From: Paenibacillus piri
GTDB lineage: Bacteria; Bacillota; Bacilli; Paenibacillales; NBRC-103111
Assembly: GCF_004354045.1 (NCBI RefSeq)
Contig: NZ_SMRT01000009.1
Coordinates: 62,001-126,000, forward strand
Length of the DNA: 64,000 nucleotides
Reading direction: 5' to 3'
The notes beneath the pieces are model-generated. The model was not told the DNA's origin. It ran no database searches and worked only from the letters and a program-made list of their open reading frames with translations. Position 1 is the first letter of the stretch. Each line of letters begins with the position of its first letter. Shown piece after piece: positions 1 through 64,000 of this stretch. The position numbers and the translations under genes are program-made.

Positions 1-123
1 TTCAACGATTGTGTCTCCGGGATGCGATTGCTTGTAAGTATCCAGGAAAGTATGGTACATTTTTACGCTTGCCGCTTGCTCAATGGGACGACCATTGGCT
101 TTTACAAATAATACAGTTGACAT
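1..123 (-). CDS. azoR: FMN-dependent NADH-azoreductase, N-terminal 41 residues (cut by window edge)
   Basis: The visible protein starts MSTVLFVKANGRP and continues with a helix containing KMYHTFLDTYKQSHPGDTI, the pattern of the flavodoxin-like azoreductase AzoR family (quinone and azo-dye reduction with NADH, cytoplasmic). The start is fixed by a GGGGAGGA Shine-Dalgarno 8 bases upstream of the ATG at 123. The rest of the gene lies outside the window. A strong promoter with an overlapping palindrome lies upstream, so induction by electrophile or quinone stress is likely. Family assignment rests on the N-terminus only. Confidence 0.85.
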   Translation of the reverse strand, partial: MSTVLFVKANGRPIEQAASVKMYHTFLDTYKQSHPGDTIVE

Positions 124-174
124 GAATAATTCCTCCCCAACTAATCCTTAATTATTTACTAACTCTAATTCAGT

Positions 175-203
175 ATATTAAATCAATTACTTACTTTTGT
201 CAA
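175..203 (-). promoter_or_regulatory. Sigma-A promoter of azoR
   Basis: Reading the minus strand, TTGACA (198-203) is followed by a 17-base spacer and TAATAT (175-180), about 50 bases before the azoR start. Both hexamers are near consensus. Confidence 0.8.
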
Positions 204-207
204 GTAA
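191..207. promoter_or_regulatory. Probable repressor operator over the azoR -35 box
   Basis: An inverted repeat TTACTT-N5-AAGTAA covers the -35 hexamer of the azoR promoter. In Bacillus, azoreductase genes are repressed by thiol-sensing HxlR/MarR-type regulators such as YodB and MhqR that bind palindromes in the promoter. The palindrome is seen directly; the regulator identity is inferred from that precedent. Confidence 0.5.
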
Positions 208-286
208 CTATTATTTGACGATTTTGACTCTTGCATTTTACGATTAAATGTGCTTGCCTGGCACCGGTCTTACGGCAGCACAGACG

Positions 287-316
287 AAGAACCTGACCGT
301 CGGCCAGGTTCTTTTT
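287..316 (+). terminator. Orphan intrinsic terminator
   Basis: A 9-base stem AAGAACCTG / CAGGTTCTT with a 9-base loop is followed by a T tract. It points rightward although no rightward gene is seen before it in the window, so it may end a short untranslated transcript or be a remnant. Confidence 0.5.
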
Positions 317-323
317 AGTGAAT

Positions 324-401
324 GTATAAGATTTTAAACTTGCTTCGCACAGCCTTGAAAACCGTGCTCGTCCTCGAAGGACGGCGAAGCCGTTTATCCT
401 T
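324..401 (+). repeat. Intergenic repeat family 2, copy a
   Basis: This stretch is related base by base to 31645-31720. Both share GTATAAGATTTT, then GCTTCGCACA, CCTTG and a GAGGACGGCGAAGCCG core that can fold as GTCCT..AGGAC plus CGGCGAAGCCG. Shorter matches lie at 30024-30047 and 58091-58130. The remaining sequence to 534 shows no gene-like reading frame with a ribosome binding site. Confidence 0.6.
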
Positions 402-534
402 GGGTTGCAAGGGAAGTATAGGTTTAGATAGCTTTTGCATGATGCCGCCTTTGACAGTCGCGCTCATCCTTCAGAAACGATTAAACCGGTCCGTCCGGGT
501 CATGCAGCGTTTATCCTTGGGGAAGAAGCTTATA

Positions 535-792
535 TTAACGGGACTGAAATAGCCGCTCGCGGGCATCCCAACGGAAATTGGCGATGAAAAATCCGAGAAT
601 TCCGAAAACAGCGAGCCGGATATACATCCATGACAGCGTGAACGATTGCTGGGTCAGCCATTCCATCCCGGTAAACAGGGCCGCAAGTATAATTCCCCAG
701 GTCAGCACGCCGAAGTACATGACATACTTTCCTTTCCCCATCGTTCTTGTTTTACGCCATTTGTCGGCTTGTTGCTCCGTCATTTTGTTCAT
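535..792 (-). CDS. Small two-helix membrane protein, unknown function
   Basis: The 85-residue product has a charged N-terminus (MNKMTEQQADKWRKTR) and two hydrophobic segments (about residues 26-43 and 51-70) ending in a basic tail, so it should sit in the cytoplasmic membrane. The ATG at 792 was chosen because GGGAGG lies 11 bases upstream; the frame stays open further 5' but without a site. I do not recognise a family. It stands alone, divergent from the TPR gene. Confidence 0.65.
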   Translation of the reverse strand: MNKMTEQQADKWRKTRTMGKGKYVMYFGVLTWGIILAALFTGMEWLTQQSFTLSWMYIRLAVFGILGFFIANFRWDARERLFQSR

Positions 793-910
793 AATCGACA
801 GTTCCTCCCGAATAAAAGTACTCAGTAGAGCTTTTCGCTGCCGCGCGATTAAATTCCTGCCCTGCCGCAAATTGTTCACAACTTTGGAACAACTATCTCA
901 AGCTCCGATC

Positions 911-952
911 AGTCATATTAGATGTGATCAAAAGTCATATAAGATGTAATCA
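911..952. promoter_or_regulatory. Two 20-base direct repeats with 22-base period
   Basis: AGTCATATTAGATGTGATCA (911-930) and AGTCATATAAGATGTAATCA (933-952) differ at two positions. Spacing of two helical turns suggests a tandem binding site for a dimeric regulator between the small membrane protein gene and the TPR gene. The string AAGTCATATAA recurs at 19583-19593 in another apparent operator. Confidence 0.45.
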
Positions 953-973
953 GAATTCCCCTCGATCCGCCGC

Positions 974-1002
974 TTTATTCAGCAGATGCTGGATGGTACA
1001 AT
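974..1002 (+). promoter_or_regulatory. Candidate Sigma-A promoter of the TPR gene
   Basis: TTTATT (974-979), 17-base spacer, TACAAT (997-1002), about 35 bases before the start codon. The -10 is good, the -35 weak, in keeping with an activated promoter below the direct repeats at 911-952. Confidence 0.45.
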
Positions 1003-1035
1003 AATTTTTGGTAATGCAGGAAGGAGAGAATGGCC

Positions 1036-1707
1036 ATGATGAGCAAAGTGTTGTTGTTTTTCTTATTGACCTGGCTGACAGGCAGCCCGATTGTGGCGAT
1101 TATTGTGCTGCTTGTCATTTTTTATGTGTTGGATCGGAGGTTTATCGGGCTGACGCCGAGTATCGTAAAACCGATTCAGCGGAGCCGAAAGCTGTCGCGG
1201 CTTCGCCAGGAGCTGCGGCTTAACCCGCACCAGACGTCGGCCAAGCTGGAGCTGGCACGCCTGTTGATCGAGAAGAAGCAGTACCCTGAAGCGTCTGACC
1301 TGCTGGAGCAGGTGGCGGCCGTGATGGACGACTCGGCGGAGGTGCGCGCGGATCTGGGCCTTTGCCGGCTGAAGCTGGGCCAATTGGAGCAGGGCGAAAG
1401 TCTGATGCTGGAGGCGGTGGAGATGAACCCGCGCGTCAAATACGGCGAGCCGTATTTGCGATTAGCGGAAGCGTGGGCGGATCGCGACCCGAACAAGGCT
1501 ATAGCCTACTTGGAACGGTTTAGAGAAGTGAACTCGTCCTCGTGCGAGGCGTACTACCGTTTGGGTCAGCTGTACAGCCGGTTGGGACATGGCGAAAAAG
1601 CCCGCGAAGCGTACCGTGAGACGGTTGAGCTTTATCGCGGGCTGCCCAAATACAAGCGACGTTTTGAGCGCAAATGGGCTTGGCTGGCCCGATTGAAAAA
1701 GACTTAA
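1036..1707 (+). CDS. Membrane-anchored tetratricopeptide repeat protein
   Basis: About 223 residues: an N-terminal hydrophobic segment (residues 3-35) followed by a basic stretch and several TPR-like helix pairs (around 55-210), for example an A-x-L-G-x-C-x-L-x-L-G repeat and YYRLGQLYSRLGHGEKAREAY. Such proteins act as protein-protein scaffolds on the inner face of the membrane. ATG at 1036 gives better spacing from AAGGAG than the ATG at 1030. Its stop overlaps the stop of the convergent thiO gene. The exact role is unknown. Confidence 0.75.
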   Translation: MMSKVLLFFLLTWLTGSPIVAIIVLLVIFYVLDRRFIGLTPSIVKPIQRSRKLSRLRQELRLNPHQTSAKLELARLLIEKKQYPEASDLLEQVAAVMDDSAEVRADLGLCRLKLGQLEQGESLMLEAVEMNPRVKYGEPYLRLAEAWADRDPNKAIAYLERFREVNSSSCEAYYRLGQLYSRLGHGEKAREAYRETVELYRGLPKYKRRFERKWAWLARLKKT

Positions 1708-2834
1708 TTGACCGTCTCGGCAGCGTTATGCTCCGAAGTGCGGTCCGGCGCAAATGGCTTCAGCTCGAACTGCGGCTTGTCTCCAAGGACGAGCTGCTTG
1801 ACGAGCCGTCCCGTGGCCGGCGCCAGCAGTATGCCGTTGCGGTAATGTCCGGCCGCCAATATTAAGCCGGGAAGCGCTGCGGAATGGCCCAGAAAAGGCA
1901 GACCGTCGCGCGAGCCCGGACGCAGCCCGGCCCAGGTGCCGACGAACTCCGCTTCCCGCAGCTCGGGCAGCAGTCTGGAAGCCGCGGCGTGAAGCGAGCC
2001 GATCGCTGCGGCGTGGCAGCGCTTGTCATAGCCGCATTCCTCCTGCGTGGCGCCGACGATCATGCTGCCGTCAAGCTTCGGGACCACGTAGCAGCCTTGC
2101 GTAAATACGGTGCTGCGGATGACGGGCGCCTCCGTTCTCAGTGAGATGCATTGGCCCTTGACCGGAAACAGCGGCAGCTTCAGGCCGAAGGGCTCGGTCA
2201 AAGCCGATGCCCACGCGCCGGCGGCGAGAATGACCTGATCGGCGTACAATTCGCCGTCAGCGGTCCGGACGCCTTCGATGCGGCCGCCGCGTTCGATGAG
2301 GCTGAAGACCGGCGTCCATTCGCGGATCGCGCAGCCCAGCTTGTGCAGGCTGGCCTGCAGCGCCTGCGCCAGATGAACCGGGTGCACCTGATGATCGTTT
2401 TGCAGGTGCAATCCGCCCAAAATATTCGCCGATAATCCCGGCTCGATTGCACGCATTTCCGCCGACGTGAGCCACTCTGCGTTATGCATCCATGGCAGCC
2501 GGCTTTCCAGCTCCAGCCGGTCCTCCTCGCTAAATGCGGCGCGCAATATCCCTTCATCTATATATTGCGGCGAAACGCCGCCGACTTGCTGCAGATCCGC
2601 TGTCCACTCGCGGTACAGCTGCTGGCTCCATTGGCACAGCTCATAAAATGCGCCCGGGTGATGAATTTCTACCTGGGCTCCGAGCATGCCGGCCGCTGCC
2701 GTCGATGCTTCCCGGTTGAGCGCTCCTTTATCGATAAGGGTGCAGCTTATACCGGCGCGCTGCAGCTCAAAGGCAATGCTGCAGCCGATAACGCCTCCGC
2801 CGATAATAATCGCCGATGTCTTATTGCTGTTCAC
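1704..2834 (-). CDS. thiO: Glycine oxidase ThiO
   Basis: The 376-residue protein opens with a Rossmann FAD-binding motif (IIIGGGVIGCSIA, residues 9-21) and keeps the DAO-family C-terminal pattern TWAGLRPGSRDGLPFLG and GHYRNGILLAP. ThiO oxidises glycine to the imine that ThiG uses to build the thiamine thiazole, releasing hydrogen peroxide in the cytoplasm. Start is GTG at 2834 with AGGAGG 9 bases upstream. It lies 94 bases after tenI on the same strand, separated by a hairpin terminator (2849-2873), so part of its expression may be attenuated. ThiS/ThiG are not in the window. Confidence 0.93.
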   Translation of the reverse strand: MNSNKTSAIIIGGGVIGCSIAFELQRAGISCTLIDKGALNREASTAAAGMLGAQVEIHHPGAFYELCQWSQQLYREWTADLQQVGGVSPQYIDEGILRAAFSEEDRLELESRLPWMHNAEWLTSAEMRAIEPGLSANILGGLHLQNDHQVHPVHLAQALQASLHKLGCAIREWTPVFSLIERGGRIEGVRTADGELYADQVILAAGAWASALTEPFGLKLPLFPVKGQCISLRTEAPVIRSTVFTQGCYVVPKLDGSMIVGATQEECGYDKRCHAAAIGSLHAAASRLLPELREAEFVGTWAGLRPGSRDGLPFLGHSAALPGLILAAGHYRNGILLAPATGRLVKQLVLGDKPQFELKPFAPDRTSEHNAAETVN

Positions 2835-2848
2835 TGGTAACTCCTCCT

Positions 2849-2873
2849 AAAAAAGGCTTCGCCGCGGCGAAGC
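2849..2873 (-). terminator. Intrinsic terminator between tenI and thiO
   Basis: On the minus strand the perfect palindrome GCTTCGCCGCGGCGAAGC (2856-2873) is followed by a T run (2854-2849) that abuts the thiO ribosome binding site. It should reduce read-through from tenI into thiO. Confidence 0.65.
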
Positions 2874-2928
2874 TTGTATCAAACATGGATTCGCCCGCGC
2901 TGTATCTTTGTCGCAGCTGGGCGGTCTC

Positions 2929-3558
2929 TTACGTCCCGGGCATGCGCGCGCTCCGCTCGAGCGCTTCGCGGAACCGTACTAGCTGCCGTGTCGGCTCCGG
3001 GGCCAGCAAAATACCGGACAGCACGGCAATGCCCGCACATCCGGTCGCCAGCACCTCGCCGACATTGTCCGGCTCGATTCCGCCGATGGCGATGACCGGT
3101 ACGGGACAAGCTTCCACGACTTCTGCTAAAGCCCGGATTCCGCGGGGCGGAAGTCCGGGTTTGGAGCCGGAGTCGAAAATATGCCCGTACACGACATAAT
3201 CGGCGCCGTCGTTAGCCGCTTCAACGGCTTCCGCAGCCGAATGAACGGAGCAGCCGATCCGGATGGCCGCCGGCAATATGCGGCGGCTTTGCTTGACGCT
3301 GAGGCTGCCGTACGCCAGCTGCACGCCGGGAGCGGAGACTGCCAAAGCCGTATCGAGCCGGTCGTTGATATAAATATCCGCTCCGGCAAAGAGCGGCTTC
3401 AAGGCGTCGTACCAGGCGGCCAGCTCTTTGGCGCCGCGCTGTTTTTCCCGCAAATGCACAGCGTCGATCAGTCCGGCAGGGCATTGGCGGGCGATCGCTT
3501 CGATTTCAGCCAATTGTTGCCGGCCGGTCGTAATGACGTGTAGCTCATGCCTTTTCAT
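2929..3558 (-). CDS. tenI: Thiazole tautomerase TenI
   Basis: A 209-residue TIM-barrel protein of the ThiE/TenI superfamily. IDAVHLREK and YINDRLDTAL are the phosphate and substrate side motifs, and the segment YVVYGHIFDSGSKPG carries the His near residue 126 that is catalytic in Bacillus TenI. TenI aromatises the thiazole tautomer made by ThiG; ThiE synthase activity is less likely. The ATG at 3558 has GAGGAG about 11 bases upstream. Precedes thiO on the same strand. No TPP riboswitch was recognised upstream. Confidence 0.88.
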   Translation of the reverse strand: MKRHELHVITTGRQQLAEIEAIARQCPAGLIDAVHLREKQRGAKELAAWYDALKPLFAGADIYINDRLDTALAVSAPGVQLAYGSLSVKQSRRILPAAIRIGCSVHSAAEAVEAANDGADYVVYGHIFDSGSKPGLPPRGIRALAEVVEACPVPVIAIGGIEPDNVGEVLATGCAGIAVLSGILLAPEPTRQLVRFREALERSARMPGT

Positions 3559-3769
3559 TCCTTTTGCTCCTCTACTATCCATTGGCAGGCGAAAATGGGC
3601 TTTGCCGGAACGGGCTTCCGCTCGGCCAAGTTTCACAACCGATTTCTTGTTTCATTCGACCCATGCTTGCAGTATTCCGGACTTGACCGTTCCTTTGTAT
3701 CATATCGCAGCCTGCCGGTACCGTAAAGCGTTTGTCCCAGTTGTCATAAAATGATCAAGATCATCCGGC

Positions 3770-3798
3770 TTGACGATGCCAAACGGGATAGATACACT
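3770..3798 (+). promoter_or_regulatory. Sigma-A promoter of thiD
   Basis: TTGACG (3770-3775), 17-base spacer, TACACT (3793-3798), 50 bases before the thiD start. No TPP riboswitch consensus (CUGAGA, ACCUGA) lies between it and the gene. Confidence 0.6.
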
Positions 3799-3847
3799 GG
3801 AATGAGTATATTTCGCAATTGGACCGGTTGGAAAGGGAGAAGCGGGA

Positions 3848-4690
3848 ATGAAACCAATATATAAAGCATTGACGATAGCGGGCTCGGATAGCGGCGGAGG
3901 CGCCGGCATTCAGGCCGACATAAAAACATTTCAAATGCTGGACGTATACGGGATGTCGGCGATTACGGCAGTAACCTCGCAAAATACGCTGGGTGTCAAC
4001 GGGATTTACGATATTCCGCTGGAAGGGATCGAACGGCAGATTGAAGCGGTGATCGGCGATATCGGCGCGGATGCGGTCAAAACCGGGATGCTGTCGAAGC
4101 CGGAAGTGATTGAGCTGGTTGCGGAGCAGGTGCGTAAGCACCGGATCAGCAAACTGGTCGTCGATCCGGTGATGATTGCCAAAGGGGGCGCCAGCTTGCT
4201 GGCGGAAAGCTCGCAGGACGCACTGCGCCTTAAGCTCATCCCGTTGGCCGCGCTGGTGACGCCGAATATTCCGGAGGCCGAGGTGATCACCGGAATGACC
4301 ATCGAAACGCTTCAGGATATGAAGGATGCGGCGGTTAAAATCGTGGAGCAATACGGTGCGGCGGCGGCGGTAGTGAAAGGCGGGCACCGCTTGGGCGATC
4401 CGACCGACGTGCTGTTCGACGGACGGCAGTTTCATGAATTTACGGCAGAGCGTTATGAAACGCGCCATACGCATGGCACCGGTTGTACGTTTTCCGCCGC
4501 CATTGCGGCACAGCTTGCGAAGGGCAGCAGCCTGCTTGATGCCGTTCAGACGGCGAAGCAGTTTATTACGCTCGCGATCCGTCATGAGCTCGGGATCGGC
4601 GGAGGACACGGGCCGACGAATCATTGGGCCTATTCCCGCCGGGAAACGGGGAACGGCGACAACACGCCAGCGATAAAGGAGTCCGAATAA
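3848..4690 (+). CDS. thiD: Hydroxymethylpyrimidine / phosphomethylpyrimidine kinase ThiD
   Basis: The 280-residue ribokinase-fold protein has the ThiD signature ALTIAGSDSGGGAGIQADIK at residues 7-26, VVDPVMIAKGG in the middle and THGTGCTFSAAIAA as anion hole and catalytic base region. It phosphorylates HMP and HMP-P in thiamine synthesis in the cytoplasm. Ribosome binding site AAGGGAG precedes the ATG. It heads a run with the small gene at 4693 (2-base gap) and the YutE-like gene at 4817. Slightly longer C-terminus than usual, with a polar tail. Confidence 0.93.
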   Translation: MKPIYKALTIAGSDSGGGAGIQADIKTFQMLDVYGMSAITAVTSQNTLGVNGIYDIPLEGIERQIEAVIGDIGADAVKTGMLSKPEVIELVAEQVRKHRISKLVVDPVMIAKGGASLLAESSQDALRLKLIPLAALVTPNIPEAEVITGMTIETLQDMKDAAVKIVEQYGAAAAVVKGGHRLGDPTDVLFDGRQFHEFTAERYETRHTHGTGCTFSAAIAAQLAKGSSLLDAVQTAKQFITLAIRHELGIGGGHGPTNHWAYSRRETGNGDNTPAIKESE

Positions 4691-4692
4691 TC

Positions 4693-4812
4693 ATGGAAGC
4701 CAAATTAAGCTACGAATATTTAATGCAGGCCGTTTTATTGATCGTATTAGTCATTATCAGCTTTCCCGCCATGATCCTATGGTCCCGATGGAAGAAAAAG
4801 AAACGGAGATAA
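4693..4812 (+). CDS. 39-residue single-pass membrane protein
   Basis: MEAKLSYEYLMQ is followed by one hydrophobic helix (about residues 12-29) and a basic tail RWKKKKRR, giving an N-out, C-in small membrane protein. AAAGGAG lies at the end of thiD, 11 bases before the ATG, and the next gene begins 5 bases after the stop, so it is translated as part of the thiD operon. No family recognised. Confidence 0.7.
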   Translation: MEAKLSYEYLMQAVLLIVLVIISFPAMILWSRWKKKKRR

Positions 4813-4816
4813 TGCC

Positions 4817-5254
4817 ATGTATTACGTGAACCATGAACAAATAGAGCTGCGGCTGCAGTTCATACCTATATTGTCGGATGCTTGCCGACATTTGTCCGAG
4901 CAGTGGCGGGCGGCCGATGCCGGGCAGCGGCTGCTTTTGCAATTCGCCCAGGAGCGGACGCTGCATCTGACGATTGAAGCGGTGACTGACGTCGGCAGCC
5001 TGTTGATCGATGCTTTTATGATGCGCGACGCCAGCAGCTATGAGGATATTATCGAGATTTTGCAGGGCGAAGGCGTGTTCGGGCCGGAGACGGGAGCCGT
5101 TCTCAGACGGTTGGTTCAGCTGCGCAAGCCGTTGGTCCAGGACTATGCAGCCTACCCGCGGGAACGCCTGCACCCGTTAATTACGGAGCTGCCCGGCGCG
5201 ATAGCCGATTTTGCCGCTGCGGTACCGATCTTTATCCGTAAGGAAATGGTGTAA
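4817..5254 (+). CDS. yutE: YutE-like DUF86 (HepT-related) protein
   Basis: The 145-residue helical protein resembles Bacillus YutE: LTIEAVTDVGSLLIDAFMMRD and YEDIIEILQGEGV match the DUF86/HepT fold. HepT toxins carry R-x4-H-x-Y; here the same place reads RKPLVQDY, with Gln for His, as I recall for YutE itself. No MntA-type nucleotidyltransferase partner lies beside it. It is therefore unlikely to be an active toxin; its function is unknown. It closes the thiD operon, with no clear terminator after it. Confidence 0.75.
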   Translation: MYYVNHEQIELRLQFIPILSDACRHLSEQWRAADAGQRLLLQFAQERTLHLTIEAVTDVGSLLIDAFMMRDASSYEDIIEILQGEGVFGPETGAVLRRLVQLRKPLVQDYAAYPRERLHPLITELPGAIADFAAAVPIFIRKEMV

Positions 5255-5317
5255 GCCGCCGATTCGTGCTTGCCGATTTCCAATATTTTTGATTTTTGAT
5301 ACATTTTAGTATACTAA

Positions 5318-5346
5318 TTTACTTATTGTCGAAATTCGTATACAAT
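5318..5346 (+). promoter_or_regulatory. Promoter of the SufR-like regulator gene
   Basis: TTTACT (5318-5323), 17-base spacer, TACAAT (5341-5346), 70 bases before the start. AT-rich flanks support it. Confidence 0.5.
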
Positions 5347-5416
5347 AGCTGTATTAACTTGCTCCGTCCCGAGCGGCGGGCGGCAAGCGTTTGATCGGGA
5401 AGGCGGTGAGGACCGG

Positions 5417-6052
5417 ATGAACCAGGAGATGGATGTATCCACACGAAAAGTCATATTGACGATGTTGAAAACAAAAGGATCTCTTACCGTTAGCGATATG
5501 GCGAAGCAGCTGGGCATAACCGAGATGGCTGTGCGGAGGCATTTGAACACACTGGAGCGTGATGGTCTGATCGAAGCGACACTGGTGCGGCAGGCAATGG
5601 GACGGCCGACGAATTTGTATTCATTGACGGGTTTGGCGGATGAGCTATTTCCCAAAAAGTACCATCATTTAACGCTCGATCTGCTTGGCGAGCTCGTTTC
5701 AGAAGCGGGCGAGGAGCAGGTGGAGCGCTTGTTCGAACGGCGCAAGGAGCGGCTGATCAGCCGCTACGGAGAGCAGATGGAGGGAAAGCCGCTGGCCGAC
5801 CGAGTCAAGACGCTCGCTGAAATCCAGAATGCCAACGGCTATATGGTCGATTGGAACGCAGCGGAAGACGGAAGCTATGTCATTAACGAGCATAACTGCC
5901 CGATCTCCCAAGTGGCGAATGCGTACAATCATGCTTGCCAGTGCGAATTGATGATGTTTAAAAGCTTGCTGAAAGCGGATGTCGAACGGACCGAGTGTCT
6001 GGTCAAGGGCGGCATTAAATGCTCCTACGTCATTCATAACGAGAAAAATTGA
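5417..6052 (+). CDS. DeoR/SufR-type winged-helix regulator with C-terminal cysteines
   Basis: The 211-residue protein has an N-terminal winged helix (residues 8-65, SDMAKQLGITEMAVRRHLNTL) and a C-terminal effector domain holding four cysteines in the order CP..ACQC..TEC..IKC. SufR, which binds an iron-sulfur cluster and represses suf genes, has a comparable cysteine set, so a redox or Fe-S sensing role is plausible. A hairpin terminator follows. No suf genes lie nearby, so the target is unknown. Confidence 0.75.
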   Translation: MNQEMDVSTRKVILTMLKTKGSLTVSDMAKQLGITEMAVRRHLNTLERDGLIEATLVRQAMGRPTNLYSLTGLADELFPKKYHHLTLDLLGELVSEAGEEQVERLFERRKERLISRYGEQMEGKPLADRVKTLAEIQNANGYMVDWNAAEDGSYVINEHNCPISQVANAYNHACQCELMMFKSLLKADVERTECLVKGGIKCSYVIHNEKN

Positions 6053-6054
6053 AA

Positions 6055-6096
6055 CCCGTCTTTGCGCCTTCAATCAATGGCCGGAGACGGTTTTTT
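6055..6096 (+). terminator. Terminator of the SufR-like regulator gene
   Basis: CCGTCT pairs with AGACGG around a G+C-rich interior loop and is followed by six T residues, three bases after the stop codon. Confidence 0.7.
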
Positions 6097-6109
6097 CATT
6101 GTTTAGGAA

Positions 6110-6249
6110 ATTATGCGCAGCCTATTTCTGTGCATAATCGGGGGCTCCTTTGTTTTTATTCATGAAAGTATTGCTGCATATGTCTTTCATTCAACAAAAA
6201 AAATCATCCTGAAAGCTTAAGCTCCCGGACGGTTTTTTTTTGTTGAAAG
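6110..6249. other. Two hairpins in untranslated spacer
   Basis: An 11-base near-perfect hairpin ATTATGCGCAG / CTGTGCATAAT (6110-6138) is followed by a long inverted repeat whose arms contain CAACAAAAAAAA and TTTTTTTTGTTG (6184-6249). No coding frame is apparent. They may be transcription ends or remnants of a mobile element. Confidence 0.45.
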
Positions 6250-6284
6250 TATAAGTTCTCCAAACTTTAAGCAGAAAGGAGATG

Positions 6285-6412
6285 TGAAGGCGCGACTGCC
6301 TGCCTAGTTTAATCGAAGGAACACGACTTCAACAACGGCTGTAACCCCACATCCATCATCCCAACGCTCAAACGCAAATCCTACACCAAGGAGGCCGCAA
6401 GGCGTTTTTCTT
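6285..6412 (+). ncRNA. Putative structured RNA, family 4 copy 1
   Basis: A 5' hairpin (6285-6331, TGAAGGCGCG with CACGACTTCA) leads into a segment aligned with the element at 6677-6820: both share CACGA-TTCAACA, AACCCCA, TCCCAACGC and CACCAAGGA or ACCAAGGA directly before a short hairpin and GTTTTTCTT. The layout of hairpin, conserved linker, terminator suggests a small RNA gene. The terminal stem is only three G-C pairs. Orientation follows the T tract. Confidence 0.4.
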
Positions 6413-6483
6413 CGAAATATAAGAATTTATAAATGTTGAGACCTAAAAAAAGTGGCTTCAGACAAGGGATTGTGCTACTTTAA

Positions 6484-6660
6484 GAGAGCGAGGGTTGCCA
6501 TGACATAAAATGGGTGCCCTATCGGTGTAAAGGTCGGTTCTATACGACTTGCTCTTGCGGTGAAACCGAGGAATGGAGCCGATTGATGTGCGAAGACGTA
6601 GTCCAAGTGAATCATCGACATGTTGTATTTACGGTCAATGAGGGGCTATGGGGTGGAAAA
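6484..6660 (+). pseudogene. Remnant of an IS91-family transposase
   Basis: The frame from 6484 reads PYRCKGRFYTTCSCGETEEW and then VNHRHVVFTVNEGLW. This is the zinc-binding N-terminal region of IS91/IS801-type (HUH, Y2) transposases, whose usual length is near 300-400 residues. A stop lies directly upstream and similarity ends near 6655, so only about 55 residues remain. The second zinc ligand reads Y where C is usual. It lies between two related RNA-like elements. Confidence 0.7.
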
Positions 6661-6676
6661 GCGATAGCGGTCGCCT

Positions 6677-6820
6677 TTGAAATCGTGTCAATACCGCTAC
6701 ATACATTCAATGGGACACGATTTCAACAGCGATTGGAACCCCATACCCATTTCCCTCCCAACGCACCAACGTATGGTTAGAACCAAGGACCGTCAGGATG
6801 ATCTTCCCTGACGGTTTTTC
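6677..6820 (+). ncRNA. Putative structured RNA, family 4 copy 2
   Basis: A perfect 13-base stem TTGAAATCGTGTC / GACACGATTTCAA (6677-6726) is followed by the linker shared with 6285-6412 and by a good intrinsic terminator: ACCGTCAGG pairs with CCTGACGGT (6789-6815) and runs into five T. The 5' stems of the two copies differ in sequence yet both pair. No promoter was identified. An alternative is that these are end structures of the decayed IS91 element. Confidence 0.45.
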
Positions 6821-6832
6821 TTAGAAGACGGA

Positions 6833-7468
6833 TCAGCGCTTCGCATTGGCGACGAGGCGTGATGCTTTATCACGAATCCAGCCGTAATTACCCGCGGCGA
6901 TTTCCTTCAGATTGACCAGCGAGCCGCCAATCCCTACGCCATAGCAGCCCGCCTGCATAAACTGGGCAATGTTGTCCTCGTTGACGCCGCCGACGGCAAC
7001 CATCGGAATATGGTTAAGCGGTCCTTGCAGTTCTTTGATATAACCGATGCCGAGGCTCGCTCCCGGAAATATTTTAACCGCAGTAGCTCCGGCTTTCCAA
7101 GCCTTCACGATTTCGGTCGGGGTCATAGCGCCGGGGAAAACCGGCACATTGCGTTCGGCTGCATACCGGATCACATCCTCGTCCATATTTGGCGTAACCA
7201 AATACGATGCGCCGGCCTCCAGCGCCTGCTTCGTATCGTCCAGATCAAGCACCGTTCCCGCGCCAATATACATGCTTTCGCCGAACTGTTCCTGAAGCTG
7301 CGCTATCATTTTCGAGGCTCCCGGCGTATTCAGCGTAATTTCCATGACACGGACGCCTCCGTCCTTCAATGCCTGGGCGACCCCTGTAATATGTTGTTCC
7401 TCAACACCGCGAACGATCGCGATGATACGGGTTTCCTCGATTAATTGTAATCCTTGCTCGCGATTCAT
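6833..7468 (-). CDS. eda: KDPG/KHG aldolase
   Basis: The 211-residue class I aldolase has the Schiff-base lysine in AVKIFPG (near residue 140), the catalytic Glu in RVMEITLNTP and the phosphate-binding AVGGVNEDNI. It splits 2-keto-3-deoxy-6-phosphogluconate to pyruvate and glyceraldehyde 3-phosphate in sugar-acid breakdown. ATG at 7468 is preferred (AGGTGG nine bases upstream). It stands alone here without a KDG kinase; the mannonate dehydratase-like gene at 31951 could feed the same route. Confidence 0.9.
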   Translation of the reverse strand: MNREQGLQLIEETRIIAIVRGVEEQHITGVAQALKDGGVRVMEITLNTPGASKMIAQLQEQFGESMYIGAGTVLDLDDTKQALEAGASYLVTPNMDEDVIRYAAERNVPVFPGAMTPTEIVKAWKAGATAVKIFPGASLGIGYIKELQGPLNHIPMVAVGGVNEDNIAQFMQAGCYGVGIGGSLVNLKEIAAGNYGWIRDKASRLVANAKR

Positions 7469-7663
7469 GACCTGCATCCACCTCATCCCCAAGTTATACG
7501 TCTATTATGCCATGCTTTCCGGACTTTTCAAACCGGGAACGGCTATTCTGTAAAAAAGTTGTGTTAAATTCGGAAATTGTGTGTCAAATCGAGCCGTTCC
7601 GACTATAATGTACTATTCCATAGGCATTCGTCCAGATCAGTCGCTTCGGGAGGAGGGAGACAC

Positions 7664-8164
7664 ATGCTTTGGCAGATCGGCGTGTTGGCGGCTTCCATTG
7701 CGGTTGTCGTTGTCGCCTGCTTTATGATTCCGACGGTATGGGAAGCGCGCAAAACGATGAAGGAAACCAGGAGCACGCTGAGCCAGCTGCAGGTGAAGCT
7801 GGAGCAGACGGCTGAGGAGTCCAACCGTTTGATTCGGCTGACGCATCAGGCGGTTTCGGATGTACACAATAACATCAAGGCCGCGGATTCGTTCGTAGAA
7901 GCGGTAGAGCAGACAGGGGAGGCGGCCCGGCGCGTCTCTGGGACGGTAAAGCTCGTCTCGCAATCGTTGTCGGATACGCTGTTGGAGGCGCGAAGCTCCA
8001 TGCATCACCGCCAGGACACGGTGCGCGATTTGTTGGAGCTGACCTCGATCAGTATGCAATTGTGGCAGCGATGGCAAACCTCCAAATCTTCCGCCAAAGC
8101 GGCTGACCTGCGAGTGAACAATCATGAGGGAGATGAAAAAGATGGCAGCGGAGAAAAAAGGTAA
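7664..8164 (+). CDS. DUF948 membrane-anchored coiled-coil protein (YtxG-like)
   Basis: 166 residues: one N-terminal membrane helix (residues 3-22), then a long amphipathic coiled-coil region with periodic Q/E/K (TRSTLSQLQVKLEQTAEES). This is the DUF948 architecture of B. subtilis general stress protein YtxG. GGAGGAGGGAG lies upstream of the ATG at 7664. The next gene (YtxH-like) starts inside its 3' end, as in the ytxGH pair. Likely a cell-envelope stress protein; exact role unknown. Confidence 0.82.
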   Translation: MLWQIGVLAASIAVVVVACFMIPTVWEARKTMKETRSTLSQLQVKLEQTAEESNRLIRLTHQAVSDVHNNIKAADSFVEAVEQTGEAARRVSGTVKLVSQSLSDTLLEARSSMHHRQDTVRDLLELTSISMQLWQRWQTSKSSAKAADLRVNNHEGDEKDGSGEKR

Positions 8165-8519
8165 GGACTTGTTGATCGGAGCCGTTATTGGCACTGTGCT
8201 GGGAGCTGTTACGGCACTGCTGCTTGCGCCGAAGTCGGGTCGCGAGCTTAGAGCCGATATATCGGAAGGGGTTCAGAACGTAACGGAGAAAACTCAGCAG
8301 GTAGCCGGCACGGTTGCGGATAAATCGAAGCAGATCGCCGGAACGATCAGCGAAAAGACGCAGCAGGCCGTACAATCCCTAGGCCGCCAAACGTCCGAAT
8401 GGACCGAGAAAGCCAAGGGGACGGCGCAATACTGGAAAACCGGGAAGTCGGCCAACACAGCGACATTGGAAGCGCCGGTTGCCGCTACGGTTGTGGATCG
8501 CGAAGAAGACGCGAACTGA
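8142..8519 (+). CDS. YtxH-like general stress protein
   Basis: About 125 residues with the YtxH hallmark: one glycine-rich membrane helix (LLIGAVIGTVLGAVTALLLAPKSGRELR, here spanning residues 10-37) followed by a repetitive A/T/K/Q-rich amphipathic helix like LEA-type stress proteins. Start at 8142 has GAGGGAG nine bases upstream, inside the preceding gene, so the two are translationally coupled. A strong bidirectional terminator follows. Confidence 0.82.
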   Translation: MAAEKKGKDLLIGAVIGTVLGAVTALLLAPKSGRELRADISEGVQNVTEKTQQVAGTVADKSKQIAGTISEKTQQAVQSLGRQTSEWTEKAKGTAQYWKTGKSANTATLEAPVAATVVDREEDAN

Positions 8520-8525
8520 CAAGCG

Positions 8526-8573
8526 AAAAAACCTTCAAGCGCCGCTGCTCCCAGCGGGTTTGAAGGTTTTTTT
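8526..8573. terminator. Bidirectional terminator between ytxH-like and glycosidase genes
   Basis: AACCTTCAA pairs with TTGAAGGTT, flanked by an A run (8526-8530) and a T run (8567-8573), so it serves both convergent genes. Confidence 0.85.
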
Positions 8574-8583
8574 CGGATTCCTG

Positions 8584-9720
8584 CTACCATTTGGACGGGT
8601 CGATTTTACTCGGATCGAGCCCCTGCCAAATGTTGCGGATGTTGACGTTTTTCGGATCGTCGAACACGAGCCAGGCCGTAGGCAAATAACGTTCCCCGTA
8701 TTCGCTGGCCGGCCGGTTAATGATTTTATTATCGTGCACGAGGACGGTGGACGAGCCTCCATCCAGATTGGCGGCCGTAACCGCTCCATGCTCGAGAAAA
8801 ATATTTTGGATGTCGAACAAGGTAGCCCCGATGCTGTAGCCTGGCTTTCTGCCGTCGATAATGGCGAACATGATCGTCCCGTCTTCTTTTTGAGCCATAG
8901 CCGTACGCGGTGCAATTCCCCAGCCGTCGGCCTGATTCTTGATCTGCCCGACGCCGTTCACGATGAAACGCGGCGCGAAGGTAACCGCTTCCTGCACGCC
9001 CATCTGCAGCAGCTCGTTCGGTTTGTATTTGCCGGCGACCATGCGCCCTTCCTTGTCGATGCCGACGATGTGAATCGGGGTATTCATTCCGCCGTCATTA
9101 TAAAATACGGTGCCGCCCGACATGACAAGGCCGGTCGGCTGAAAGCCGTTGCCCATCCATTCAGGGTCGACGAATCCGCCGGCATTGACACCGGCCGTGG
9201 CGCCAAGCCGCTTCACCATGGAGGATACTTTTTCTCCCTTGCCTACGGCGCCGGGGACGGCGATGCGAAGCTTTTTCGGATCGTTGACGATCAACAGGTA
9301 GCCTTTAAAATTCGTGCCCGAAATCGGCTCGATTTCGACCAGCGGCTTTTTGGCGACGGCCTCGGTAGTTTCCGGCTTGTTTACTTGTACTAAATGCTGA
9401 TCTTTAACCTCTGCAAAATGATCAAACTGTTGCCAATAACGGTTAACCCGCTTCTCCAGCTCGGCTTCGCCGATCAAATAAGCGGCCCAATGCCGATGCT
9501 GCGTTGAGATCAGCGTATCGGCCATAATATAGCGAAGGTTGGTTCCGGATTTCGTCAGAAAGAACCATAAGCTGAACAGCATGCCAAATAGGAGCAGTAC
9601 GCAAACCGTGTAGAGAAATAAGGTCAACAGGGCGGATGATTTTTTAGCTTTTTTAGGTTTGCGCGGCTTTGCTTTTACGGCAGAGCCGCTGTTCGGACTG
9701 CGTGAAATTTGGGTTGCCAT
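8584..9720 (-). CDS. Membrane-anchored phosphodiester glycosidase family protein
   Basis: 378 residues: basic N-terminus, one membrane helix (about 36-60), then an extracellular domain of the DUF2233/NAGPA type with GVNAGGF, GIAPRTAMAQKEDG, IIDGRKPGYSIGAT and AANLDGGSSTVL. This family includes the lysosomal uncovering enzyme and bacterial exopolysaccharide-linked proteins that cleave sugar phosphodiesters. ATG at 9720 has AAGGA eight bases upstream. The substrate, perhaps a wall or exopolymer, is not known. Confidence 0.82.
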   Translation of the reverse strand: MATQISRSPNSGSAVKAKPRKPKKAKKSSALLTLFLYTVCVLLLFGMLFSLWFFLTKSGTNLRYIMADTLISTQHRHWAAYLIGEAELEKRVNRYWQQFDHFAEVKDQHLVQVNKPETTEAVAKKPLVEIEPISGTNFKGYLLIVNDPKKLRIAVPGAVGKGEKVSSMVKRLGATAGVNAGGFVDPEWMGNGFQPTGLVMSGGTVFYNDGGMNTPIHIVGIDKEGRMVAGKYKPNELLQMGVQEAVTFAPRFIVNGVGQIKNQADGWGIAPRTAMAQKEDGTIMFAIIDGRKPGYSIGATLFDIQNIFLEHGAVTAANLDGGSSTVLVHDNKIINRPASEYGERYLPTAWLVFDDPKNVNIRNIWQGLDPSKIDPSKW

Positions 9721-9814
9721 GAATTCGATCCTTTCCAATGATCTGGTTGTCTTTACCTTATAAACGAAAAAAAGAGAAAAAAGTTTCAGTTTTCACTGTA
9801 CTTTTTCCTCTATT

Positions 9815-11623
9815 TTACATTAAATACAGCTGTTTGTTTTCCCGGATCATCAGCTCGAAATCGGGTGCAGGCATCGGCTTGCTGAACACATAGCCCTGAA
9901 TTTCATTACAGCCCTGGGAGATCAGGAAGTCCAGCTGCTCCCTCGTTTCAACGCCCTCGGCTAAAGATTTGATTTTCAATTTGCGCGACATCGCAATTAG
10001 AGCCGTTACGATAGCGGCATTTTCCTCGTCCGACGTCACATCGCGAATAAATGACTGATCGATTTTGAGTGTATGCACCCGGAACCGTTTCAAATAACTG
10101 AATGACGAATAACCGGTGCCGAAATCATCGATCGAGATGGAAACGCCTAGCGTTCTCAGCTTATTCATCGTATCCATGATATAAGAGACGTTGGTCATGG
10201 CCACGTTTTCGGTAATTTCCAGACAGAGCAGCCTGGGCTCCAAACCGGTTTCCAGTAAAGTTTGCTCGACATAATGAACGAATGACGGCTGATGAAACTG
10301 GATGGCCGAAATGTTGACGGAAACGCACAGCGGTGCATGTCCGAGGCTTTGCCATTCCTTGTTTTGCCGGCATGCCTGCTTCAATACCCAGTTGCCGATC
10401 GGCACGATTAAACCCGTCTCCTCGGCCAATGGGATAAATTCTCCCGGCGAGATAATCCCCCATTCCGGATGGTGCCAGCGTACCAGCGACTCCATTCCGA
10501 AAATTTTACCGTTGTTCAAATCGACAATCGGCTGATAAAACACCCGAAATTCGTTGCGCTCCAACGCCTTGCGCAGGTGAATTTCCAGATTCAATCTATG
10601 CAGGGAGCGCTTGTTCATATCGGGATAGTAATAATGATATGAATTCCCACCTTTCTCCTTGGACCGATACATGGCGATATCGGCGTTTTTTAACAAAGTT
10701 TCCGCATCCATTCCATCATCAGGATAAAGACTGATGCCAATGCTGGCGGTTACGAACAGCTCCTGATCCTCTATGACAAACGGTTCCTTCAATAGATCCG
10801 GAATTCCTTTTGCAAACTGCGCTGCTTCATCGATGTGAGATATGTTGGTTAACAAAATAATAAACTCATCGCCGCCGAAACGCGCAACGATATCTTTTTC
10901 CTTGACATAAACCTTCAGCTTGCGGGCCAAATATTGCAGCAGTTGGTCGCCGACATGATGACCCAGCGTGTCGTTAATGACTTTAAACCGGTCAAGATCG
11001 AAGAAAATAACGGCCATTCTGCCGCCGTCCTGTTCGGCCTGCTCGAAGCATTCCTTCAGCCTTTGGTCAAAATGCAGACGGTTGGGCAGATTGGTCAGCG
11101 AATCGTGATAAGCCATATGTACGATTTTATGCTCGGCTCTGCGGCGCTCATTGACAGCCCGGATAGTTGCGTAGGAGCGAAGAAGCTGTTCGTCCTTTGT
11201 CTCGCTTATAATCCGGGTGAACAGCTCGTCCTGTTCGGCGTCGTCCAATTCCGCATTGGCGGGATCGGTCGTTTTCATCAGCTGCAATATATTTACGATA
11301 TGCTCTTTATGTATGTGTGCGGCTGTAGCGGTCTTGGATTTCAAACGGTCGTCCTTGTCCAAATATACGATGCCTTTCTTGGCATCATAGTCGTGCACAT
11401 GGTTCAAATTGACTAAATTGGCATGGTCCAAAAGTCGAAATCCGTCTTCAAACAGCCATTCCTCCATATTGTCGAAGGAAAAATCCAAATAATACTGCTG
11501 GTCTTTCGTATGAATGGCAATTTCACGATCCCGGATGCGCTCGATCTTAACAATTTCACTCGTATCAACTATTATTATCTCTGACCCTCTCTTGCCATCT
11601 CGAGTAACGGGAATTTTCTGCAT
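9815..11623 (-). CDS. LytTR-GGDEF-EAL protein (DNA-binding domain fused to c-di-GMP enzymes)
   Basis: 602 residues in three parts: a LytTR-type DNA-binding domain (residues 4-115, with the typical VNLNHV strand), a GGDEF diguanylate cyclase domain (about 165-325; YHDSLTNLPNR, FFDLDRFKVINDTLGH, intact GGDEF at 250-254) and an EAL phosphodiesterase domain (about 340-595; ESLVRW, LEITE, DDFGTGYSS, KIDQSFI, AEGVE). The inhibitory site reads KEKD instead of RxxD and the EAL triplet is ESL. There is no receiver, PAS or membrane segment. GGAG lies 9 bases before the ATG at 11623. It is the first gene downstream of agrD on the same strand, behind a hairpin terminator. It likely binds DNA and makes or breaks c-di-GMP. 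Confidence 0.88.
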   Translation of the reverse strand: MQKIPVTRDGKRGSEIIIVDTSEIVKIERIRDREIAIHTKDQQYYLDFSFDNMEEWLFEDGFRLLDHANLVNLNHVHDYDAKKGIVYLDKDDRLKSKTATAAHIHKEHIVNILQLMKTTDPANAELDDAEQDELFTRIISETKDEQLLRSYATIRAVNERRRAEHKIVHMAYHDSLTNLPNRLHFDQRLKECFEQAEQDGGRMAVIFFDLDRFKVINDTLGHHVGDQLLQYLARKLKVYVKEKDIVARFGGDEFIILLTNISHIDEAAQFAKGIPDLLKEPFVIEDQELFVTASIGISLYPDDGMDAETLLKNADIAMYRSKEKGGNSYHYYYPDMNKRSLHRLNLEIHLRKALERNEFRVFYQPIVDLNNGKIFGMESLVRWHHPEWGIISPGEFIPLAEETGLIVPIGNWVLKQACRQNKEWQSLGHAPLCVSVNISAIQFHQPSFVHYVEQTLLETGLEPRLLCLEITENVAMTNVSYIMDTMNKLRTLGVSISIDDFGTGYSSFSYLKRFRVHTLKIDQSFIRDVTSDEENAAIVTALIAMSRKLKIKSLAEGVETREQLDFLISQGCNEIQGYVFSKPMPAPDFELMIRENKQLYLM

Positions 11624-11660
11624 AAGGCTCAGCTCCAAAGAGAAGGATGAAATAAAAGAC

Positions 11661-11686
11661 TGGCTGCCAAGCTGGCTTGGCAGCCA
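11661..11686 (-). terminator. Hairpin after agrD, before the LytTR-GGDEF-EAL gene
   Basis: TGGCTGCCAAG and CTTGGCAGCCA form an 11-base perfect stem with a CCAG loop on the minus strand, followed by GTCTTTTATTT. The T tract is imperfect, so read-through into the next gene is possible. Confidence 0.65.
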
Positions 11687-11701
11687 TTTCTGCTGAAAAG
11701 C

Positions 11702-11824
11702 TTATTTTTTTAAAAGTTCAAGAGGAGTTTCTGGTCTGTTATCCCAAACGGAGTTAGTTGTGACGAATGCGGCAGCAACGGCAACTAAAGCTGAGTTTGC
11801 AATGATAGCGATCCACTTTTTCAT
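11702..11824 (-). CDS. agrD: AgrD-like cyclic lactone autoinducer prepeptide
   Basis: The 40-residue peptide has an amphipathic leader (MKKWIAIIANSALVAVAAAF), a middle TTNSVWDN and an acidic tail RPETPLELLKK, the AgrD layout. No cysteine is present; Ser25, placed as in other Ser-type autoinducers, could close a lactone with the last residue of the mature ring, likely around Asn29. AGGAGG lies 8 bases upstream. It overlaps agrB by four bases, so both are co-translated. Ring borders are inferred. Confidence 0.85.
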   Translation of the reverse strand: MKKWIAIIANSALVAVAAAFVTTNSVWDNRPETPLELLKK

Positions 11825-12378
11825 GGAGTGACCCTCCTTTCTACATAGTGAATTGTATTTTCAAACAGCTTTGTCGTGTGCAAAGCTTGTATGAAAAACG
11901 CGGTTGAAAGGAAATCCAGCTGAAAATAATAGTTGGATGCAACGATAATTACAGAGAAAAGCTTCAGAAGGGGATAATATTTTTTATCGATTCGGCTTAT
12001 ATTTTCAATACCTTGGGGCGCGGTCTTCAGCAGGATGAGCAGCGCCGCCGAATTCAATATGAGCCCTATGTAATAAAAATCGTATTCCACATGCGAAGCG
12101 GTAATGAAAATGACCGACGAGGCGATGCAGCAGGCCAAGGAAGAAGACAAATGCGCTCCTCCGCTTACAAACCGCAGGAGCGTATATACTACAATGATGA
12201 GCAGCGCCTTGGCCAGATGCCCCGTGATCGAACATATAACGATAACTGTAATTATCGTCAACGAAATGTTAATCAATAAACTGAGCGCGTAAAACAAAAC
12301 AGCCTGGGATGCCGCATTCGGATTATTTTTTCGAATCGAGACAGCAAGCGCGTCAGCTGATTTGTCGATAAAATTCAT
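11821..12378 (-). CDS. agrB: AgrB family peptide-processing membrane protease
   Basis: 185 residues with about six membrane segments. The catalytic pair of AgrB, a His and a Cys seven residues apart, is present as GGAH (His76) and LAC (Cys83) in RFVSGGAHLSSSLACC. AgrB removes the C-terminal tail of AgrD and forms the thiolactone or lactone ring at the membrane. It overlaps agrD by 4 bases downstream and the AgrC-like gene by 4 bases upstream, so the three form one translationally coupled operon. Confidence 0.92.
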   Translation of the reverse strand: MNFIDKSADALAVSIRKNNPNAASQAVLFYALSLLINISLTIITVIVICSITGHLAKALLIIVVYTLLRFVSGGAHLSSSLACCIASSVIFITASHVEYDFYYIGLILNSAALLILLKTAPQGIENISRIDKKYYPLLKLFSVIIVASNYYFQLDFLSTAFFIQALHTTKLFENTIHYVERRVTP

Positions 12379-13073
12379 CGGTTCTTCAACCTCTCATATT
12401 TGTCATTTAACAATCTCTTATTATGTCGATAAGCGATTGTAATGCCTGTTATAAATACGATCGATAGAATAACAAGTATCAATGAATGGATCGAGAATTG
12501 GTTGTAGGATAAAGAAGTCAGCTGCATAATAAGCAGGAAAACGACAATAACGGCTGACAGAGCAAAATTATATTTCTGGATCGCCTGCTTCATGGTCAGC
12601 TTGTTGGCCATAAACATAAAACCGAATTTGCGGTATCGGATATAGACGGTAATTAAAAGGACGAGAATGGACGATACAAGGAAAATCGAGCTGGAGTGGA
12701 CAAAATTCGTCCGTGCAATTTCGGCGTTCGTCAAATTCAGCATGGTGGCGCTGGTCATGACCGCGTACTCGACGATCCCGCCCAGCATTAAACCTACTAT
12801 ACTGATCAGAAGCGAATAATAAATAGGAAGACTGAAAAATATCATAATCAAAATCATTTCGGTAGACAGCATACTTAGTACCGCGTAGCTTTTCAACATG
12901 GCAATTTCCCGCAAATAGAAAGAGACGGACGCCATTGTTACCGATATCGTAATAATTTTCCAATAGTTATACCGTAATGGAAAACGGAATATCGACAACG
13001 CCAGTACAGTAATTGTACATAGTTCAAATGTCGAAAAAAGAAATTTAATGAATAAAGATAAGTACACTGTCAT
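12375..13073 (-). CDS. AgrC-like membrane sensor lacking a kinase domain
   Basis: 232 residues, mostly hydrophobic, with about six to seven membrane helices, ending in a short charged helix RHNKRLLNDKYERLKNR. This looks like the N-terminal sensor part of AgrC-type receptors, cut just where the dimerisation and kinase domains would begin. The stop overlaps the agrB start by 4 bases, so there is no room for lost kinase sequence. AAGGAG sits right before the ATG; a GTG two codons on has better spacing. A signal-binding role is inferred from position only. Confidence 0.6.
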   Translation of the reverse strand: MTVYLSLFIKFLFSTFELCTITVLALSIFRFPLRYNYWKIITISVTMASVSFYLREIAMLKSYAVLSMLSTEMILIMIFFSLPIYYSLLISIVGLMLGGIVEYAVMTSATMLNLTNAEIARTNFVHSSSIFLVSSILVLLITVYIRYRKFGFMFMANKLTMKQAIQKYNFALSAVIVVFLLIMQLTSLSYNQFSIHSLILVILSIVFITGITIAYRHNKRLLNDKYERLKNR

Positions 13074-13242
13074 TTCTCCTTAATGATAAATCATACAAGC
13101 CCGGTTGAATGTAGTCTAAAAGTCACAAATTTGGAAAAAAATGAGAAAGGATGTTTACTAAACCTTACTCATCCAGTTTATATTAGATTATTGGAATGTA
13201 CAAGTAGAATATTGTCGAATTAAAGCGCTTGCATTGTTGTTG

Positions 13243-13833
13243 TTATGGCTTTTCCAGTAACGTATTGTAAATAATGGGAATGAAGTTTAATAGGGCGTGA
13301 ATGACGATAACCGGAAAGATCGAAGCTGATTTTTTGTACACATAGCAGAGAATCAATCCGACCAAAAAGTAGGCGAGAGCCCGCTCCGGACTGAGATGGG
13401 CCGCAGCAAATATAAGCGAGGAGACAGCAGCTGCCGCGGCAAAGGGCCATTTGGCGTGCAGAGACCCGAAAATGATTTTCCGGTATACGACCTCTTCGAC
13501 GACAGGACCGATCAGCACGACGTTTACGGCCATAATGGAATACCGGGCCATCAAATCGTCGGTTAGTATGCCGGACGGCTTGAAGATGAGCGTACAGAGC
13601 GCATGAGCGAAAATGCAATACTGCAACCCTTGCCAGACAAGCTTGTAGCTGCAATTTTTGATAATCAGGTTAAAGTCGGCCGCCGCAATTTGTTTTCTCA
13701 GCAAGTATGCAATCGAGACGATGCTAAGGATCGGCAGGAACGATACCGTATATTTGTTTATAAAAAATAAGGATGGACCCGGTCCGGCAAAGGCGAAAAA
13801 AATGAGCAAAATGAGCAGTTCGTTTTTTTTCAC
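13243..13833 (-). CDS. CPBP (Abi) family intramembrane metalloprotease
   Basis: 196 residues with several membrane helices and all CPBP motifs: EEVVYR (Glu113, Glu114, Arg118), a His in AAAHLS (146) and a His in VIHALLNF (179). The family includes CAAX proteases and, in Staphylococcus aureus, MroQ, a CPBP protein needed for Agr peptide maturation. It lies just upstream of the agr operon on the same strand, 170 bases away, which favours a role in processing the AgrD leader or in self-protection. Function here is inferred from context. Confidence 0.85.
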   Translation of the reverse strand: MKKNELLILLIFFAFAGPGPSLFFINKYTVSFLPILSIVSIAYLLRKQIAAADFNLIIKNCSYKLVWQGLQYCIFAHALCTLIFKPSGILTDDLMARYSIMAVNVVLIGPVVEEVVYRKIIFGSLHAKWPFAAAAAVSSLIFAAAHLSPERALAYFLVGLILCYVYKKSASIFPVIVIHALLNFIPIIYNTLLEKP

Positions 13834-13916
13834 AGCAGTTCTCCTTCGGCGGAACGCCTATCATTTTAACAATCCGGGAATGATTCTAAAATATAGTTAA
13901 TAAAATAGGGTATCAC

Positions 13917-13945
13917 TTGACGCTTCCATACAGAAATATTACATT
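13917..13945 (+). promoter_or_regulatory. Sigma-A promoter of the gene at 13991
   Basis: TTGACG (13917-13922), 17-base spacer, TACATT (13940-13945), 45 bases before the start codon. Confidence 0.6.
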
Positions 13946-13990
13946 AGATGTGAGGGAAGGCACATTACAACAAGAAGGGGGATCCTGTTG

Positions 13991-14428
13991 ATGCGAGACA
14001 AGATCATGAACCGCTGGAGCACCTATGAGCCCTTTTATATCGACTTTAACGGATACAAAATCGCCGACATCGTCATTACCAGCCATGCCTTGTCCCGTTG
14101 GGCCGAACGCGTCGGAAGCGAACAGGGAAGCATCGAGTACATATGTGCATATGTATGGGACACTCTGAAGAACAAAAGAATTCATCCTTATTACGAGAAA
14201 GAGAAGGACGTTTATATCATGGACGACGATCTGGTTGTCGTTGCCGAGTTTATCTTGATGAAAGATGAAACCGATATCGCGGGAAATCCGCTGCATAAGA
14301 TGATAATTGTCACTTTTCTTGGTAAAATATCGGAAGATATTCAGCTTCGCGATTTGAAAGCGTATTATTCTTGGCTGCGGCATTCCCGGAGAATGACCTT
14401 GGTCAAGCACGGAAGGAAACGCAAATAA
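13991..14428 (+). CDS. Conserved protein of unknown function
   Basis: 145 residues, soluble, mixed alpha/beta. A stretch TSHALSRWAERVG resembles the His-Ala-x-x-Arg-x-x-x-Arg helix seen in several small RNase-like or DUF4258-type proteins, but the match is too weak to name a family. The start ATG has GGGGG nine bases upstream; a TTG directly before it is possible. Own promoter and terminator make it monocistronic. No antitoxin-like partner is adjacent. Confidence 0.7.
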   Translation: MRDKIMNRWSTYEPFYIDFNGYKIADIVITSHALSRWAERVGSEQGSIEYICAYVWDTLKNKRIHPYYEKEKDVYIMDDDLVVVAEFILMKDETDIAGNPLHKMIIVTFLGKISEDIQLRDLKAYYSWLRHSRRMTLVKHGRKRK

Positions 14429-14436
14429 CGACGGGA

Positions 14437-14468
14437 AGCACGCAGGAGCAGCCTTGCGCGCTTTTTTT
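14437..14468 (+). terminator. Terminator after the 13991 gene
   Basis: AGCACGCA pairs with TGCGCGCT with one mismatch and runs into seven T residues. Confidence 0.7.
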
Positions 14469-14557
14469 GTCTCCATTGCAGAACAGTCGCCCGTACAGAA
14501 GCAAGAAGTCGACGTTAACAGGGCCGGATTGTATGCTGCGGTTCGCATGCGCGCCGG

Positions 14558-15427
14558 CTACCTGCTGCAATCGTACGGATTGTTCGACTGGTCCTGGCGG
14601 TAATCGGAAGGGGAGCGGCCGAACCATTTTCGAAACTGCTTGGAAAAGTAGAGAGGGTCGCTGAATCCGACGGACGACGCGACCTGCTCGATCGTCAACG
14701 TTTCCTGCAGCAGCAGCTTCGCGCGCTCCATCCGGATTTTCAGCAGGAAATTCATCGGCGACATGCCGGTATGCTGTTTAAACATTTTCGAAAGATGGGT
14801 GCGATGATAGCCTAAGCTTTGCGCCATCTGTTCGATCGAAATCGGCTGATGGTACTGCAGGGTAAGCCAGCGGATCGCCTGCTCGACCTGCTGCTGGATT
14901 CCGCTGGATTGTTCCACGGGCACGTCCGTCTCGAGCCGCTGTGCCGCGTATTCGGCAAGCAGCAGCCGCAGATAGCCTTGGGACTGCATGTCGCAATGAG
15001 GCTGACGTCTATGCAGCGTAAGCTCCAGCTGGCGGAATAAGGCGTTCATTTTGCGGTACTGCTGCGTAGCATGGACAGGCTGCTGCTGCGATATGCCCAG
15101 CGCGTATAAATATTCGTCAGCGCGGGAGCCTTTAAACCCGACCCAGCGATAGCTCCACGGGTCCGTCTCGTCGGATTCGTAGCTGACTAATTCCCCGGGA
15201 AATATAAAGAAGCTGCCTCCGCGTTCCAAATGGTACTCATGCCCCATACAGCGGAATGTTCCGCGTCCTGCGACGATATAATGCACCAGGTAATAATCCA
15301 GCACCTGGGGGCCGACCTTGTGCAGCGGTCTCGTTTGCGAATTACCGCTGAACAGCACGGACAATTCGCCTTTGCCCGGCCGCGGGTTGAAAGCTACGGA
15401 ATGATGCGGTTCTGCCAATGAAAGCAC
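14558..15427 (-). CDS. AraC family transcriptional regulator
   Basis: 289 residues: an N-terminal cupin-like sugar-binding domain (about 35-120, with GRGTFRCMGHEYHLERGG) and a C-terminal pair of helix-turn-helix motifs (about 185-285; ISIEQMAQSLGYHRTHLSKMF and IEQVASSVGFSDPLYFSKQF). It diverges from the alpha-galactosidase gene melA and most likely activates it in response to an alpha-galactoside. Start may be GTG at 15427 or TTG at 15418, the latter with GAGG at good spacing. Confidence 0.88.
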   Translation of the reverse strand: MLSLAEPHHSVAFNPRPGKGELSVLFSGNSQTRPLHKVGPQVLDYYLVHYIVAGRGTFRCMGHEYHLERGGSFFIFPGELVSYESDETDPWSYRWVGFKGSRADEYLYALGISQQQPVHATQQYRKMNALFRQLELTLHRRQPHCDMQSQGYLRLLLAEYAAQRLETDVPVEQSSGIQQQVEQAIRWLTLQYHQPISIEQMAQSLGYHRTHLSKMFKQHTGMSPMNFLLKIRMERAKLLLQETLTIEQVASSVGFSDPLYFSKQFRKWFGRSPSDYRQDQSNNPYDCSR

Positions 15428-15820
15428 CTCGATTGTTGCAAATTGGATACGTTCATATTCGGTTCGTCGTGCAGTCCGATTATACCTGCATTTGCGGATC
15501 GGGATGGACTACATATGTCGAACGGTTGAGGAACAGGCTGTATCGATCGTACGTTCGTCTTTCGGCAATGGAAACATATGCCCGAAACGCCCGATTCGGT
15601 CGATTTATTCGGCTTTTATTGCGCTTACTCGTGATTATACCCGCCGATTCGACGGGATGCAACCCTGATTAAACATTTTTGAGGCAGCCATGTTTGATGA
15701 ATTAAACTACATTTGTCCATGGGAAAATGGTTTGTCTCCATATGCGTACCCGCTGCGAAGGAGTATAGTGAAGATAAGCTTTTTGCAGTTCAATTTATAG
15801 GATTGGGGAGGCAAGATTAA
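15428..15820. promoter_or_regulatory. Divergent araC-type/melA control region
   Basis: This 393-base gap holds no coding frame with a ribosome binding site. A -10-like TATAGT lies at 15760-15765 before melA but no good -35 is placed 17 bases upstream, as expected for an AraC-activated promoter. I could not define the operator half-sites by eye. Confidence 0.4.
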
Positions 15821-17119
15821 ATGTCTAAAATTACGTTCCTGGGTGCGGGCAGCACCGTATTCGCCAAAAATGTGTTGGGCGACTGCATGATGACGGCATC
15901 GTTGCAAGGCTTCGAACTGGCATTGTTCGATATTAATCTGGAGCGGCTTAAAGATTCGGAAAACATGCTGAACAATTTGAAGCTATCCTCGGGCAGTACC
16001 TGCGTAGTGAAAGCGTATACGGACCGCAAGGAAGCGCTGCGCGGCGCCAAATATGTCGTAAACGCGATTCAAGTGGGCGGCTACGATCCGTGTACGATTA
16101 CCGATTTTGAAATTCCGAAAAAATACGGCCTGCGTCAGACGATAGCGGATACGCTCGGTATCGGGGGGATTTTCCGCAATTTGCGCACGATCCCGGTTAT
16201 GCTTGATTTTGCAAAAGATATTCAAGAGGTATGTCCGGACGCATGGTTTCTGAACTACACGAATCCGATGGCGGTATTGACCAATGCGATGACGACCTAT
16301 GGAGGCGTTAAGACGGTAGGCTTGTGCCACAGCGTACAAACGTGCATGCCGAGCCTGTTCAAAGCGTTGGAGATGGAAACCGAAGGCATCCAGACGAAAA
16401 TTGCCGGCATCAATCATATGGCCTGGCTGCTTGAGGCCAAGAAGGACGGCGTCGATTTGTATCCGGAAATCAAGCGCCGTGCACGCGAGAAGCAAAAAGA
16501 GCAGCACAAGGATATGGTCCGCTACGAAATGATGTTCCGCTTCGGCTATTATGTGACGGAATCCTCCGAGCATAACGCCGAATATCATCCTTACTTTATT
16601 AAGCGGAATTACCCGGAGCTGATCGAACGGTTCAATATCCCGCTTGACGAATATCCGCGCCGCTGCATTCGTCAAATCGAAAGATGGAGCACGATGCGGG
16701 AAGAACTCGTAAACAACAAAAATTTGGAGCATGTCCGTTCCCACGAATACGCCTCCTTTATGTTCGAAGCGATGGAGACGAACGTTCCGTTCAAAATCGG
16801 CGGCAACGTGATGAACACGGGCTTGATCACCAATCTTCCGAAGGAAGCTTGCGTCGAGGTGCCATGTCTTGTTGATTCCAGCGGCATCACACCGACGTAT
16901 GTCGGCGACCTGCCGCCGCAGCTTGCGGCGTTGAACCGGACCAACATCAATACCCAGCTGCTGACGCTGGAAGCGGCCATTACCGGCAAGAAAGAGCATA
17001 TTTATCATGCGGCTCTGCTTGACCCGCATACGGCTGCCGAGCTTTCCATCGACGATATCGTGGCGATGTGCGACGATTTGATCGAAGCCCACGGCGATTG
17101 GCTGCCTAAATTCGTTTAA
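15821..17119 (+). CDS. melA: Alpha-galactosidase / 6-phospho-independent GH4 family hydrolase
   Basis: 432 residues, typical of GH4 enzymes. Residues 3-14 form the NAD-binding ITFLGAGSTVFA; NYTNPMAVLT, the metal-ligand Cys in GLCHSVQ and the His in GINHMAW follow. GH4 alpha-galactosidases need NAD and manganese and act by redox-assisted elimination in the cytoplasm on melibiose-type sugars. GGGGAGG precedes the ATG. No sugar transporter adjoins it, so uptake must be encoded elsewhere. Specificity between galactosides and glucosides cannot be fixed from sequence alone. Confidence 0.88.
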   Translation: MSKITFLGAGSTVFAKNVLGDCMMTASLQGFELALFDINLERLKDSENMLNNLKLSSGSTCVVKAYTDRKEALRGAKYVVNAIQVGGYDPCTITDFEIPKKYGLRQTIADTLGIGGIFRNLRTIPVMLDFAKDIQEVCPDAWFLNYTNPMAVLTNAMTTYGGVKTVGLCHSVQTCMPSLFKALEMETEGIQTKIAGINHMAWLLEAKKDGVDLYPEIKRRAREKQKEQHKDMVRYEMMFRFGYYVTESSEHNAEYHPYFIKRNYPELIERFNIPLDEYPRRCIRQIERWSTMREELVNNKNLEHVRSHEYASFMFEAMETNVPFKIGGNVMNTGLITNLPKEACVEVPCLVDSSGITPTYVGDLPPQLAALNRTNINTQLLTLEAAITGKKEHIYHAALLDPHTAAELSIDDIVAMCDDLIEAHGDWLPKFV

Positions 17120-17216
17120 TCGCTGCGCTTGTCTCGCTAGGATAAACGACCGCCGTCTTCAAGGACGGTCGCGTTTGTCAGAGTTGCGCGAAGCAAAGAA
17201 TAAATGCTTTACAACA

Positions 17217-17260
17217 ACAAAAGCTTCTGCCGGCCGGTTCAGGCCGTCAGAAGCTTTTGT
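17217..17260 (+). terminator. Terminator downstream of melA
   Basis: ACAAAAGCTTCTG and CAGAAGCTTTTGT form a 13-base perfect stem followed by CGTTTT. A weaker hairpin GACCGCCGTC/GACGGTC lies closer to the stop, at 17148-17171. Confidence 0.65.
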
Positions 17261-17329
17261 CGTTTTGCTGACATCCGAACCGTCAGTTTGCCGTAATTGA
17301 GATATCATGGAGCGAAAAGCCGGATTCGA

Positions 17330-17358
17330 TTGCCACGGTCTGCACCTTTTGGTAAAAT
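17330..17358 (+). promoter_or_regulatory. Sigma-A promoter of the PdaA-like gene
   Basis: TTGCCA (17330-17335), 17-base spacer, TAAAAT (17353-17358), 38 bases before the start codon. Confidence 0.6.
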
Positions 17359-17396
17359 ATACACGAACATCAATTCGTATTGGGGATGACAACAGC

Positions 17397-18467
17397 ATGA
17401 AATTATCGAAAATGACAGGAGCCGCTGCCGGGATAACGTTGGCGATAGGCCTGGCTGCCTTAACGTCGTGCTCCTCCGCGGCACCGGCGAACAGTCCGGC
17501 TGCCGCTGCCGAATCGTCCCGGTCCGCCGAGAAGAGCGCGCCTGAAGCGACGAAACCCACAGCGCCCGAAGCAAGCACTGCGCCTCATGAGCCTGCCGCT
17601 TCACCCGCTGCGAAGCCGGTCGATCCGCCGCCGGTGCCTGTCAAGGACGATGCGCCGCAGAGCGACTCCAGCCAAGCAGCAAATAGTCCGGCTGCACAAG
17701 GAGCAGCGGCGACCGCCACCTCCGCCACCTATAAAGCTGACGGCTCGTCGGGCGCCAAAGACGCTGCGGCTAGCAGCCGCAAAGCGCTGTCCTGGTATTA
17801 CATGAAGCAGTCGAAGGGCAAGGTGCCGAATTTCCCGAATGAAACCAAGCAGTACACGGACCGCATGAAGGCTCTCTGGGTAGGCACCGGGAAAAAGGTC
17901 TATTTAACGATCGATACCGGCGGACCTCTCGGCGATATGGATTTGTTGGTAAAGTCGTTGAAGGATAACAACGCGAAGGCGAACTTTTTCATTGCCGGCT
18001 ACAATGTGAAGAAGGCGCCCGATTTTATCCGCACATTAGTCAAGGACGGACATCTGGTTGCCAATCATACGATGACGCATACCGACATGAATTTGCAGTC
18101 GGACGAGCAGGTGAAGAAGGAAATCAAGGATTACGAGCTGCTGTACAAAGAAGTGACCGGCAAAGACATCCAGCCTTATTTCCGTTTCCCGTACGGCCGA
18201 TATAATATGCATCTATTGAACATGGTGTCCGATATGGGATATACGTCCGTATTTTGGTCGACGGCGATGAAGGACTGGGAGCCGCGAAAAAACGGGGCGG
18301 AAGACCCGTATAACGATATTATGAACAATTTGCATGACGGCAATATTATATTGATGCACCAGGGCTCGCCGGAAAATATCGAAGCGCTGGACCGCATTAT
18401 TAAAGGAGTGCGCGAAGCGGGCTATGAATTTGCGCTGTTAACGGATATTAAGCCGCCAGCCCGTTAA
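17397..18467 (+). CDS. Polysaccharide deacetylase-family lipoprotein (PdaA-like)
   Basis: 356 residues. A lipoprotein signal ends in LTSC (Cys near residue 24), then a long low-complexity A/P/S-rich linker to about residue 140, then a NodB-fold domain. The metal-binding HTMTH, RFPYG and LMHQG motifs are present, and VFWSTAMKDWEP fits the PdaA branch that de-acetylates muramic acid for cortex delta-lactam. The first motif reads TIDTGG where TFDDG or TFDNG is usual, so the catalytic second Asp is missing and activity is uncertain. Surface-exposed wall protein by inference. Confidence 0.82.
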   Translation: MKLSKMTGAAAGITLAIGLAALTSCSSAAPANSPAAAAESSRSAEKSAPEATKPTAPEASTAPHEPAASPAAKPVDPPPVPVKDDAPQSDSSQAANSPAAQGAAATATSATYKADGSSGAKDAAASSRKALSWYYMKQSKGKVPNFPNETKQYTDRMKALWVGTGKKVYLTIDTGGPLGDMDLLVKSLKDNNAKANFFIAGYNVKKAPDFIRTLVKDGHLVANHTMTHTDMNLQSDEQVKKEIKDYELLYKEVTGKDIQPYFRFPYGRYNMHLLNMVSDMGYTSVFWSTAMKDWEPRKNGAEDPYNDIMNNLHDGNIILMHQGSPENIEALDRIIKGVREAGYEFALLTDIKPPAR

Positions 18468-18693
18468 AAAAGAGCCGGCTGCAGCTTGCTCGCGCCGAAT
18501 ATGTCGACAACCGGCGATTCGGCAAGACAAGCAGCATGACAACGCGCCACCCATCTGGTATGATGAAATGATGCTTGGACTTCGCCTCGTTTCAGGTACC
18601 TTTCATTGTCTACCATCATACCTTAATAGAGGCTTTATAGTAACGATTGAAGCAGCTTTTCATTAATTTACAGGCAGAAGGAAGCGAAAACTT

Positions 18694-19503
18694 GTGCAGC
18701 AAGCGATAGCTATATTGGATTCCGGAGTTGGCGGGCTTACTGTGGCCAAAGAGGTTATGAGACAGCTCCCGCAGGAAAAAATTATTTATTTCGGCGATAC
18801 AGCACGCGCCCCCTATGGTCCAAGAGAGCCTTATGAAGTCATTCAATTTACACATCAAATTGTCGATTATTTGCTGCAGTTTCAACCGAAGATGGTCGTC
18901 ATCGCTTGCAATACGGCAACGGCGGTCGCACTTGACGAAATCCGCGCCCGGTTGTCCATCCCCGTCGTCGGCGTGATCCATCCGGGCGCCCGGGCTGCGA
19001 TCAAATCAACACGCAATGGCATCGTCGGCGTCATCGGAACGGAAGGCACGATCCGAAGCGGCGCCTACGAGCTTGCGCTGCGCCAAATATCGCCCTCCAT
19101 TCACGTGGTGAGCCAGTCCTGCCCTTCGCTCGTTCCGTTGGTAGAGAAAGGCTTGTTTCGATCCGAGGATACGTTGGAAGTCGTCGAGCAATCGCTGCGG
19201 GATTTGTCCAGACTGCCGCTGGATTGCTTGATTCTAGGCTGTACGCACTACCCCTTTTTGACTGACGCGATTTCGCAGGTTATGGGCCCGAGAGTCACCT
19301 TGATCAGCTCTGCCGACGAAACCGCGAGGGAAATCAGCACTATCCTGTACCATAAAGGAATGCTGGCAACGTCGAACCGGGTTCCGGTGCACCAGTTTTT
19401 TTGCAGCGGCGATCCGTTCCTGTTTAAGCAAATAGCGCAATCGTGGCTTAATGAGGAGACGAGAGTAACGCCGGTAGTTTGGCAGGTTCCTCACATTATT
19501 TGA
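18694..19503 (+). CDS. murI: Glutamate racemase
   Basis: 269 residues. Both catalytic cysteines are present, in ACNTAT (Cys72) and GCTHYP (Cys183), with DSGVGGLTV at residues 9-17 and YFGDTARAPYG. It interconverts L- and D-glutamate to supply D-Glu for peptidoglycan in the cytoplasm. Start is GTG at 18694 with AAGGAAG upstream. A strong terminator follows. Confidence 0.94.
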   Translation: MQQAIAILDSGVGGLTVAKEVMRQLPQEKIIYFGDTARAPYGPREPYEVIQFTHQIVDYLLQFQPKMVVIACNTATAVALDEIRARLSIPVVGVIHPGARAAIKSTRNGIVGVIGTEGTIRSGAYELALRQISPSIHVVSQSCPSLVPLVEKGLFRSEDTLEVVEQSLRDLSRLPLDCLILGCTHYPFLTDAISQVMGPRVTLISSADETAREISTILYHKGMLATSNRVPVHQFFCSGDPFLFKQIAQSWLNEETRVTPVVWQVPHII

Positions 19504-19521
19504 TATGTATGTTACGGTCAG

Positions 19522-19558
19522 GACGACCTTAAGGGTAAAAACTTAAGGTCGTCTTTTT
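19522..19558 (+). terminator. Terminator of murI
   Basis: GACGACCTTAAG and CTTAAGGTCGTC form a perfect 12-base stem with an 8-base loop and five T. Confidence 0.9.
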
Positions 19559-19574
19559 GTGTGCCTGGACTGAG

Positions 19575-19608
19575 ATGACAGAAGTCATATAAAACGGATG
19601 ACATTCAT
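19575..19608. promoter_or_regulatory. Operator-like palindrome plus half repeat before an operon scar
   Basis: ATGACAGAAGTCAT (19575-19588) is a palindrome, ATGAC-N4-GTCAT; ATGACATTCAT follows with a 23-base period (19598-19608). Such sites suit NarL/DesR-type response regulators, fitting the response regulator remnant just downstream. Confidence 0.45.
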
Positions 19609-19674
19609 GAATACCGGATACATACCGAAAACAGTAAGCTAAGAGCATGAAATCGACGAGAGGCGAGCACAACG

Positions 19675-19816
19675 ATGAAACCTGTTATTCAGTTGGAGCA
19701 TTTTTTTATCGGGCGGCACGGTACGCAATTATGTGTCGAAGATTATCCAAAAGCTGGAGGCTAAAAACCGGATCGAAGCGATCGGTATCGCGGAAAAAAA
19801 CGGATGGCTGGGTTGA
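19675..19816 (+). pseudogene. Deletion scar joining an ABC-ATPase start to a NarL-type regulator end
   Basis: From 19675, with an AGAGG site before it, the frame reads MKPVIQLEHFF, the usual opening of an ABC transporter ATPase, then turns to unrelated sequence. From 19709 a second frame reads SGGTVRNYVSKIIQKLEA and ends KNGWLG-stop: the C-terminal GerE-type helix-turn-helix of a NarL/DesR response regulator. The junction near 19700-19708 looks like a deletion that removed most of an ATPase-permease-kinase-regulator operon. Confidence 0.6.
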
Positions 19817-19962
19817 TCCAAAACCGGGCACCGCAGCCGATTATCCTTGGATATAAACGCGGAAAGAGCGGCCGGAACGTCATGAAAGCAGGTCGTCCGG
19901 GCATACATATAAGCTACCAGACTGCTGCGGCGCCGCCGCAGGACATGAAGGGAGTTTAATGG

Positions 19963-21165
19963 ATGGCTATTTCCTACATTGTGCAAAATAATGATACGCT
20001 GTTTCGCATTGCCCGCCGTTTCGGTACGAATGTGACGGCTTTGTACAGCGCGAACCCGCAGCTGCGGGAGCGGCAATATGTTTATCCGGGGCAGGTGCTG
20101 CAAATCCCGGCCAGCTCAGCGCAGCAGTATGTTATTCAACCGGGGGATACATTTCATCAAATCGCCCGGCGGCTGCAAATTTCGTTAAACGATTTAATTG
20201 CAGCCAATCCTTATACGGACCCGCAGCAATTGCAGGCCGGTCAAACGCTGGTCATTCCGCACAGCAGAGGCATGTCGGTCGTCAACACGAATAGCGAATA
20301 CGGCTATGAGGAAATGATGGAAGACATTCGTCTGCTCAAGCAGCGATATCCTTTTTTGCAGGTAAGCACAATCGGAACCTCGGTGCTGGGAAGGAGCATT
20401 CCCGCCATTCGATTGGGCAGCGGACCTAAAGAGATTCATTACAACGGCGCTTTTCACGCCAACGAATGGATCACGTCCCAACTGCTGATGAAGTTTATCG
20501 AGGATTACGCGGAGGCTTACCAATCGGGTCAGCCGCTGCGCGGCAAAGATGTGCGGAAGCTGTACGAGCAGACGTCGCTATGGATCGTCCCCATGGTCGA
20601 TCCCGATGGGGTAGAGCTGGTGCTCAAAGGAGCTTCGCCGGAAAATCCGTATTATGAGCAGCTGATCGAATGGAACTTCGGATCGCATGATTTCACGGGT
20701 TGGAAGGCTAATATCCGCGGCGTCGATCTGAACGACCAGTTCCCGGCAGGCTGGGAAATTGAACGGGAGCGGAGGGAAGCAGCGGGACCCGGACCCAGGG
20801 ATTATACGGGAACAGCCCCGCTCAGCGAGCCTGAAGCCAAGGCAATGGCTGATTTTACAAGAGCGCATAATTTTCGGCTGGTCATTGCTTTTCATACGCA
20901 GGGACAGGAAATATATTGGAACTACCGCGATCTGGAACCGGAGGACGCGGAATCGATAGCCGATCGGCTGGCCAAAGTGAGCCGGTATCGCGCGGTTAAG
21001 CTGCAGAACAGCGATGCGGGCTACAAGGATTGGTTCATTCAAGAGTTCCGGCGGCCGGGCTTTACGGTTGAAGCCGGTTTTGGGGTCAATCCGCTGCCGC
21101 AGAGTCAATTCCGCAGCATGTACGATGAGGTCGTGGCGATCATGCTGGAAGCGTTGATCCTTTAG
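19963..21165 (+). CDS. LysM-containing M14 family peptidase (gamma-D-glutamyl-diaminopimelate endopeptidase type)
   Basis: 400 residues: two LysM wall-binding repeats (about 3-48 and 53-98, e.g. YVIQPGDTFHQIARRL) and a zinc carboxypeptidase domain (about 110-400). Zinc ligands are seen in GAFHANEW and in AFHTQGQEI, and the catalytic Glu in FTVEAGFG. The arrangement matches the peptidase I of Lysinibacillus sphaericus and B. subtilis YqgT-like proteins that cut spore or cell-wall peptides. There is no signal peptide; action in the sporangium or after lysis is possible. AAGGGAG precedes the ATG. Confidence 0.88.
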   Translation: MAISYIVQNNDTLFRIARRFGTNVTALYSANPQLRERQYVYPGQVLQIPASSAQQYVIQPGDTFHQIARRLQISLNDLIAANPYTDPQQLQAGQTLVIPHSRGMSVVNTNSEYGYEEMMEDIRLLKQRYPFLQVSTIGTSVLGRSIPAIRLGSGPKEIHYNGAFHANEWITSQLLMKFIEDYAEAYQSGQPLRGKDVRKLYEQTSLWIVPMVDPDGVELVLKGASPENPYYEQLIEWNFGSHDFTGWKANIRGVDLNDQFPAGWEIERERREAAGPGPRDYTGTAPLSEPEAKAMADFTRAHNFRLVIAFHTQGQEIYWNYRDLEPEDAESIADRLAKVSRYRAVKLQNSDAGYKDWFIQEFRRPGFTVEAGFGVNPLPQSQFRSMYDEVVAIMLEALIL

Positions 21166-21208
21166 AGAAGCGGCTGTCATTCAAGACAGCCCGGAAGGGG
21201 ACATTGAT

Positions 21209-21466
21209 ATGTGGAAGCGTTTAATCTCATTCCGTTACTGGGGCCATGTGTTCCGGCGTATCGGACCGCTGCTGTTATCCGACAAAGTGCCCCTTTGGGA
21301 AAAGCTGATGTTTGCGGTGCCCGCCGTCGTCTACTGCGTCATTCCTGATGTGATGCCGTTTATTCCTGTCGACGATATTGCGGTCACATTGTTTTTGATG
21401 AACTTTTTTACACAGCGGGCGGAACGGAAATATTTGAAGGAAGCGTCTGCGGCGACTACGACATGA
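21209..21466 (+). CDS. Short DUF1232 (YkvA-like) membrane protein
   Basis: 85 residues with the DUF1232 pattern LSDKVPLWEKLMFAVPAVVY and IPDVMPFIPVDDIAV, about two membrane segments. Function unknown. It follows the M14 peptidase gene by 43 bases with its own GAAGGGG site, likely same transcript. Confidence 0.72.
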   Translation: MWKRLISFRYWGHVFRRIGPLLLSDKVPLWEKLMFAVPAVVYCVIPDVMPFIPVDDIAVTLFLMNFFTQRAERKYLKEASAATTT

Positions 21467-21479
21467 AGGGTGCGCATGC

Positions 21480-21770
21480 TGAAGCCGTGCCCCCACCGTC
21501 TCGTTGAATCGGGGGAACACGGCTTCAATAGCAGTACTAATCGTCACCTGAGACTGTCGATTAATAGAGTTCCCGTCCTTTAGTCGACAGTCCCACCTGT
21601 CCCTTACGCGATCAAAATTCAAGAAGACAATGAACTAAGGCGCATCCTATGCCGTTCAGCGGTTTATCCGATTACGACTTTATCGGGTTAAGACCCAGCC
21701 TCTAAGGTGGGCCTTGAATCAGGTGGGGTGGAGTCCACATCTGATTCCCCGATGTTCAGCAAACCTGAAC
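21480..21770. other. Highly structured convergent intergenic region
   Basis: Five stems can be drawn: TGAAGCCGTG with CACGGCTTCA (21480-21537) enclosing CCCCC/GGGGG, GACTGTCGA with TCGACAGTC (about 21551-21591), GGGTTAAGACCC, GAATCAG with CTGATTC (about 21717-21748), and GTTCAGCAAACCTGAAC. The first hairpin and the following TTCAATAGC resemble the family 4 elements at 6285 and 6677. It has no coding frame I would accept and lies between two convergent genes, so it may be a non-coding RNA or an element end. Confidence 0.4.
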
Positions 21771-21774
21771 GAGA

Positions 21775-22854
21775 TCACTCGTCTTCCGGCCAACGGATCC
21801 AGCGCTGCAAATAGCCTTGCTCGTACAATGCTTTGACGGTAATAATCAGAACAGGCGATAAAATCAGCCCGGCTACGCCAAACAGCGATAAGGAAATGAT
21901 CATGAACGAAAGCATGGTAAAGGCGGATACGCCCAAAGAGTCGCCGGTAATTTTCGGCTCCATGATTTGCCTGACCAAAATGACGATGCCCAGCAGCACG
22001 GTCAGCCATACGGCAAGCACGGTTTGCCCGACAACGAACAAATAGATGATCCACGGAATAAACAGGGTGGATACGCCCAGCAGCGGCAGCACGTCGAAGA
22101 CGGCCGATAGCAATGCGACCGAGAACGAATTTTTGACACCGAGAACCATCAGAGCGAAAAAGACGACGCCAAAGGTGAGGCTGATCAGCTTTGCCTGCGC
22201 TTTAACATATCCGACGATGCCCTGCAGCACGTTTTCTTTCAGAAACGTAAACGCCGCCTTGAACGTTTTGGGCGTTTTTTCCTTGGCGACCCGTTTCCAG
22301 GTTTCGATTTCAATGCTGAGGAAGTATGCCAAAATAATCGCAATGACGAAGTTGACGACAAAGGTGGAGAAGCTGGTCAGCATGGTGAATGTGCCGGTCA
22401 GAAATTGCCCTGCGATTGCGGTCGCTTTTTGCGTAATTTGCGTCGTATACTCGGCTATTTTTTGCAGCACATCGTCGGGCAGCGCTTCAATCCGGCTGTG
22501 GAAAAAGGCGCTTTTGGAAATGAGCTGATTTTGTAAAATCGCCGAATACTCGGGCAGCTTGTCCTTCAGATTGAGGATCTGGCTGGTGAAAATAACGCCG
22601 ATTCCGGTCATAACCCCGAGAATCACCAGCACAAACACGACGGTCGAGATCGCGGAGGCCAAGCTTTTGGGCATTCCTCTTCTATGTAAAAAGCGGGCCA
22701 AAGGTTCAATTATCAAGTAAATGACGAACGCCAAAAAAATCGGCGTCGCGATCCCGTACAAATAGCTGAACAGCAGCATGAACAAGTATACGGTCAAAAT
22801 TAATAAAGCGATGTCAAATGCGGTTTTCCAATATTTCCTGTAAAAAACGATCAT
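21775..22854 (-). CDS. AI-2E family (PerM/YtvI-type) membrane transporter
   Basis: 359 residues with about eight membrane helices and the family pattern of a loop of some 90 residues between helices 3 and 4, then FPWIIYLFVVGQ-like and LLGIVILVRQIMEPKITG segments and a C-terminal GVAGLILSPVLIITVKAL. Members export small molecules or ions (AI-2 in E. coli TqsA, sodium/lithium in others); substrate cannot be told here. It ends in the structured spacer at 21480-21770. Confidence 0.87.
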   Translation of the reverse strand: MIVFYRKYWKTAFDIALLILTVYLFMLLFSYLYGIATPIFLAFVIYLIIEPLARFLHRRGMPKSLASAISTVVFVLVILGVMTGIGVIFTSQILNLKDKLPEYSAILQNQLISKSAFFHSRIEALPDDVLQKIAEYTTQITQKATAIAGQFLTGTFTMLTSFSTFVVNFVIAIILAYFLSIEIETWKRVAKEKTPKTFKAAFTFLKENVLQGIVGYVKAQAKLISLTFGVVFFALMVLGVKNSFSVALLSAVFDVLPLLGVSTLFIPWIIYLFVVGQTVLAVWLTVLLGIVILVRQIMEPKITGDSLGVSAFTMLSFMIISLSLFGVAGLILSPVLIITVKALYEQGYLQRWIRWPEDE

Positions 22855-22880
22855 GCACGCACCTCGTCACAAGGGGAATA

Positions 22881-23252
22881 TCAAGTCCATTTGGCGGACC
22901 AAAGTTTCATTTCCTTTAAAATTTGATGAAGGTCTTCCCCTTTGGGGGTTAACGTATATTCTACGGTGACGGGGACGGTCGGATAAGCAGTGCGCTCAAG
23001 CACGCCCTGTTCCTCCAGATGGCGAAGCGTTTCCGTAAGCGATTTGGGGCTGATCGCATTGATTTTCTTTTGCAGCTCGCCGAAACGCTTTGTTCCGCTG
23101 AACAACTCACGGAGCACGAGAAACGACCATTTGCCTCCGACGACGTCCAGCGTTCTTTCGATTGAGCACTCGATGTGAGTAGGCTGCTTGGGCACATAAT
23201 TTTTCTTTTCCATCTTCGTTTTTTTACTGCTTTCGCTTTCAAGTAAAGACAT
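22881..23252 (-). CDS. HxlR family winged-helix regulator
   Basis: 123 residues with the HxlR (DUF24) core IERTLDVVGGKWSFLVLRELF, RFGELQKKINAISPKSLTETLR and VEYTLTPKGEDL. These regulators often sense electrophiles or aldehydes through a cysteine; here one Cys lies in HIECSIERT, the usual place. It diverges from the epimerase gene at 23431, with an inverted repeat between them, so it likely controls that gene and itself. ATG at 23252 has AAAGGA upstream. Confidence 0.88.
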   Translation of the reverse strand: MSLLESESSKKTKMEKKNYVPKQPTHIECSIERTLDVVGGKWSFLVLRELFSGTKRFGELQKKINAISPKSLTETLRHLEEQGVLERTAYPTVPVTVEYTLTPKGEDLHQILKEMKLWSAKWT

Positions 23253-23285
23253 GTAAATCATCCTTTCCCATGATAGCTGATTACA

Positions 23286-23312
23286 TACAGGTAACTAGAT
23301 ATATTTCCTGTA
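23286..23312. promoter_or_regulatory. Inverted repeat operator between hxlR-type and epimerase genes
   Basis: TACAGGTAA and TTTCCTGTA form an imperfect inverted repeat (TACAGG-N15-CCTGTA) 34 bases from the hxlR-type start. Size and position fit HxlR-family operators. Confidence 0.5.
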
Positions 23313-23430
23313 ATAATATGAATAAAATTTCACTACTTTCCATACTAAAGAAGAACGGCTAAAATAGCAAGAGCAGCCGAAGATCAATTTGCAATTCGGT
23401 CAGCTTATCAGGAAAAAGGAGAAGTGGCGG

Positions 23431-24300
23431 ATGGAGAAAAAAACGATCATTGTTACCGGCGGCAGCGGTAAGGCCGGTGTATGGATTGTGAAGCATTTTA
23501 TAGAACATAATTACGAAGTGATCAACCTGGACTGGAAGCTTCCGGCCGAGCCGTTATGCCGCACGATCATCGTCGACCTGAACGATTTGGGACAGGTTCA
23601 TAACGCGCTTGCGCCATTCAGCGGCCGGAACCGCAGCAAGGTGGAAGGGATCGTTCATTTTGCCGCGATTCCGCAAGCGTTCACACATCCTAATGATGTA
23701 TGCTTCCGCAATAACGTCATGAATACATACAATATTTTGGAAGCTGCAGCCAATCTGGACATCGACAAAGTCGTGCTTGCTTCGAGCGAATCGTCCTACG
23801 GGATCGTATTCGCCGGCGAATTTTTCGCTCCGCACTATTTGCCGTTGGATGAAGCGCATCCGCAGCTGCCGGAAGACAGCTACGGCTTGTCCAAGGTCGT
23901 CAACGAGCTTACGGCCGAAGCGTTCCACCGCAGAACCGGCATGCAGGTCGTTTCGTTCCGGCTCGGCAATATTTTGGTGCCGGAAAGCTATGCGGCGATT
24001 CGCGCCAACTTCGCGGATACGGAGAGCAGGAAGCGGATTCTATGGTCCTACATCGACGCCCGCGACGTGGCTGCAGCATGCAGACTTGCGCTGGAGAAGG
24101 ACGGGCTGGGCGCAAGAGCGATGATTTTGGCTGCGGACGACACCTCGTCGGACCGTACGACAAAGCAGTTGATCGAGCGGCATCTCCCGCAGGTACGGGA
24201 GCTTCGGGCGCCGCTGGAAGGCCGTGCTTCGCTGCTGTCCAATGCATTGGTGAAGCAGCTGCTCGGCTGGAAGCAGCAGTATTATTTTATGGAACAGTAG
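23431..24300 (+). CDS. NAD-dependent epimerase/dehydratase (extended SDR)
   Basis: 289 residues: TGGSGKAG nucleotide loop at residues 8-15, SSESSYG and the catalytic YGLSK. The C-terminal FIDARD-like stretch reads SYIDARDVAAA. It is a paralogue of the protein at 33207, sharing the LPLDEAHP, YGLSK and YIDARD blocks. The family includes uronate dehydrogenases and sugar epimerases; substrate unknown. Start ATG at 23431 has AAAGGAG upstream. Divergent HxlR regulator and an inverted repeat suggest inducible expression. Confidence 0.85.
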   Translation: MEKKTIIVTGGSGKAGVWIVKHFIEHNYEVINLDWKLPAEPLCRTIIVDLNDLGQVHNALAPFSGRNRSKVEGIVHFAAIPQAFTHPNDVCFRNNVMNTYNILEAAANLDIDKVVLASSESSYGIVFAGEFFAPHYLPLDEAHPQLPEDSYGLSKVVNELTAEAFHRRTGMQVVSFRLGNILVPESYAAIRANFADTESRKRILWSYIDARDVAAACRLALEKDGLGARAMILAADDTSSDRTTKQLIERHLPQVRELRAPLEGRASLLSNALVKQLLGWKQQYYFMEQ

Positions 24301-24342
24301 CTCGGCGTTTAAAAAGTTTATAAAGGCATACATCCGCATGAA

Positions 24343-24368
24343 AGACTCCGCCCAGGGGTCTTTTTTTT
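24343..24368 (+). terminator. Terminator of the epimerase gene
   Basis: AGACTCC pairs with GGGGTCT-type arm and continues into eight T residues. Confidence 0.75.
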
Positions 24369-24581
24369 GTTCTTCCGGGCCGAACCGGGACCGAAGCGAA
24401 CCATACATGGGAAAATATCGGCTGCATGCCAATAATGACATAAATCCGCACCATTCAGGAAATATTAACAAAAATCGGGCTCGCGGGCGTGTGGATGCGG
24501 AATAATGTCGAAAAGTCCGAATCGGTCTTTGATCGTCCTTGTTGGAAATAAGCTCTAAACGGCGTATAGGAGGTGCACACT

Positions 24582-26297
24582 TTGTTTTTCTGGCAAAAAC
24601 TGAAATACAGGAAACAGGACATTAGCTCCCAAAAATCAGGCGGCCCTCAAAAGCAGGTGACCAATTCGGAAATTACGAGCAAATTAAAAAGAATGGGCTC
24701 CAATCTGGAGGAAACCGTTTCGCTGCTGGACAAGGTTCTCGGTTCGAACGAAGATTTCAAAATTCACAGATTTGATGCGTTGGGCGTATATCCGGCCGCG
24801 CTGGTCTATTTGTCCAGCATGACCGAGCAGGCCAACATTAATAACGATATTTTAAAGCCACTGATGCGTTACCAAACCGATACCTCAGGCGATAAGAAGT
24901 CGCTGGAGGGGGAACAGCTGAAAAATTTGCTGCTCCAGGATGTGCTTTACCACTGCAAATGGGACTGGGAAAGCGATTTGGAAGTTATCATCGAGTCTGT
25001 GCTGAGAGGGATCTCCGCAGTTGTCGTTGATGGTCTCGACCAGGCGATGCTGTTCGAAACGTCGGTCGTCGCCAAACGGAATATTAGCCAGCCGCAGACG
25101 GAGCAGGTCATTCGCGGACCGCGCGAAGGCTTCATCGAAAATTTGGATACGAACATCAGCTTGCTTCGTTACCGTTTGCCGACGCCGGATTTTAAAATCA
25201 AGAGCATGAAAATCGGCCGCATCACCAAATCGAAAGTAGCTATTTGTTACCTGGAGGGCATTTGCAACGAAGAGCTGGTGGAGGAAGTTCAAAATCGGTT
25301 ATCCGGCATCGATATCGACGGCATTATGGATGTAGGCTATTTGGAGCAATTTATTGAAGATAATCATTATTCGCCGTTTCCACAAATTCAAAATACGGAG
25401 CGTCCCGATAAAGCGGTGGCCAACATGCTGGAGGGCAGGGTAATCATCCTCGTGGACGGTTCTCCGTTCGCGCTGCTGGCGCCGACTGTATTCAGCCAGT
25501 TTTACCAAACCTCCGAGGATTACTCCGAACGGTTCGTCATGGTCAGCTTTATCCGGCTGGCCCGGCTGCTGGCGCTTTTCTTTTCGCTGATTACGCCGTC
25601 GTTGTACGTGGCCATCATCTCATTCAATCCCGAGCTTATACCGACTGAGTTCGCGGTCGCCGTATCGGGCGGGCGCGCAGGCGTTCCGTTCCCTTCGGTG
25701 GTCGAGGTGCTTATCATGGAAGCTTCGATGGAGGTGCTGAGGGAGGCTACGCTCCGGCTGCCGCAACAAATCGGCGGCGCCCTGTCGATTGTAGGGGTGC
25801 TTGTTATCGGACAAGCGGCGGTGGCTGCGGGATTCGTCAGCCCGATCACGGTTGTCGTTATCGCCTTGACCACGATCGGCTCTTTTGCGACACCGGCGTA
25901 TAATGCCGCTCTTGCGCTCAGGCTTTTGCGTTTTCCGATGGTGTTTTTGGCCGGAATGTTCGGCCTGTACGGCGTGATGGTCGGGCTAATCATCATCGCG
26001 AATCATATGCTGTCGCTCAGATCGTTCGGGGTTCCTTACTTAAGTCCCGTAATCCCCGGCAATTTCGAAGGGATCAAGGATACGATCATGAGATCGCCGC
26101 TCTGGTCGATGCGGAAACGGCCGACGATACTGCATACGCCAAACGATATGCGGATAGGAAAAAGTACGGAAGCCAAATTGAATGAGGCTGCACATAATAC
26201 GTTGAATCCGCTAAAAGTCGGCAACAAGAAATGGGGGGAAGAGGATGGAGTATCCTCGTCAAGTGACCGTGATCCAGGCGGCGTCGGTTCTGATTAG
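24582..26297 (+). CDS. gerKA: Germinant receptor subunit A (GerA/GerKA family)
   Basis: 571 residues: a large N-terminal cytoplasmic region (about 1-300) and a C-terminal membrane part with about five helices, including RLARLLALFFSLITPSLYVA, PFPSVVEVLIMEASMEVLREA and ALTTIGSFATPAYNAAL, the GerA signature. It forms, with subunits B and C, the receptor in the spore inner membrane that triggers germination. TTG at 24582 is favoured since AGGAGG lies seven bases upstream. Its 3' end overlaps gerKB by 53 bases. The symbol follows Paenibacillus usage; orthology to one Ger type is not proven. Confidence 0.92.
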   Translation: MFFWQKLKYRKQDISSQKSGGPQKQVTNSEITSKLKRMGSNLEETVSLLDKVLGSNEDFKIHRFDALGVYPAALVYLSSMTEQANINNDILKPLMRYQTDTSGDKKSLEGEQLKNLLLQDVLYHCKWDWESDLEVIIESVLRGISAVVVDGLDQAMLFETSVVAKRNISQPQTEQVIRGPREGFIENLDTNISLLRYRLPTPDFKIKSMKIGRITKSKVAICYLEGICNEELVEEVQNRLSGIDIDGIMDVGYLEQFIEDNHYSPFPQIQNTERPDKAVANMLEGRVIILVDGSPFALLAPTVFSQFYQTSEDYSERFVMVSFIRLARLLALFFSLITPSLYVAIISFNPELIPTEFAVAVSGGRAGVPFPSVVEVLIMEASMEVLREATLRLPQQIGGALSIVGVLVIGQAAVAAGFVSPITVVVIALTTIGSFATPAYNAALALRLLRFPMVFLAGMFGLYGVMVGLIIIANHMLSLRSFGVPYLSPVIPGNFEGIKDTIMRSPLWSMRKRPTILHTPNDMRIGKSTEAKLNEAAHNTLNPLKVGNKKWGEEDGVSSSSDRDPGGVGSD

Positions 26298-27366
26298 CAC
26301 CATCATCGGAGTCGGGGTTTTGCCCCTGCCGTTGTTTGCCGTGCGTGCGGCGGATTCCGGCGCCCCTCTCGTCACCTTGCTCAGCATGCTGCTTGCTTAT
26401 TTCGGGTTGTGGATCATAACGAAGCTGGGGATGCGCTTTCCGAACCAGTCGATCGTCAGCTACAGCGAGCAAATTATCGGCAAATGGCTGGCATGGATCG
26501 GATCCGTGATGATCATTTTGCTCTTTGCGGTCATTACATCCATGGCCGCAAGGGAGTTCGGCGAAGTTGTCATAACTTCCGTATTGAAAAAAACGCCGCT
26601 TGAGGTTACCGTAATCGTCATGCTCCTGCTGGCTACCGTATCTGCGAGAAACAGCATGACGACCTTCGCCTACATTCACTCGTTTTATTTGCCATTGCTT
26701 GTATTTCCGGGGATGTTAATCGTCGTATTTTCCCTCAAGAATGCGGAAATGATCAATCTGCTGCCGCTCTGGGGCAATCATCACAGCGGCCTGGTATCTG
26801 GAGTACTGGCGATCGCCGGGTTATTTCAAGGCTCCTTTATTCAAGCCATCATTATACCGGCGATGCGCCGCCCCGAGAGAGCGATGAAAGCAAGCTTTTG
26901 GGGCATGTTGATTGCCGGCGGCTCCTATTTCTCATTCGTTGTCGGTACCGTCGCCGTCTTTGGAGCGGAGGAGACGAAGCTCTTGCTGTGGCCTACTTTG
27001 GAGCTGGCGAAAACGACTACATTGCCGGGCAATATTCTCGAGCGGCTGGATGCGGCGTTTCTTGCCGTATGGGTGACGGCTGTTTTTACAACGCTGTTCT
27101 CGAGCTTCTATTTAACGATTCATGTCGCCAGCAAGCTGTTCAAATTACGCGATCATAAGATGTTTACCTTCTTTATATTGCCGTATTTGTTCGTGCTGGC
27201 TATGCTGCCGCAAAATATATTGCATATGTACCATATTACCGTGTCGGTCATCCAGTACGGATTGCTGATTACGATAGGCTATCCTCTATGCCTGCTGTTA
27301 ATAGCCGTTATGCGGAAAAAGAGGGGGAGTATGAATGGTGAGGAAGAAACTGGGAAAGTCAGTTAG
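26245..27366 (+). CDS. gerKB: Germinant receptor subunit B, permease-like (GerAB/GerKB family)
   Basis: 373 residues, ten membrane helices of the APC-like GerAB fold, opening with TVIQAASVLISTIIGVGVLP. GerAB subunits bind the germinant (amino acid or sugar) in the spore inner membrane. Starts inside gerKA and overlaps gerKC by 32 bases, so the three are coupled. GGGGGGAAGAGG precedes the ATG. The germinant cannot be told from sequence. Confidence 0.92.
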   Translation: MEYPRQVTVIQAASVLISTIIGVGVLPLPLFAVRAADSGAPLVTLLSMLLAYFGLWIITKLGMRFPNQSIVSYSEQIIGKWLAWIGSVMIILLFAVITSMAAREFGEVVITSVLKKTPLEVTVIVMLLLATVSARNSMTTFAYIHSFYLPLLVFPGMLIVVFSLKNAEMINLLPLWGNHHSGLVSGVLAIAGLFQGSFIQAIIIPAMRRPERAMKASFWGMLIAGGSYFSFVVGTVAVFGAEETKLLLWPTLELAKTTTLPGNILERLDAAFLAVWVTAVFTTLFSSFYLTIHVASKLFKLRDHKMFTFFILPYLFVLAMLPQNILHMYHITVSVIQYGLLITIGYPLCLLLIAVMRKKRGSMNGEEETGKVS

Positions 27367-28570
27367 CATGCTGCTTGTATTTCTTCTAGCATTTCCTTTA
27401 CTAACCGGTTGCTGGGATCGGCTGGAAATCGAAGAGCGGGCGGTCGTGCTCGGGGTTGGCATAGATAAGGCGAATCCAAAGGAAAAAACGATTAACGAGG
27501 ACGTCAGCCATGCGAAAGATGAGAACGTAGAACAACTCGGGTTAATCAAAATTACGGTTCAGATCGCCGTCCCCGGACGAATCCCTCTAGGACCGGGGGA
27601 AGGCGGCGGAGGCGGAGGCGGAGGCGGTGGACCGAAGACGGTATGGGTTGTAGATGCCATAGGCAGTACAGTTTCGGATGCATTCAATGTGCTGCAGCAG
27701 AGAGTATCGCAGCCGTTGTTTTTCGGCCACCTGCGCATCATTGTCTTATCTGAAAGTATGGCTCGCAGAGGAATCGATAATTTGAACGATTACTTTCGCC
27801 GCAATCCCGAAGTTCGGAGAATGGGCTGGATGATCGTGTGCAAGGGGCAAGCCTCCGACATCATGAACGCTTCGCCGCAGCTCGAACGCGTGCCGACGCT
27901 GTATTCGATGACGACCATGGAGCAGGCGGTGAAGATGGGGAGATTTCCAAACGATTTTTTGGGCATATTCTGGAATGCAGTATCGGCTAAAGGCAAGGAG
28001 GGATATTTGCCCTATGTGGTGCTGATGGAGGATCAAAATATCCAGATAAGCGGCCTGGCCTATTTCAATAGTGATAAGCTCGCAGGGGTGACGGATCCTT
28101 ACGATATTACTTTGTATATGGGGATTATGGGATCGCGGGAGGCGGGCGGGGAATCTTATGTCAAAATCCCCAATTCGAATGATTATGTAATGGTTCAGAG
28201 CCGGTCCCGCAAATCCAATTTTAAAACGCGCATCGTTAACGGCAAGCCTCATGTGACGATTAATGTTTTGATTGAAGCCAACATCCTGAGCAAGAGCAGC
28301 AGTAATACGGAATTGGACAAAAATGTCGCAAAGCTGATTGAACGACAGATCGAGAAAAACGCAGCGAAAAAATATAAAGATTTTATCGCCAAAATCCAGA
28401 AATCGGGGTCCGACATCTTCGGCTTCGGCGAGCATGTGCGGGCCATTCAGCCGGGGTATTGGAACCGGGAGGTGCAAAGTGCGGAGAAGTGGGCGCAGAT
28501 TTTTAAGGAAACGACTGTAGACGTGGCGGTGACGATTCACATTCGCCGGATCGGCATGAAGGCTACATAA
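27335..28570 (+). CDS. gerKC: Germinant receptor lipoprotein subunit C (Ger(x)C family)
   Basis: 411 residues. The lipoprotein signal ends in LLTGCWD (Cys near residue 26), the usual GerAC start, followed by RLEIEERAVVLGVGIDKA. Further family features are FGHLRIIVLSE and the C-terminal helix-strand ending HIRRIG. An insertion near residues 85-100 carries ten consecutive glycines encoded by GGC/GGA repeats (27602-27631), which is not usual. It sits on the outer face of the spore inner membrane. Confidence 0.92.
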   Translation: MVRKKLGKSVSMLLVFLLAFPLLTGCWDRLEIEERAVVLGVGIDKANPKEKTINEDVSHAKDENVEQLGLIKITVQIAVPGRIPLGPGEGGGGGGGGGGPKTVWVVDAIGSTVSDAFNVLQQRVSQPLFFGHLRIIVLSESMARRGIDNLNDYFRRNPEVRRMGWMIVCKGQASDIMNASPQLERVPTLYSMTTMEQAVKMGRFPNDFLGIFWNAVSAKGKEGYLPYVVLMEDQNIQISGLAYFNSDKLAGVTDPYDITLYMGIMGSREAGGESYVKIPNSNDYVMVQSRSRKSNFKTRIVNGKPHVTINVLIEANILSKSSSNTELDKNVAKLIERQIEKNAAKKYKDFIAKIQKSGSDIFGFGEHVRAIQPGYWNREVQSAEKWAQIFKETTVDVAVTIHIRRIGMKAT

Positions 28571-28612
28571 GGCACGTGATTCTGATACGGCAAGCAAAGA
28601 AGGAGAGCAAGC

Positions 28613-28819
28613 ATGCATACCTTAAAAGTCGGATATGTGAATTACATTATTTTGTTGCTGCTGCTTACGGGCTGGCTGGTGATTCAATTCGATGTCAAAA
28701 GCAACAAAGCGAAGCATATGCATAAGGAAGCCAAAGTTTCCCGCTGGTTCGGCTGGTTCAATATCGTACTCGGCGCCATTGCCCTCGCCGGCAATTGGTT
28801 TTATCAAAAATATTTGTGA
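28613..28819 (+). CDS. Small membrane protein of germination operons (CLC_0170-like)
   Basis: 68 residues with two membrane helices (VNYIILLLLLTGWLVIQF and the C-terminal WFNIVLGAIALAGNWFYQ) joined by a basic loop. Size, topology and position right after a ger operon recall the CLC_0170-type small proteins; I cannot verify the match. AAGGAG lies 8 bases before the ATG, 42 bases after gerKC. Confidence 0.7.
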   Translation: MHTLKVGYVNYIILLLLLTGWLVIQFDVKSNKAKHMHKEAKVSRWFGWFNIVLGAIALAGNWFYQKYL

Positions 28820-28865
28820 TGAATATTTGCTTTGTCCGGCTGGCGGCAAATTTGCTCGATTCAGG

Positions 28866-28894
28866 TTGATTTCCCCAATCGGTTTCCTTATAAT
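28866..28894 (+). promoter_or_regulatory. Sigma-A promoter of the HesB-like gene
   Basis: TTGATT (28866-28871), 17-base spacer, TATAAT (28889-28894), 65 bases before the start. Confidence 0.65.
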
Positions 28895-28958
28895 TATTTG
28901 AAAGCATTCGATTCGACTGAAAGATGAATCTAATAATCGTTTGGGAGATGTATATCGC

Positions 28959-29261
28959 ATGAATTGCAAAATTTCGCGCAACGCCGCCAAAATTCTCTTG
29001 GCTGAGCTGGAAAAAGAAGAAAACAAAGAGATGAAGCTTCGCGTCTATATTACGCACAGCCACGGCGATCATGCACATTATGGCATGAGTCTGGACACGC
29101 CGACGAACGACGACGTTGTGGTCAGTACGGACAAAGGCATCGATGTTATTTTGAAAAAGGACGAGCCGCTGCTCGACGGCATCAGGATCGATTATTTTTA
29201 TACTCCGGAAGAAGGCTTTGCAGTTACCAATCCGAGCAAGGGAAACCACGGCGACCACTAA
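28959..29261 (+). CDS. HesB/IscA-fold protein without the usual cysteines
   Basis: 100 residues: an opening ISRNAAKILLAELEKEE and then LRVYITHSHGDHAHYGMSLD and DPLLDGIRIDYFY-like strands follow the HesB/YadR/YfhF fold. The C-x-C that binds iron-sulfur clusters in IscA proteins is absent; instead a His-rich SHGDHAHYG occurs, and the tail ends HGDH. A metal-linked role different from Fe-S transfer is possible. ATG at 28959 has GGGAG upstream. Confidence 0.7.
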   Translation: MNCKISRNAAKILLAELEKEENKEMKLRVYITHSHGDHAHYGMSLDTPTNDDVVVSTDKGIDVILKKDEPLLDGIRIDYFYTPEEGFAVTNPSKGNHGDH

Positions 29262-29281
29262 GCGCGGCCGATAAGGCTAAC

Positions 29282-29299
29282 AGCCTTGCGGGCTTTTTT
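29282..29299 (+). terminator. Terminator of the HesB-like gene
   Basis: AGCC-TTGCG-GGCT followed by five further T; an overlapping AAGGCT/AGCCTT hairpin lies just upstream. Confidence 0.6.
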
Positions 29300-29333
29300 C
29301 TTGGGCAACGGGTAAGGAAAGGATTTGTAGGTT

Positions 29334-29555
29334 ATGGCGAATGATATTCGCGTCTGCGATAAATGCAAGCATATGAAAATGAAGACTACGGTTTCGAAGC
29401 TGCAGAAGCTCGCTCCGGATACCGAAATTAAGGTGGGCTGTAAATCGTATTGCGGTCCTTGTTCGCGGTTTGCTTTTATTTTTATTAACGGACGCTATAT
29501 TACGGGTGCGACTGAGGACGATGCGATCGAGAAAGCCAGGAAATATATCAAGTAA
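29334..29555 (+). CDS. DUF1450 family protein (YuzB-like)
   Basis: 73 residues with cysteines in VCDKCKH, GCKSYCGPC and then FAFIFINGRYITG. The C-x3-C-x2-C block followed by a hydrophobic strand and a GATEDDAIEK helix is the DUF1450/YuzB pattern, probably a thioredoxin-like or metal-binding small protein. Function unknown. An AGGAAAGGA site precedes the ATG by about 11 bases. Confidence 0.78.
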   Translation: MANDIRVCDKCKHMKMKTTVSKLQKLAPDTEIKVGCKSYCGPCSRFAFIFINGRYITGATEDDAIEKARKYIK

Positions 29556-29587
29556 TCGTTCAACCCCTAAATACGGAAAACATGCGA

Positions 29588-29630
29588 AATAAGCCCGCTT
29601 GCTCCAGTTCAGGAGGCAGCCGGGCTTATT
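29588..29630. terminator. Hairpin after the DUF1450 gene
   Basis: AATAAGCCCG and CGGGCTTATT form a 10-base perfect outer stem. No clean T tract follows, so termination is likely but not certain. Confidence 0.55.
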
Positions 29631-29858
29631 GCTTTGAATGAAATAGTTCGCAAAGACTACGCCAATTGTATGAAAATGGGTATTAAGGTATATGTATTCC
29701 TTCTGCCCTATCTTATATGCTAAAGTTGTCGTAATTTCTACATTTATTTTATTGCTTGGGAAATTATGCGTATGCAACTTCTGTGGTAACCGGGAATTTT
29801 GTTATGGTTCAAATGACGGTTTTTTATGTGAAATTCGGATCAAAGAATGGATTGTGGG

Positions 29859-29946
29859 ACCGACAATGGCAAAGCAGGTGAAAGCCTGTGACGCAAAGCT
29901 ACAGGGGCTTCGGATGCATCGGGCATCCTGCCAGCCAGCTGTCGAA
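29859..29946 (+). ncRNA. Cyclic di-GMP-I riboswitch (GEMM-I)
   Basis: P1 is formed by CGACA (29861-29865) and TGTCG (29940-29944). Inside lie GGCAAAGCAGG, the GAAA tetraloop, CCTGTGACGCAAAGC, which is the most conserved GEMM-I block, and a second stem-loop closed by GGATGC..GCATCC with TGCCAGCC at its 3' side. All core features of the class I c-di-GMP aptamer are present. It lies on the plus strand 145 bases before the gene at 30092. Confidence 0.9.
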
Positions 29947-29970
29947 GGAACGGTGATTCGCATATATTGC

Positions 29971-30006
29971 GGCTCCTGACCGAGCGATAGGGGGGGTCTT
30001 TTTTGT
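29971..30006 (+). terminator. Possible expression platform of the c-di-GMP riboswitch
   Basis: GGCTCCTGACCGAGC and a G-run with GGTC lead into a T stretch (29999-30004). A GACC/GGTC stem could form a terminator 25-50 bases after the aptamer. The pairing is short, so the on/off sense cannot be stated. Confidence 0.45.
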
Positions 30007-30091
30007 TGTACAAGCATGAAAACCCGGCTTCGCACAGCCTCGACAAACAGTTGAGAGGCGGAAGTGGGATATGTCGAATGGGGGAATCAAT

Positions 30092-30370
30092 ATGATGACG
30101 AGAGAAGGCTTTTATATGAAAGTTGGAAATAACCGGATCGGCGTGTATTTATCGGCCGAAGGTCCGAGACTGTTCGTTAACAACGATGTGTTTGAGCTGG
30201 ACAACGCTTGCTGGGATATGGAAATGGTCATGGGCAAAAACAGCCACCTGGTCACTTTTTACTGGCAGGGCGAAGTGAAGCTGTCGATCCGTTGTGGTAA
30301 CGAGAACGATATGTTTTTAACCTTGTACCACTATTTGAGCTGCCGTACGGAAACGAAAAGATTGGCGTAA
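30092..30370 (+). CDS. Small protein of unknown function downstream of a c-di-GMP riboswitch
   Basis: 92 residues, soluble, beta-rich: MKVGNNRIGVYLSAEGPRL and LVTFYWQGEVKLSIRCGNE suggest antiparallel strands. No signal peptide or known motif. ATG at 30092 has GGGGG seven bases upstream. The riboswitch at 29859-29946 places it under c-di-GMP control, which suggests a link to motility, surface matrix or sporulation. A good terminator follows, so it appears to be the only gene of this unit. Confidence 0.7.
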   Translation: MMTREGFYMKVGNNRIGVYLSAEGPRLFVNNDVFELDNACWDMEMVMGKNSHLVTFYWQGEVKLSIRCGNENDMFLTLYHYLSCRTETKRLA

Positions 30371-30410
30371 GCGCTGCAGCCAGCGCGCAATGTCTGCCTG
30401 GATCATAGAG

Positions 30411-30458
30411 AAAAAGCATGCTTTAAGCCAAATTCGGCTAAAGGGCGTGCTTTTTTTC
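30411..30458 (+). terminator. Terminator of the riboswitch-linked gene
   Basis: AAGCATGC and GCGTGCTT, extended by TTAAGCC/GGCTAAA, form a long stem followed by a T run. Confidence 0.85.
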
Positions 30459-30540
30459 GTTCAAGGGGATGTCGCGGGCGCATCGTTGCGGCGGTTTTGC
30501 GACAGGCTGAGGGGGCTTTTTAATAATATCAGAATTTATA

Positions 30541-30578
30541 TGTTTTCAGCGGAGCCTCGATAGAGGTTTTCTTTTTTT
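30541..30578 (-). repeat. Intergenic repeat family 1, short copy D
   Basis: On the minus strand it reads AGAAAACCTCTATCGAGG and then CTCCGCTGAAAAC, joining two blocks that are about 80 bases apart in the full copy at 34631-34740, so it looks like an internally deleted copy. On the plus strand the CCTCGATAGAGG hairpin plus T run could act as a terminator. Confidence 0.6.
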
Positions 30579-30588
30579 GGTAAAGCTA

Positions 30589-30617
30589 TTGTCGGTCTGC
30601 CGGGCTTTGATTATAAT
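30589..30617 (+). promoter_or_regulatory. Sigma-A promoter of the DHH phosphoesterase gene
   Basis: TTGTCG (30589-30594), 17-base spacer and a perfect TATAAT (30612-30617), 46 bases before the start. Confidence 0.8.
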
Positions 30618-30663
30618 GAACTAAAAAGGAATAGTTCCTAAGAACTATTAGGGAGGAACCCGT

Positions 30664-31578
30664 ATGCGGTTAATTACTCGTTCTGATTTTGACGGTCTTG
30701 TTTGTGCGATGCTGTTTAAAAAGCTCGGAATGATCGACGAAATGAAATTTGTTCACCCGAAGGATGTACAGGACGGGCTCATCGAAGTGACGGAGAACGA
30801 CATATTGGCTAACGTTCCATATGTGCCGGGCTGCGGCCTCTGGTTCGATCATCATTCCAGCGAGCTGGAGCGGACAGGCCCGAATGTCGAATTCCGGGGC
30901 GAAACCCGCGTCGCGCCTAGCGCGGCCCGTGTCGTATACGATTATTACGGGGGACGGGAACGGTTCGGCGATATCGATTCGATTATGGCAGGCGTGGATA
31001 AGGCGGACTCGGCGCAATTTACGGCTGACGACATTTTGAATCCGCAGGGCTGGGATCTGTTATCTTTTATTATGGATGCGCGGACAGGGCTGGGCAGGTA
31101 TCGCGACTACAGGATCAGCAATTATCAGCTTATGGAAGACCTGGTCGATCATTGTGCGGAGATGTCCGTGGATGAAATTATGAATTTGCCCGATGTCGCG
31201 GAGCGGACGGCGCGTTACGTTGAACTGGATGCTGCATACCGCGATATGCTGAAGCGGCATACCCGCGTCGACGGCAACGTGATCATAACCGATCTGCGTG
31301 ATGTGGAAACGATCTACCCGGGTAACCGGTTTATGGTTTATGCGCTGTTTCCGGAGCAAACCGTTTCCATTTGGATCGTCGACGGCAGAAACAAGCAAAA
31401 TTGCGTGTTCGCCTGCGGACACAGCATCGTAAACCGGACGAGCCGAACGGATGTCGGAAGCTTGATGCTGCAGTACGGCGGAGGCGGACACCGGGCTGCC
31501 GGAACTTGTCAAGTGCCGTACGCGGACGCCGACCGGGTGCTGGAACAGCTGGTTGAAACGATGAAAGCAAACGGGTAA
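30664..31578 (+). CDS. DHH/DHHA1 family phosphoesterase
   Basis: 304 residues: SDFDGL near the N-terminus, WFDHHSSE as the DHH motif and a C-terminal DHHA1 domain ending QYGGGGHRAAGTCQV. The family includes nanoRNases, pGpG and pAp phosphatases, c-di-AMP phosphodiesterases and exopolyphosphatase-like proteins; the substrate here is open. Ribosome binding site GGGAGGA precedes the ATG. It follows the c-di-GMP riboswitch unit with its own promoter. Confidence 0.85.
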   Translation: MRLITRSDFDGLVCAMLFKKLGMIDEMKFVHPKDVQDGLIEVTENDILANVPYVPGCGLWFDHHSSELERTGPNVEFRGETRVAPSAARVVYDYYGGRERFGDIDSIMAGVDKADSAQFTADDILNPQGWDLLSFIMDARTGLGRYRDYRISNYQLMEDLVDHCAEMSVDEIMNLPDVAERTARYVELDAAYRDMLKRHTRVDGNVIITDLRDVETIYPGNRFMVYALFPEQTVSIWIVDGRNKQNCVFACGHSIVNRTSRTDVGSLMLQYGGGGHRAAGTCQVPYADADRVLEQLVETMKANG

Positions 31579-31644
31579 ACCTGTACGGCAATCAATGACA
31601 GTCCTGGCGAGCAGCCGGGGCTGTTTATTTTGTTGATATATAAA

Positions 31645-31720
31645 GTATAAGATTTTGTACTTTGCTTCGCACAACCTTGGTAACTGCGCTCGCCTCCTGA
31701 GGACGGCGAAGCCGTTCCTT
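31645..31720 (+). repeat. Intergenic repeat family 2, copy b
   Basis: Aligned with 324-401 (see that entry). The remainder of the 372-base gap up to 31950 shows no gene; no clear promoter for the gene at 31951 was seen. Confidence 0.6.
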
Positions 31721-31950
31721 GTCGCTTTTTTTGTCGAATCCGAAGCAGCGCGATCTTTAACGAACTTTTGGAAGGAAACGGTACAGTCTCCGGGGAGAAC
31801 TGGCTGTCAGCGGAAGATAAGCCTGAATTTCACGAAATGGGAAGTTTGTCGCGGATGAAGGCGCATTCAAACTATGGTAGCGTATTGAAAGAGTCTGTGC
31901 GGAAACCGTTTACAGGCGCGCTTTGAAAAGCTGAGAGGAGCGATGAACCC

Positions 31951-33153
31951 TTGTCCCCCATAACGATCCGTGATGTGAAAACGATTTTGACCGCACCGCA
32001 AAACATTAATCTGGTTGTCGTCAAAGTGGAGACCTCCGAGCCGGGATTATACGGTCTTGGCTGCGCAACCTTCACCCAGCGCTACTTGGCTGTAGCTGAA
32101 GCAGTCGAACAATACTTGAAGCCGTTCCTGATCGGAAAAGACGTCAGCCGGATTGAAGATTTGTGGCAGTCCGCGATGGTCAGCTCCTACTGGCGCAATG
32201 GACCTGTACTGAACAACGCGCTTTCGGGCGTAGACATGGCCTTGTGGGATATTAAAGGAAAAACGGCGAATTTGCCCTTGTACGAGCTGTTTGGAGGCAA
32301 ATGCCGGGAAGCGGCTGCCGTCTATCGCCATGCGGACGGCCGGGACGTGCAGGAGCTCGAACAAAGCGTCGGCGCTTTAAAGGAGCAGGGCTACCGGTTT
32401 ATCCGCTGCCAGATGGGCGGCTACGGCGGCAAGCACACCAACCTGCATAAGCCGGAGGGCGCGCTGCACGGGGCCTATTACGATCCGCAAGCCTATGCCC
32501 GCAGCGTGCCGCGCATGCTGGAGCATATTCGCAACCGCTTCGGCTTCGAGCTGGAGCTGCTGCACGACATCCATGAGCGGCTGGTGCCGATCGACGCGGT
32601 CCGGCTAGCCAAAGACGTGGAGCCGTACCGATTGTTTTTCCTTGAGGATGCGCTTGCACCCGAGCATATCGATTATTTCCATATGATCCGCAGCCAGTGC
32701 GCGACGCCGCTCGCAATGGGCGAGCTGTTCGTGCATCCAATGGAGTGGACGCCGCTTATTGCGAATCGGCTGATCGATTTCATCCGCGTCCACATCAGCG
32801 CAATTGGCGGCATTACGCCTTCGCGGAAGCTGGCGACCGTCTGCGAAGCGTTCGGTATTCGGACGGCCTGGCATGGTCCTGGCGACGTTTCCCCGGTCGG
32901 TCATGCAGCTAATGTACACCTGGATATAAGCAGCCATAATTTCGGCGTTCAGGAATGGACGCCGCTTGGCGAGGAACTGCAGGCCGTCTTTCCGGGATGC
33001 CCGCAGGTGAAGGACGGGTATGTGTACCCGAACGACAAGCCCGGTCTCGGCATCGATCTTGACGAAAAACTGGCCGAACGGTATCCGTGCACGAACAAGC
33101 TGCCGGAATGGACGTTGGCACGAACGCCGGATGGAACTTCGGTGCGTCCGTGA
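31951..33153 (+). CDS. Enolase-superfamily sugar-acid dehydratase (ManD/RspA family)
   Basis: 400 residues. Metal ligands of the superfamily appear in order: LLHDIHERL, FFLEDALAP and MGELF; MGGYGGKH and WHGPGDVSPVGH are typical of the mannonate dehydratase/RspA branch. Members dehydrate D-mannonate or related acids to 2-keto-3-deoxygluconate, some with very low activity. TTG start at 31951 with AGAGGAG upstream. Followed after 53 bases by an epimerase gene, suggesting a sugar-acid pathway that could end in the KDPG aldolase at 6833. Confidence 0.85.
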   Translation: MSPITIRDVKTILTAPQNINLVVVKVETSEPGLYGLGCATFTQRYLAVAEAVEQYLKPFLIGKDVSRIEDLWQSAMVSSYWRNGPVLNNALSGVDMALWDIKGKTANLPLYELFGGKCREAAAVYRHADGRDVQELEQSVGALKEQGYRFIRCQMGGYGGKHTNLHKPEGALHGAYYDPQAYARSVPRMLEHIRNRFGFELELLHDIHERLVPIDAVRLAKDVEPYRLFFLEDALAPEHIDYFHMIRSQCATPLAMGELFVHPMEWTPLIANRLIDFIRVHISAIGGITPSRKLATVCEAFGIRTAWHGPGDVSPVGHAANVHLDISSHNFGVQEWTPLGEELQAVFPGCPQVKDGYVYPNDKPGLGIDLDEKLAERYPCTNKLPEWTLARTPDGTSVRP

Positions 33154-33206
33154 CGGGATAGGATTACGCGTACGGAAAAATTGAAAACTGGAAAGGAGCA
33201 ACCGGA

Positions 33207-34076
33207 GTGAAAATAGGCGTGACCGGAGCAAACGGCAGAGTCGGCAAATATGTGATTCGGGAGCTGCTGGAGCATGGCTACGAAGTGAAGGCGATTACGC
33301 TGTACCCTTGGGACCAAAGTCCGGTCGAGCAGGCGCAGGCCGACTTGACCCGGTTGGAGCAAGCGGAGCGGGCGGTGGATGGCTGCGACGGAATCATTCA
33401 CCTTGCGGCATACCCGAGTCCATTCGGAGCTGCCGAACCGATGGTGTTTCAAAATAATGTGATGGGCGTGTACAATGTGCTGCTTGCGGCAGGAATGCAG
33501 GGCATCCGTAGAGCTGCTGTGGCATCCAGCGACTGCGCCTTCGGCATTACGTTCAGCCACCGGGAGACGAAGCCGATTTATTTGCCAATGGATGAAGCGC
33601 ATCCGACAGCGCCGGATAACTGCTATGGGCTGTCCAAAACGGTCGGTGAACAAACCGCGGAAGCATTGGCCAAAAGGTTCGGTATGTCGGTCGCCTCGCT
33701 CAGAATTTCGCATGTCATCGGGGAAGACGAATATAACCAGGAAAATTATGCGGAAATGGTTGTAAACCCGGAAGCAGGTCCTTGGAACGTATGGTCTTTT
33801 ATCGATGCGCGCGACTGCGCACGGGCGTTTCGTTTAGGCATTGAGGGCTCGTTTGCCGGTCACGAAGTATTCTGTATCGCGAACGACAAGCAGCGCTGCC
33901 GGATCAGCTCCATGGAGCTGGCGGCGCGCTATTATCCCGATGCGGAGATTCGGAAGCCGTTCAGCGGCCGGGAAAGCTTCCTCGACAATTCTAAAGCCCG
34001 GAACATGCTTGGTTTTATACCGCAATACGGTTGGCCTGATGCGGACGGCGAACAGGGGATCAGTCACATCGGATAA
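33207..34076 (+). CDS. NAD-dependent epimerase/uronate dehydrogenase-like protein
   Basis: 289 residues, extended SDR with VTGANGRVGKYV at residues 5-16, HLAAYPSP and the catalytic YGLSK. Paralogous to the protein at 23431. Position behind a mannonate dehydratase-like gene favours oxidation or epimerisation of a hexuronic acid. GTG at 33207 has AAGGAG ten bases upstream; co-transcription with the upstream gene is likely. A terminator follows at 34181. Confidence 0.85.
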   Translation: MKIGVTGANGRVGKYVIRELLEHGYEVKAITLYPWDQSPVEQAQADLTRLEQAERAVDGCDGIIHLAAYPSPFGAAEPMVFQNNVMGVYNVLLAAGMQGIRRAAVASSDCAFGITFSHRETKPIYLPMDEAHPTAPDNCYGLSKTVGEQTAEALAKRFGMSVASLRISHVIGEDEYNQENYAEMVVNPEAGPWNVWSFIDARDCARAFRLGIEGSFAGHEVFCIANDKQRCRISSMELAARYYPDAEIRKPFSGRESFLDNSKARNMLGFIPQYGWPDADGEQGISHIG

Positions 34077-34180
34077 GCGCTGCACGGTCGGAGTCAATGC
34101 CGTTCGAAGCAGAGATATTACCGCATCGAGAACGCATAAATCCCATGTGTAAGCTCGTTACTATGTTACTCCGATTCGTA

Positions 34181-34211
34181 CCCCGCCAGCTTTCGCCGGC
34201 GGGGGTTTTTT
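34181..34211 (+). terminator. Terminator of the 31951-34076 operon
   Basis: CCCCGCCAGC and GCCGGCGGGG pair with one mismatch and are followed by six T. Confidence 0.85.
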
Positions 34212-34254
34212 CATGGTGAAGGGTAGAACCCGTTCGCCCATCAAATTTTAATTA

Positions 34255-34407
34255 CTACTTACTTTCTTGCTTGTCCTCGCAAAACCGTGAAAAAACGATA
34301 CCTCTCTTCATCAGTTCTTTCTCCAGAAGTTCTATAAACGCTTTTTCCAATTCCAGCTCAAGAGCTTTCTTGTAGGATGCAAGTAAGTGATCGTTATTAA
34401 GATTCAA
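34255..34407 (-). CDS. sda: Sporulation histidine kinase inhibitor Sda-like protein
   Basis: About 50 residues: DHLLASYKKALELELEKAFIE then LLEKELMKRG form the two-helix hairpin of Sda, matching the Bacillus pattern DELLIESYFKATEMNL..FIELIENEI. Sda binds the dimerisation helices of sporulation kinases and blocks phosphorelay entry when replication is disturbed. Start TTG at 34407 gives ten bases from AAGGAG, while the ATG at 34416 is too close. A -10-like TATAAT (34458-34463, minus strand) lies upstream; no DnaA boxes were recognised. Confidence 0.8.
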   Translation of the reverse strand: MNLNNDHLLASYKKALELELEKAFIELLEKELMKRGIVFSRFCEDKQESK

Positions 34408-34541
34408 TACAATCATTCTCCTTGTAGCGAATGGTATCCTACCCCCCACCTGAAATCATTATAGTATTAAAAATGTTTTGGCGATTCATGTACTATTTTG
34501 ACAATATGGTGCCTGCCGTTAATCGGCTAAACTATATGAAT

Positions 34542-34740
34542 AGCTTCTATCGAAGTCTTTTGAGGATGAGCGGCGCGGTGAAATTGTTGTGAAAAAGAGT
34601 TTGATCCGCTTCGCTGAAAACTTTTGCGCCGATAAGAAAACCTCTATCGAGGCTTTTCCAAGATGAGCGACCGCGATTTAAATGTAGGCTTTCTTGAAAT
34701 GATTGAAAGCTTCAGCTCCGCTGAAAACTTATACTTTCAT
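34542..34740 (+). repeat. Intergenic repeat family 1, two tandem copies (A1, A2)
   Basis: Two related units (34542-34627 and 34631-34740). Each has a small hairpin with constant TATC loop (CTTC-TATC-GAAG, CCTC-TATC-GAGG), then GATGAGCG and later GCTTCGCTGAAAA or GCTCCGCTGAAAA. In A2 AAGAAAACC pairs with GGCTTTCTT around the first half. Together with the sda promoter region this fills the gap between sda and the SDR gene. Confidence 0.6.
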
Positions 34741-34743
34741 AAT

Positions 34744-34773
34744 AAAAAGACTAAAACCTGTGCGGTTTTAGTC
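34744..34773 (-). terminator. Terminator of the SDR gene
   Basis: On the minus strand GACTAAAACC-GCACA-GGTTTTAGTC is followed by TTTTT, 40 bases after the stop. Confidence 0.85.
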
Positions 34774-34811
34774 GAATTGCGCAGCCCATGATAATCAGCT
34801 TGAACCGCTAT

Positions 34812-35711
34812 TTACGTTTCCGTCATAATTCCGCCGTTCACATGGAGAACCTGGCCCGTTACAAAGCCGGAATCATCCGATGCCAAATATACATACGTCG
34901 GAGCCAGCTCAAAGGGCTGACCTGCGCGCCGCATCGGCGTATTGGCTCCGAACGTCCGGATATAGTCCGCCGAGTAGCTGGAAGGCTGCAGCGGAGTCCA
35001 TATAGGGCCCGGAGCAACAGCGTTTACCCGGATGCTATAGGAAACCAACTGAAGTGAAAGGGATCTGGTGAAGGACACGATGCTTCCTTTGGTCGAGGAA
35101 TAATCCAGCAGCAGCGGAGCACCGGCATAGGCGGTAACAGAGGTTGTACTAATAATCGAGCTTCCCGGCTTCAAATGCGGCAGCGCCTGTTGAGTCAAGA
35201 AAAAATTCGGAAATATATTGGTGCGGAACGTGTCCTCTAATTGCTCGCGGCTGATATCGAGAATACTCGTCTGCGGAAACTGCACGCCCTGATTAATGAC
35301 AAGAATATCCAATCTTCCATAATGGTCTAATGTGATATCGACTACTTCCCGGCACCAGGCTTCTTCGCGTAAATCTCCAGGCAACAGCAGGCATGATCTT
35401 CCATACGCCTCCACGTACTGACGCGTATACTCGGCGTCCCGATGCTCATCCAGGTACGGAATGGCCACATCCGCGCCTTCCTTGGCAAATGCGACGGCGA
35501 CGGCGCGGCCGATGCCGCTGTCTCCACCTGTAATAATGGCGACTTTGCCGGCTAATTTGCCGCTTCCCCGATAAGACGGATTATCAAATATAGGCAGTGG
35601 ATTCATGACGTATTCAAAGCCCGGCTGCCGGTTCTGATGTTGGGCCGGAAACGTGACCGGCGTCTGTTTGCAGGTCGTTTCCATGCTGTAATACGGATAC
35701 ACAGGATACAT
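34812..35711 (-). CDS. Short-chain dehydrogenase/reductase (YhdF/YhxC-like)
   Basis: 299 residues: TGGDSGIGRAVA nucleotide motif near residues 60-71, DILVINQG in place of NNAG, and the catalytic YSSTK. The long N-terminal extension with PGFEYVMNPLPIFDNPSYRGSGKL and the C-terminal GQVLHVNGG match the general-stress SDR group of Bacillus (GSP39-like). Substrate unknown. ATG at 35711 has GGGGAGG at a rather long 12 bases; a longer N-terminus is less likely. Confidence 0.85.
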   Translation of the reverse strand: MYPVYPYYSMETTCKQTPVTFPAQHQNRQPGFEYVMNPLPIFDNPSYRGSGKLAGKVAIITGGDSGIGRAVAVAFAKEGADVAIPYLDEHRDAEYTRQYVEAYGRSCLLLPGDLREEAWCREVVDITLDHYGRLDILVINQGVQFPQTSILDISREQLEDTFRTNIFPNFFLTQQALPHLKPGSSIISTTSVTAYAGAPLLLDYSSTKGSIVSFTRSLSLQLVSYSIRVNAVAPGPIWTPLQPSSYSADYIRTFGANTPMRRAGQPFELAPTYVYLASDDSGFVTGQVLHVNGGIMTET

Positions 35712-36235
35712 ATTATAATAATACCTCCCCAAGAACTTTCCTCGTACATACAGGATATTCACCCAGGGAAAATAGTGTACACCCAGAGCCTGGGAGCCGG
35801 GTTTATCCCGGGAAGTTTTTTTCAATCCGGAGAAGGCATTGCCTATGACCTGGTGAGAACGCTCAAATCCCCGAGGTACGAACGGCTCGATTCGACGAAG
35901 CCGGGGTTGACGGACCTGAGTGGCGTTATTTGCCCCGATTTCGCCCTTTTGACGTTCTAAAGGACCGGTGAGACCTTATCTGGTTCGCCTGACATTCATT
36001 TGCCCCAATTGCAGCAAAACAGCGCCTCCTGTGTCCGTTAGATTTGAAAAACATTCATTTGGCAGCAAATAAACACTCTGGTGTCCGTTAGGGTAACTCG
36101 CAGGGAGTAGGGGTCAGCATAGAGCTTTTTCAAAGACGTCGTCAGGCGGTTTTCTTAGATTGCCCGGCTGGGGAAGTGACGTGGGCCAACTGGGCGTGCG
36201 TCAATATCGGCTTCCAAACGAATAGAGCCCCGACC
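35712..36235. other. 524-base intergenic region with imperfect direct repeats
   Basis: ACATTCATTTG followed by G/C-rich text and GTGTCCGTTAG occurs twice (35992-36041 and 36051-36091), with a weaker third unit GTTATTTGCCCCGATTTCGCC at 35926-35946. No coding frame or clear promoter was seen; the start-proximal part should hold the SDR promoter. Confidence 0.5.
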
Positions 36236-37411
36236 TTATGATTCGGGACTCTTGCTTTTATTTGGATTGTCTCTCCATCCGTACAGGCCGCCTGCAGCGT
36301 AGTACTGGTAAAGCTGGCATTCGATTCGGCCGTTGAACAGCTTGCGCTTTTTGTCGGCAGGTCTTCCCATATAATGCTCAACCTGTTTGTTGGGGTTCAG
36401 TATGAAGGTTGACCAGGTAGGCAGCCGGGCTGTTATACTGCCCAGCTGACGGAGCACTTTTTCGACTTCGTCCCGATCGCCCAGCCGTTCGCCGTACGGC
36501 GGGTTGGTGATCACGCAGCCGTAGTCGCCGCGCGGCCGGGCCTTCGCGACCGGCAGCACCTGCAGGCTCAGTTCCTTCGCCAGCCCGGCCGCCTTGGCGG
36601 CGGCCAAAGCGACATCGATCGCTGCGCTGTCGATGTCGGAGCCGACGATCTCAAGCGGCACGTCGTCCCGCACGAGATCGAAAGCTTCCTCCCGTGCCTC
36701 GGCCCACAGGGCCTCCGGCACGGCGGGCCACGCCTCGGCGGCGAAGGAGCGCCGCAAGCCCGGCGCCAGATTCCAGCCGATCATCGCCGCCTCGATCGGG
36801 ATGGTGCCCGACCCACAGAACGGGTCGTACAGCGGGCGTTCCGCCCGCCAACGGCTCAGCAGCACGAGCGCTGCCGCCATTGTTTCCTTCAGCGGGGCTT
36901 CCGTTATCAGCTTGCGGTAGCCCCGCTTGTGCAGACTGGGACCGGTCGTGTCCAGCGTCAAGGTAGCGATGTCGTTCAGCAGCGCTACCTCCATGACGTA
37001 TCGGCCGCCCGTCTCGCGGAACCATTCCGTGCTGTAGCGCTGCTTCATATGCTCCACGACCGCTTTTTTGACAATGCCCTGACAGGCCGGTACGCTAGAC
37101 AGCTGAGATTTATGGGATCTGCCTTCGGCCGGAAATTCGCCGTCCTCCGGTATCCAGTCGGACCAGGGCAGCGCCTTCGTGCCTTCGAACAGCTCGTCGA
37201 AGGTGAGCGCTTTAAACTGCCCCATCTTGATCAGGATGCGGTCGGCTGTACGCAGCCACAGGTTCGTACGACAGATGGCAAGCTCGTCGCCGACAAAGGT
37301 GACCCGCCCGTTTTCCACAGTGACCCGGTCATAGCCCAAATCCCGTACCTCCCGCGCCACTATGGCCTCCAGGCCCATAGCGCAGGTCGCAATCAAAGTA
37401 ATTTCTGACAC
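36236..37411 (-). CDS. THUMP-domain class I rRNA methyltransferase (RlmL/YpsC-like)
   Basis: 391 residues: N-terminal ferredoxin-like/THUMP part (about 1-160), then a Rossmann methyltransferase domain with YDPFCGSGTIPIEAA (SAM site), GSDIDSAAI and the catalytic NPPYGERLG. These enzymes make m2G in 23S rRNA (RlmL) and related sites. B. subtilis YpsC is the closest type I know. GTG start at 37411 with GGAGTGAGAG upstream. The hairpin AGAGTCCCGA/TCGGGGCTCT spans the stop region. Confidence 0.88.
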   Translation of the reverse strand: MSEITLIATCAMGLEAIVAREVRDLGYDRVTVENGRVTFVGDELAICRTNLWLRTADRILIKMGQFKALTFDELFEGTKALPWSDWIPEDGEFPAEGRSHKSQLSSVPACQGIVKKAVVEHMKQRYSTEWFRETGGRYVMEVALLNDIATLTLDTTGPSLHKRGYRKLITEAPLKETMAAALVLLSRWRAERPLYDPFCGSGTIPIEAAMIGWNLAPGLRRSFAAEAWPAVPEALWAEAREEAFDLVRDDVPLEIVGSDIDSAAIDVALAAAKAAGLAKELSLQVLPVAKARPRGDYGCVITNPPYGERLGDRDEVEKVLRQLGSITARLPTWSTFILNPNKQVEHYMGRPADKKRKLFNGRIECQLYQYYAAGGLYGWRDNPNKSKSPES

Positions 37412-37563
37412 TCGTCTCTCACTCCATATCTATGTACAAAAAGACGGCAGTTCGGATACCGCAATATTGCGATCCGCTGCGCCTTACCGGACACATTCAT
37501 TTGTTGAAGTCTGCTGGCAAAAACCATACAATAAGTGGAGAAGCGGCGATCTTCTTTTATACA

Positions 37564-37774
37564 GATCGAAGCAATTCGACGAAGATACATTCGTGACTTA
37601 GCGGTATGATTTCTTGCAATATCAAAAAGTTCCCTCGTACCATCGGTTCTTTTGATATTATAAGAAATCGGAACGGATCGAAGCAATTCGACGAAGATAC
37701 ATTCGTGACTTAGCGGTATGATTTCTTGCAATATCAAAAAGTTCCCTCGTACCATCGGTTCTTTTGATATTATA
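37564..37774. repeat. Identical 99-base tandem repeat, 112-base period
   Basis: 37564-37662 and 37676-37774 are identical over 99 bases. Each unit holds CGAAGATACATTCGTG, CTTAGCGG (shared with family 1 copy B) and a hairpin AATATCAAAA..TTTTGATATT; around the first copy the stem extends to about 20 bases. It lies upstream of the O-methyltransferase gene; the ribosome binding site is only about 30 bases after the second copy. Confidence 0.8.
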
Positions 37775-37819
37775 GGCGAAACGGTTGGTTTACACAAATT
37801 AATGATAGGGAGGCTGAAC

Positions 37820-38458
37820 ATGAAGGGAAATTTGACTGCCGAGCAGTATGTCGAGTCGCTTTTGGAACAGGATGCAATGCTGAACAAGGTGAAGGAAGGA
37901 ATCCGTGAACAGGGGATGCCGGAAATTTCGATTGCGCCAGGCTACGGCAAGCTGCTGACGCTGCTTGTGAAGATGAACGGGGCCAAGCGGGTTTTGGAAA
38001 TCGGCGCTCTGGGCGGCTACAGCGGCATTTGTTTGGCGAGGGGCTTAAGCGACGACGGCAGGCTCATTTCGTTGGAGCTGAAGCAGGAGTACGCGGATGT
38101 GGCGTACCGGCATCTTACGGAAGCGGGGCTGGGCGATAAGGTGTCATACCGCATCGGAGAAGCGTTGGACAGCTTGGTGCAGCTCGGCGAGGAAGGGCAA
38201 AGATTCGATGTTTTTTTCATCGATGCGGATAAGGGCAACTACCCGAATTATTTGGAATGGGCGATCAAGCTGGCCAATCCGGGTGCCATTATCGTAGGAG
38301 ATAACACCCTGATGCATGGCCGCAGCATGGATCCTCGGGAAAAAGGCAACGCAGTGACCCAAATGCGCCTGTTTAACGAAAAAATGACGGGCGATCCTCG
38401 TTTGGAAGGCGTCATTCTGCCGGCCTACGATGGCTTGGCGATCGCCAGAGTCCGTTGA
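37820..38458 (+). CDS. Class I SAM-dependent O-methyltransferase (YrrM/caffeoyl-CoA OMT type)
   Basis: 212 residues with RVLEIGALGGYSGICLA as the SAM loop, ISLELKQEYADVA, the metal/substrate FDVFFIDADKGNYPNYLEW and IIVGDNTLMHGR. This fits the family of divalent-metal O-methyltransferases; B. subtilis TrmR (YrrM), which methylates 5-hydroxyuridine in tRNA, is one member, so tRNA or a small catechol-like acceptor are both possible. GGGAGG lies seven bases before ATG at 37820. Confidence 0.87.
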   Translation: MKGNLTAEQYVESLLEQDAMLNKVKEGIREQGMPEISIAPGYGKLLTLLVKMNGAKRVLEIGALGGYSGICLARGLSDDGRLISLELKQEYADVAYRHLTEAGLGDKVSYRIGEALDSLVQLGEEGQRFDVFFIDADKGNYPNYLEWAIKLANPGAIIVGDNTLMHGRSMDPREKGNAVTQMRLFNEKMTGDPRLEGVILPAYDGLAIARVR

Positions 38459-38491
38459 CTCAGCCTTTGCATAACGGCCGTACATAAACAA

Positions 38492-38535
38492 AACACCGCT
38501 GCAGCTCCGAGGTCGGAAGCAGCCGGTGTTTTTTT
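38492..38535 (+). terminator. Terminator of the O-methyltransferase gene
   Basis: AACACCG-CTGC pairs with GCAGCCGGTGTT and runs into T residues. Confidence 0.85.
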
Positions 38536-38570
38536 CATGCGCGCGCTTCAATAAGCGCTTCCAAATTCGT

Positions 38571-38774
38571 TCACAATGCTTTCTTAAGGTCGGCTCTGAC
38601 CGTTTCCGCAGGCGGAGCGATTTCCGGCACGGGCTGCTCACGCTCATTGTTTTTGTAAACGATCCGTTCCGGTTTGTGAATGTCCAAATAGGCCCAATAA
38701 AAAATCATCAGTTCGGCGCAAACGATAATAAACAAAATCTTCTTCAGGCTAACCTTCAACCGGCGCACCCCCAA
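38571..38774 (-). CDS. Small single-pass membrane protein, unknown
   Basis: 62-67 residues: a short basic N-terminus, one membrane helix (ILFIIVCAELMIFYWAYL) and a charged, proline-rich outer tail. Start is either TTG at 38774 or TTG at 38759; GGGGG lies between them and favours the latter. No family recognised. It follows the membrane protein gene at 38830 on the same strand and may be co-transcribed. Confidence 0.5.
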   Translation of the reverse strand: MGVRRLKVSLKKILFIIVCAELMIFYWAYLDIHKPERIVYKNNEREQPVPEIAPPAETVRADLKKAL

Positions 38775-38829
38775 TACTTTTCTCGCGGTAAACTAAACGT
38801 GCCAGACCTTTACGGAAGGCATTCGACCA

Positions 38830-39144
38830 TTAACCTAATGTCAGCGCAAAAACCATCCAAAGAGCAGCGCCGATTGTAATAAAGAGTACCGTGCCCCAAC
38901 GCGAATGTACCCAACCGAACATGTGCGCGAGCGCCAATGTCCATAAAATGAACGGCAGCAAGAGCAAATAAATTCCAATCGAAAACATGCCCAGTACGCT
39001 CGCGCCGAACCAAAACAATCCCGCAAGCCCGTACATTTTTTGACTTTGGGCCGAAATCGCCAGTATAGTCGTCCATATTCCAACGAATGCCAATAAATAA
39101 AATAAGATCGTAAACAAGGCGTACACCCCGCAACCGTTGTGCAT
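38830..39144 (-). CDS. Three-to-four-helix membrane protein, unknown
   Basis: Up to 104 residues, almost entirely hydrophobic, with segments at about 8-30, 40-60, 61-75 and 83-102. The ATG at 39144 lacks a ribosome binding site; a GTG at residue 7 is possible. A near-consensus promoter (39184-39212) lies 40 bases upstream, which supports a real gene. Function unknown. Confidence 0.6.
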   Translation of the reverse strand: MHNGCGVYALFTILFYLLAFVGIWTTILAISAQSQKMYGLAGLFWFGASVLGMFSIGIYLLLLPFILWTLALAHMFGWVHSRWGTVLFITIGAALWMVFALTLG

Positions 39145-39183
39145 ACCATATTTTTACATTTACCTTATGCTCCGGTTAGGGTA

Positions 39184-39212
39184 AGTATACAATATTTTCC
39201 GATTGTTGACAA
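39184..39212 (-). promoter_or_regulatory. Strong Sigma-A promoter for the 39144 gene
   Basis: On the minus strand TTGTCA (39212-39207), 17-base spacer, TATACT (39189-39184). Confidence 0.8.
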
Positions 39213-39263
39213 AATGTACAGCTTGTCCGCGAAAGGAAGAAGCGATATTTCCGGTTAGCGGGG

Positions 39264-40475
39264 TCATTTACCGGCAACAGCCGATTTGTTTTTTACAACC
39301 AATGTATAATAAACCCAGTAGGAATTGGCAAACAACAGCACGGAAGAAATTAGAAACAGCTGCTGAATCGTCAAAATTCCGGATATAAAGCCGCCTACTA
39401 CAGGGCCGATCATATTGCCCAGACTTAAAAAGCTGGTGTTAAAGCTGTAGGAACGGCTTTCCATTCCGTTGGGCGTATATTTGCGGATCAACGAATTGAC
39501 GGTCGGCAGCAGCCCGCCCATAAACAGGCCGAGAAAGAAGCGCGCGGCGAAAAGCTGCCAAACATTGAGCACGAATGCTTGCGGGATTGTAGCTATGGCG
39601 GCGCCGACCAGACAAACGCCCAATATTTTCTCGGGGCCGATCCGATCGGAAAGCTTGCCGAGCAGCGGTGAGGCGATCATATTCGAGAACCCGGTTACCG
39701 ACCCGACCAGCCCGGCATAGAAGGCTAGAAATTCGCCTTGTCCATGCAGTTCTTGGACAAACAGCGGGATGAGCGGCATGGTGCTCATCAGCGAAAATTG
39801 AATGAGAAATGTGACCGTATACAAGGACGGCAGCTGCGGAATATGTTTTAATGCAAGGAAGGCTTCGGCCAGCGACTGCTTCGGTTTTTTTGCGGCGGCC
39901 GCAGTGTCGAACGTTTCCTTGACCAGAAACAAGACCAGCAAGGAAGCCGCAAACAACAGCACGCCGGTAATGTAAAAAATGTACTGGTACCCGATCCATT
40001 CCGCCATTAAGCCTCCGAGAAAAGGGCCGAGAATTGCTCCCGCCATCGAACCGGACTGTAAGGTCCCCATGGCAAAACCGATTCTGTCTTTGGGCGTATT
40101 CGTTGAAATAAGGGCGACGGCCGCAGGCAAAAAGCCCGAAATCGTCCCGTTCAGCATCCGCAAAATAAATAAATGCCACGGTCCGGTGGCAAATCCCATT
40201 AATGTCATGACCACCGCCATCCCGAAGCCGGAACGAAGCAGCATCATCTTGCGGCCGTACCGGTCCGCCAATCCGCCCCAGATCGGCTGAAAAATAAATG
40301 AGGTGACGAAATTGCCGGCGAAAATAAACCCGGCCCACGTCGCAACTTGATGCGGGTCATGCAGCCCTAATTGTTGCAAATACAAAGGGAGGAACGGGGT
40401 AATCATCGTCATTCCGGCCATGACCAGAAATTGTCCGAACCATAGCACGAATAAGTTAACTCTCCAGTTCGCCAA
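39264..40475 (-). CDS. MFS multidrug efflux transporter (YttB/MdtG-like)
   Basis: 403 residues, twelve membrane helices, with the drug:H+ antiporter motif GGLADRYGRKMMLL after helix 2 and GAILGPFLGG in helix 5. The closest pattern is the DHA1 MdtG/YttB group. TTG start at 40475 with GAGG ten bases upstream. No regulator adjoins it. Substrate unknown. Confidence 0.87.
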   Translation of the reverse strand: MANWRVNLFVLWFGQFLVMAGMTMITPFLPLYLQQLGLHDPHQVATWAGFIFAGNFVTSFIFQPIWGGLADRYGRKMMLLRSGFGMAVVMTLMGFATGPWHLFILRMLNGTISGFLPAAVALISTNTPKDRIGFAMGTLQSGSMAGAILGPFLGGLMAEWIGYQYIFYITGVLLFAASLLVLFLVKETFDTAAAAKKPKQSLAEAFLALKHIPQLPSLYTVTFLIQFSLMSTMPLIPLFVQELHGQGEFLAFYAGLVGSVTGFSNMIASPLLGKLSDRIGPEKILGVCLVGAAIATIPQAFVLNVWQLFAARFFLGLFMGGLLPTVNSLIRKYTPNGMESRSYSFNTSFLSLGNMIGPVVGGFISGILTIQQLFLISSVLLFANSYWVYYTLVVKNKSAVAGK

Positions 40476-40618
40476 AACAATTTCGCCTCTTTCCGGATGT
40501 ACGGTATATCCATGCCCGCTTCGCGGGCGGATAATTCAAGCGAGCGCCGTCCCCTCTTCGTAGCGGTCTGACCTTGCGTCTTATCCGCTATTCAAGGCTC
40601 CGGCGCTTATAAAGCTTT

Positions 40619-41587
40619 TTAATATATGCGGTGAATAACCTCTTCAAAATTAGGCTCTTCCATATGAACATCCTCGATGCTGCCCCATTGCTCCAGCTGG
40701 CGCAGCACTTCCATCGCCTGAATGGAGCGGCGGTTGCACTGTATGGTCAATTCATTGCCCTGATGGTTGGCGATAAGGAAATTGCCGCTCCATTCGGCGG
40801 GAACCGCTACCGGGCCGGCGAAGCTGACTTTCATGACGGTCGGCAGCCCGATTCTATCCCGAAGCTCGCCGATCGTCCCGTCATAGGCGAGCTGCCCATG
40901 ATTAATGACCATGACACGGGCGCAGAGCTGTTCGATATCGTCCATGTCATGGGTGGTCAGCAATATCGTTTTGCCGAAGTCGCGGTTTAACGATTTTAAT
41001 AGACTGCGGATCGACTTTTTAGCTACGATATCAAGTCCGATGGTCGGTTCATCCAGAAACAAAATGTCCGGGTTGTGCAGCAGCGATGCGGCTAGATCGG
41101 CGCGCATCCTTTGGCCGAGCGACAGCTTGCGGACCGGCGTATCCATGAATTCGTCCATTTGCAGCAGTTCACCCAGTTCAGCCAAGGTGCGTTCTTTAAT
41201 CGAGCGCTCGATACGGTACATTTCCGCCAGTATATCGTAAGAATCACGGACGGGCAAATCCCACCAAAGCTGGCAGCGCTGACCGAACACAACGCCCAGC
41301 TTGCGGACAACCTGGCGCCGGTGCTTGTGCGGGCTGCTGCCGCCAATCAGCACTTCGCCGGAAGTTGGGTGCAAAATGCCTGTCAGCATTTTGATCGTCG
41401 TTGATTTCCCCGCGCCGTTAGGGCCGATGTAGCCGACAAACTCGCCCTTTTGGACCGTAAAGCTGATGTCGCTAACAGCCGTTTTTACGCGACGGTCACC
41501 GCTGACGTATGATTTGAACCGCTGCCAGCGGCTTTTGCCGGCGATTGGAATGCGGAAAGATTTCGTTAAATTTTTTACCTGGATCAT
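40619..41587 (-). CDS. ABC-2 type transporter ATP-binding protein
   Basis: 322 residues: Walker A YIGPNGAGKST, Q-loop in GQRCQLWWDLP, signature LSLGQRMR, Walker B ILFLDEPT and H-loop TTHDMDD. The C-terminal 80 residues resemble the regulatory domain of DrrA/NatA-type exporters. AAGGAG precedes the ATG. It follows two permease genes in the order permease, permease, ATPase, an exporter operon of unknown substrate (antibiotic, lipid or polysaccharide). Confidence 0.92.
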   Translation of the reverse strand: MIQVKNLTKSFRIPIAGKSRWQRFKSYVSGDRRVKTAVSDISFTVQKGEFVGYIGPNGAGKSTTIKMLTGILHPTSGEVLIGGSSPHKHRRQVVRKLGVVFGQRCQLWWDLPVRDSYDILAEMYRIERSIKERTLAELGELLQMDEFMDTPVRKLSLGQRMRADLAASLLHNPDILFLDEPTIGLDIVAKKSIRSLLKSLNRDFGKTILLTTHDMDDIEQLCARVMVINHGQLAYDGTIGELRDRIGLPTVMKVSFAGPVAVPAEWSGNFLIANHQGNELTIQCNRRSIQAMEVLRQLEQWGSIEDVHMEEPNFEEVIHRIY

Positions 41588-41683
41588 GGAACCACTCCTT
41601 TATTCAGTCGTTATATTAACATGTATAACGAACAGGCTGGTCAGGCTAAATCTTCCGCAGGATGTAAAGCTGAACGTAGAGGC

Positions 41684-42475
41684 TCAGCTTCCGGTACTTT
41701 GATAACGGCTGATCCCGAGCTTCCAGAACCGCAGCATGATTCCGAGAAACAAAACCGCGAACGCCAACGTTGCAGGAAGCAGCCAATGTCCGAAATCGTG
41801 GCGCAGCACATATAAGGCAGGCACATAGTTGGCTACCCCCATCGGAATAACGGTCAGCAATATGCCTCGCAGCCACATCGGGTACAGCTCCATCGGATAT
41901 TGAACGGCTGTGCGGGCTGCATCCTCGGTTACATTTTGCAGATCGCTCACCCTTGTTATCCAGAAGCCGACAGTCGCCGTACCAAGCCCGATGGCGAATA
42001 AAATGACGGAACCGATAAGAACGAGCGCCAGGGTCTGGGGGATCGCCCACCATCCGATTTGTCCCGTTTGCATCATTTTCTGCATACAAATGGTTAAAAT
42101 GACGCAGCTTTGAACATATTCGCCGGCCATGACGCGGAAGTTTTGCGACATGAGCGCAAGCAGCAGCGGAATAGGGCGGATCAGCAGCTGATCGAGGTCG
42201 CCGGAAATTAAATATTTTTCAATGTGATGCACGTCGTTGGCCAGGCTGCGGTAAAACGCTTTGGACAGCAGGATCGTAGCATATAAGTAACCGATTTCAT
42301 AAATGGACCAGCCTTTTAAGCTGCCAAACTTCCACAGAATAAGGGAAATAAGCAGAAATTCCATCGCGTTTATAAGCGCCGCCAGCACGGTGGAAAACCA
42401 GAAATTCCATTTGTACTGCATTCTGCTGCGAATGCTGGCGCGAATCAATAGGCCGTACATCCGGATCATATTCAT
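41684..42475 (-). CDS. ABC-2 family permease, second subunit
   Basis: 263 residues with six membrane helices, of the ABC-2 'ABC2_membrane_6' type: SGDLDQLLIRPIPLLLALMSQ is the coupling segment shared with the neighbour's TGQISLDLMRPVHLFYHLMA. Overlaps the upstream permease gene by 4 bases, so the two are coupled and probably form a heterodimer. Confidence 0.88.
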   Translation of the reverse strand: MNMIRMYGLLIRASIRSRMQYKWNFWFSTVLAALINAMEFLLISLILWKFGSLKGWSIYEIGYLYATILLSKAFYRSLANDVHHIEKYLISGDLDQLLIRPIPLLLALMSQNFRVMAGEYVQSCVILTICMQKMMQTGQIGWWAIPQTLALVLIGSVILFAIGLGTATVGFWITRVSDLQNVTEDAARTAVQYPMELYPMWLRGILLTVIPMGVANYVPALYVLRHDFGHWLLPATLAFAVLFLGIMLRFWKLGISRYQSTGS

Positions 42476-43254
42476 CCTCCCTGCACCTCCAGCTTATTCC
42501 GGACTGCGGCGGTTACCGCCAGGCACAGCACAGTCAGCCCGAGGCTCCATACGGCGGAACCGGCCAGCAGGGAAGGAGGCTCCATGCCGAGATACAGCTT
42601 GGTCGGAACATACTGTAAATAAGGGTAAAAGGAGAGACGGCTAATCCGCTGCAGCCAGTCCGGCAGCCATTCCAGCGGGATCAAAAACCCGGACAGGACG
42701 GTCGAAAGCGAAAAATGCACCCAAAACAACCAGTTCGATTCCGTTGTCCAGAGTGCGGTCACGCCGATCAAGTAGTTGATGCAAATATTCATGTAAGCCG
42801 CCAAAACAAGCGCTGTCACGGTCCAAAGCCAGGTTGCGGCATGATACGGCACCGGCAGGTTCAGCAGCCATAAATAAAGAAAATAGATCGGCACCGATTT
42901 ATAAAGCAGCTGATAGCCGACCTGCCCCCATTCCCGCGCCATCAAATGGTAGAACAGGTGAACCGGCCGCATCAGATCGAGTGAGATCTGTCCTGTCCTG
43001 ACGGAGCGTTCGATGCCCAGGCCATTGGTGATGAACAGCGTAATCCATAGGCAGATCTGGTTGAAGGCAACGTAATGAATGACATTTTGCAGCGTGTAGC
43101 CGGATGCTCCCGCTTGACCGGGATCTCCGATTCCTTTCCAAATCGACACGTAAATAAGCCCGAATATCCCGCTGGCTACGGTATTGATCGCATGCGAGGA
43201 CCGGTACTGCAAGTTTCGGGCATACGCCTTTTTCACTAATACGGGAAAAAGCAT
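42472..43254 (-). CDS. ABC-2 family permease, first subunit
   Basis: 260 residues, six membrane helices, same family as the next gene. ATG at 43254 has CGGAGG six bases upstream; longer frames upstream have no site. First gene of the three-gene exporter operon (43254 to 40619, minus strand). Confidence 0.88.
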   Translation of the reverse strand: MLFPVLVKKAYARNLQYRSSHAINTVASGIFGLIYVSIWKGIGDPGQAGASGYTLQNVIHYVAFNQICLWITLFITNGLGIERSVRTGQISLDLMRPVHLFYHLMAREWGQVGYQLLYKSVPIYFLYLWLLNLPVPYHAATWLWTVTALVLAAYMNICINYLIGVTALWTTESNWLFWVHFSLSTVLSGFLIPLEWLPDWLQRISRLSFYPYLQYVPTKLYLGMEPPSLLAGSAVWSLGLTVLCLAVTAAVRNKLEVQGG

Positions 43255-43467
43255 AGACACCTCCGGCTGATGAAGTTGTAATTGCGTGCAGCTTGGTGAT
43301 GGGCCTGCTGGTAACGGCAGCAAGCAAGAGCTTCAATGAAAGAAGTAGAATTGTAAAGCTTGAAGACTGATTTGAGAGGGTGTATGCGTAGAGTTGAAAA
43401 GAGACGCGAGAGATATCATACCAAAATTGGTGTGCAGTTGGCAATCCTTTTTTTTTATTATAAGTTC

Positions 43468-43523
43468 GGGGCTCCCCGCAAAGTACCTGAATCAGCTTCG
43501 AAGCAAGGCCCCACTTTGTGGGG
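43468..43523 (+). ncRNA. Putative pseudoknotted RNA motif, copy 1
   Basis: GGGGC (43468-43472) pairs with GCCCC (43508-43512) and CCCCGCAAAGT (43474-43484) pairs with ACTTTGTGGGG (43513-43523); the two helices interleave as a pseudoknot. The loop carries ACCTGAA and a small hairpin GCT-TCGA-AGC. Copy 2 at 58846-58903 keeps all pairs with different bases. It lies 131 bases before the CapA-like gene. The rest of the 43255-43653 gap shows nothing else. Confidence 0.55.
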
Positions 43524-43653
43524 ATATTTTAATTCTATGGATTCATGACCTGAAGTTTAATATTTGCTATAATAATCCATAGGCTGTTTTTAACCGATGA
43601 AGCGCTGCGGCACCGCAATGCCGGGGAATGATCGATTAAAGGAGTAGGTACTC

Positions 43654-45201
43654 ATAGAATCTCGCAAAAAAAAATACAGCAAGGAAAAAACGGTAAAACA
43701 TAAACGGAACACGTGGATCACCATTGCGGTTTTATCCGTGTTGACGATCGCTTCCTTCAGCTACTTGATGGTGTGGCTGTCGGAGAAGGATACGACAAGA
43801 GCCTCGGAGCCTCCGGCCGCTGCAAGCCCGCCTGTTGATCAGGCCAAGCAGCCGGGAGGGACGAATCCGGCCGCCCCGGGACAGCCGGGCAGCGGCGCGA
43901 AGGATCAGCCGGGGTCGACCGGGGGGTCCGCGCCGGAGGCTAATGCCGGAACGGCAGTCGGGACCGATAGCGGCAAACCGGTCGTCAGTCCGCCCGCTGC
44001 GGACGTCAAGCTGTCGTTTGTGGGCGATGTGATGTTTGCAAGCAAGGTGGAGGATTTGCTGAAGAAGAACGGCTGGGATTATCCGTACCATTACGTCAAA
44101 GATTATTTGACGAAAGCGGATATTACAGTCGCCAACCTGGAGACGCCGATCTCGACGCGAGGCACTCCCCAATTCAAAGAATACATATACCGTTCCTCGC
44201 CGGACGCGCTTCCTGCATTCAAAGAGGCCGGTTTCGACATCGTCAACGCTTCGAATAATCATATTCTGGATTACGGCCAGGACGCGCTGCTCGATACGAT
44301 GGATGAGCTGGACAAAATCGGGATCAAGCGTGTCGGTATCGGCCGAAACAGTCAGGAAGCGTACGGACACGAGATCATCGAACATAACGGAATCAAGGTC
44401 GCGTTCCTCGGATTTAGCCGCGTCGTTCCGGAAACGGGCTGGTTCGCCGGAAACAACAAGCCCGGCTTGGCGGAAACCTATTCGACCAAGCTGCCGCTCG
44501 AGGCGATAGCCAAGGCGCGCGAGGAGGCCGATCTGGTCGTTGTCTTCGCCCACTGGGGCGTGGAGCGCAAGGATAGGCCCGTCAAGGAGCAGACGGAGTT
44601 GGCGCATAAATATATCGACCAGGGCGCGGATTTGGTCATTGCCAGCCATCCGCATGTGCTTCAGGGCTTCGAGCAGTACAAAGGCAAGTGGATCGCTTAC
44701 AGTCTTGGCAACTTTATATTTACGACGAATACGGAACCGGCCACTTGGGAGTCGATGATTTTGAACGCGACCTGTACGAAGGAGCGGTCATGCGATCTTC
44801 AAATGATTCCGATTTTGACGAAAGGCGCACAGCCGGTTCGCATGACCGAAGAGGATGGGGCCAAGCTGTTTGATAAAATGTCCCGGATCTCCGTCAACGC
44901 CAAGCTGGATTTGGATGGAAAGGTGACTTGGTCCGATAAGGCGCCGGAACCGCCAGCTTCCGACTCTGCGCCACCGGCCAAGCCGCCGGCGGCGCAAACG
45001 CAGCAGAAGCAGCAGAACGCCCCTAATAAACCGGCAGGCGGAGGGGCCGCCGCAGGAGCCAACGGCGGTACCAATGCCGCGAGCGGAAAAACAACCCCTG
45101 CCCAGCCCGCAGGAAAGCCTGCGTCAGGCGGAGCGGCGAAGCACGAGCCGCCAAATGCCGCATCGCATCAGGAGCCGGAAGCTTCGAAAAAACAGCCTTA
45201 G
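43654..45201 (+). CDS. CapA-family poly-gamma-glutamate-related surface protein, apparent ATA start
   Basis: About 515 residues if translation starts at ATA 43654, nine bases after AAAGGAG; the frame gives ESRKKKYSKEK, then a membrane helix (about 25-45), a P/A/G-rich linker, the CapA metallophosphatase-like domain (about 105-400: SFVGDVMF, NLETPIS, SNNHILDYG, FAHWGVE, ASHPHVLQG, SLGNFIF) and a low-complexity A/P/Q tail. The first ATG/GTG/TTG in frame is GTG at 43738, inside the membrane helix with no site. Probably an anchored wall or polymer-linked enzyme; no capB/capC nearby. Confidence 0.82.
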   Translation: MESRKKKYSKEKTVKHKRNTWITIAVLSVLTIASFSYLMVWLSEKDTTRASEPPAAASPPVDQAKQPGGTNPAAPGQPGSGAKDQPGSTGGSAPEANAGTAVGTDSGKPVVSPPAADVKLSFVGDVMFASKVEDLLKKNGWDYPYHYVKDYLTKADITVANLETPISTRGTPQFKEYIYRSSPDALPAFKEAGFDIVNASNNHILDYGQDALLDTMDELDKIGIKRVGIGRNSQEAYGHEIIEHNGIKVAFLGFSRVVPETGWFAGNNKPGLAETYSTKLPLEAIAKAREEADLVVVFAHWGVERKDRPVKEQTELAHKYIDQGADLVIASHPHVLQGFEQYKGKWIAYSLGNFIFTTNTEPATWESMILNATCTKERSCDLQMIPILTKGAQPVRMTEEDGAKLFDKMSRISVNAKLDLDGKVTWSDKAPEPPASDSAPPAKPPAAQTQQKQQNAPNKPAGGGAAAGANGGTNAASGKTTPAQPAGKPASGGAAKHEPPNAASHQEPEASKKQP

Positions 45202-45230
45202 TTTTACGGACTGCGGCAGCCGGTATTTGC

Positions 45231-45277
45231 TTAACCGCGGTCGCTCATCTTGGATAGGCCTCGATAGAGGTTCTTAT
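45231..45277 (-). repeat. Intergenic repeat family 1, copy C
   Basis: On the minus strand it reads AAGAACCTCTATCGAGG, then CCAAGATGAGCGACCGCGG, nearly identical to the first half of copy A2 at 34631. The second half is absent. Confidence 0.6.
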
Positions 45278-45305
45278 TGTAGCTTCAATCAAGATGGCTT
45301 ATAAT
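45277..45305 (+). promoter_or_regulatory. Sigma-A promoter of the FAH-family gene
   Basis: TTGTAG (45277-45282), 17-base spacer, perfect TATAAT (45300-45305). The -35 abuts a family 1 repeat. Confidence 0.75.
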
Positions 45306-45365
45306 GTGAGGATAGGTTACACGTTTTCAATTCATTATTATTTTATCATCTGGAGGATGAGCATC

Positions 45366-45992
45366 ATGGAATCGATTCGCAATATATATTGCGTTGGACG
45401 CAATTACGGTCTTCATGCGGCCGAGCTGGGGAACGATGTGCCGGAGGAACCGATGATCTTCATCAAGCCGACACATTCGCTGGTCGGGATTCAAGGTCAA
45501 ACGATCGGACTTCCCGGCAATCGCGGCGAGGTCCATTATGAGACGGAGCTTGTTCTTCATATCGGCCAAGATTATAAGCCCGGTGCCCAGGTCGACGAGC
45601 TGGTGGACCAAATGGCGCTCGGTATTGATTTAACGCTGCGCGACGTACAATCGGTCATTAAGAAAAAGGGGCACCCGTGGCTGCCGGCCAAGGGCTTCCT
45701 GAATTCGGCGCCGATTTCGGAGTTTCGTCCGTTCACCGGCTTCGAGTCCGTTAAACAGACGGAATTTTCACTTCGCAAAAACGGGGAGGAAGTTCAGCGC
45801 GGCAATATTAACGACATGATCTTCAACCTTCAGGTAATAATCGATTATATTGCGGAGCATTTTGGCTTGGGTAAAGGCGATATTATTTATACCGGAACGC
45901 CTGCAGGCGTAGCGTCTTTGAAGTCGGGCGACCGGCTGGAGCTGTTATGGGGCGAGGAATTGTTCGGAGCATTTACGGTAGAACTGAAATAA
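45366..45992 (+). CDS. Fumarylacetoacetate hydrolase family protein
   Basis: 208 residues, compact FAH fold: [16 protein letters not shown]-type opening, metal ligands in [11 protein letters not shown] and [10 protein letters not shown], then [15 protein letters not shown] and [15 protein letters not shown]. Members cleave or decarboxylate acylpyruvates and related oxo acids (YcgM/FAHD1 type, e.g. oxaloacetate decarboxylase). GGAGG precedes the ATG at 45366. Own promoter, single gene. Confidence 0.9.
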
Positions 45993-45998
45993 TAGAAG

Positions 45999-46027
45999 AG
46001 GAGGCGCCGCTTTATGCAGCGCCTCCT
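45999..46027. terminator. Hairpin between FAH-family and HD-GYP genes
   Basis: AGGAGGCGC and GCGCCTCCT form a nine-base stem between the two convergent genes; the flanks are only moderately T-rich. Confidence 0.6.
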
Positions 46028-46080
46028 GTCTGTTTGCATGGAGAGAAACAAACTCGCATGGCATCCAGTCTGGCTCGGCT

Positions 46081-47253
46081 TCAGCCAAGTGCAATATCCG
46101 AGTATTGCTCGCGGATTTCGAGAATTTTCGGCAGCTGTTCGATGAACGCGTCGACGACCTGCGGATCGAAATGCTCGCCGCGTTCTTCTTTGAATAAATT
46201 CAAAATGCGGTCCAGCTCCCAGGCGGCTTTATATACCCGAGCGCTTCCAAGCGCATCAAACACGTCGGCGATTGCCGTAATCCGGCCGTATATATGTATT
46301 TCTTCGCCCTTCAAGCCTTGCGGGTAACCGCGTCCGTTCCATTTCTCGTGATGCTGGTGGGCGACGATGGCTGCCGTAGTCAAAATGCGCCGCTTGGAGT
46401 TTTTGAGCAGCCCGTAGCCGATCTCCGTATGGGATTTCATAATATCGAATTCTTCGTCGGTCAGCTTGCCCGGTTTTTTCAGTACGGCGTCGGGAATGGC
46501 GACCTTTCCGATATCGTGCATGGGCGAGGCGATCTTCAGCAGCTCGGCTTCCTCCTCGCTCATTCCGAGGCCGAGCGCTAATAGATACGAGTATTCCGCC
46601 ACCCGTTTGACGTGATTTCCCGTTTCCTTGGAACGGCTCTCGCCGATTTCGCCCATTGTAAATATAATTTCCTTCTGCGTTTCCTCGATTTCATGAGAGA
46701 GCAGCGCAGATTCGAGCGATTTCCCGGCGTAGGAGGCCGCGAGCGAGAGATGCTCCAAATCTTTGACGGAAAATTGCTCCTGCTCCGTCAGCTTGTTGAC
46801 CGCTTGATAAGCTCCCATAATTTCGCCTTCGTTGTTGCGAAACGGAATAACCATCAGCGATTTCGTCCGGTAGCCGGTTTTTTTGTCCATGGCGATGGCG
46901 CCGCTTTCCAGCACGTCCTTGAACTCGATGTTTTGGTAGGCGTCATCGATGAATATAGGCTTGCCGGTGGCGATGGAATGACCGACCAGGCCTGCGCTGC
47001 CGGGCATGCGCAGCGGAGGAACGCCGTGGGCAACCGTTGAATAAACTTCATTCTTTTGCTTATCCAGCAGCCATACCGTACAACGGTCGGAAACGATCAT
47101 TTCGCGTCCCATATCGGCCATCAGCATAAGCAGATGATCCAGGCGGCGTTCATTGGCGATTTTCGCGGCATATTCGAATATAATTCGAAGCATTTCTTGA
47201 GGCTGTAAATCCTTTTTGAGCTTGCGCATTCCTAATTGGTGAGTTTCGTGCAC
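46081..47253 (-). CDS. GAF-HD-GYP cyclic di-GMP phosphodiesterase-like protein
   Basis: 390 residues: a GAF sensor domain (about 40-185), a linker helix and an HD-GYP domain (about 195-385) with MHDIGK (HD at 246-247), HQHHEKWNGRGYP and ITAIADVFDAL. All metal and GYP residues are kept, so hydrolysis of c-di-GMP is likely. No receiver or membrane segment. Start is GTG at 47253 with AGGGGG seven bases upstream. It is the third c-di-GMP module in the window. Confidence 0.88.
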   Translation of the reverse strand: MHETHQLGMRKLKKDLQPQEMLRIIFEYAAKIANERRLDHLLMLMADMGREMIVSDRCTVWLLDKQKNEVYSTVAHGVPPLRMPGSAGLVGHSIATGKPIFIDDAYQNIEFKDVLESGAIAMDKKTGYRTKSLMVIPFRNNEGEIMGAYQAVNKLTEQEQFSVKDLEHLSLAASYAGKSLESALLSHEIEETQKEIIFTMGEIGESRSKETGNHVKRVAEYSYLLALGLGMSEEEAELLKIASPMHDIGKVAIPDAVLKKPGKLTDEEFDIMKSHTEIGYGLLKNSKRRILTTAAIVAHQHHEKWNGRGYPQGLKGEEIHIYGRITAIADVFDALGSARVYKAAWELDRILNLFKEERGEHFDPQVVDAFIEQLPKILEIREQYSDIALG

Positions 47254-47373
47254 AAATTGTCCCCCTATGGATTAGCCGTTTTTCATCATAAGAAAATCAT
47301 ATTATAATGGCTGTAGGCTGTAAATAAATTTATTGTTGGATTTTATCGAAACCTATAGGAATGGGGAACCGGA

Positions 47374-48231
47374 ATGTGGGTCGATGTATGCATAGGGCTG
47401 ACGGCCAGCCTGCTGATCGCCGGAGCCGCTTATGCGAAAAGGTCGCTGTCGGGCTCGGGCGCCGCGGCGGCGGTTGCAGTCGGAACGATTTTGTATGCGT
47501 GGGGCGGGCTGCCTTGGTACGGCACGCTGCTCGTGTTCTTTATTACGTCAACCGCTTTGACCAAGTGGAGGCATAAACAGAAAGCGGTCATAGAGGAGGG
47601 CTATGCGAAGTCCGGCCGCAGAGATGCGGGCCAGGTTCTCGCGAACGGCGGCATCGGCATGCTGCTCTGCATCGGCGGCAGCTTATGGCCGCACCCGTTA
47701 TGGTGGGCGGCCTACATAGGCGTGATGGCGACCGTCAACGCGGATACATGGGCGACCGAAATTGGCGGCTCCAGCCGTCAGCTCCCGCGATCAATCGTCA
47801 CTGGCCGCAAGGTGCCGGCCGGAACGTCAGGCGGCGTTACATGGTTAGGACTGGCCGCATCTTTGGGCGGCGGCTTGATCATCGGCGCCTCAGGGTGGAT
47901 ATTTGTCCGCTGGGGGGGCGGCGGGGGACTGGCCGGAACGGCAATCGCCGAGCTTTCGTCGACCTGGCTTTACGGCTTGGGCGCCCTTCTGCTGCTGGGC
48001 GCAGCCGGGGGATTGCTAGGCTCGCTGGCCGATTCATGGCTCGGGGCTGTCCTGCAGGTTATGTACCGCTGCCGGGTATGTGGCAAAGACATAGAAAAAA
48101 ACCGCCACTGCGATTCGCCGGCGGTTCGAATTCGCGGCCTTCCCGTTATGACTAACGATGCCGTGAATATGATCAGCTCATTATTGGGCGGTGCTGTCTG
48201 CCTGGGTTTGTATGTGTGGATGGTTAGTTAA
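47374..48231 (+). CDS. DUF92 family membrane protein (TMEM19/VTE6-like)
   Basis: 285 residues with about six membrane helices and conserved NADTWATEIG, GTSGGVTWLG and LLGSLADSWLGA. In plants VTE6 of this family is a phytyl-phosphate kinase; bacterial members may phosphorylate polyprenyl phosphates. A Cys-rich insert CRVCGKDIEKNRHC near residue 235 looks like a metal knuckle. Start ATG at 47374 has a modest GGGGAACCGG upstream. Confidence 0.85.
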   Translation: MWVDVCIGLTASLLIAGAAYAKRSLSGSGAAAAVAVGTILYAWGGLPWYGTLLVFFITSTALTKWRHKQKAVIEEGYAKSGRRDAGQVLANGGIGMLLCIGGSLWPHPLWWAAYIGVMATVNADTWATEIGGSSRQLPRSIVTGRKVPAGTSGGVTWLGLAASLGGGLIIGASGWIFVRWGGGGGLAGTAIAELSSTWLYGLGALLLLGAAGGLLGSLADSWLGAVLQVMYRCRVCGKDIEKNRHCDSPAVRIRGLPVMTNDAVNMISSLLGGAVCLGLYVWMVS

Positions 48232-48245
48232 TAACGCCCGCCGTT

Positions 48246-48338
48246 CTAGCGAGGGTCGGTTTTGTTCATAACCCAGATCAACAAGCCCAGCGCGCCAAGT
48301 ACGATAAGAAATGAGACGGCAAGAATTCCGGTAACCAA
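48246..48338 (-). CDS. 30-residue membrane peptide
   Basis: TTG at 48338 with GGAGG eight bases upstream opens a frame VTGILAVSFLIVLGALGLLIW ending VMNKTDPR-stop: one membrane helix with a short charged tail. Ribosome site and composition support translation; no family known. Confidence 0.5.
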   Translation of the reverse strand: MVTGILAVSFLIVLGALGLLIWVMNKTDPR

Positions 48339-48424
48339 TTGCCTTACCTCCAGTATGCTTACTCATCGATCATTAACCTTTTTCAGGCCGCATGAAACAA
48401 CGGCACAGCCGTCTGAAACCATAA

Positions 48425-48474
48425 ACAACCCGCTGTCCCTATCCGGTAACATAGCCGGGGGAAGCGGGTCGTTA
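48425..48474 (-). terminator. Hairpin after the beta-propeller gene
   Basis: ACCCGCT and AGCGGGT enclose a stem-rich interior; GTTGTTTATGG follows on the minus strand. The stop of the beta-propeller gene is 14 bases upstream. Confidence 0.5.
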
Positions 48475-48487
48475 TATGACGATGAGA

Positions 48488-50968
48488 TTATGGCAGGTCA
48501 ATGGATTTAACGTCCTGCATCGAAGACGCGTCCGTCGCTTTCAGTACTTGCTGCGAGGCGGTATACAAAATGTCGCCGATGTATAAAATTCGTTCGATGC
48601 TGCGCCCGACGGGACCCATATACTGACCGGCTTTCATATAATCGTCGCTGGTCAGATGCGTAATTTTTCCCTTCAGCTTAAAACCTCCGCTCAAATCGAT
48701 GTTGTACACATAAGCTCCCTGGAATGCGAATTGGCCGTACTGCGAAGCCGCATCCGCTTTAGACGCCGTGCCGTTCGCCGAATTTGTCTCTCTGACGGTG
48801 ACCGGGAATGCGAGCAGGTTTTTCTCTTTCGAGAACAGCAGCGCCTTATGATTATGGAGCAGCTCGGATTCAGTGCCTCGGCCGCCTATCGTTTCGCTGT
48901 ACAGCTCTTTCGGATTGGCGACATCGCTGACGTCGAACATGGCCATTTTCATACCTTGATAATACGCGACCGTGTTTTGATTTTCGCCGCTGCCGTAATT
49001 GTTCGTCACTTCGACCGCATCCTTGCCGAAACCGATCAGATGGTTTTCATCATATGGATGCAAATAGTTGCTGTAGCCTGGTATTTTCAGCTTTCCTAAT
49101 ATTTTTGGCTGCTGCGGTTCCTTCAAGTCGATGACGAACAGCGGGTCTACCGTTCGGAAGGTGACCATATATGCTCTGTTTCCGGCGTAGCGAACGGAAT
49201 AAATTTGCTCGCCCGGTGCGATATCCTCGATTTTTCCGGCAATGTTCATCGCATCATCCAGCACGTACATATTGTTTTTGGAGGTGAACTCGCCTTCCAT
49301 GCCGGCGAAGCCTTTTGTCGTTGCGATCCGGAAATAGCCGTTGTACTCGTCCATGGAAAACTGATTCAACGCTCTTCCCGGCACTTTTCCGCGTCCGGTG
49401 TAAAGCACCTTGCCTTGGTCCATAGCGAATTTATAAATAACGCTGTTCGTTTCGCTCGGGCCGATACGTATTTTTTTCGGGGCGGCAATCGACTCGGATT
49501 CGGCCATAGGCTGCACGACCGAGGTGTATTCTTCCGTCGTCACATACAGTTGCTTCTGTGAAGCGTACACTTGATTTCCGGAGCCCAGATAGCTTGTGAC
49601 ATCTATTTTTTGCTCAGGCTGATCGAGATTAAGACCGGCTACCATCAAATAATTAGGCTGCACGGATTTCGGGAAATAACGGATATCCTCAAAGCCTATT
49701 TTTACAAACGCTTCGCTGCCCGAGGCTGAATCCCGATAGGAAGGTACTGCTTCCGCAGCGGCTTTCTGCCGTTCCTCGGCCGAGCTTTCTTTGCGCAGCA
49801 GCGGATATACGTTAAGTCCTTTGTTTGCCACCAGATAAAGGGAGGAACCGACCTTGCGCGACGAGACGTAATGCCCTTCCAGCTCGGCTTCGCGGATTTT
49901 TTTCACGTTGGTGCGGTCGCCCAGCTCATATACGATTGCCTTCGTCGTCGAAACAACGCTGCCGATCGGCTGCATGATCATTTTCTGAGCCGCAGGCGAG
50001 CTGACGGAACGCTGTTCGGACGATTGAACGGATGCAGGGGCAGCGGGACCGCTTTGGGCAGGGTATGCTCTGTCGTCGTTCCGATAGGCGGTGCTTCCGA
50101 CTACAACCATATACTTGTCGTCAATATACAGCTCGCTCGCGCGGAAGCTTTTATCCTCGAAAGCGACCGTTTGGACCACCTTCATTTGGTCGGCGGGATA
50201 AGCCGCTGTAATGATGACGCGATTTTTATTCATTTGATAGATGTAGCTTCCATCCGTTTTAATGATGTCGGCTTCATCGACGCCCTCGACCTGCACATTT
50301 GTTTCGGAATATTCAGCCTTGACATTCGCTTTCGCTTCCGTCTGCGCCTGTTCCCGCATTGCAGCGGCCGGGGTAGAGGCGGATGCGCTGTCCGACGTTA
50401 CGGATGCCGACGATTTTTCCTTCATAGCAGGCATGGCTACTGCTTTCATCGTCAAATTGTCGGAAGCGCCGGATTCTTTGAGCAATTCCACCATATGTTC
50501 AATGGAACCGACAGTCGGCAAGCTCTGATCCGCATCATAAATAGCGACCGTTTTGTTCATACCGTCCCAATACACGTTAAAATCAAACGATTCGCTGAAG
50601 AAACGAAGCGGTACGAACAATTTGCCATCCTCCAGCTTGGGCGCGGCTTCCAGCGTAACCGGCTGATCGCCGCGCGTCGCCTGAACGCTATCCAGCGTCA
50701 GCTTGATGCTGCGTTCGCCTTTTGCGGCGGAAGCCGTCTGTCCTCCCTCGTTCCAGTCGACCTGAACGCCCAACGCTTCCGATAAATCGCGCAGCGGCAC
50801 CATGATCGAATTGCCTTCCATTACCGGCCTGGAGCTGAAAGCGACGGCTTGCCCGTTCAGGCTTAACCCGATTTCCGGCTGTATTTCCGTCGCCGCAGAG
50901 GGCATCGAAGCGCCTGATGAGAATAAGGTAACGGCAAGAAGACATGCGAGCGGTAACACTTTCTTCAT
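48488..50968 (-). CDS. Secreted beta-propeller protein with copper-amine-oxidase-type N-terminal domain
   Basis: 826 residues: signal peptide (1-26), a Cu_amine_oxidN1-like domain (about 35-150, PVMEGNSIMVPLRDLSEALG and FVPLRFFSESF), an S/A-rich linker, then the large Beta_propel domain (about 225-826) with VDEADIIKTDG, which opens this family, and repeated strands. The family is extracellular, probably protein- or polymer-binding; function unknown. GGGAGGGG precedes the ATG at 50968. Confidence 0.87.
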   Translation of the reverse strand: MKKVLPLACLLAVTLFSSGASMPSAATEIQPEIGLSLNGQAVAFSSRPVMEGNSIMVPLRDLSEALGVQVDWNEGGQTASAAKGERSIKLTLDSVQATRGDQPVTLEAAPKLEDGKLFVPLRFFSESFDFNVYWDGMNKTVAIYDADQSLPTVGSIEHMVELLKESGASDNLTMKAVAMPAMKEKSSASVTSDSASASTPAAAMREQAQTEAKANVKAEYSETNVQVEGVDEADIIKTDGSYIYQMNKNRVIITAAYPADQMKVVQTVAFEDKSFRASELYIDDKYMVVVGSTAYRNDDRAYPAQSGPAAPASVQSSEQRSVSSPAAQKMIMQPIGSVVSTTKAIVYELGDRTNVKKIREAELEGHYVSSRKVGSSLYLVANKGLNVYPLLRKESSAEERQKAAAEAVPSYRDSASGSEAFVKIGFEDIRYFPKSVQPNYLMVAGLNLDQPEQKIDVTSYLGSGNQVYASQKQLYVTTEEYTSVVQPMAESESIAAPKKIRIGPSETNSVIYKFAMDQGKVLYTGRGKVPGRALNQFSMDEYNGYFRIATTKGFAGMEGEFTSKNNMYVLDDAMNIAGKIEDIAPGEQIYSVRYAGNRAYMVTFRTVDPLFVIDLKEPQQPKILGKLKIPGYSNYLHPYDENHLIGFGKDAVEVTNNYGSGENQNTVAYYQGMKMAMFDVSDVANPKELYSETIGGRGTESELLHNHKALLFSKEKNLLAFPVTVRETNSANGTASKADAASQYGQFAFQGAYVYNIDLSGGFKLKGKITHLTSDDYMKAGQYMGPVGRSIERILYIGDILYTASQQVLKATDASSMQDVKSIDLP

Positions 50969-51175
50969 TACAAACCCCTCCCGAACCATTTTGTACAATG
51001 TTTCCAATCATTTCTTCTAACGAAGGAGGCGGCCGATATGTTACAGCAAGCGGAGGAAAATTTTATAATCAATAAATACGGCTTAGCCAATGGGGAATTA
51101 TGGTAAAATGATATTAATTCAGCCGGCTGGACAAAGCCGCGTTCAATAGGGATAAATGGCAGGTGATGGATTCAA

Positions 51176-52516
51176 ATGCTTACTATGCGCAAAGCGGGAC
51201 TCGCCGATCTGGAGTTTTTAATACGAATCGATTTGAAAAATGACGGTTACACAGCTTCAGACCTAGTGGAAATGACGCAGCAGGAGCTGGCCGAGCATCG
51301 CGCCAAAATAAAACGCTATCTCACCGACGACTATAAAGGCGCATTTGTGTTTGAAGCTTCGGGAGTGAACGAACGGGTGGGCATGATCATGTACTCTATA
51401 GCCAATCGAGATGCAGAGTATCCATGGAAAACCATTTTCCATGAACTAGATCGCAGCTGGTTTCCAAACGATGGCCGATTCATTGAAATTTTCGGATTAT
51501 GGGTCCATCCCGGCTATCGCAGGTCAGGCTTGGCGACCCGGCTCAAACTGAAGCTGGAGGAGGAAGCCCGCGATCGTCATATCGATGTCATATACACGCA
51601 TACCGAGGAAGCGAATGACCATGTTGTTGCGCTTAATTGGAAGCTGGGCTACCGGGAAGTGCGCCGAGGTCCGATATGGGATGATACCGTTCGCGTCAGC
51701 CTCATAAAGTGGCTGGACGATGCTGGAAACCGTAAAAACTTACCGGAAAAGTGGGGACAAATGAAAAGTTCGAATGAATCGGCAACTAATCAATTTTACG
51801 AAGCGGTCGGACGCGTGAACGGCTGGAATTTCAGCCGGCTTAAAGTTAGCTCCGAGGGCGTTGCCTGGAATTATTATGACGAAGTGGCCCGCAGATGCGG
51901 TACAGCCGATTTGCTGCTCGATGTGGGGACGGGAGGAGGGGAAGGGCTGCTAACGATCGCCGGCTCTGCCTTGCTGCTGATCGGAATCGATCGGTCGGCC
52001 GGCATGATCGAAACGGCGAAACGGAATGCACAAAGCGCGAATGCGGCGAACGTGCGGTTTTTCCAAATGGACTCGGAACATCTCCTGTTCCCGGATGGTT
52101 TGTTTCATGTGGCGGCCTGCCGTCATGCTCCGTTTTGCGCCGGGGAAATCGCCCGATTGTTGGTTAGCGGCGGGGTCTTTATTACGCAGCAGGTCGGAGA
52201 GAGCGATAAACGCAATCTTGCGCAAGCGTTTGGCAGGGGCCAGCATACGGATGCCGACGGGACGCTGAAAAATAAATATATAACAGAATTGCAAGAAGCC
52301 GGTTTTTCGGATATCCAATCGTTTGAATATGACGCAGTTGAATATTACGCAACGTATGAGGACTTGTTGTTTCTGCTGATGCATACGCCAATCATACCCG
52401 ATTTTGGCCGCGACGAACATGATTTCAGCGTGCTTCGGTCGTTTATCGACGCGAATCAAACCGAGAAAGGGATTCAAACGAATGCCAGTCGGTTTATGCT
52501 GATTGCAACGAAATAA
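51176..52516 (+). CDS. GNAT acetyltransferase fused to a SAM methyltransferase
   Basis: 446 residues. Residues 1-183 are a GNAT domain (IEIFGLWVHPGYRRSGLATRL as acetyl-CoA loop). Residues 195-446 are a class I methyltransferase (LLDVGTGGGEGLL, GIDRSAGMIETAKRN). The second half begins MKSSNESATNQFYE with GTGGGGACAA before its Met, so it may also start alone. The joint is an open frame without stop; a natural fusion or a lost stop codon are both possible. Substrates unknown. Confidence 0.82.
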   Translation: MLTMRKAGLADLEFLIRIDLKNDGYTASDLVEMTQQELAEHRAKIKRYLTDDYKGAFVFEASGVNERVGMIMYSIANRDAEYPWKTIFHELDRSWFPNDGRFIEIFGLWVHPGYRRSGLATRLKLKLEEEARDRHIDVIYTHTEEANDHVVALNWKLGYREVRRGPIWDDTVRVSLIKWLDDAGNRKNLPEKWGQMKSSNESATNQFYEAVGRVNGWNFSRLKVSSEGVAWNYYDEVARRCGTADLLLDVGTGGGEGLLTIAGSALLLIGIDRSAGMIETAKRNAQSANAANVRFFQMDSEHLLFPDGLFHVAACRHAPFCAGEIARLLVSGGVFITQQVGESDKRNLAQAFGRGQHTDADGTLKNKYITELQEAGFSDIQSFEYDAVEYYATYEDLLFLLMHTPIIPDFGRDEHDFSVLRSFIDANQTEKGIQTNASRFMLIATK

Positions 52517-52525
52517 AGCTCTGTT

Positions 52526-52569
52526 CACAACACACAAGCCCGGGGCGCGCCCCGGGCTTGTGTGTTGTG
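52526..52569. terminator. 44-base perfect palindrome, bidirectional terminator
   Basis: The left arm 52526-52547 (CACAACACACAAGCCCGGGG plus CG) is the exact reverse complement of 52548-52569, with no spacer. It lies between two convergent genes and would fold as a very stable hairpin in either transcript. Confidence 0.8.
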
Positions 52570-52595
52570 TTTAGAAAAGCTTCGATCAGAAGCTT

Positions 52596-54386
52596 TTATT
52601 GAGCCAGTTGTTCCATTTGCTGCAGCAAGCCTTTGAACACTTCCATCGCCTGCTTGATCGGTTCCGGAGAAGACATATCGACGCCGGCGCGTTTCAAAAT
52701 GTTGATCGAATAGTCGCTGCCGCCGCTTTTCAAGAAGCCGAGATAACGATCGACCGCTGGCTGGCCCTCCTCCAAAATTTGTTTGGCGAAGCTGGTCGCC
52801 GCGGAGAAGCCGGTTGCGTATTTGTATACGTAAAAGCTGTTGTAAAAATGAGGAATCCGCGCCCATTCCATCTCGATGTCCTGATCGACCACCATATCCT
52901 TGCCGTAATATTTCAGGTTGAGGTCGTAATAAATTTTGCTCAAATCCTGCGGAGTGAGGGATTCGCCCTTCTCCGTTCTTTCATGCGTAATTTTTTCGAA
53001 TTCGGCGAACATCGTCTGCCGGAACACGGTCGTGCGGAACTGATCCATGTAATACGTCAACAGGTACATTTTTTCCTTCGGATCGGTCGATTTTTTCAGC
53101 ATGTAGTCCATCAGCAGCGCTTCATTCAGCGTGGAAGCCACTTCCGCCAGGAAAATCGTATACTGCGCATAGCGGTAAGGCTGGTTCGCATCCGACAAAT
53201 AGGAATGAATCGCATGGCCCATCTCATGCGTCAGCGTAAACATGCTGTTTAAATTGTCCTTATGATTGAGCAGCACATACGGATGCGTACCGAACGCGCC
53301 CCAGCTGTATGCGCCGTTGCGCTTTCCTTCGTTCTCGTACACATCGATCCAGCGGTTGTCAAAGCCTTCCTGCAAAATTTGCAAATAGTTTTGACCGAGA
53401 GGCTTCAAGCTATCCTTCACGGTTGCTTTCGCCTGATCGTACGTAATATCCATCTTGTATTCGTCCACCAGCGGAGCAAACAGGTCGTACATATGTAATT
53501 CGTCGACTTTCAGCAGCTTTTTGCGCAGCGCCATGTAACGGTGCATCAACGGCAGCGATTCATGAATCGTATCGATCAGGTTGGTATACACTTCTTTATC
53601 AATATTATCGCTGAACAGCGACTTTTCCAAAGCGGAAGGATACTTGCGCACCTTGGCGTAAAAAATGTTTTTCGTAATATTGGCGGCCAGTGTCGCGCCG
53701 ATCGTGTTTTTATTTTTGGCGTAGGTATCGTACATGGCCTGGAATGCATTTTTGCGGACATCGCGGTTGCGGCTTTCCAGAAATTGAATATAACGGCCGT
53801 GAGTCAGTTCAACTTCCTCGCCTTGTTCGTCCTTGACCTTCGGAAATTTCAAATCGGCATTATTCAGCATGCTGAATATGGTGCCCGGCGCTTGCGACAG
53901 ATTGCCGACCTGGGCCAGCAAAGCTTCTTCCTGCTTGGATAAAATATGCTGCTTTTCGCGGATCATTTCCTCCAGCGTCCGCTTGTAGAAGGTGAGCTCC
54001 GGATCGCCGACCAGCTTGTTCAGCTGCTCGTCGGACAAGCTTAAAATTTCAGGAGAAATGAAAGATAAGGCCTCGCCGCTTTCGACGCTGAGCTTTTTGG
54101 CTTTGTCGGATAATGCCTGGTAGGTCGGCTCCGCCGTATCTTCATGATGCTTCATATTGGCGTAAACGTACAGCCGTTCCATTTGCAAGGAAATGGAGTC
54201 TTCCAGTTCAAAGCACTGCTTGATCGCTGCAGGGTCCTTGAGCTTGCCATGGAATGCGGCTACTTTCTTCAAAGCATCCTTCACGTGCTGGTACTCTTGG
54301 TCCCATGCCTGCTGGTTGGGGAATAGATCCTCCAGCTTCCAGCTTTGTTCCGTAGAAACGTCTTTGCGTTTAAGTACTTGGTTCAT
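52596..54386 (-). CDS. pepF: Oligoendopeptidase F
   Basis: 596 residues of the M3B family with the zinc site LTHEMGHAIHSYLSD (HExxH) and the third ligand Glu in FLAEVASTLNEALL. Hydrolyses short peptides, normally in the cytoplasm. ATG at 54386 has AAGGAGGA six to seven bases upstream, a near-perfect site. The frame remains open further 5' and encodes a signal-peptide-like extension (see 54387-54500), so two forms may be made. Confidence 0.93.
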   Translation of the reverse strand: MNQVLKRKDVSTEQSWKLEDLFPNQQAWDQEYQHVKDALKKVAAFHGKLKDPAAIKQCFELEDSISLQMERLYVYANMKHHEDTAEPTYQALSDKAKKLSVESGEALSFISPEILSLSDEQLNKLVGDPELTFYKRTLEEMIREKQHILSKQEEALLAQVGNLSQAPGTIFSMLNNADLKFPKVKDEQGEEVELTHGRYIQFLESRNRDVRKNAFQAMYDTYAKNKNTIGATLAANITKNIFYAKVRKYPSALEKSLFSDNIDKEVYTNLIDTIHESLPLMHRYMALRKKLLKVDELHMYDLFAPLVDEYKMDITYDQAKATVKDSLKPLGQNYLQILQEGFDNRWIDVYENEGKRNGAYSWGAFGTHPYVLLNHKDNLNSMFTLTHEMGHAIHSYLSDANQPYRYAQYTIFLAEVASTLNEALLMDYMLKKSTDPKEKMYLLTYYMDQFRTTVFRQTMFAEFEKITHERTEKGESLTPQDLSKIYYDLNLKYYGKDMVVDQDIEMEWARIPHFYNSFYVYKYATGFSAATSFAKQILEEGQPAVDRYLGFLKSGGSDYSINILKRAGVDMSSPEPIKQAMEVFKGLLQQMEQLAQ

Positions 54387-54500
54387 CGGAGTCCTCCTTG
54401 TTATTTTGGATGGTTTGTCGTGGCTGTCCGCCGCTGCAGAGCCTGAAAGCATCGTGCCCGCCAGCAGTACGCCGGTCATAACCAACGGAATAAAACGCAT
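54387..54500 (-). other. In-frame signal-peptide extension of pepF
   Basis: From ATG at 54500 (AGGGAG ten bases upstream) the frame adds 38 residues to PepF: MRFIPLVMTGVLLAGTMLSG, then SAAADSHDKPSK and a basic stretch. This has the n-, h- and c-regions of a Sec signal peptide with a plausible cut after SAAA. Use of this start would send PepF out of the cell. Confidence 0.6.
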
Positions 54501-54557
54501 CAAGCTCACGCTCCCTGCAATTTTTTTCCTAGTATGACCGGATAATAGGTTAATTAT

Positions 54558-54670
54558 AAGAAAAACTTCTATCGAAGTCTATTCATGGATGAGCGACCGC
54601 GACTTAGCGGAAGTTTTTCTTGTGATATAGAATTTGTTAGCTTCGCTGAAAATTTTATAAATTCTATATC
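54558..54670 (+). repeat. Intergenic repeat family 1, full copy B
   Basis: Two perfect 12-base stems: AAGAAAAACTTC with GAAGTTTTTCTT (54558-54569/54610-54621) and GATATAGAATTT with AAATTCTATATC (54624-54635/54659-54670). The first loop holds TATCGAAG, GATGAGCGACCGCG and CTTAGCGG; the second holds TAGCTTCGCTGAAAA. Confidence 0.7.
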
Positions 54671-54725
54671 GTTAAGAAAATTTTGGGTTGAAGTAAATTC
54701 ATGGGGAGTTTGGGGCCGCGGCGGG

Positions 54726-54905
54726 CTAATGCAGCGTAAAGAAGCTGTAAACGATCAGCCCGAAGGAAAAGGTGACCATCACCAGCGCCAGCAGGGCGAG
54801 AGAACGCCTTGCGCTGGCGGGAATAGAGTCCTTTTTTAAAACAAGAATAAGCGCGAAGCAAAAAGAAACAATAATAAAGGTTAAAATGGAAGTCGAATTG
54901 CTCAT
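54726..54905 (-). CDS. Small two-helix membrane protein
   Basis: 59 residues: MSNSTSILTFIIVSFCFALIL, a short charged loop KKDSIPASARRS and a second helix LALLALVMVTFSFGLIVYSF. GAGGTG lies nine bases before the ATG at 54905. No family recognised. Stands between pepF and terC on the same strand. Confidence 0.65.
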   Translation of the reverse strand: MSNSTSILTFIIVSFCFALILVLKKDSIPASARRSLALLALVMVTFSFGLIVYSFFTLH

Positions 54906-55204
54906 GTATGATTTCACCTCGTCTGCGGCAGTATCGATAGTTTGACCGAAGTTCAAGTTTATCTATCAAAAAAAGATTCGCCGCAGTACGGTCAATTCCC
55001 TTTAAAAGGTCGGAGAATCCGTGCCGCCGGACCATAGATCGTTCGGACCGAATCGTATTGTTCGCCATTTTCCGGAAAGGAATCGGACATTTAACGGAAA
55101 GCTCTGTATTTCACGCACTCTCCTCAAGTATACGGGACGCAAGGGTGATACAGAACCGGTGCTTGCACGAAGATCCCGCTCCATCCTGTTATATCGATAT
55201 GCGC

Positions 55205-55277
55205 AAAAAGCCTCACGCTCAAGCTGCGCATCCCGCCATCTGGAAACAGCGGGAATGCAGCTTGCGTGAGGCTTTTT
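55205..55277. terminator. Long bidirectional terminator of terC
   Basis: AAAAAGCCTCACGC pairs with GCGTGAGGCTTTTT, extended by AGCTGC/GCAGCT and TCCCGC/GCGGGA: a stem of about 26 pairs with T runs on both sides. Confidence 0.9.
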
Positions 55278-55296
55278 GGCACGGGCAAAGCTTGAA

Positions 55297-56103
55297 TTAT
55301 CCCGTCACCTTGACCAGCACGAGCCGGCCGTTTTCATCCTGGCTCACTTTAAAGCTGTCGTCGGGTTGAATATTCGCCTCGGCGGACAGCTCCTGCGATA
55401 GTGTCAGATGTCCGTTCGGGTTCAGCGTAACGAACGATACGCTCTTCTTCCGCCAAATGCCGGCTAACAATACACCTGCCGTAATGATGACGACGAGCGT
55501 CCATTTGAGCACCGGATTCGCGGTGAAAAAGCTCGCAACCAGCGGGTCGCCGACCAGCATTTTACCCGCGGTTAACGCAAGCACTCCCGAACCGATGTAA
55601 AGAATCCACGGGAACCGTTCCATCAGGCGAATGAACAAGGTGCTGCCCCAAACCATGATCGGCACACTGATCAGCAGTCCGAGAATAACGAGCAGGAAGC
55701 TTCCGTGATTCGACCCCGCAGCGCCGGCTACCGCGACCACGTTGTCGAAGCCCATGACCGCATCGGCGATAATGATCGTCTGAATGGCGGGCCATAGCTT
55801 ATTTTTTGCCTGAATATCGTGATTCTTTTTGTCCACCACCAGCTTATAGGCGATCCAGACGAGGATGATGCCGCCGATCAGCAGCAATGCCGGAAGCTTC
55901 AGCAGCCACACAACGGCCAGCGTCGCCGCTGCGCGAATTCCGATCGCTCCGACGGTCCCCCAAATAATCGCTTTTTTCTGGTATTCCTTCGGCAAGTTTC
56001 TCGCTGCTAATCCGATAACGATGGCGTTGTCGCCAGCCAATACCAAGTCGATGAGAATAATGCTTAAAAGTGCCGTAAAAAACGCCGCATCCAACCACTC
56101 CAT
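55297..56103 (-). CDS. TerC family metal exporter with C-terminal AbrB-like domain
   Basis: 268 residues: seven membrane helices with the TerC motifs DLVLAGDNAIVIG and IIIADAVMGFDNVVAVAGAA, whose aspartates bind metal, then a cytoplasmic tail of about 50 residues (FVTLNPNGHLTLSQELSAEA and DDSFKVSQDENGRLVLV) that looks like a SpoVT-AbrB swapped-hairpin. A yybP-ykoY manganese riboswitch precedes it, so it is very likely a manganese exporter of the MeeF/YkoY type. The tail is not usual for TerC. Confidence 0.88.
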   Translation of the reverse strand: MEWLDAAFFTALLSIILIDLVLAGDNAIVIGLAARNLPKEYQKKAIIWGTVGAIGIRAAATLAVVWLLKLPALLLIGGIILVWIAYKLVVDKKNHDIQAKNKLWPAIQTIIIADAVMGFDNVVAVAGAAGSNHGSFLLVILGLLISVPIMVWGSTLFIRLMERFPWILYIGSGVLALTAGKMLVGDPLVASFFTANPVLKWTLVVIITAGVLLAGIWRKKSVSFVTLNPNGHLTLSQELSAEANIQPDDSFKVSQDENGRLVLVKVTG

Positions 56104-56139
56104 ACCCGATCAGCTCCTTTTTGAATTTTGGTTTTACAT

Positions 56140-56175
56140 AAAAATGACCTCTACCGGTATGGTAAAGGCCATTTC
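56140..56175 (-). terminator. Second hairpin in the terC leader
   Basis: On the minus strand ATGGCCTTTACC and GGTAGAGGTCAT pair around ATACC and are followed by TTTTT, about 40 bases before the terC start. It resembles the first terminator (56181-56212) in sequence. Confidence 0.6.
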
Positions 56176-56180
56176 AATAG

Positions 56181-56212
56181 AAAAAGACCTTTACCGAATA
56201 GGCAAAGGTCTT
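56181..56212 (-). terminator. Riboswitch-controlled terminator of terC
   Basis: AAGACCTTTGCC and GGTAAAGGTCTT pair around TATTC and run into TTTTT. Its 5' arm overlaps the 3' end of the manganese aptamer, so aptamer folding should prevent the terminator. Confidence 0.85.
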
Positions 56213-56301
56213 GCTAACAACGTTTCGTTGCCAATAAAGCCGGGGCTTTCACCCGAACTGACGACTTTACTGTGACAGCTACTCCCCTTTGGAGGACATC
56301 T
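56207..56301 (-). ncRNA. yybP-ykoY manganese riboswitch aptamer
   Basis: Reading the minus strand: CAAAGGGGAGTAGC, then GTCGTCAG, GGGTGAAAGCCC-like pairing (CGGGTGAAAGCCCCGG), then GGCAACGAAACGTTG and TTAGCAAGACC. These are the conserved blocks of the yybP-ykoY class, which binds Mn2+ and turns on exporters. It precedes a TerC-family gene, the classic partner. Confidence 0.92.
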
Positions 56302-56316
56302 TATGTAATTGCTCTT

Positions 56317-56346
56317 ATTATAAAAGGAGGACAAGCCCAAAGTCAA
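56317..56346 (-). promoter_or_regulatory. Promoter of the manganese riboswitch-terC unit
   Basis: On the minus strand TTGACT (56346-56341), 18-base spacer, TATAAT (56322-56317), 16 bases before the aptamer. Confidence 0.75.
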
Positions 56347-56361
56347 GCTGCCGGAATAAAA

Positions 56362-56595
56362 TTATACTTCTTTAAAAGCTTGCAGGATCGTTTCCCGTTC
56401 CTCCTCGGTACCGTCGAAGCCTTCCTTCGAAAAACGTCCTTCCGCCCAATGCATCATTTCGGGCCTGCTCAGAAACGTGTGGCATTCCTCGCCCCATTGA
56501 TCGGATATTTCACGTAAAATCAGCGTTTTGCCGTGTACTTCAACCGTCAGCATGTTCCACTTGTCTTTTTTGTATATCAAATGTTTTTTAATCAT
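56362..56595 (-). CDS. Small protein of unknown function
   Basis: 77 residues from ATG 56595 (GGAG seven bases upstream): MIKKHLIYKKDKWNMLTVEV, then LREISDQWGEECHTFLSRPE and an acidic helix FDGTEEERETILQAFKEV. Soluble, one Cys, no motif known. Overlaps the terC promoter region at its 3' end only marginally. Conservation could not be checked. Confidence 0.6.
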   Translation of the reverse strand: MIKKHLIYKKDKWNMLTVEVHGKTLILREISDQWGEECHTFLSRPEMMHWAEGRFSKEGFDGTEEERETILQAFKEV

Positions 56596-56817
56596 GGCCG
56601 GGCTCCATTTCGTTTTCGAGATATCGGCTGAATCATACCGCAATCGCAGCGGAAAATCAAGGGGATAGCGTCGAACGGCAGCAAACGCGCCGTCCGGCTG
56701 CGCTGAAAAAACAGTTGTCTATTTTTGGCTGCTGTGATACTATTCCACTAAGTTCCGCGAGGCGGGCTGATGGCGTCAAGCCATAGATGAGTTGAGCCGA
56801 GAAGAGGAGAGAAGAGC

Positions 56818-57546
56818 ATGAGTAAACGAGGATATGAACAATTGGGTGTGGCGATGACCTGCAGGTCGTTCGCCGAATATGTAAAGATGTTTGCTTTGGA
56901 GGAGCTTGATTCCCGGCAAGGGCCGGTGCTGGACGTCGCCGCAGGCGCGTCATCCTTTACGGCGGAGGCAAATGCGAAAGGGCTGCAGGCGTATGCGGCC
57001 GACCCGATGTACGCGATGAACGAGGAACGCATATTCGCACACGGACTTAACGAAATCGAGGTTTCGACAGCCAAGCTGGCTGCCCTTCGCGATATTTTCG
57101 ATTGGAGCTATTACGGTACATTGGAGCATCACCGGGAAATGCGGGAACAGTCGTTATCCCGGTTTATCGACGATTACCGTCAGCACCGGGAGAAAGGACG
57201 CTACGTTGAGAGCGGCCTGCCGCAGCTGCCGTTTGCGGACAATACGTTTTCGCTTGTGCTGTGCAGCCACTTCCTGTTTTTATATAATGAACAGTTTGAT
57301 TATGAATTTCATCTGCATGCGGTACGGGAGCTGCTGCGCGTATGCCGCCCCGGCGGTCAGGTGCGGTTGTACCCGTTGAAATCGCTTCAATGGGACTATT
57401 ACCCTCATATGGACCGGCTGCTCGAGGCGTTGAAAAGCGAAGCTAAATGCCAATTTATGGAATCTCGATTGCCGTTCATTCCGGGGTCCGGAGAGCTGTT
57501 AAGCCTTGTAAAACAAGGGAACAGGCGCGATGTTGATAATTTTTGA
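56818..57546 (+). CDS. Class I SAM-dependent methyltransferase
   Basis: 242 residues: VLDVAAGASSFTAEA is the SAM loop (near residues 42-56), followed by YAADPMYAM and, later, LPFADNTFSLVLCSHFLFLY and LLRVCRPGGQVRLYPL. Substrate unknown. GAGGAGAGAAG precedes the ATG. Alone between convergent and parallel neighbours. Confidence 0.82.
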   Translation: MSKRGYEQLGVAMTCRSFAEYVKMFALEELDSRQGPVLDVAAGASSFTAEANAKGLQAYAADPMYAMNEERIFAHGLNEIEVSTAKLAALRDIFDWSYYGTLEHHREMREQSLSRFIDDYRQHREKGRYVESGLPQLPFADNTFSLVLCSHFLFLYNEQFDYEFHLHAVRELLRVCRPGGQVRLYPLKSLQWDYYPHMDRLLEALKSEAKCQFMESRLPFIPGSGELLSLVKQGNRRDVDNF

Positions 57547-57549
57547 ATG

Positions 57550-57578
57550 TTGATTTATAATGTCTGTGATGCTATAAT
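57550..57578 (+). promoter_or_regulatory. Sigma-A promoter of the cold shock gene
   Basis: TTGATT (57550-57555), 17-base spacer, perfect TATAAT (57573-57578), giving a 5' leader of about 40 bases. Confidence 0.75.
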
Positions 57579-57625
57579 TAACCTACTCGCCCTTAGATGG
57601 CGATACTTCTAGGAGGTTGTTTTCA

Positions 57626-57823
57626 TTGAAAGGTACAGTAAAATGGTTTAACGCAGAAAAAGGCTACGGTTTTATCCAAGTTGAAGGCGGCGACGATGTA
57701 TTCGTTCACTTCTCCGCGATTCAAGGCGAAGGTTTCAAAACTCTTGAAGAAGGCCAATCCGTTGAGTTCGAAATCACTCAAGGAAACCGTGGTCCTCAAG
57801 CAGCTAACGTCATTAAGCTATAA
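57626..57823 (+). CDS. cspB: Cold shock protein (CspA family)
   Basis: 65 residues: [20 protein letters not shown] and DVFVHFSAI are the RNP1/RNP2 nucleic-acid-binding strands. RNA chaperone and antiterminator in the cytoplasm. TTG at 57626 is favoured (nine bases after AGGAGG), giving the usual Csp length. Codon choice (many GTT, GAA, CTT) is that of a highly expressed gene. Which csp paralogue this is cannot be told. Confidence 0.93.
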
Positions 57824-57898
57824 GATCCCAAAACTTCAGATGGGGTTGCCCATTGATAAGTTTTCTTATATATTAGTGCCATAGCAACCAAAAACCAA

Positions 57899-57940
57899 AG
57901 GCAGTTCACGAAAACTTCGGTTTGCGCGAGCTGCTTTTTT
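57899..57940 (+). terminator. Terminator downstream of the cold shock gene
   Basis: GGCAG and CTGC-type arms enclose a structured loop and are followed by six T, 80 bases after the stop. Confidence 0.6.
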
Positions 57941-58020
57941 CTGCATTTTTTTAACCTGCGCCTTGTCCGAATAGTAAAATATTAGAAGAAATGGCCCGAA
58001 TCGGCTAACCGATCGTGAAT

Positions 58021-58070
58021 AAAAAGAAGCTTCCAAATCGCCGTGGCGGCGGGCTGGAAGCTTCTTTTTT
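58021..58070. terminator. Bidirectional terminator near the nitroreductase gene
   Basis: AAAAAGAAGCTTCCA and TGGAAGCTTCTTTTT form a 15-base perfect stem between the two convergent genes. Confidence 0.85.
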
Positions 58071-58090
58071 CGGGTTGGGCCCGGACAAAC

Positions 58091-58130
58091 GCGCCCGGTC
58101 CTGGAGGACGGCGCAGCCGCTGCTCCTTGT
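58091..58130 (+). repeat. Intergenic repeat family 2, partial copy c
   Basis: GTCCTGGAGGACGGCGCAGCCG matches the hairpin core of copies a and b (GAGGACGGCGAAGCCG), followed by CTCCTTGT as in copy b. Confidence 0.45.
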
Positions 58131-58138
58131 GCGGTCGG

Positions 58139-58786
58139 TCAGTCGACGATTCGCAAGATGTCATCCACTTCTTTCCTCGGCAGCCTGCCCGGCTGCTCGG
58201 CGGGGTGGCCCAGCGAGATGACCATGTTAATCTGACATTCCTCGGGAATGTCGAGGTAGGTCCGCAGCGAATCCGCGGCCAGCAGCACCGGCCCGGTCAT
58301 CGGACAGGTGGCGAGACCTTTCGCGTGCGCGGCGAGCATCAAATTTTGCGCGGCCAGACAGCTGCTTTTGATCCCTTCCTCATCCCAGACCGAAGGGTCC
58401 ACAAGCGCGACGGGATCGAAGATTTTGTCTCTGAACTTGGATGTGTACGGTGTGGCCAGGCAAACAATCAACGCCGGAGCGTCCGCGAAGGCGGTCGCAT
58501 AAGGGCCGAACGATTTGACCAGCAGCCGCGCTTCTCGGCTTAAACCGCGTTGCTCCGCTTCGGCAGCCTTTTGATGAAGCTGGTCCCACGTCATTTGTTC
58601 GATATGTTTGATTTTCTCGCGGTTGATGATGGCGATAAACTGCCATGTCTGCGAATTCGTATCGCTAGGCGCATAACGGGCGCAATCAATCAATTCCTTT
58701 ATATCTTCGACGGTCACGTCCTGCTCCGTAAACCGGCGAATACTTCTGCGGTCCAGTAAAATCTGTTTAAAATTTTCAAAATACAT
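58139..58786 (-). CDS. Nitroreductase family oxidoreductase
   Basis: 215 residues: the FMN-binding RRSIRRF near the N-terminus, YAPSDTNSQTWQFIAI and C-terminal GHPAEQPGR are the nitroreductase pattern. Reduces nitro compounds or quinones with NAD(P)H in the cytoplasm; true substrate unknown. A family 3 RNA motif lies 60 bases upstream of its start but its likely RNA strand is the opposite one. Confidence 0.87.
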   Translation of the reverse strand: MYFENFKQILLDRRSIRRFTEQDVTVEDIKELIDCARYAPSDTNSQTWQFIAIINREKIKHIEQMTWDQLHQKAAEAEQRGLSREARLLVKSFGPYATAFADAPALIVCLATPYTSKFRDKIFDPVALVDPSVWDEEGIKSSCLAAQNLMLAAHAKGLATCPMTGPVLLAADSLRTYLDIPEECQINMVISLGHPAEQPGRLPRKEVDDILRIVD

Positions 58787-58845
58787 AACAGGCTCATCCC
58801 TTCAGGCTCACAGCTGGATTTACAAATAAAAGCATTTACGATTAC

Positions 58846-58903
58846 GGGGTCCCGGCAAAGCATCTGAAATAAGGCAGCGATGCCAAAGCCTCGCTTTGTC
58901 GGG
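58846..58903 (+). ncRNA. Putative pseudoknotted RNA motif, copy 2
   Basis: GGGGT (58846-58850) pairs with GCCTC (58888-58892) allowing two G-U pairs; CCCGGCAAAGC (58851-58861) pairs with GCTTTGTCGGG (58893-58903). The loop has ATCTGAA and a hairpin GGCA-GCGA-TGCC. The same layout as at 43468-43523, with the stem bases changed in step. Confidence 0.55.
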
Positions 58904-58979
58904 TTATTTATGACTTGGTACTAAGAGCTACCGTTAATTATATCCCGTTTTAAAAGGAATGACAACCTCGCATTGCCGT

Positions 58980-60071
58980 CTATTGCAAAATAACGGTGTC
59001 GCCTTCATTCAATCCGCTTAATATTTCGGTCTTGTCCGGCGTTTCCAACCCGATCTTGATGTCGCGGCGGACGGGAGCGGTTTGGCCGCCTTCCGAAACC
59101 ATCACATAATACTGGTCCTTATCGCGTTGGATGGCCAATGTCGAGACGACCAGGGCGTCGGGTTTCTTGTCCGTCTCGATGGTTGCCGTCAAGCTGAGCC
59201 CGGCGATCAGTTGCTCATTCGGCGGAAGCGAGACCACGACCTCGAACTGCGCCGGGGACGTATCTTTTTCATCCTTGCTTTTGGCGAATTTGGACAGCTT
59301 CTCGACCTTGCCTTCCAGTGTCGTATTTTTGAGCGCGTCGACTTTCACCGCCACCGGCATGCCGGGCTTGATGTGGAACAGATCGTATTCGCCGATGTAC
59401 CCGATCAGCTGCAGCTTGGTGAGGTCGACGATTTTGCCGATCCGCTCGTTTTCTTTCACCGATTGCGGCTCCTTCGTGTCCTGAAACAGGAAGATGCCGC
59501 TTTCCGGCGCCTTAAAGGAGGCGCTCTTGCGCTTGTCCAGCTTTTGCGTCAGCTGGGACTGGATATGCTCGTGGCTCAGCCTGTTGATTTCGGTCTGCAT
59601 CTCGCGGGTTTTCTCCTGCGCATACCGCTGCTTGGCTTCGATCTCTGACAATCCGTCGGCCGGCGAGGACAATGCCCCTGTCGTATTTTTTTGAAATTCG
59701 GCGATTTGGATATCCATATCGTTTTTTTTCTGATTCGCCTGAAGCTGTGCTATTTCATCATTCAATGCGGTATCGTCCAACTGGAATAAAATGTCGCCCT
59801 TGTTGACCTGCGCGCCTTCGGATGCGCCCCAGGCTTGGACATCGCCGCTGAACGGAGCGTTGACATACGTCTCTTTCTGGTACGAGGATTTGCCCTTCAG
59901 CTCGATCGTGTTGGACAATTGTTCACGCGCGACCTTGAACGTGATAGCGGAGCCGTTATGCTGCCCCATAGATGGCTGCGGCTTGGGACTATGGCTCAAT
60001 GTAAATAAAGCTGCGGTCGTACCGGCCGCCAGCAGGATGGCGATTCCGAGCAGCCATGATTTCTTCTTCAT
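58980..60071 (-). CDS. Membrane fusion protein of an export system (YknX/MacA-like)
   Basis: About 363 residues: one N-terminal membrane helix, then HlyD/biotinyl-lipoyl halves (GDVQAWGASEGAQVNKGDILF and the matching SGIFLF), a coiled-coil hairpin (about 105-190) and a beta-barrel with GMPVAVKVDA. It links the MacB-like permease at 60084 to the envelope. Third gene of the ATPase-permease-adaptor operon; ATG at 60071 has AGGAG nine bases upstream. Confidence 0.88.
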   Translation of the reverse strand: MKKKSWLLGIAILLAAGTTAALFTLSHSPKPQPSMGQHNGSAITFKVAREQLSNTIELKGKSSYQKETYVNAPFSGDVQAWGASEGAQVNKGDILFQLDDTALNDEIAQLQANQKKNDMDIQIAEFQKNTTGALSSPADGLSEIEAKQRYAQEKTREMQTEINRLSHEHIQSQLTQKLDKRKSASFKAPESGIFLFQDTKEPQSVKENERIGKIVDLTKLQLIGYIGEYDLFHIKPGMPVAVKVDALKNTTLEGKVEKLSKFAKSKDEKDTSPAQFEVVVSLPPNEQLIAGLSLTATIETDKKPDALVVSTLAIQRDKDQYYVMVSEGGQTAPVRRDIKIGLETPDKTEILSGLNEGDTVILQ

Positions 60072-60083
60072 CGTCATAATCTC

Positions 60084-61481
60084 CTAATCCCGCTTGATTG
60101 AGGTTAATGCATCCGTGCGCGATGCTTTGACAGCCGGATATAAGCCGGAGAGAACCCCGGTCATCACGGCGAAAAACAAGCCGACCGGTAAAATCCACGG
60201 ACTTATAAACAATATTTCCGCCTGTGCTCCGGGCCGCTGCGGCGTAAACTGAATGACGGCAATGTTGATGCCCCAGATGACCCAGTAGGACAGCAGGATG
60301 CCGCATCCGCCGCCGAGCAGGCCGAGCAGCGCCGATTCGGTCATGAACATGTTGCGGATTTGCTTCAGGTTGGCGCCGAGCACCTTCATAATGCCGATCT
60401 GCCTTCTTCGCTGATACGTGGACATCGTCATCGCCACAATGATCGAGATGGAAGCGACGAATAAAATAAACAGGCCGATCCCTCCGAATATAAGACGCAG
60501 GATGACCAGCTGCCCCTGCATCTGCTCCTCGCGATGCAGATTCGTTTCCGCTGACAGCTTCAGCTTCTTGATCAGCTCCTCGACTTCCTTGACATTCGAG
60601 CTAAGATCGACTTTAACTTTCGCCTCGTTGAATTCCGCTGTAGACGTTTGCTGAGATTGGCCGCTGTTAGACGATAGCTCGGAGCCCGTATACATATTGT
60701 CGATAGCTTCCTGCAGCCGTTTGCCCAGCCCGGGCGAGACGAAGGCGGTTTTCATGTTCATCACGGAATCATCCGGGATACCTTCGGGCTTTTTCAAGAT
60801 GCCGACGACGCGCAACGGAAACGAGGTGCCCGATGTTTCAACGCCGTTGGGGCTGTAGGCCTGCGGCTTTAACATGATTTGCTTCTGATAAACCGGGTAA
60901 GCGATATAAGCCTGCTGTTTCCAGCTGTCGGCTGGCTGACGGCCGGACGAATACCGCGCCTGCAGTGTCCGGTTTTGCGCCAGCTGCCGGTCGAGCAGCC
61001 CCATGGTTGCGCCGTAGCTTAAAATGATCGAGTTTTCCAGCTCGCTTGCGCCGCCCTGCTGCAGCTCGCTGCCGAACGCTTCGAGCGTATCGAGCGGCGT
61101 TGCGAAGATGCTGTTGATATAGCCGCGCTTATTTTCAATTTCGAATTGAAACGAGTTCAATGTTTGGAAGGTTGCGATCGCTTTGACATGCGGAAGGCCG
61201 CGAATGATATCAATTTTCGCTTTGGTTAACTCATACGGCTTCGCGGCGTTCGGGTCGGATGTATTCGTGTCGGCCGGATTGCCGCTGCGGATCGTGATTT
61301 CGTCCGATTTCATAAAGTAGCTCATTTGCTCGCGGCTGTAATGGTTGATCGATTCGCCGAAGGAGAGCGCTACGATGATCGAAGCGGAACCGATCGCAAT
61401 CCCCATGATGCACAGCGAGGTCACGACCATTCTGCGCCTGAGCTGATCCCAGCCCAGCCGCAAATAATCGAAGCCTTTCAT
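60084..61481 (-). CDS. MacB/YknZ-type ABC permease (FtsX fold)
   Basis: 465 residues: an N-terminal helix after LRLGWDQLRRRMVVTSLCIMG, a large outer MacB_PCD domain (about 45-325) and three C-terminal helices with MSTYQRRRQIGIMKVLGA and SGLYPAVKASRTDALTSIK. Such systems export peptides or protect from antimicrobial peptides. Overlaps the ATPase gene by 4 bases. Confidence 0.9.
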   Translation of the reverse strand: MKGFDYLRLGWDQLRRRMVVTSLCIMGIAIGSASIIVALSFGESINHYSREQMSYFMKSDEITIRSGNPADTNTSDPNAAKPYELTKAKIDIIRGLPHVKAIATFQTLNSFQFEIENKRGYINSIFATPLDTLEAFGSELQQGGASELENSIILSYGATMGLLDRQLAQNRTLQARYSSGRQPADSWKQQAYIAYPVYQKQIMLKPQAYSPNGVETSGTSFPLRVVGILKKPEGIPDDSVMNMKTAFVSPGLGKRLQEAIDNMYTGSELSSNSGQSQQTSTAEFNEAKVKVDLSSNVKEVEELIKKLKLSAETNLHREEQMQGQLVILRLIFGGIGLFILFVASISIIVAMTMSTYQRRRQIGIMKVLGANLKQIRNMFMTESALLGLLGGGCGILLSYWVIWGINIAVIQFTPQRPGAQAEILFISPWILPVGLFFAVMTGVLSGLYPAVKASRTDALTSIKRD

Positions 61482-62170
61482 TCCGCATCACCTGCCCATG
61501 ACGCGTCCTCGACCAGGAAACCGTCGCGCAGCTGGATGACCCGGCGCGTGCGCCTCGCTACCTCAAGCTCATGAGTGACGATTACGAACGTAATGAATAA
61601 GGTTTCGTTCAATTCAATAAGCAGATCGATAATTTCCTTCTCCGTTGTCGTATCCAGGTTGCCGGTCGGCTCGTCCGCGAACACGATGGCCGGCTCGGTA
61701 ACGAGCGATCTTGCTATGCTTACGCGCTGCTGCTGCCCGCCGGACAGCTGGGAAGGGAACAGCTCGCTCTTCTCCCCGATGCCGACCTTGTTCAGCAGGC
61801 TGAGCGCCTTTTCTTTGCGGAGCTTTGCTTTGACGCCCTGGAAGACGAGCGGGAGCTCGACGTTTTCCCTCACGGTCAAATGAGGAATCAGCTCGTAGGA
61901 TTGAAAAATAAATCCGATATGTGTGCGGCGAAATTCGGCCAGCTCGTTCTCGCTCATTTTCTCGATCGGGCGGTTGTTGATGACGATGCTGCCTTCCGAC
62001 GGCTTCATCAAACCGGCCATCAGGTTCAGCAGCGTCGACTTGCCGGAACCGGAGCTGCCGAGCAGGGCGACCATTTCGCCTTTTTCAACTTTAAACTGTA
62101 TATGGTGAAGCACCGGCGTTTCTTCGCTTCCGTTGCGGAACCGGTGCGAAAGCTGTTCGACTGCAAGCAC
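61478..62170 (-). CDS. MacB/LolD-type ABC transporter ATPase
   Basis: 230 residues: Walker [13 protein letters not shown]-loop [14 protein letters not shown], signature [10 protein letters not shown], Walker [14 protein letters not shown]-loop VTHE. First gene of the three-gene operon (62170 to 58980). GTG start with GGAGGGG six bases upstream. Confidence 0.92.
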
Positions 62171-62445
62171 ATAACCCCTCCGTTACAAAAGGAAACTTCC
62201 CTTTAATTAGACGGCAGTCACTGCCAAAATGTTTCAAACTGCGACAAAAGCCTTCATCGGCTTGCCGACGAAGGCCGCATATGTTCAAACGACATTGCAT
62301 AGTGACACTTTCGTACATGCCCGCCCGGCAGATCGTCGATCAACATAAACGTTCGCACGAACGGCCCGTAGGCGGGTTCGCGTTTTCGTCCGTGCAGCCG
62401 CGCTGCTTTGTCATGTGACGTTCGCTCGAGACCGCAGCCGCTGCA
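62171..62445. other. Untranslated spacer before the export operon
   Basis: 275 bases with a hairpin GCCTTC-ATCGGCTTGCCGAC-GAAGGC (about 62250-62275) and no acceptable coding frame. The operon promoter should lie here but I see no clear hexamer pair. Confidence 0.4.
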
Positions 62446-63627
62446 CTAGTCTTCCGTATCGCCGCGGAACAGATGCAGCAGCAGGAAGCCGATCATTCCG
62501 ATGAACGAAAGCATCGCTCCCGCACCGTACATCGTATGCGGTCCCCATGTATTGTATAGCCAGCCGCCGAGCGTACCGCTGAGCAGTCCGGCCGCTCCCG
62601 ACCAGGTCACGGCGTAGATAGCCTGCCCGGTTGCCCGATACTCGTCAGGCACGACCTGTTGAATATACCGGATAACCGTGAACATGAAAATACCGAACGA
62701 AATGCTGTGAAAAGCTTGCACAACGATAACCCATATCGGGTTATCAATCAGACTCATGGCAATAAACCGGAGCACATAGACGAGGCTGCACAGCACGAGC
62801 AGCGGAAGCTCCTTGAATCGGTGCCCGTATTTGCTGAGTAAAATAAACACGGGAATTTCGCTGGAAGCGGAAATGAGCCAGGCCCAGCCGACGATGCTTT
62901 GGTCTGCCCCCAATTTTTGCAGAAACAAACCGAGAAATCCGTCATTGAACCGATGCGCGACGGATACCGTCATCACGGTCAATAAAAACAGGACAAACCT
63001 TCGGGAGCCGATGATTTTACCGAGTACGCGAAAATCCGGTTTTTTGAAGGAGGAGCTGCGCGCATCGGTCAAAAATAACGAAAGCGCGAAGGACACGCCA
63101 ATCGTCCCCAGGCATAACAGAAATGTGATCCCCGGCCCGTTTGACTTAAGCAGCAGACCGAACACGAGAGACGCAACGGCAAACCCGATCGAGCCCCAAA
63201 CCCGGAACGAAGCGTAGCTTTTTTTCGTTCCGCTGATCGTCAGAAGCGTTAAGCTGTCGTTCAACGAGCTGGTCGGAGACTGGAAAAAAAAGAACATGGC
63301 CATCAGCGTCATCAACAGCCCGAAATGCAGCGTTTGCGACACGAAAAACGCCATGATAAATTGACAGGCCAATATGCCGACCAATATTTTTTTCACCGTT
63401 TGAAATTTATCGCTCATGAGTCCCCAGAACAGATTGGAGCCGATACTGATCATCGGGCCGATCGCATACAAGAGACCGATTTGTACGGTAGAAAAGCCTT
63501 TCGATTGAAAATAAAGCGGAAAATAGGAAGTTATAACGGCCATCGTGCTGTAGAAAACAAAGCTGAAGCTTCGCAGCGCCGAATAGTTGGGTTGCCGTTG
63601 TCGAATCGCGCTGTCCAAATAAATCAC
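62446..63627 (-). CDS. MFS transporter (LacY/phenylpropionate-permease-like group)
   Basis: 393 residues, twelve membrane helices: FVFYSTMAVITSYFPLYFQSKG in helix 1 and LFWGLMSDKF after helix 2 fit the MFS_1_like/nucleoside-LacY group. Substrate unknown. The GTG at 63627 has no convincing ribosome site; a TTG three codons on is possible. It follows the MATE-like gene by 12 bases and is probably translated with it. Confidence 0.82.
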   Translation of the reverse strand: MIYLDSAIRQRQPNYSALRSFSFVFYSTMAVITSYFPLYFQSKGFSTVQIGLLYAIGPMISIGSNLFWGLMSDKFQTVKKILVGILACQFIMAFFVSQTLHFGLLMTLMAMFFFFQSPTSSLNDSLTLLTISGTKKSYASFRVWGSIGFAVASLVFGLLLKSNGPGITFLLCLGTIGVSFALSLFLTDARSSSFKKPDFRVLGKIIGSRRFVLFLLTVMTVSVAHRFNDGFLGLFLQKLGADQSIVGWAWLISASSEIPVFILLSKYGHRFKELPLLVLCSLVYVLRFIAMSLIDNPIWVIVVQAFHSISFGIFMFTVIRYIQQVVPDEYRATGQAIYAVTWSGAAGLLSGTLGGWLYNTWGPHTMYGAGAMLSFIGMIGFLLLHLFRGDTED

Positions 63628-63639
63628 TCGTTTCTAAGA

Positions 63640-64000
63640 TTAAAGTGCTGCGCCGAATGAGCGCTTCCCGCTTGACTTGCCGATCGCGTGAAGGACGGAC
63701 CAGACGACCGCAGCTTCCGCCGCAACGCCCAACGACTGCGCAAGCGCGCCAACCATCCCGTTCCAGCCGGGGCTTAGCATAATGCAGACGACAAGCGTGA
63801 TTAACGTTATGGTCACGTTGGCCGCCTGCGACCAGACCATCAGCTTCGTCTCACCGCGAAGCAGAACCAGGCCGTTGCCGAAGTCGAGCCAAGGAAATAC
63901 AAGCGACATAATGGTAAACACCTTTAATGTATCAAGACTGGCGTGCATCAGCCGTTCGTTGACACCCATTACGTTTTCCAAAAACCAGGGGCCGACCGGC
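63640..64000 (-). CDS. C-terminal part of a MATE-like multidrug/oligosaccharide transporter (cut by window edge)
   Basis: The last 120 residues are visible: GVNERLMHASLDTLKVFTIM, three membrane helices and FPWLDFGNGLVLLRGETKLM, consistent with the second half of a MATE-like membrane protein. The gene runs off the right edge. Family call is tentative because only the C-terminus is seen. Confidence 0.6.
   Translation of the reverse strand, partial: PVGPWFLENVMGVNERLMHASLDTLKVFTIMSLVFPWLDFGNGLVLLRGETKLMVWSQAANVTITLITLVVCIMLSPGWNGMVGALAQSLGVAAEAAVVWSVLHAIGKSSGKRSFGAAL

Follow-up and report, generated by a model that had tools for sequence, protein, structure and literature searches.

Our analysis showed that the agr locus of Paenibacillus piri described here, part of a stretch of 64,000 nucleotides that was analysed as a whole (the window), contains five genes on the minus strand: those for a CPBP protease, an AgrC-type sensor without kinase (TM0), AgrB, AgrD and a LytTR-GGDEF-EAL protein (Table 1). 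Open reading frames and profile searches confirmed all five, in the single direction and order given by a first-pass annotation, with a hairpin before the last gene. That annotation had also stated that both phosphotransfer parts of Agr are missing; they are absent from the locus, and the genome yielded no protein of the AgrA type. Because the gene order is conserved across species and genera, chance arrangement is excluded. We consider it probable (roughly 0.6) that this is a quorum pathway without phosphotransfer, in which a peptide acts through TM0 on LytTR as an input domain and so on c-di-GMP turnover.

From AgrD, AgrB (perhaps together with the CPBP protease) would make a small and probably cyclic peptide, which would be sensed by TM0. 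TM0 would contact the LytTR domain of the LytTR-GGDEF-EAL protein through its long last helix. LytTR would then be a receptor-coupled input rather than a DNA-binding output, and c-di-GMP turnover would change. We infer the structure of the peptide, both binding steps (peptide to TM0, TM0 to LytTR) and the direction of the effect.

Table 1. Features of the agr locus and of the flanking genes (positions in the window)
Feature	Position	Strand	Evidence or remark
CPBP glutamic-type intramembrane protease	13243..13833	-	Pfam CPBP, E 2e-20; NCBIfam
Promoter element TTCGACA-N3-TTCTACTTGT, 5' of the receptor gene	13200..13219	-	conservation among related loci
TM0, AgrC-type sensor without kinase, 232 aa, proposed peptide receptor	12375..13073	-	profile matches
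AgrB peptidase	11821..12378	-	PF04647, E 2e-15; catalytic His and Cys
AgrD precursor, 40 aa	11702..11824	-	alignment with relatives
Hairpin GGCTGCCAAG/CTTGGCAGCC, between agrD and LytTR-GGDEF-EAL	11662..11685	-	conserved, compensatory changes
LytTR-GGDEF-EAL, 602 aa from ATG 11623	9815..11623	-	domain matches; start by relatives
NAGPA-type phosphodiester glycosidase	8584..9738	-	profile match; 3' of LytTR-GGDEF-EAL
146-aa protein, function not assigned	13988..14428	+	palindrome in upstream region of relatives

Canonical Agr consists of AgrBDCA, as in Staphylococcus, Listeria and Clostridium. The locus shares with it the His and Cys of AgrB, the leader, ring region and C-terminal part of AgrD and an AgrC-type sensor, but here the sensor has no kinase, and the LytTR has no receiver and is fused to GGDEF-EAL. 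The sensor and agrB genes overlap by 4 bases, as do agrB and agrD. AgrB is a cysteine peptidase whose catalytic His and Cys, spaced H-6 residues-C, are visible in the window protein and kept in all 22 of the 22 relatives. AgrD matched no family in Pfam or NCBIfam. It aligns with the AgrDs of 21 relatives, encoded at the equivalent position, and all 22 fit one pattern with the core TN-S-VWD-N-RPETPLEL, in which Ser, Thr or Cys is followed by variable residues and then by a conserved C-terminal part. Judged by sequence, AgrD has a leader, a ring nucleophile and a C-terminal recognition part, and the ring derived from it would comprise 4 or 5 residues. The protease belongs to the CPBP family by Pfam, and its match to MroQ, the nearest agr-linked NCBIfam model, reached 59 bits (E 5e-16) against a cut-off of 270. 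Its gene is present in many related loci and absent from some, and the enzyme is presumably a candidate for removing the AgrD leader.

One frame of 607 aa (9815-11638) holds the LytTR (E 3e-7), GGDEF (1e-51) and EAL (3e-80) domains, LytTR spanning about residues 1-112. Translation probably does not begin at TTG 11638; since most relatives begin at MQKIPVT, the ATG given in Table 1 is probably the start. The catalytic motifs GGDEF, ExL, DDFG, LKID, AEGVE and QG are intact in the window protein. All 30 full-length LytTR-GGDEF-EAL proteins have ExLxRW and 26 have GGDEF. Degradation by EAL appears to be the more conserved activity.

The nearest solved relative of the LytTR domain is AgrA, whose residues R198, N201 and S202 make DNA contacts and whose H200A variant binds less well, as described in PMC4227749. 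An Asp occupies the position of H200 in 39/39 LytTR-GGDEF-EAL, 35/36 XRE-LytTR and 17/17 LytTR-kinase proteins, in 75/79 stand-alone LytTRs and 5/8 with other domains, and in 0/6 receiver-LytTR proteins (198 domains were considered, 13 of which were missed by the pattern). R198 is kept in none of the 39 LytTR-GGDEF-EAL proteins, and N201/S202 are mostly replaced too. Arg or Lys was found at position 201 in 43 of 79 stand-alone LytTRs; because many of these have basic contact residues, DNA binding is not lost throughout. The median net charge (-4 in the LytTR of LytTR-GGDEF-EAL) is equally low in the stand-alone LytTRs (-3), and charge therefore does not decide on DNA binding. The LytTR tree, having few columns and long branches, supports no claim.

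The replaced contact residues argue against an alternative which we consider unlikely, namely that LytTR is a DNA-binding output. LytTR-GGDEF-EAL would then sit on the agr promoter, controlled by its c-di-GMP state or by sequestration at TM0, comparable to the LytTR regulatory systems (LRS) of Streptococcus mutans. Membership in the LytTR family and the kinship with AgrA favor it, but the enzyme domains that follow LytTR point to a function as input. The operon promoter gives evidence on both sides. Of 23 loci, 19 have TTCGACA 5' of the receptor gene, where 0.46 would be expected. In 8 of 10 genomes the exact extended element occurs as a single copy, which lies at this locus, against 4 matches in 3 of 10 genomes for a backward-sequence control. 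The CTTGT within it looks like a -35 element. TTCGACA, its invariant part, reads TGTCGAA on the opposite strand, which would correspond to a Spo0A box, and this speaks against LytTR binding. On the other side, the conserved element resembles one LytTR half-site (CTACTTGT; half-site table in PMC6193735). LRS have LytTR direct repeats with a spacer of about 12 bp upstream of their own promoter; when the operon promoter was read by eye for such repeats, it showed one conserved half-site-like stretch with a weak second half. The first-pass annotation had offered both c-di-GMP turnover and binding of the agr promoter by LytTR; the c-di-GMP link is plausible, while promoter binding has become less likely because the DNA-contact motif is replaced.

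TM0 consists of the sensor part only and is not a histidine kinase as AgrC is in canonical Agr. It has seven long predicted helices, the last covering residues 195-231. No Pfam match above cut-off was obtained for TM0 or for two array sensors, and Foldseek with the TM0 model listed no PDB match at E <= 0.001. The TM0 family profile matched AgrC kinases encoded next to agrB, in their sensor half (E 1e-4 and 6e-4; weakly, 0.16 and 0.18), hhalign gave 93.6% (E 2e-7) for this relationship, and six kinases with a match to the TM0 profile were found among 50 further agrB loci. By these profile comparisons, TM0 is an AgrC-type sensor. This homology argues against TM0 being an accessory or immunity membrane protein, with the peptide sensed elsewhere or acting on other cells, which is improbable in our view. 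Kinase-less sensor paralogs beside XRE-LytTR are multiplied up to six-fold with no AgrD seen there, unlike one-receptor systems, and this would fit an accessory role. However, TM0 falls into a group of its own that is tied to agrB and separate from these array proteins, and none of the 20 GHKL kinase matches in the window's genome lies directly beside agrB.

None of these 20 kinases matched the sensor profile, and the genome's four Pfam LytTR matches include no receiver, that is, no receiver-LytTR protein of the AgrA kind. A separate AgrC/AgrA pair was searched for elsewhere in the genome and none was found. A second agrB locus (contig 12) has a sensor likewise without kinase and is adjoined by a fifth, weak LytTR match. 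Past this agrB lie genes for an OmpR-type receiver (at about 2.8 kb) and for a HisKA kinase (at about 3.4 kb), which are not AgrA-type. The genome also contains a LytTR-headed, KinD-like histidine kinase (contig 1). Against NCBIfam it stayed below the cut-offs among the matches listed (KinD: 202.8 of 775 bits), so that the label "KinD-like" rests on its kinase core. In relatives, the region upstream of the 146-aa gene carries a palindrome tied to an XRE-LytTR regulator. Neither this palindrome 5' of the gene nor an XRE-LytTR match was found in the window's genome; XRE-LytTR was therefore rejected as part of the window's system and is described for relatives only.

Intact agrB lies upstream of LytTR-GGDEF-EAL in 22 of 31 loci of named genomes, and the linkage to agrBD suggested for checking by the first-pass annotation thus holds across species. 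In the other nine, functional agr is missing (eight without agr, one degraded), and one genome (G007) has TM0-agrBD without LytTR-GGDEF-EAL. Both findings count against the proposed pathway. With the linkage conserved and no AgrC/AgrA pair found, neither of the two outcomes named beforehand as speaking against the proposal arose. The NAGPA-type glycosidase gene is downstream of LytTR-GGDEF-EAL in 30 of the 31 loci, including agr-less ones, and is a possible target or partner gene.

The hairpin before LytTR-GGDEF-EAL is conserved with compensatory changes. Besides the window, its alignment comprised 19 relatives out of 22 (L143, L144 and L148 were left out; four rows look shifted), and two of five measures failed to exceed shuffles (both-side pair changes, 68/500; further pair types, 387/500). 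No Rfam match at gathering scores was found in window positions 9000-14500. A plain terminator was rejected because most relatives, inspected by eye, have no U run. Through the hairpin, LytTR-GGDEF-EAL could become uncoupled in part from agrBD, which also counts against the proposed pathway. Likewise improbable is that LytTR-GGDEF-EAL is a mere neighbour, transcribed in the same region with no control by the peptide: this separation from agrD and the retention of the gene at the nine loci without functional agr would agree with it, but its adjacency is conserved across genera and same-signature LytTR proteins also follow agrD in phages and in systems where the LytTR stands alone.

Our census of the host's family covered 98 genomes with 111 agrB loci. 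A kinase-less AgrC-type sensor was found at 107 of the 111, in 106 cases within 150 bp and always on the same strand. A receiver-less LytTR lies within 3.5 kb of agrB at 77 loci and an AgrA-type receiver-LytTR at two. Counting against the proposed pathway, no LytTR was found within 3.5 kb at 30 of the 107 sensor-agrB loci, four of which have one farther away. Since two seeds had gone into the receiver profile, the four LytTR proteins of the census likeliest to hide or carry a receiver were tested individually: it was absent in L329 and L349 and present in L261 and L286. Sensor and LytTR are adjacent without agrB at three loci (L111, L115 and L117), two of them in genomes without any agrB match (G001 and G032). 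Kinase loss is the rule in this family, and LytTR-GGDEF-EAL is one among several outputs; the gene content which the first-pass annotation had singled out was confirmed, but the missing kinase is not special to this locus.

Its view that no such Agr system had been described was nearly right. AgrC homologs without HATPase were reported in three phages in 2014, with no LytTR partner named there (PMC3901668). The agr cassettes of these phages, Davies, Emery and Abouo, share with the window's locus the kinase-less AgrC homolog(s), AgrB and AgrD. We found that the "hypothetical" fourth gene of the Brevibacillus phages Davies and Abouo is a LytTR, which is shared with our locus but stands alone in the phages. 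Their cassette is a compact sensor-AgrB-AgrD-LytTR set, and four genes therefore look sufficient. A tblastn search of phages with the window AgrB gave no match; the link came through PMC3901668.

LytTR is joined to three effectors, GGDEF-EAL, XRE-HTH and a histidine kinase. In relatives too, same-signature LytTRs head a KinD-like histidine kinase or are joined to an XRE-type regulator. The LytTRs of the XRE and kinase proteins are below the Pfam cut-off and were assigned by hhalign and fold (XRE) or by 45-50% identity (kinase). We tentatively suggest, as a possibility that we hold somewhat short of even, that LytTR turned into an input domain across a whole branch of the Agr systems of Bacilli and their phages, a kinase-less AgrC sensor directly contacting a His-to-Asp LytTR whose fusion partner can be GGDEF-EAL, a KinD-like kinase or an XRE-type regulator. 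One peptide could then govern c-di-GMP, transcription nearby and sporulation, and Spo0A could feed back on the agr operon.

The locus resembles the LRS HdrRM and BrsRM (PMC6193735) in combining LytTR with a membrane protein and having no kinase or receiver. However, the membrane protein here is an AgrC sensor without a DUF3021 or DUF2154 match (putative LRS with other membrane proteins are listed in PMC6193735), the receptor gene comes first and LytTR last, whereas in LRS the regulator gene is upstream (the reverse also occurs in LRS-like operons of Bacteroides), and the locus has its own AgrB/AgrD signal and an enzyme output. As in the MHYT-GGDEF-EAL and MHYT-PAS-GGDEF-EAL sensors (PMC11347149), an input domain precedes GGDEF-EAL, but here this domain is a LytTR and is linked to the gene of the proposed peptide receptor. 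Among the matches listed in the open-access literature, none dealt with a link between LytTR-GGDEF-EAL and agrBD or with a LytTR or GGDEF-EAL partner of a kinase-less AgrC.

An Asp for H200 in LytTR together with a kinase-less sensor beside agrB gives a search rule for such systems. If our reading is true, signal input and DNA binding would be separable in a domain that is commonly depicted as a DNA binder, and a quorum peptide could act directly on c-di-GMP, a new entry route for a quorum signal. The best-known peptide quorum sensor of Gram-positive bacteria would then operate without phosphotransfer in many soil bacteria and phages.

Our analysis recovered the five genes that the first-pass annotation had placed in one direction (CPBP protease, TM0, AgrB, AgrD and the LytTR-GGDEF-EAL fusion protein), all on the minus strand of the window, whose genome of about 8 Mb is 99.8% complete with a contamination estimate of 9.95%. 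The gene of TM0, the kinase-less AgrC-type sensor, overlaps agrB by 4 bases, as agrB does agrD, and TM0, agrB and agrD are therefore probably translated jointly. For the fusion protein, the ATG listed below is a more likely start than TTG 11638; MQKIPVT, equivalent to this ATG start, begins the protein in most relatives. Its closest matches among named genomes were found in Paenibacillus radicis (79%, LytTR region) and P. foliorum (78%).

Features of the agr locus in the window, Pfam LytTR matches of its genome and LytTR genes of two phages (L-numbers denote extracted loci)
Feature	Location	Strand	Remark
CPBP protease	window 13833-13243	minus	
TTCGACA with sigma-A-like promoter	window 13200-13219		
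TM0, 232-aa membrane protein	window 13073-12375	minus	
AgrB	window 12378-11821	minus	
AgrD	window 11824-11702	minus	
Hairpin	window 11662-11685		between agrD and LytTR-GGDEF-EAL gene; mostly without U run
LytTR-GGDEF-EAL protein (LytTR 1)	window, likely start ATG 11623	minus	no receiver
LytTR 2, 126-aa stand-alone	contig 12		second agr locus; no receiver
LytTR 3, 154-aa stand-alone	contig 58		no receiver
LytTR 4, LytTR-PAS-HisKA-HATPase protein	contig 1, L009:3753-5309		no receiver
Davies gp48 (Brevibacillus phage)	L356:10294-10659		LytTR behind AgrD
Abouo gp47 (Brevibacillus phage)	L357:9555-9923		LytTR behind AgrD

By profile comparison, TM0 is an AgrC sensor minus its kinase. A profile built from TM0 and its paralogs matched four agrB-adjacent kinases from another family of the same order (E 1e-4, 6e-4, 0.16 and 0.18) over most of the sensor length; in 50 additional agrB loci of the class, six kinases matched it as well. 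The comparison of the TM0 family with AgrC kinase sensors, profile against profile, gave 93.6% (E 2e-7). TM0 has no Pfam family above the cut-off, and its AlphaFold model (seven long helices, mean pLDDT 88.9, last helix at residues 195 to 231) had no Foldseek match with E <= 0.001 in the PDB.

The absence of both phosphotransfer parts from the locus, claimed from the sequence alone, was confirmed. In the whole genome, none of the four Pfam LytTR proteins has a receiver, and none of the 20 GHKL-type kinase matches is directly beside agrB or matches the TM0 profile; an AgrC/AgrA-type relay was not found by these LytTR and GHKL kinase searches. Contig 12 carries another agr locus (L007:6517-9455), made up of AgrB, a kinase-less sensor, an AgrD with the core CTGAW followed by HEPEMPEEM, and a pair of LytTR proteins. 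One of the pair is the 126-aa LytTR 2 of the table; the other, of 201 aa, is a fifth, weak LytTR of this genome. Genes for an OmpR-type receiver and a HisKA kinase (L007:9828-11878) follow some 2.8 and 3.4 kb past the agrB of this locus. The contig-1 kinase shares 46% identity in its N-terminal part with the LytTR region of the window protein; its kinase core scored well with the sporulation kinase KinD among the named models, yet far below the cut-off. This LytTR-kinase is a possible second output of the window's peptide.

Counting the window genome, 11 of 13 genomes in the genus have an ortholog of the fusion protein, with agrB directly 5′ of the gene in nine of the 11; other genera and families within the order have orthologs too. 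Named genomes yielded 45 loci, of which 31 encode LytTR-GGDEF-EAL and 14 the LytTR-kinase paralog. In 22 of the 31, intact agrB and TM0 lie upstream of the fusion gene; agr was broken in one and absent from eight. An apparent remnant of the sensor gene is retained in one genome (L042), and in Paenibacillus sp. P25 (L129) the agr and fusion frames are broken; both might be recent losses of the system, or the P25 breaks might be sequencing errors. A NAGPA-type glycosidase gene (window 8584-9738) lies 3′ of the fusion gene in 30 of the 31 loci, also in loci without agr. The AgrB His and Cys are retained in 22/22 named loci, and the AgrD precursors (22 sequences, including the window's) fit the pattern T[N/S]-[S/T/C]-xxx(x)-[H/N]-RPExPxEL, their core being variable; from this pattern we infer a ring of four residues if H/N begins the tail or five if it closes the ring. 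All 30 full-length fusion proteins have E-x-L-x-RW, DDFG, LKID and AEGVE, and 26 have GGDEF; of the two activities, phosphodiesterase thus seems the more constant.

Our census covered the 98 genomes of the window's family returned at 90% completeness or more. agrB was found in 62 of them, at 111 loci over the cut-off; a 112th match, below it and with a stop, was omitted. The kinase-less sensor was present at 107 loci, 106 times within 150 bp of agrB, always on the agrB strand. A receiver-less LytTR lay within 3.5 kb on either strand at 77 loci (stand-alone at 50, LytTR-GGDEF-EAL at 25, the HTH-containing XRE-LytTR at 18, both latter types at 16), and a Pfam-confirmed receiver-LytTR at two. Thirty sensor-agrB loci had no LytTR within 3.5 kb, four of them having one further off. 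The remaining two had neither sensor nor LytTR, one with a sensor fragment at the contig start. Among 50 agrB loci of the class from outside the family, hand-picked and not random, the 30 best-scoring (1.5-kb flanks) had a kinase in 18 and a kinase-less sensor match in none, and the 20 lower-scoring ones, some from the window's own order, had a kinase-less sensor in 17, 14 of these with LytTR.

For phages Davies, Emery and Abouo, a 2014 paper on a C. difficile phage (PMC3901668) reports AgrC homologs lacking HATPase. In Davies and Abouo, we found that the gene behind agrD, annotated as hypothetical, is a LytTR domain (Davies: E 0.0074 with Pfam, which is below the cut-off, and 8e-10 with our own profile; Abouo: 9.7e-7 and 7e-14). 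Such a phage-borne four-gene set speaks for the sensor and LytTR being sufficient. In both phages the integrase gene is followed by the agr/LytTR set and then transcriptional-regulator genes, and the cassette might be a peptide-based lysogeny switch.

Relatives have XRE-LytTR, a protein of about 221 aa, encoded upstream of their agr genes; 12 of the 13 genus genomes gave a match to it, all but the window's. Its LytTR half is below the Pfam cut-off. In its model (pLDDT 75.5) the first half matches XRE repressors and the second the AgrA LytTR domain (Foldseek E 8e-5; Z 9.3, rmsd 2.7, 87 aligned); hhalign matched the second half to the window protein's LytTR at 95.5%. The HTH is almost invariant and the LytTR half variable, and we therefore take DNA binding to reside in the HTH. 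A palindrome, TGTAGTAT-NN-ATACTACA (e.g. at L124:7556), lies upstream of the gene of a conserved 146-aa protein in relatives, within the region that this gene shares with XRE-LytTR. When at most one mismatch is allowed, 12 of 14 genomes have a single copy, always at that site, and the backward control has 0. It is absent from the window's genome and from G005, a relative without the 146-aa gene at this locus; at window 13908-13990, where XRE-LytTR is missing, none was found with up to three mismatches.

In the AgrA motif FFRCHNS, R198, N201 and S202 contact DNA and H200A impairs binding, as one study reports (PMC4227749). Asp occupies the H200 position in 39/39 LytTR-GGDEF-EAL, 35/36 XRE-LytTR and 17/17 LytTR-kinase proteins, in 75 of 79 readable stand-alone domains (13 of 92 being unreadable), in 5/8 other domains and in 0/6 receiver-LytTR proteins. 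The fusion proteins keep R198 in 0/39, with Arg and His at position 201 once each; stand-alone domains have Arg or Lys there in 43/79. Net charge did not separate fused from stand-alone LytTR domains. From these contact residues, we read the fused LytTR as the signal-receiving part of the protein, and stand-alone members may still bind DNA.

Beside XRE-LytTR, 47 extra kinase-less sensors were found in 17 of the 31 named loci, up to six per locus. XRE-LytTR was present in 17/17 such loci, and extra sensors in none of the seven loci without it, two of which are cut by contig ends. Tandem arrays occur at L123, L130, L136 and L142. A tree built from 82 sensors had one strongly supported group comprising the 46 array members included and two other rows; the 23 agrB-partner sensors fell in the other, together with AgrC sensors. 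A simple pattern search showed no AgrD-like frame beside array members, which could be receptors for foreign peptides.

Of 23 loci, 19 have TTCGACA, presumably the complement of the Spo0A box, upstream of TM0, against 0.46 expected (two of the four loci lacking it had <30 bases of upstream sequence); of 110 census loci, 47 have it upstream, against 3.0 (LytTR-GGDEF-EAL 22/24, other LytTR 14/54, without LytTR 11/32). Eight of 10 genomes have a single copy of the extended TTCGACA-N3-TTCTRCTTGT with 0 mismatches, situated at this locus, and two have none; its backward control, with up to one mismatch allowed, yielded 4 hits, spread over 3 genomes. Spo0A is our preferred candidate for control of the agr promoter. 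CTACTTGT resembles one LytTR half-site in a table of PMC6193735. The hairpin is conserved with compensatory changes in 20 sequences (88.6% of cells paired; covariation 0.262 vs 0.107 in shuffles; 0/500 shuffles as high for either); two further measures were not above shuffles. It may serve processing or translation control.

Alongside the observed conservation, homology and lack of an AgrC/AgrA-type pair in the window genome, the signal most likely runs from AgrD through AgrB, peptide, TM0 and LytTR to GGDEF-EAL. AgrB would process AgrD into a peptide that would contact TM0, TM0 would contact the LytTR domain of the fusion protein, and this input would change c-di-GMP turnover; the chemistry of the peptide, the two contacts and the direction of that change are what we infer. 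Two findings speak against this path: the fusion protein occurs without intact agr at 9/31 loci, and 30 sensor-agrB loci have no LytTR nearby. The system lacks two defining features of canonical Agr, kinase and receiver, and two of S. mutans-type LRS, the membrane family and the gene order; it would work like a hybrid of the two. Among the matches listed from the open-access literature, no LytTR partner or GGDEF-EAL output was described for kinase-less Agr. On a bolder reading, LytTR would be a receptor-coupled input domain. As judged from gene content, the LytTR-GGDEF-EAL protein is one output of a wider kinase-less agr design.
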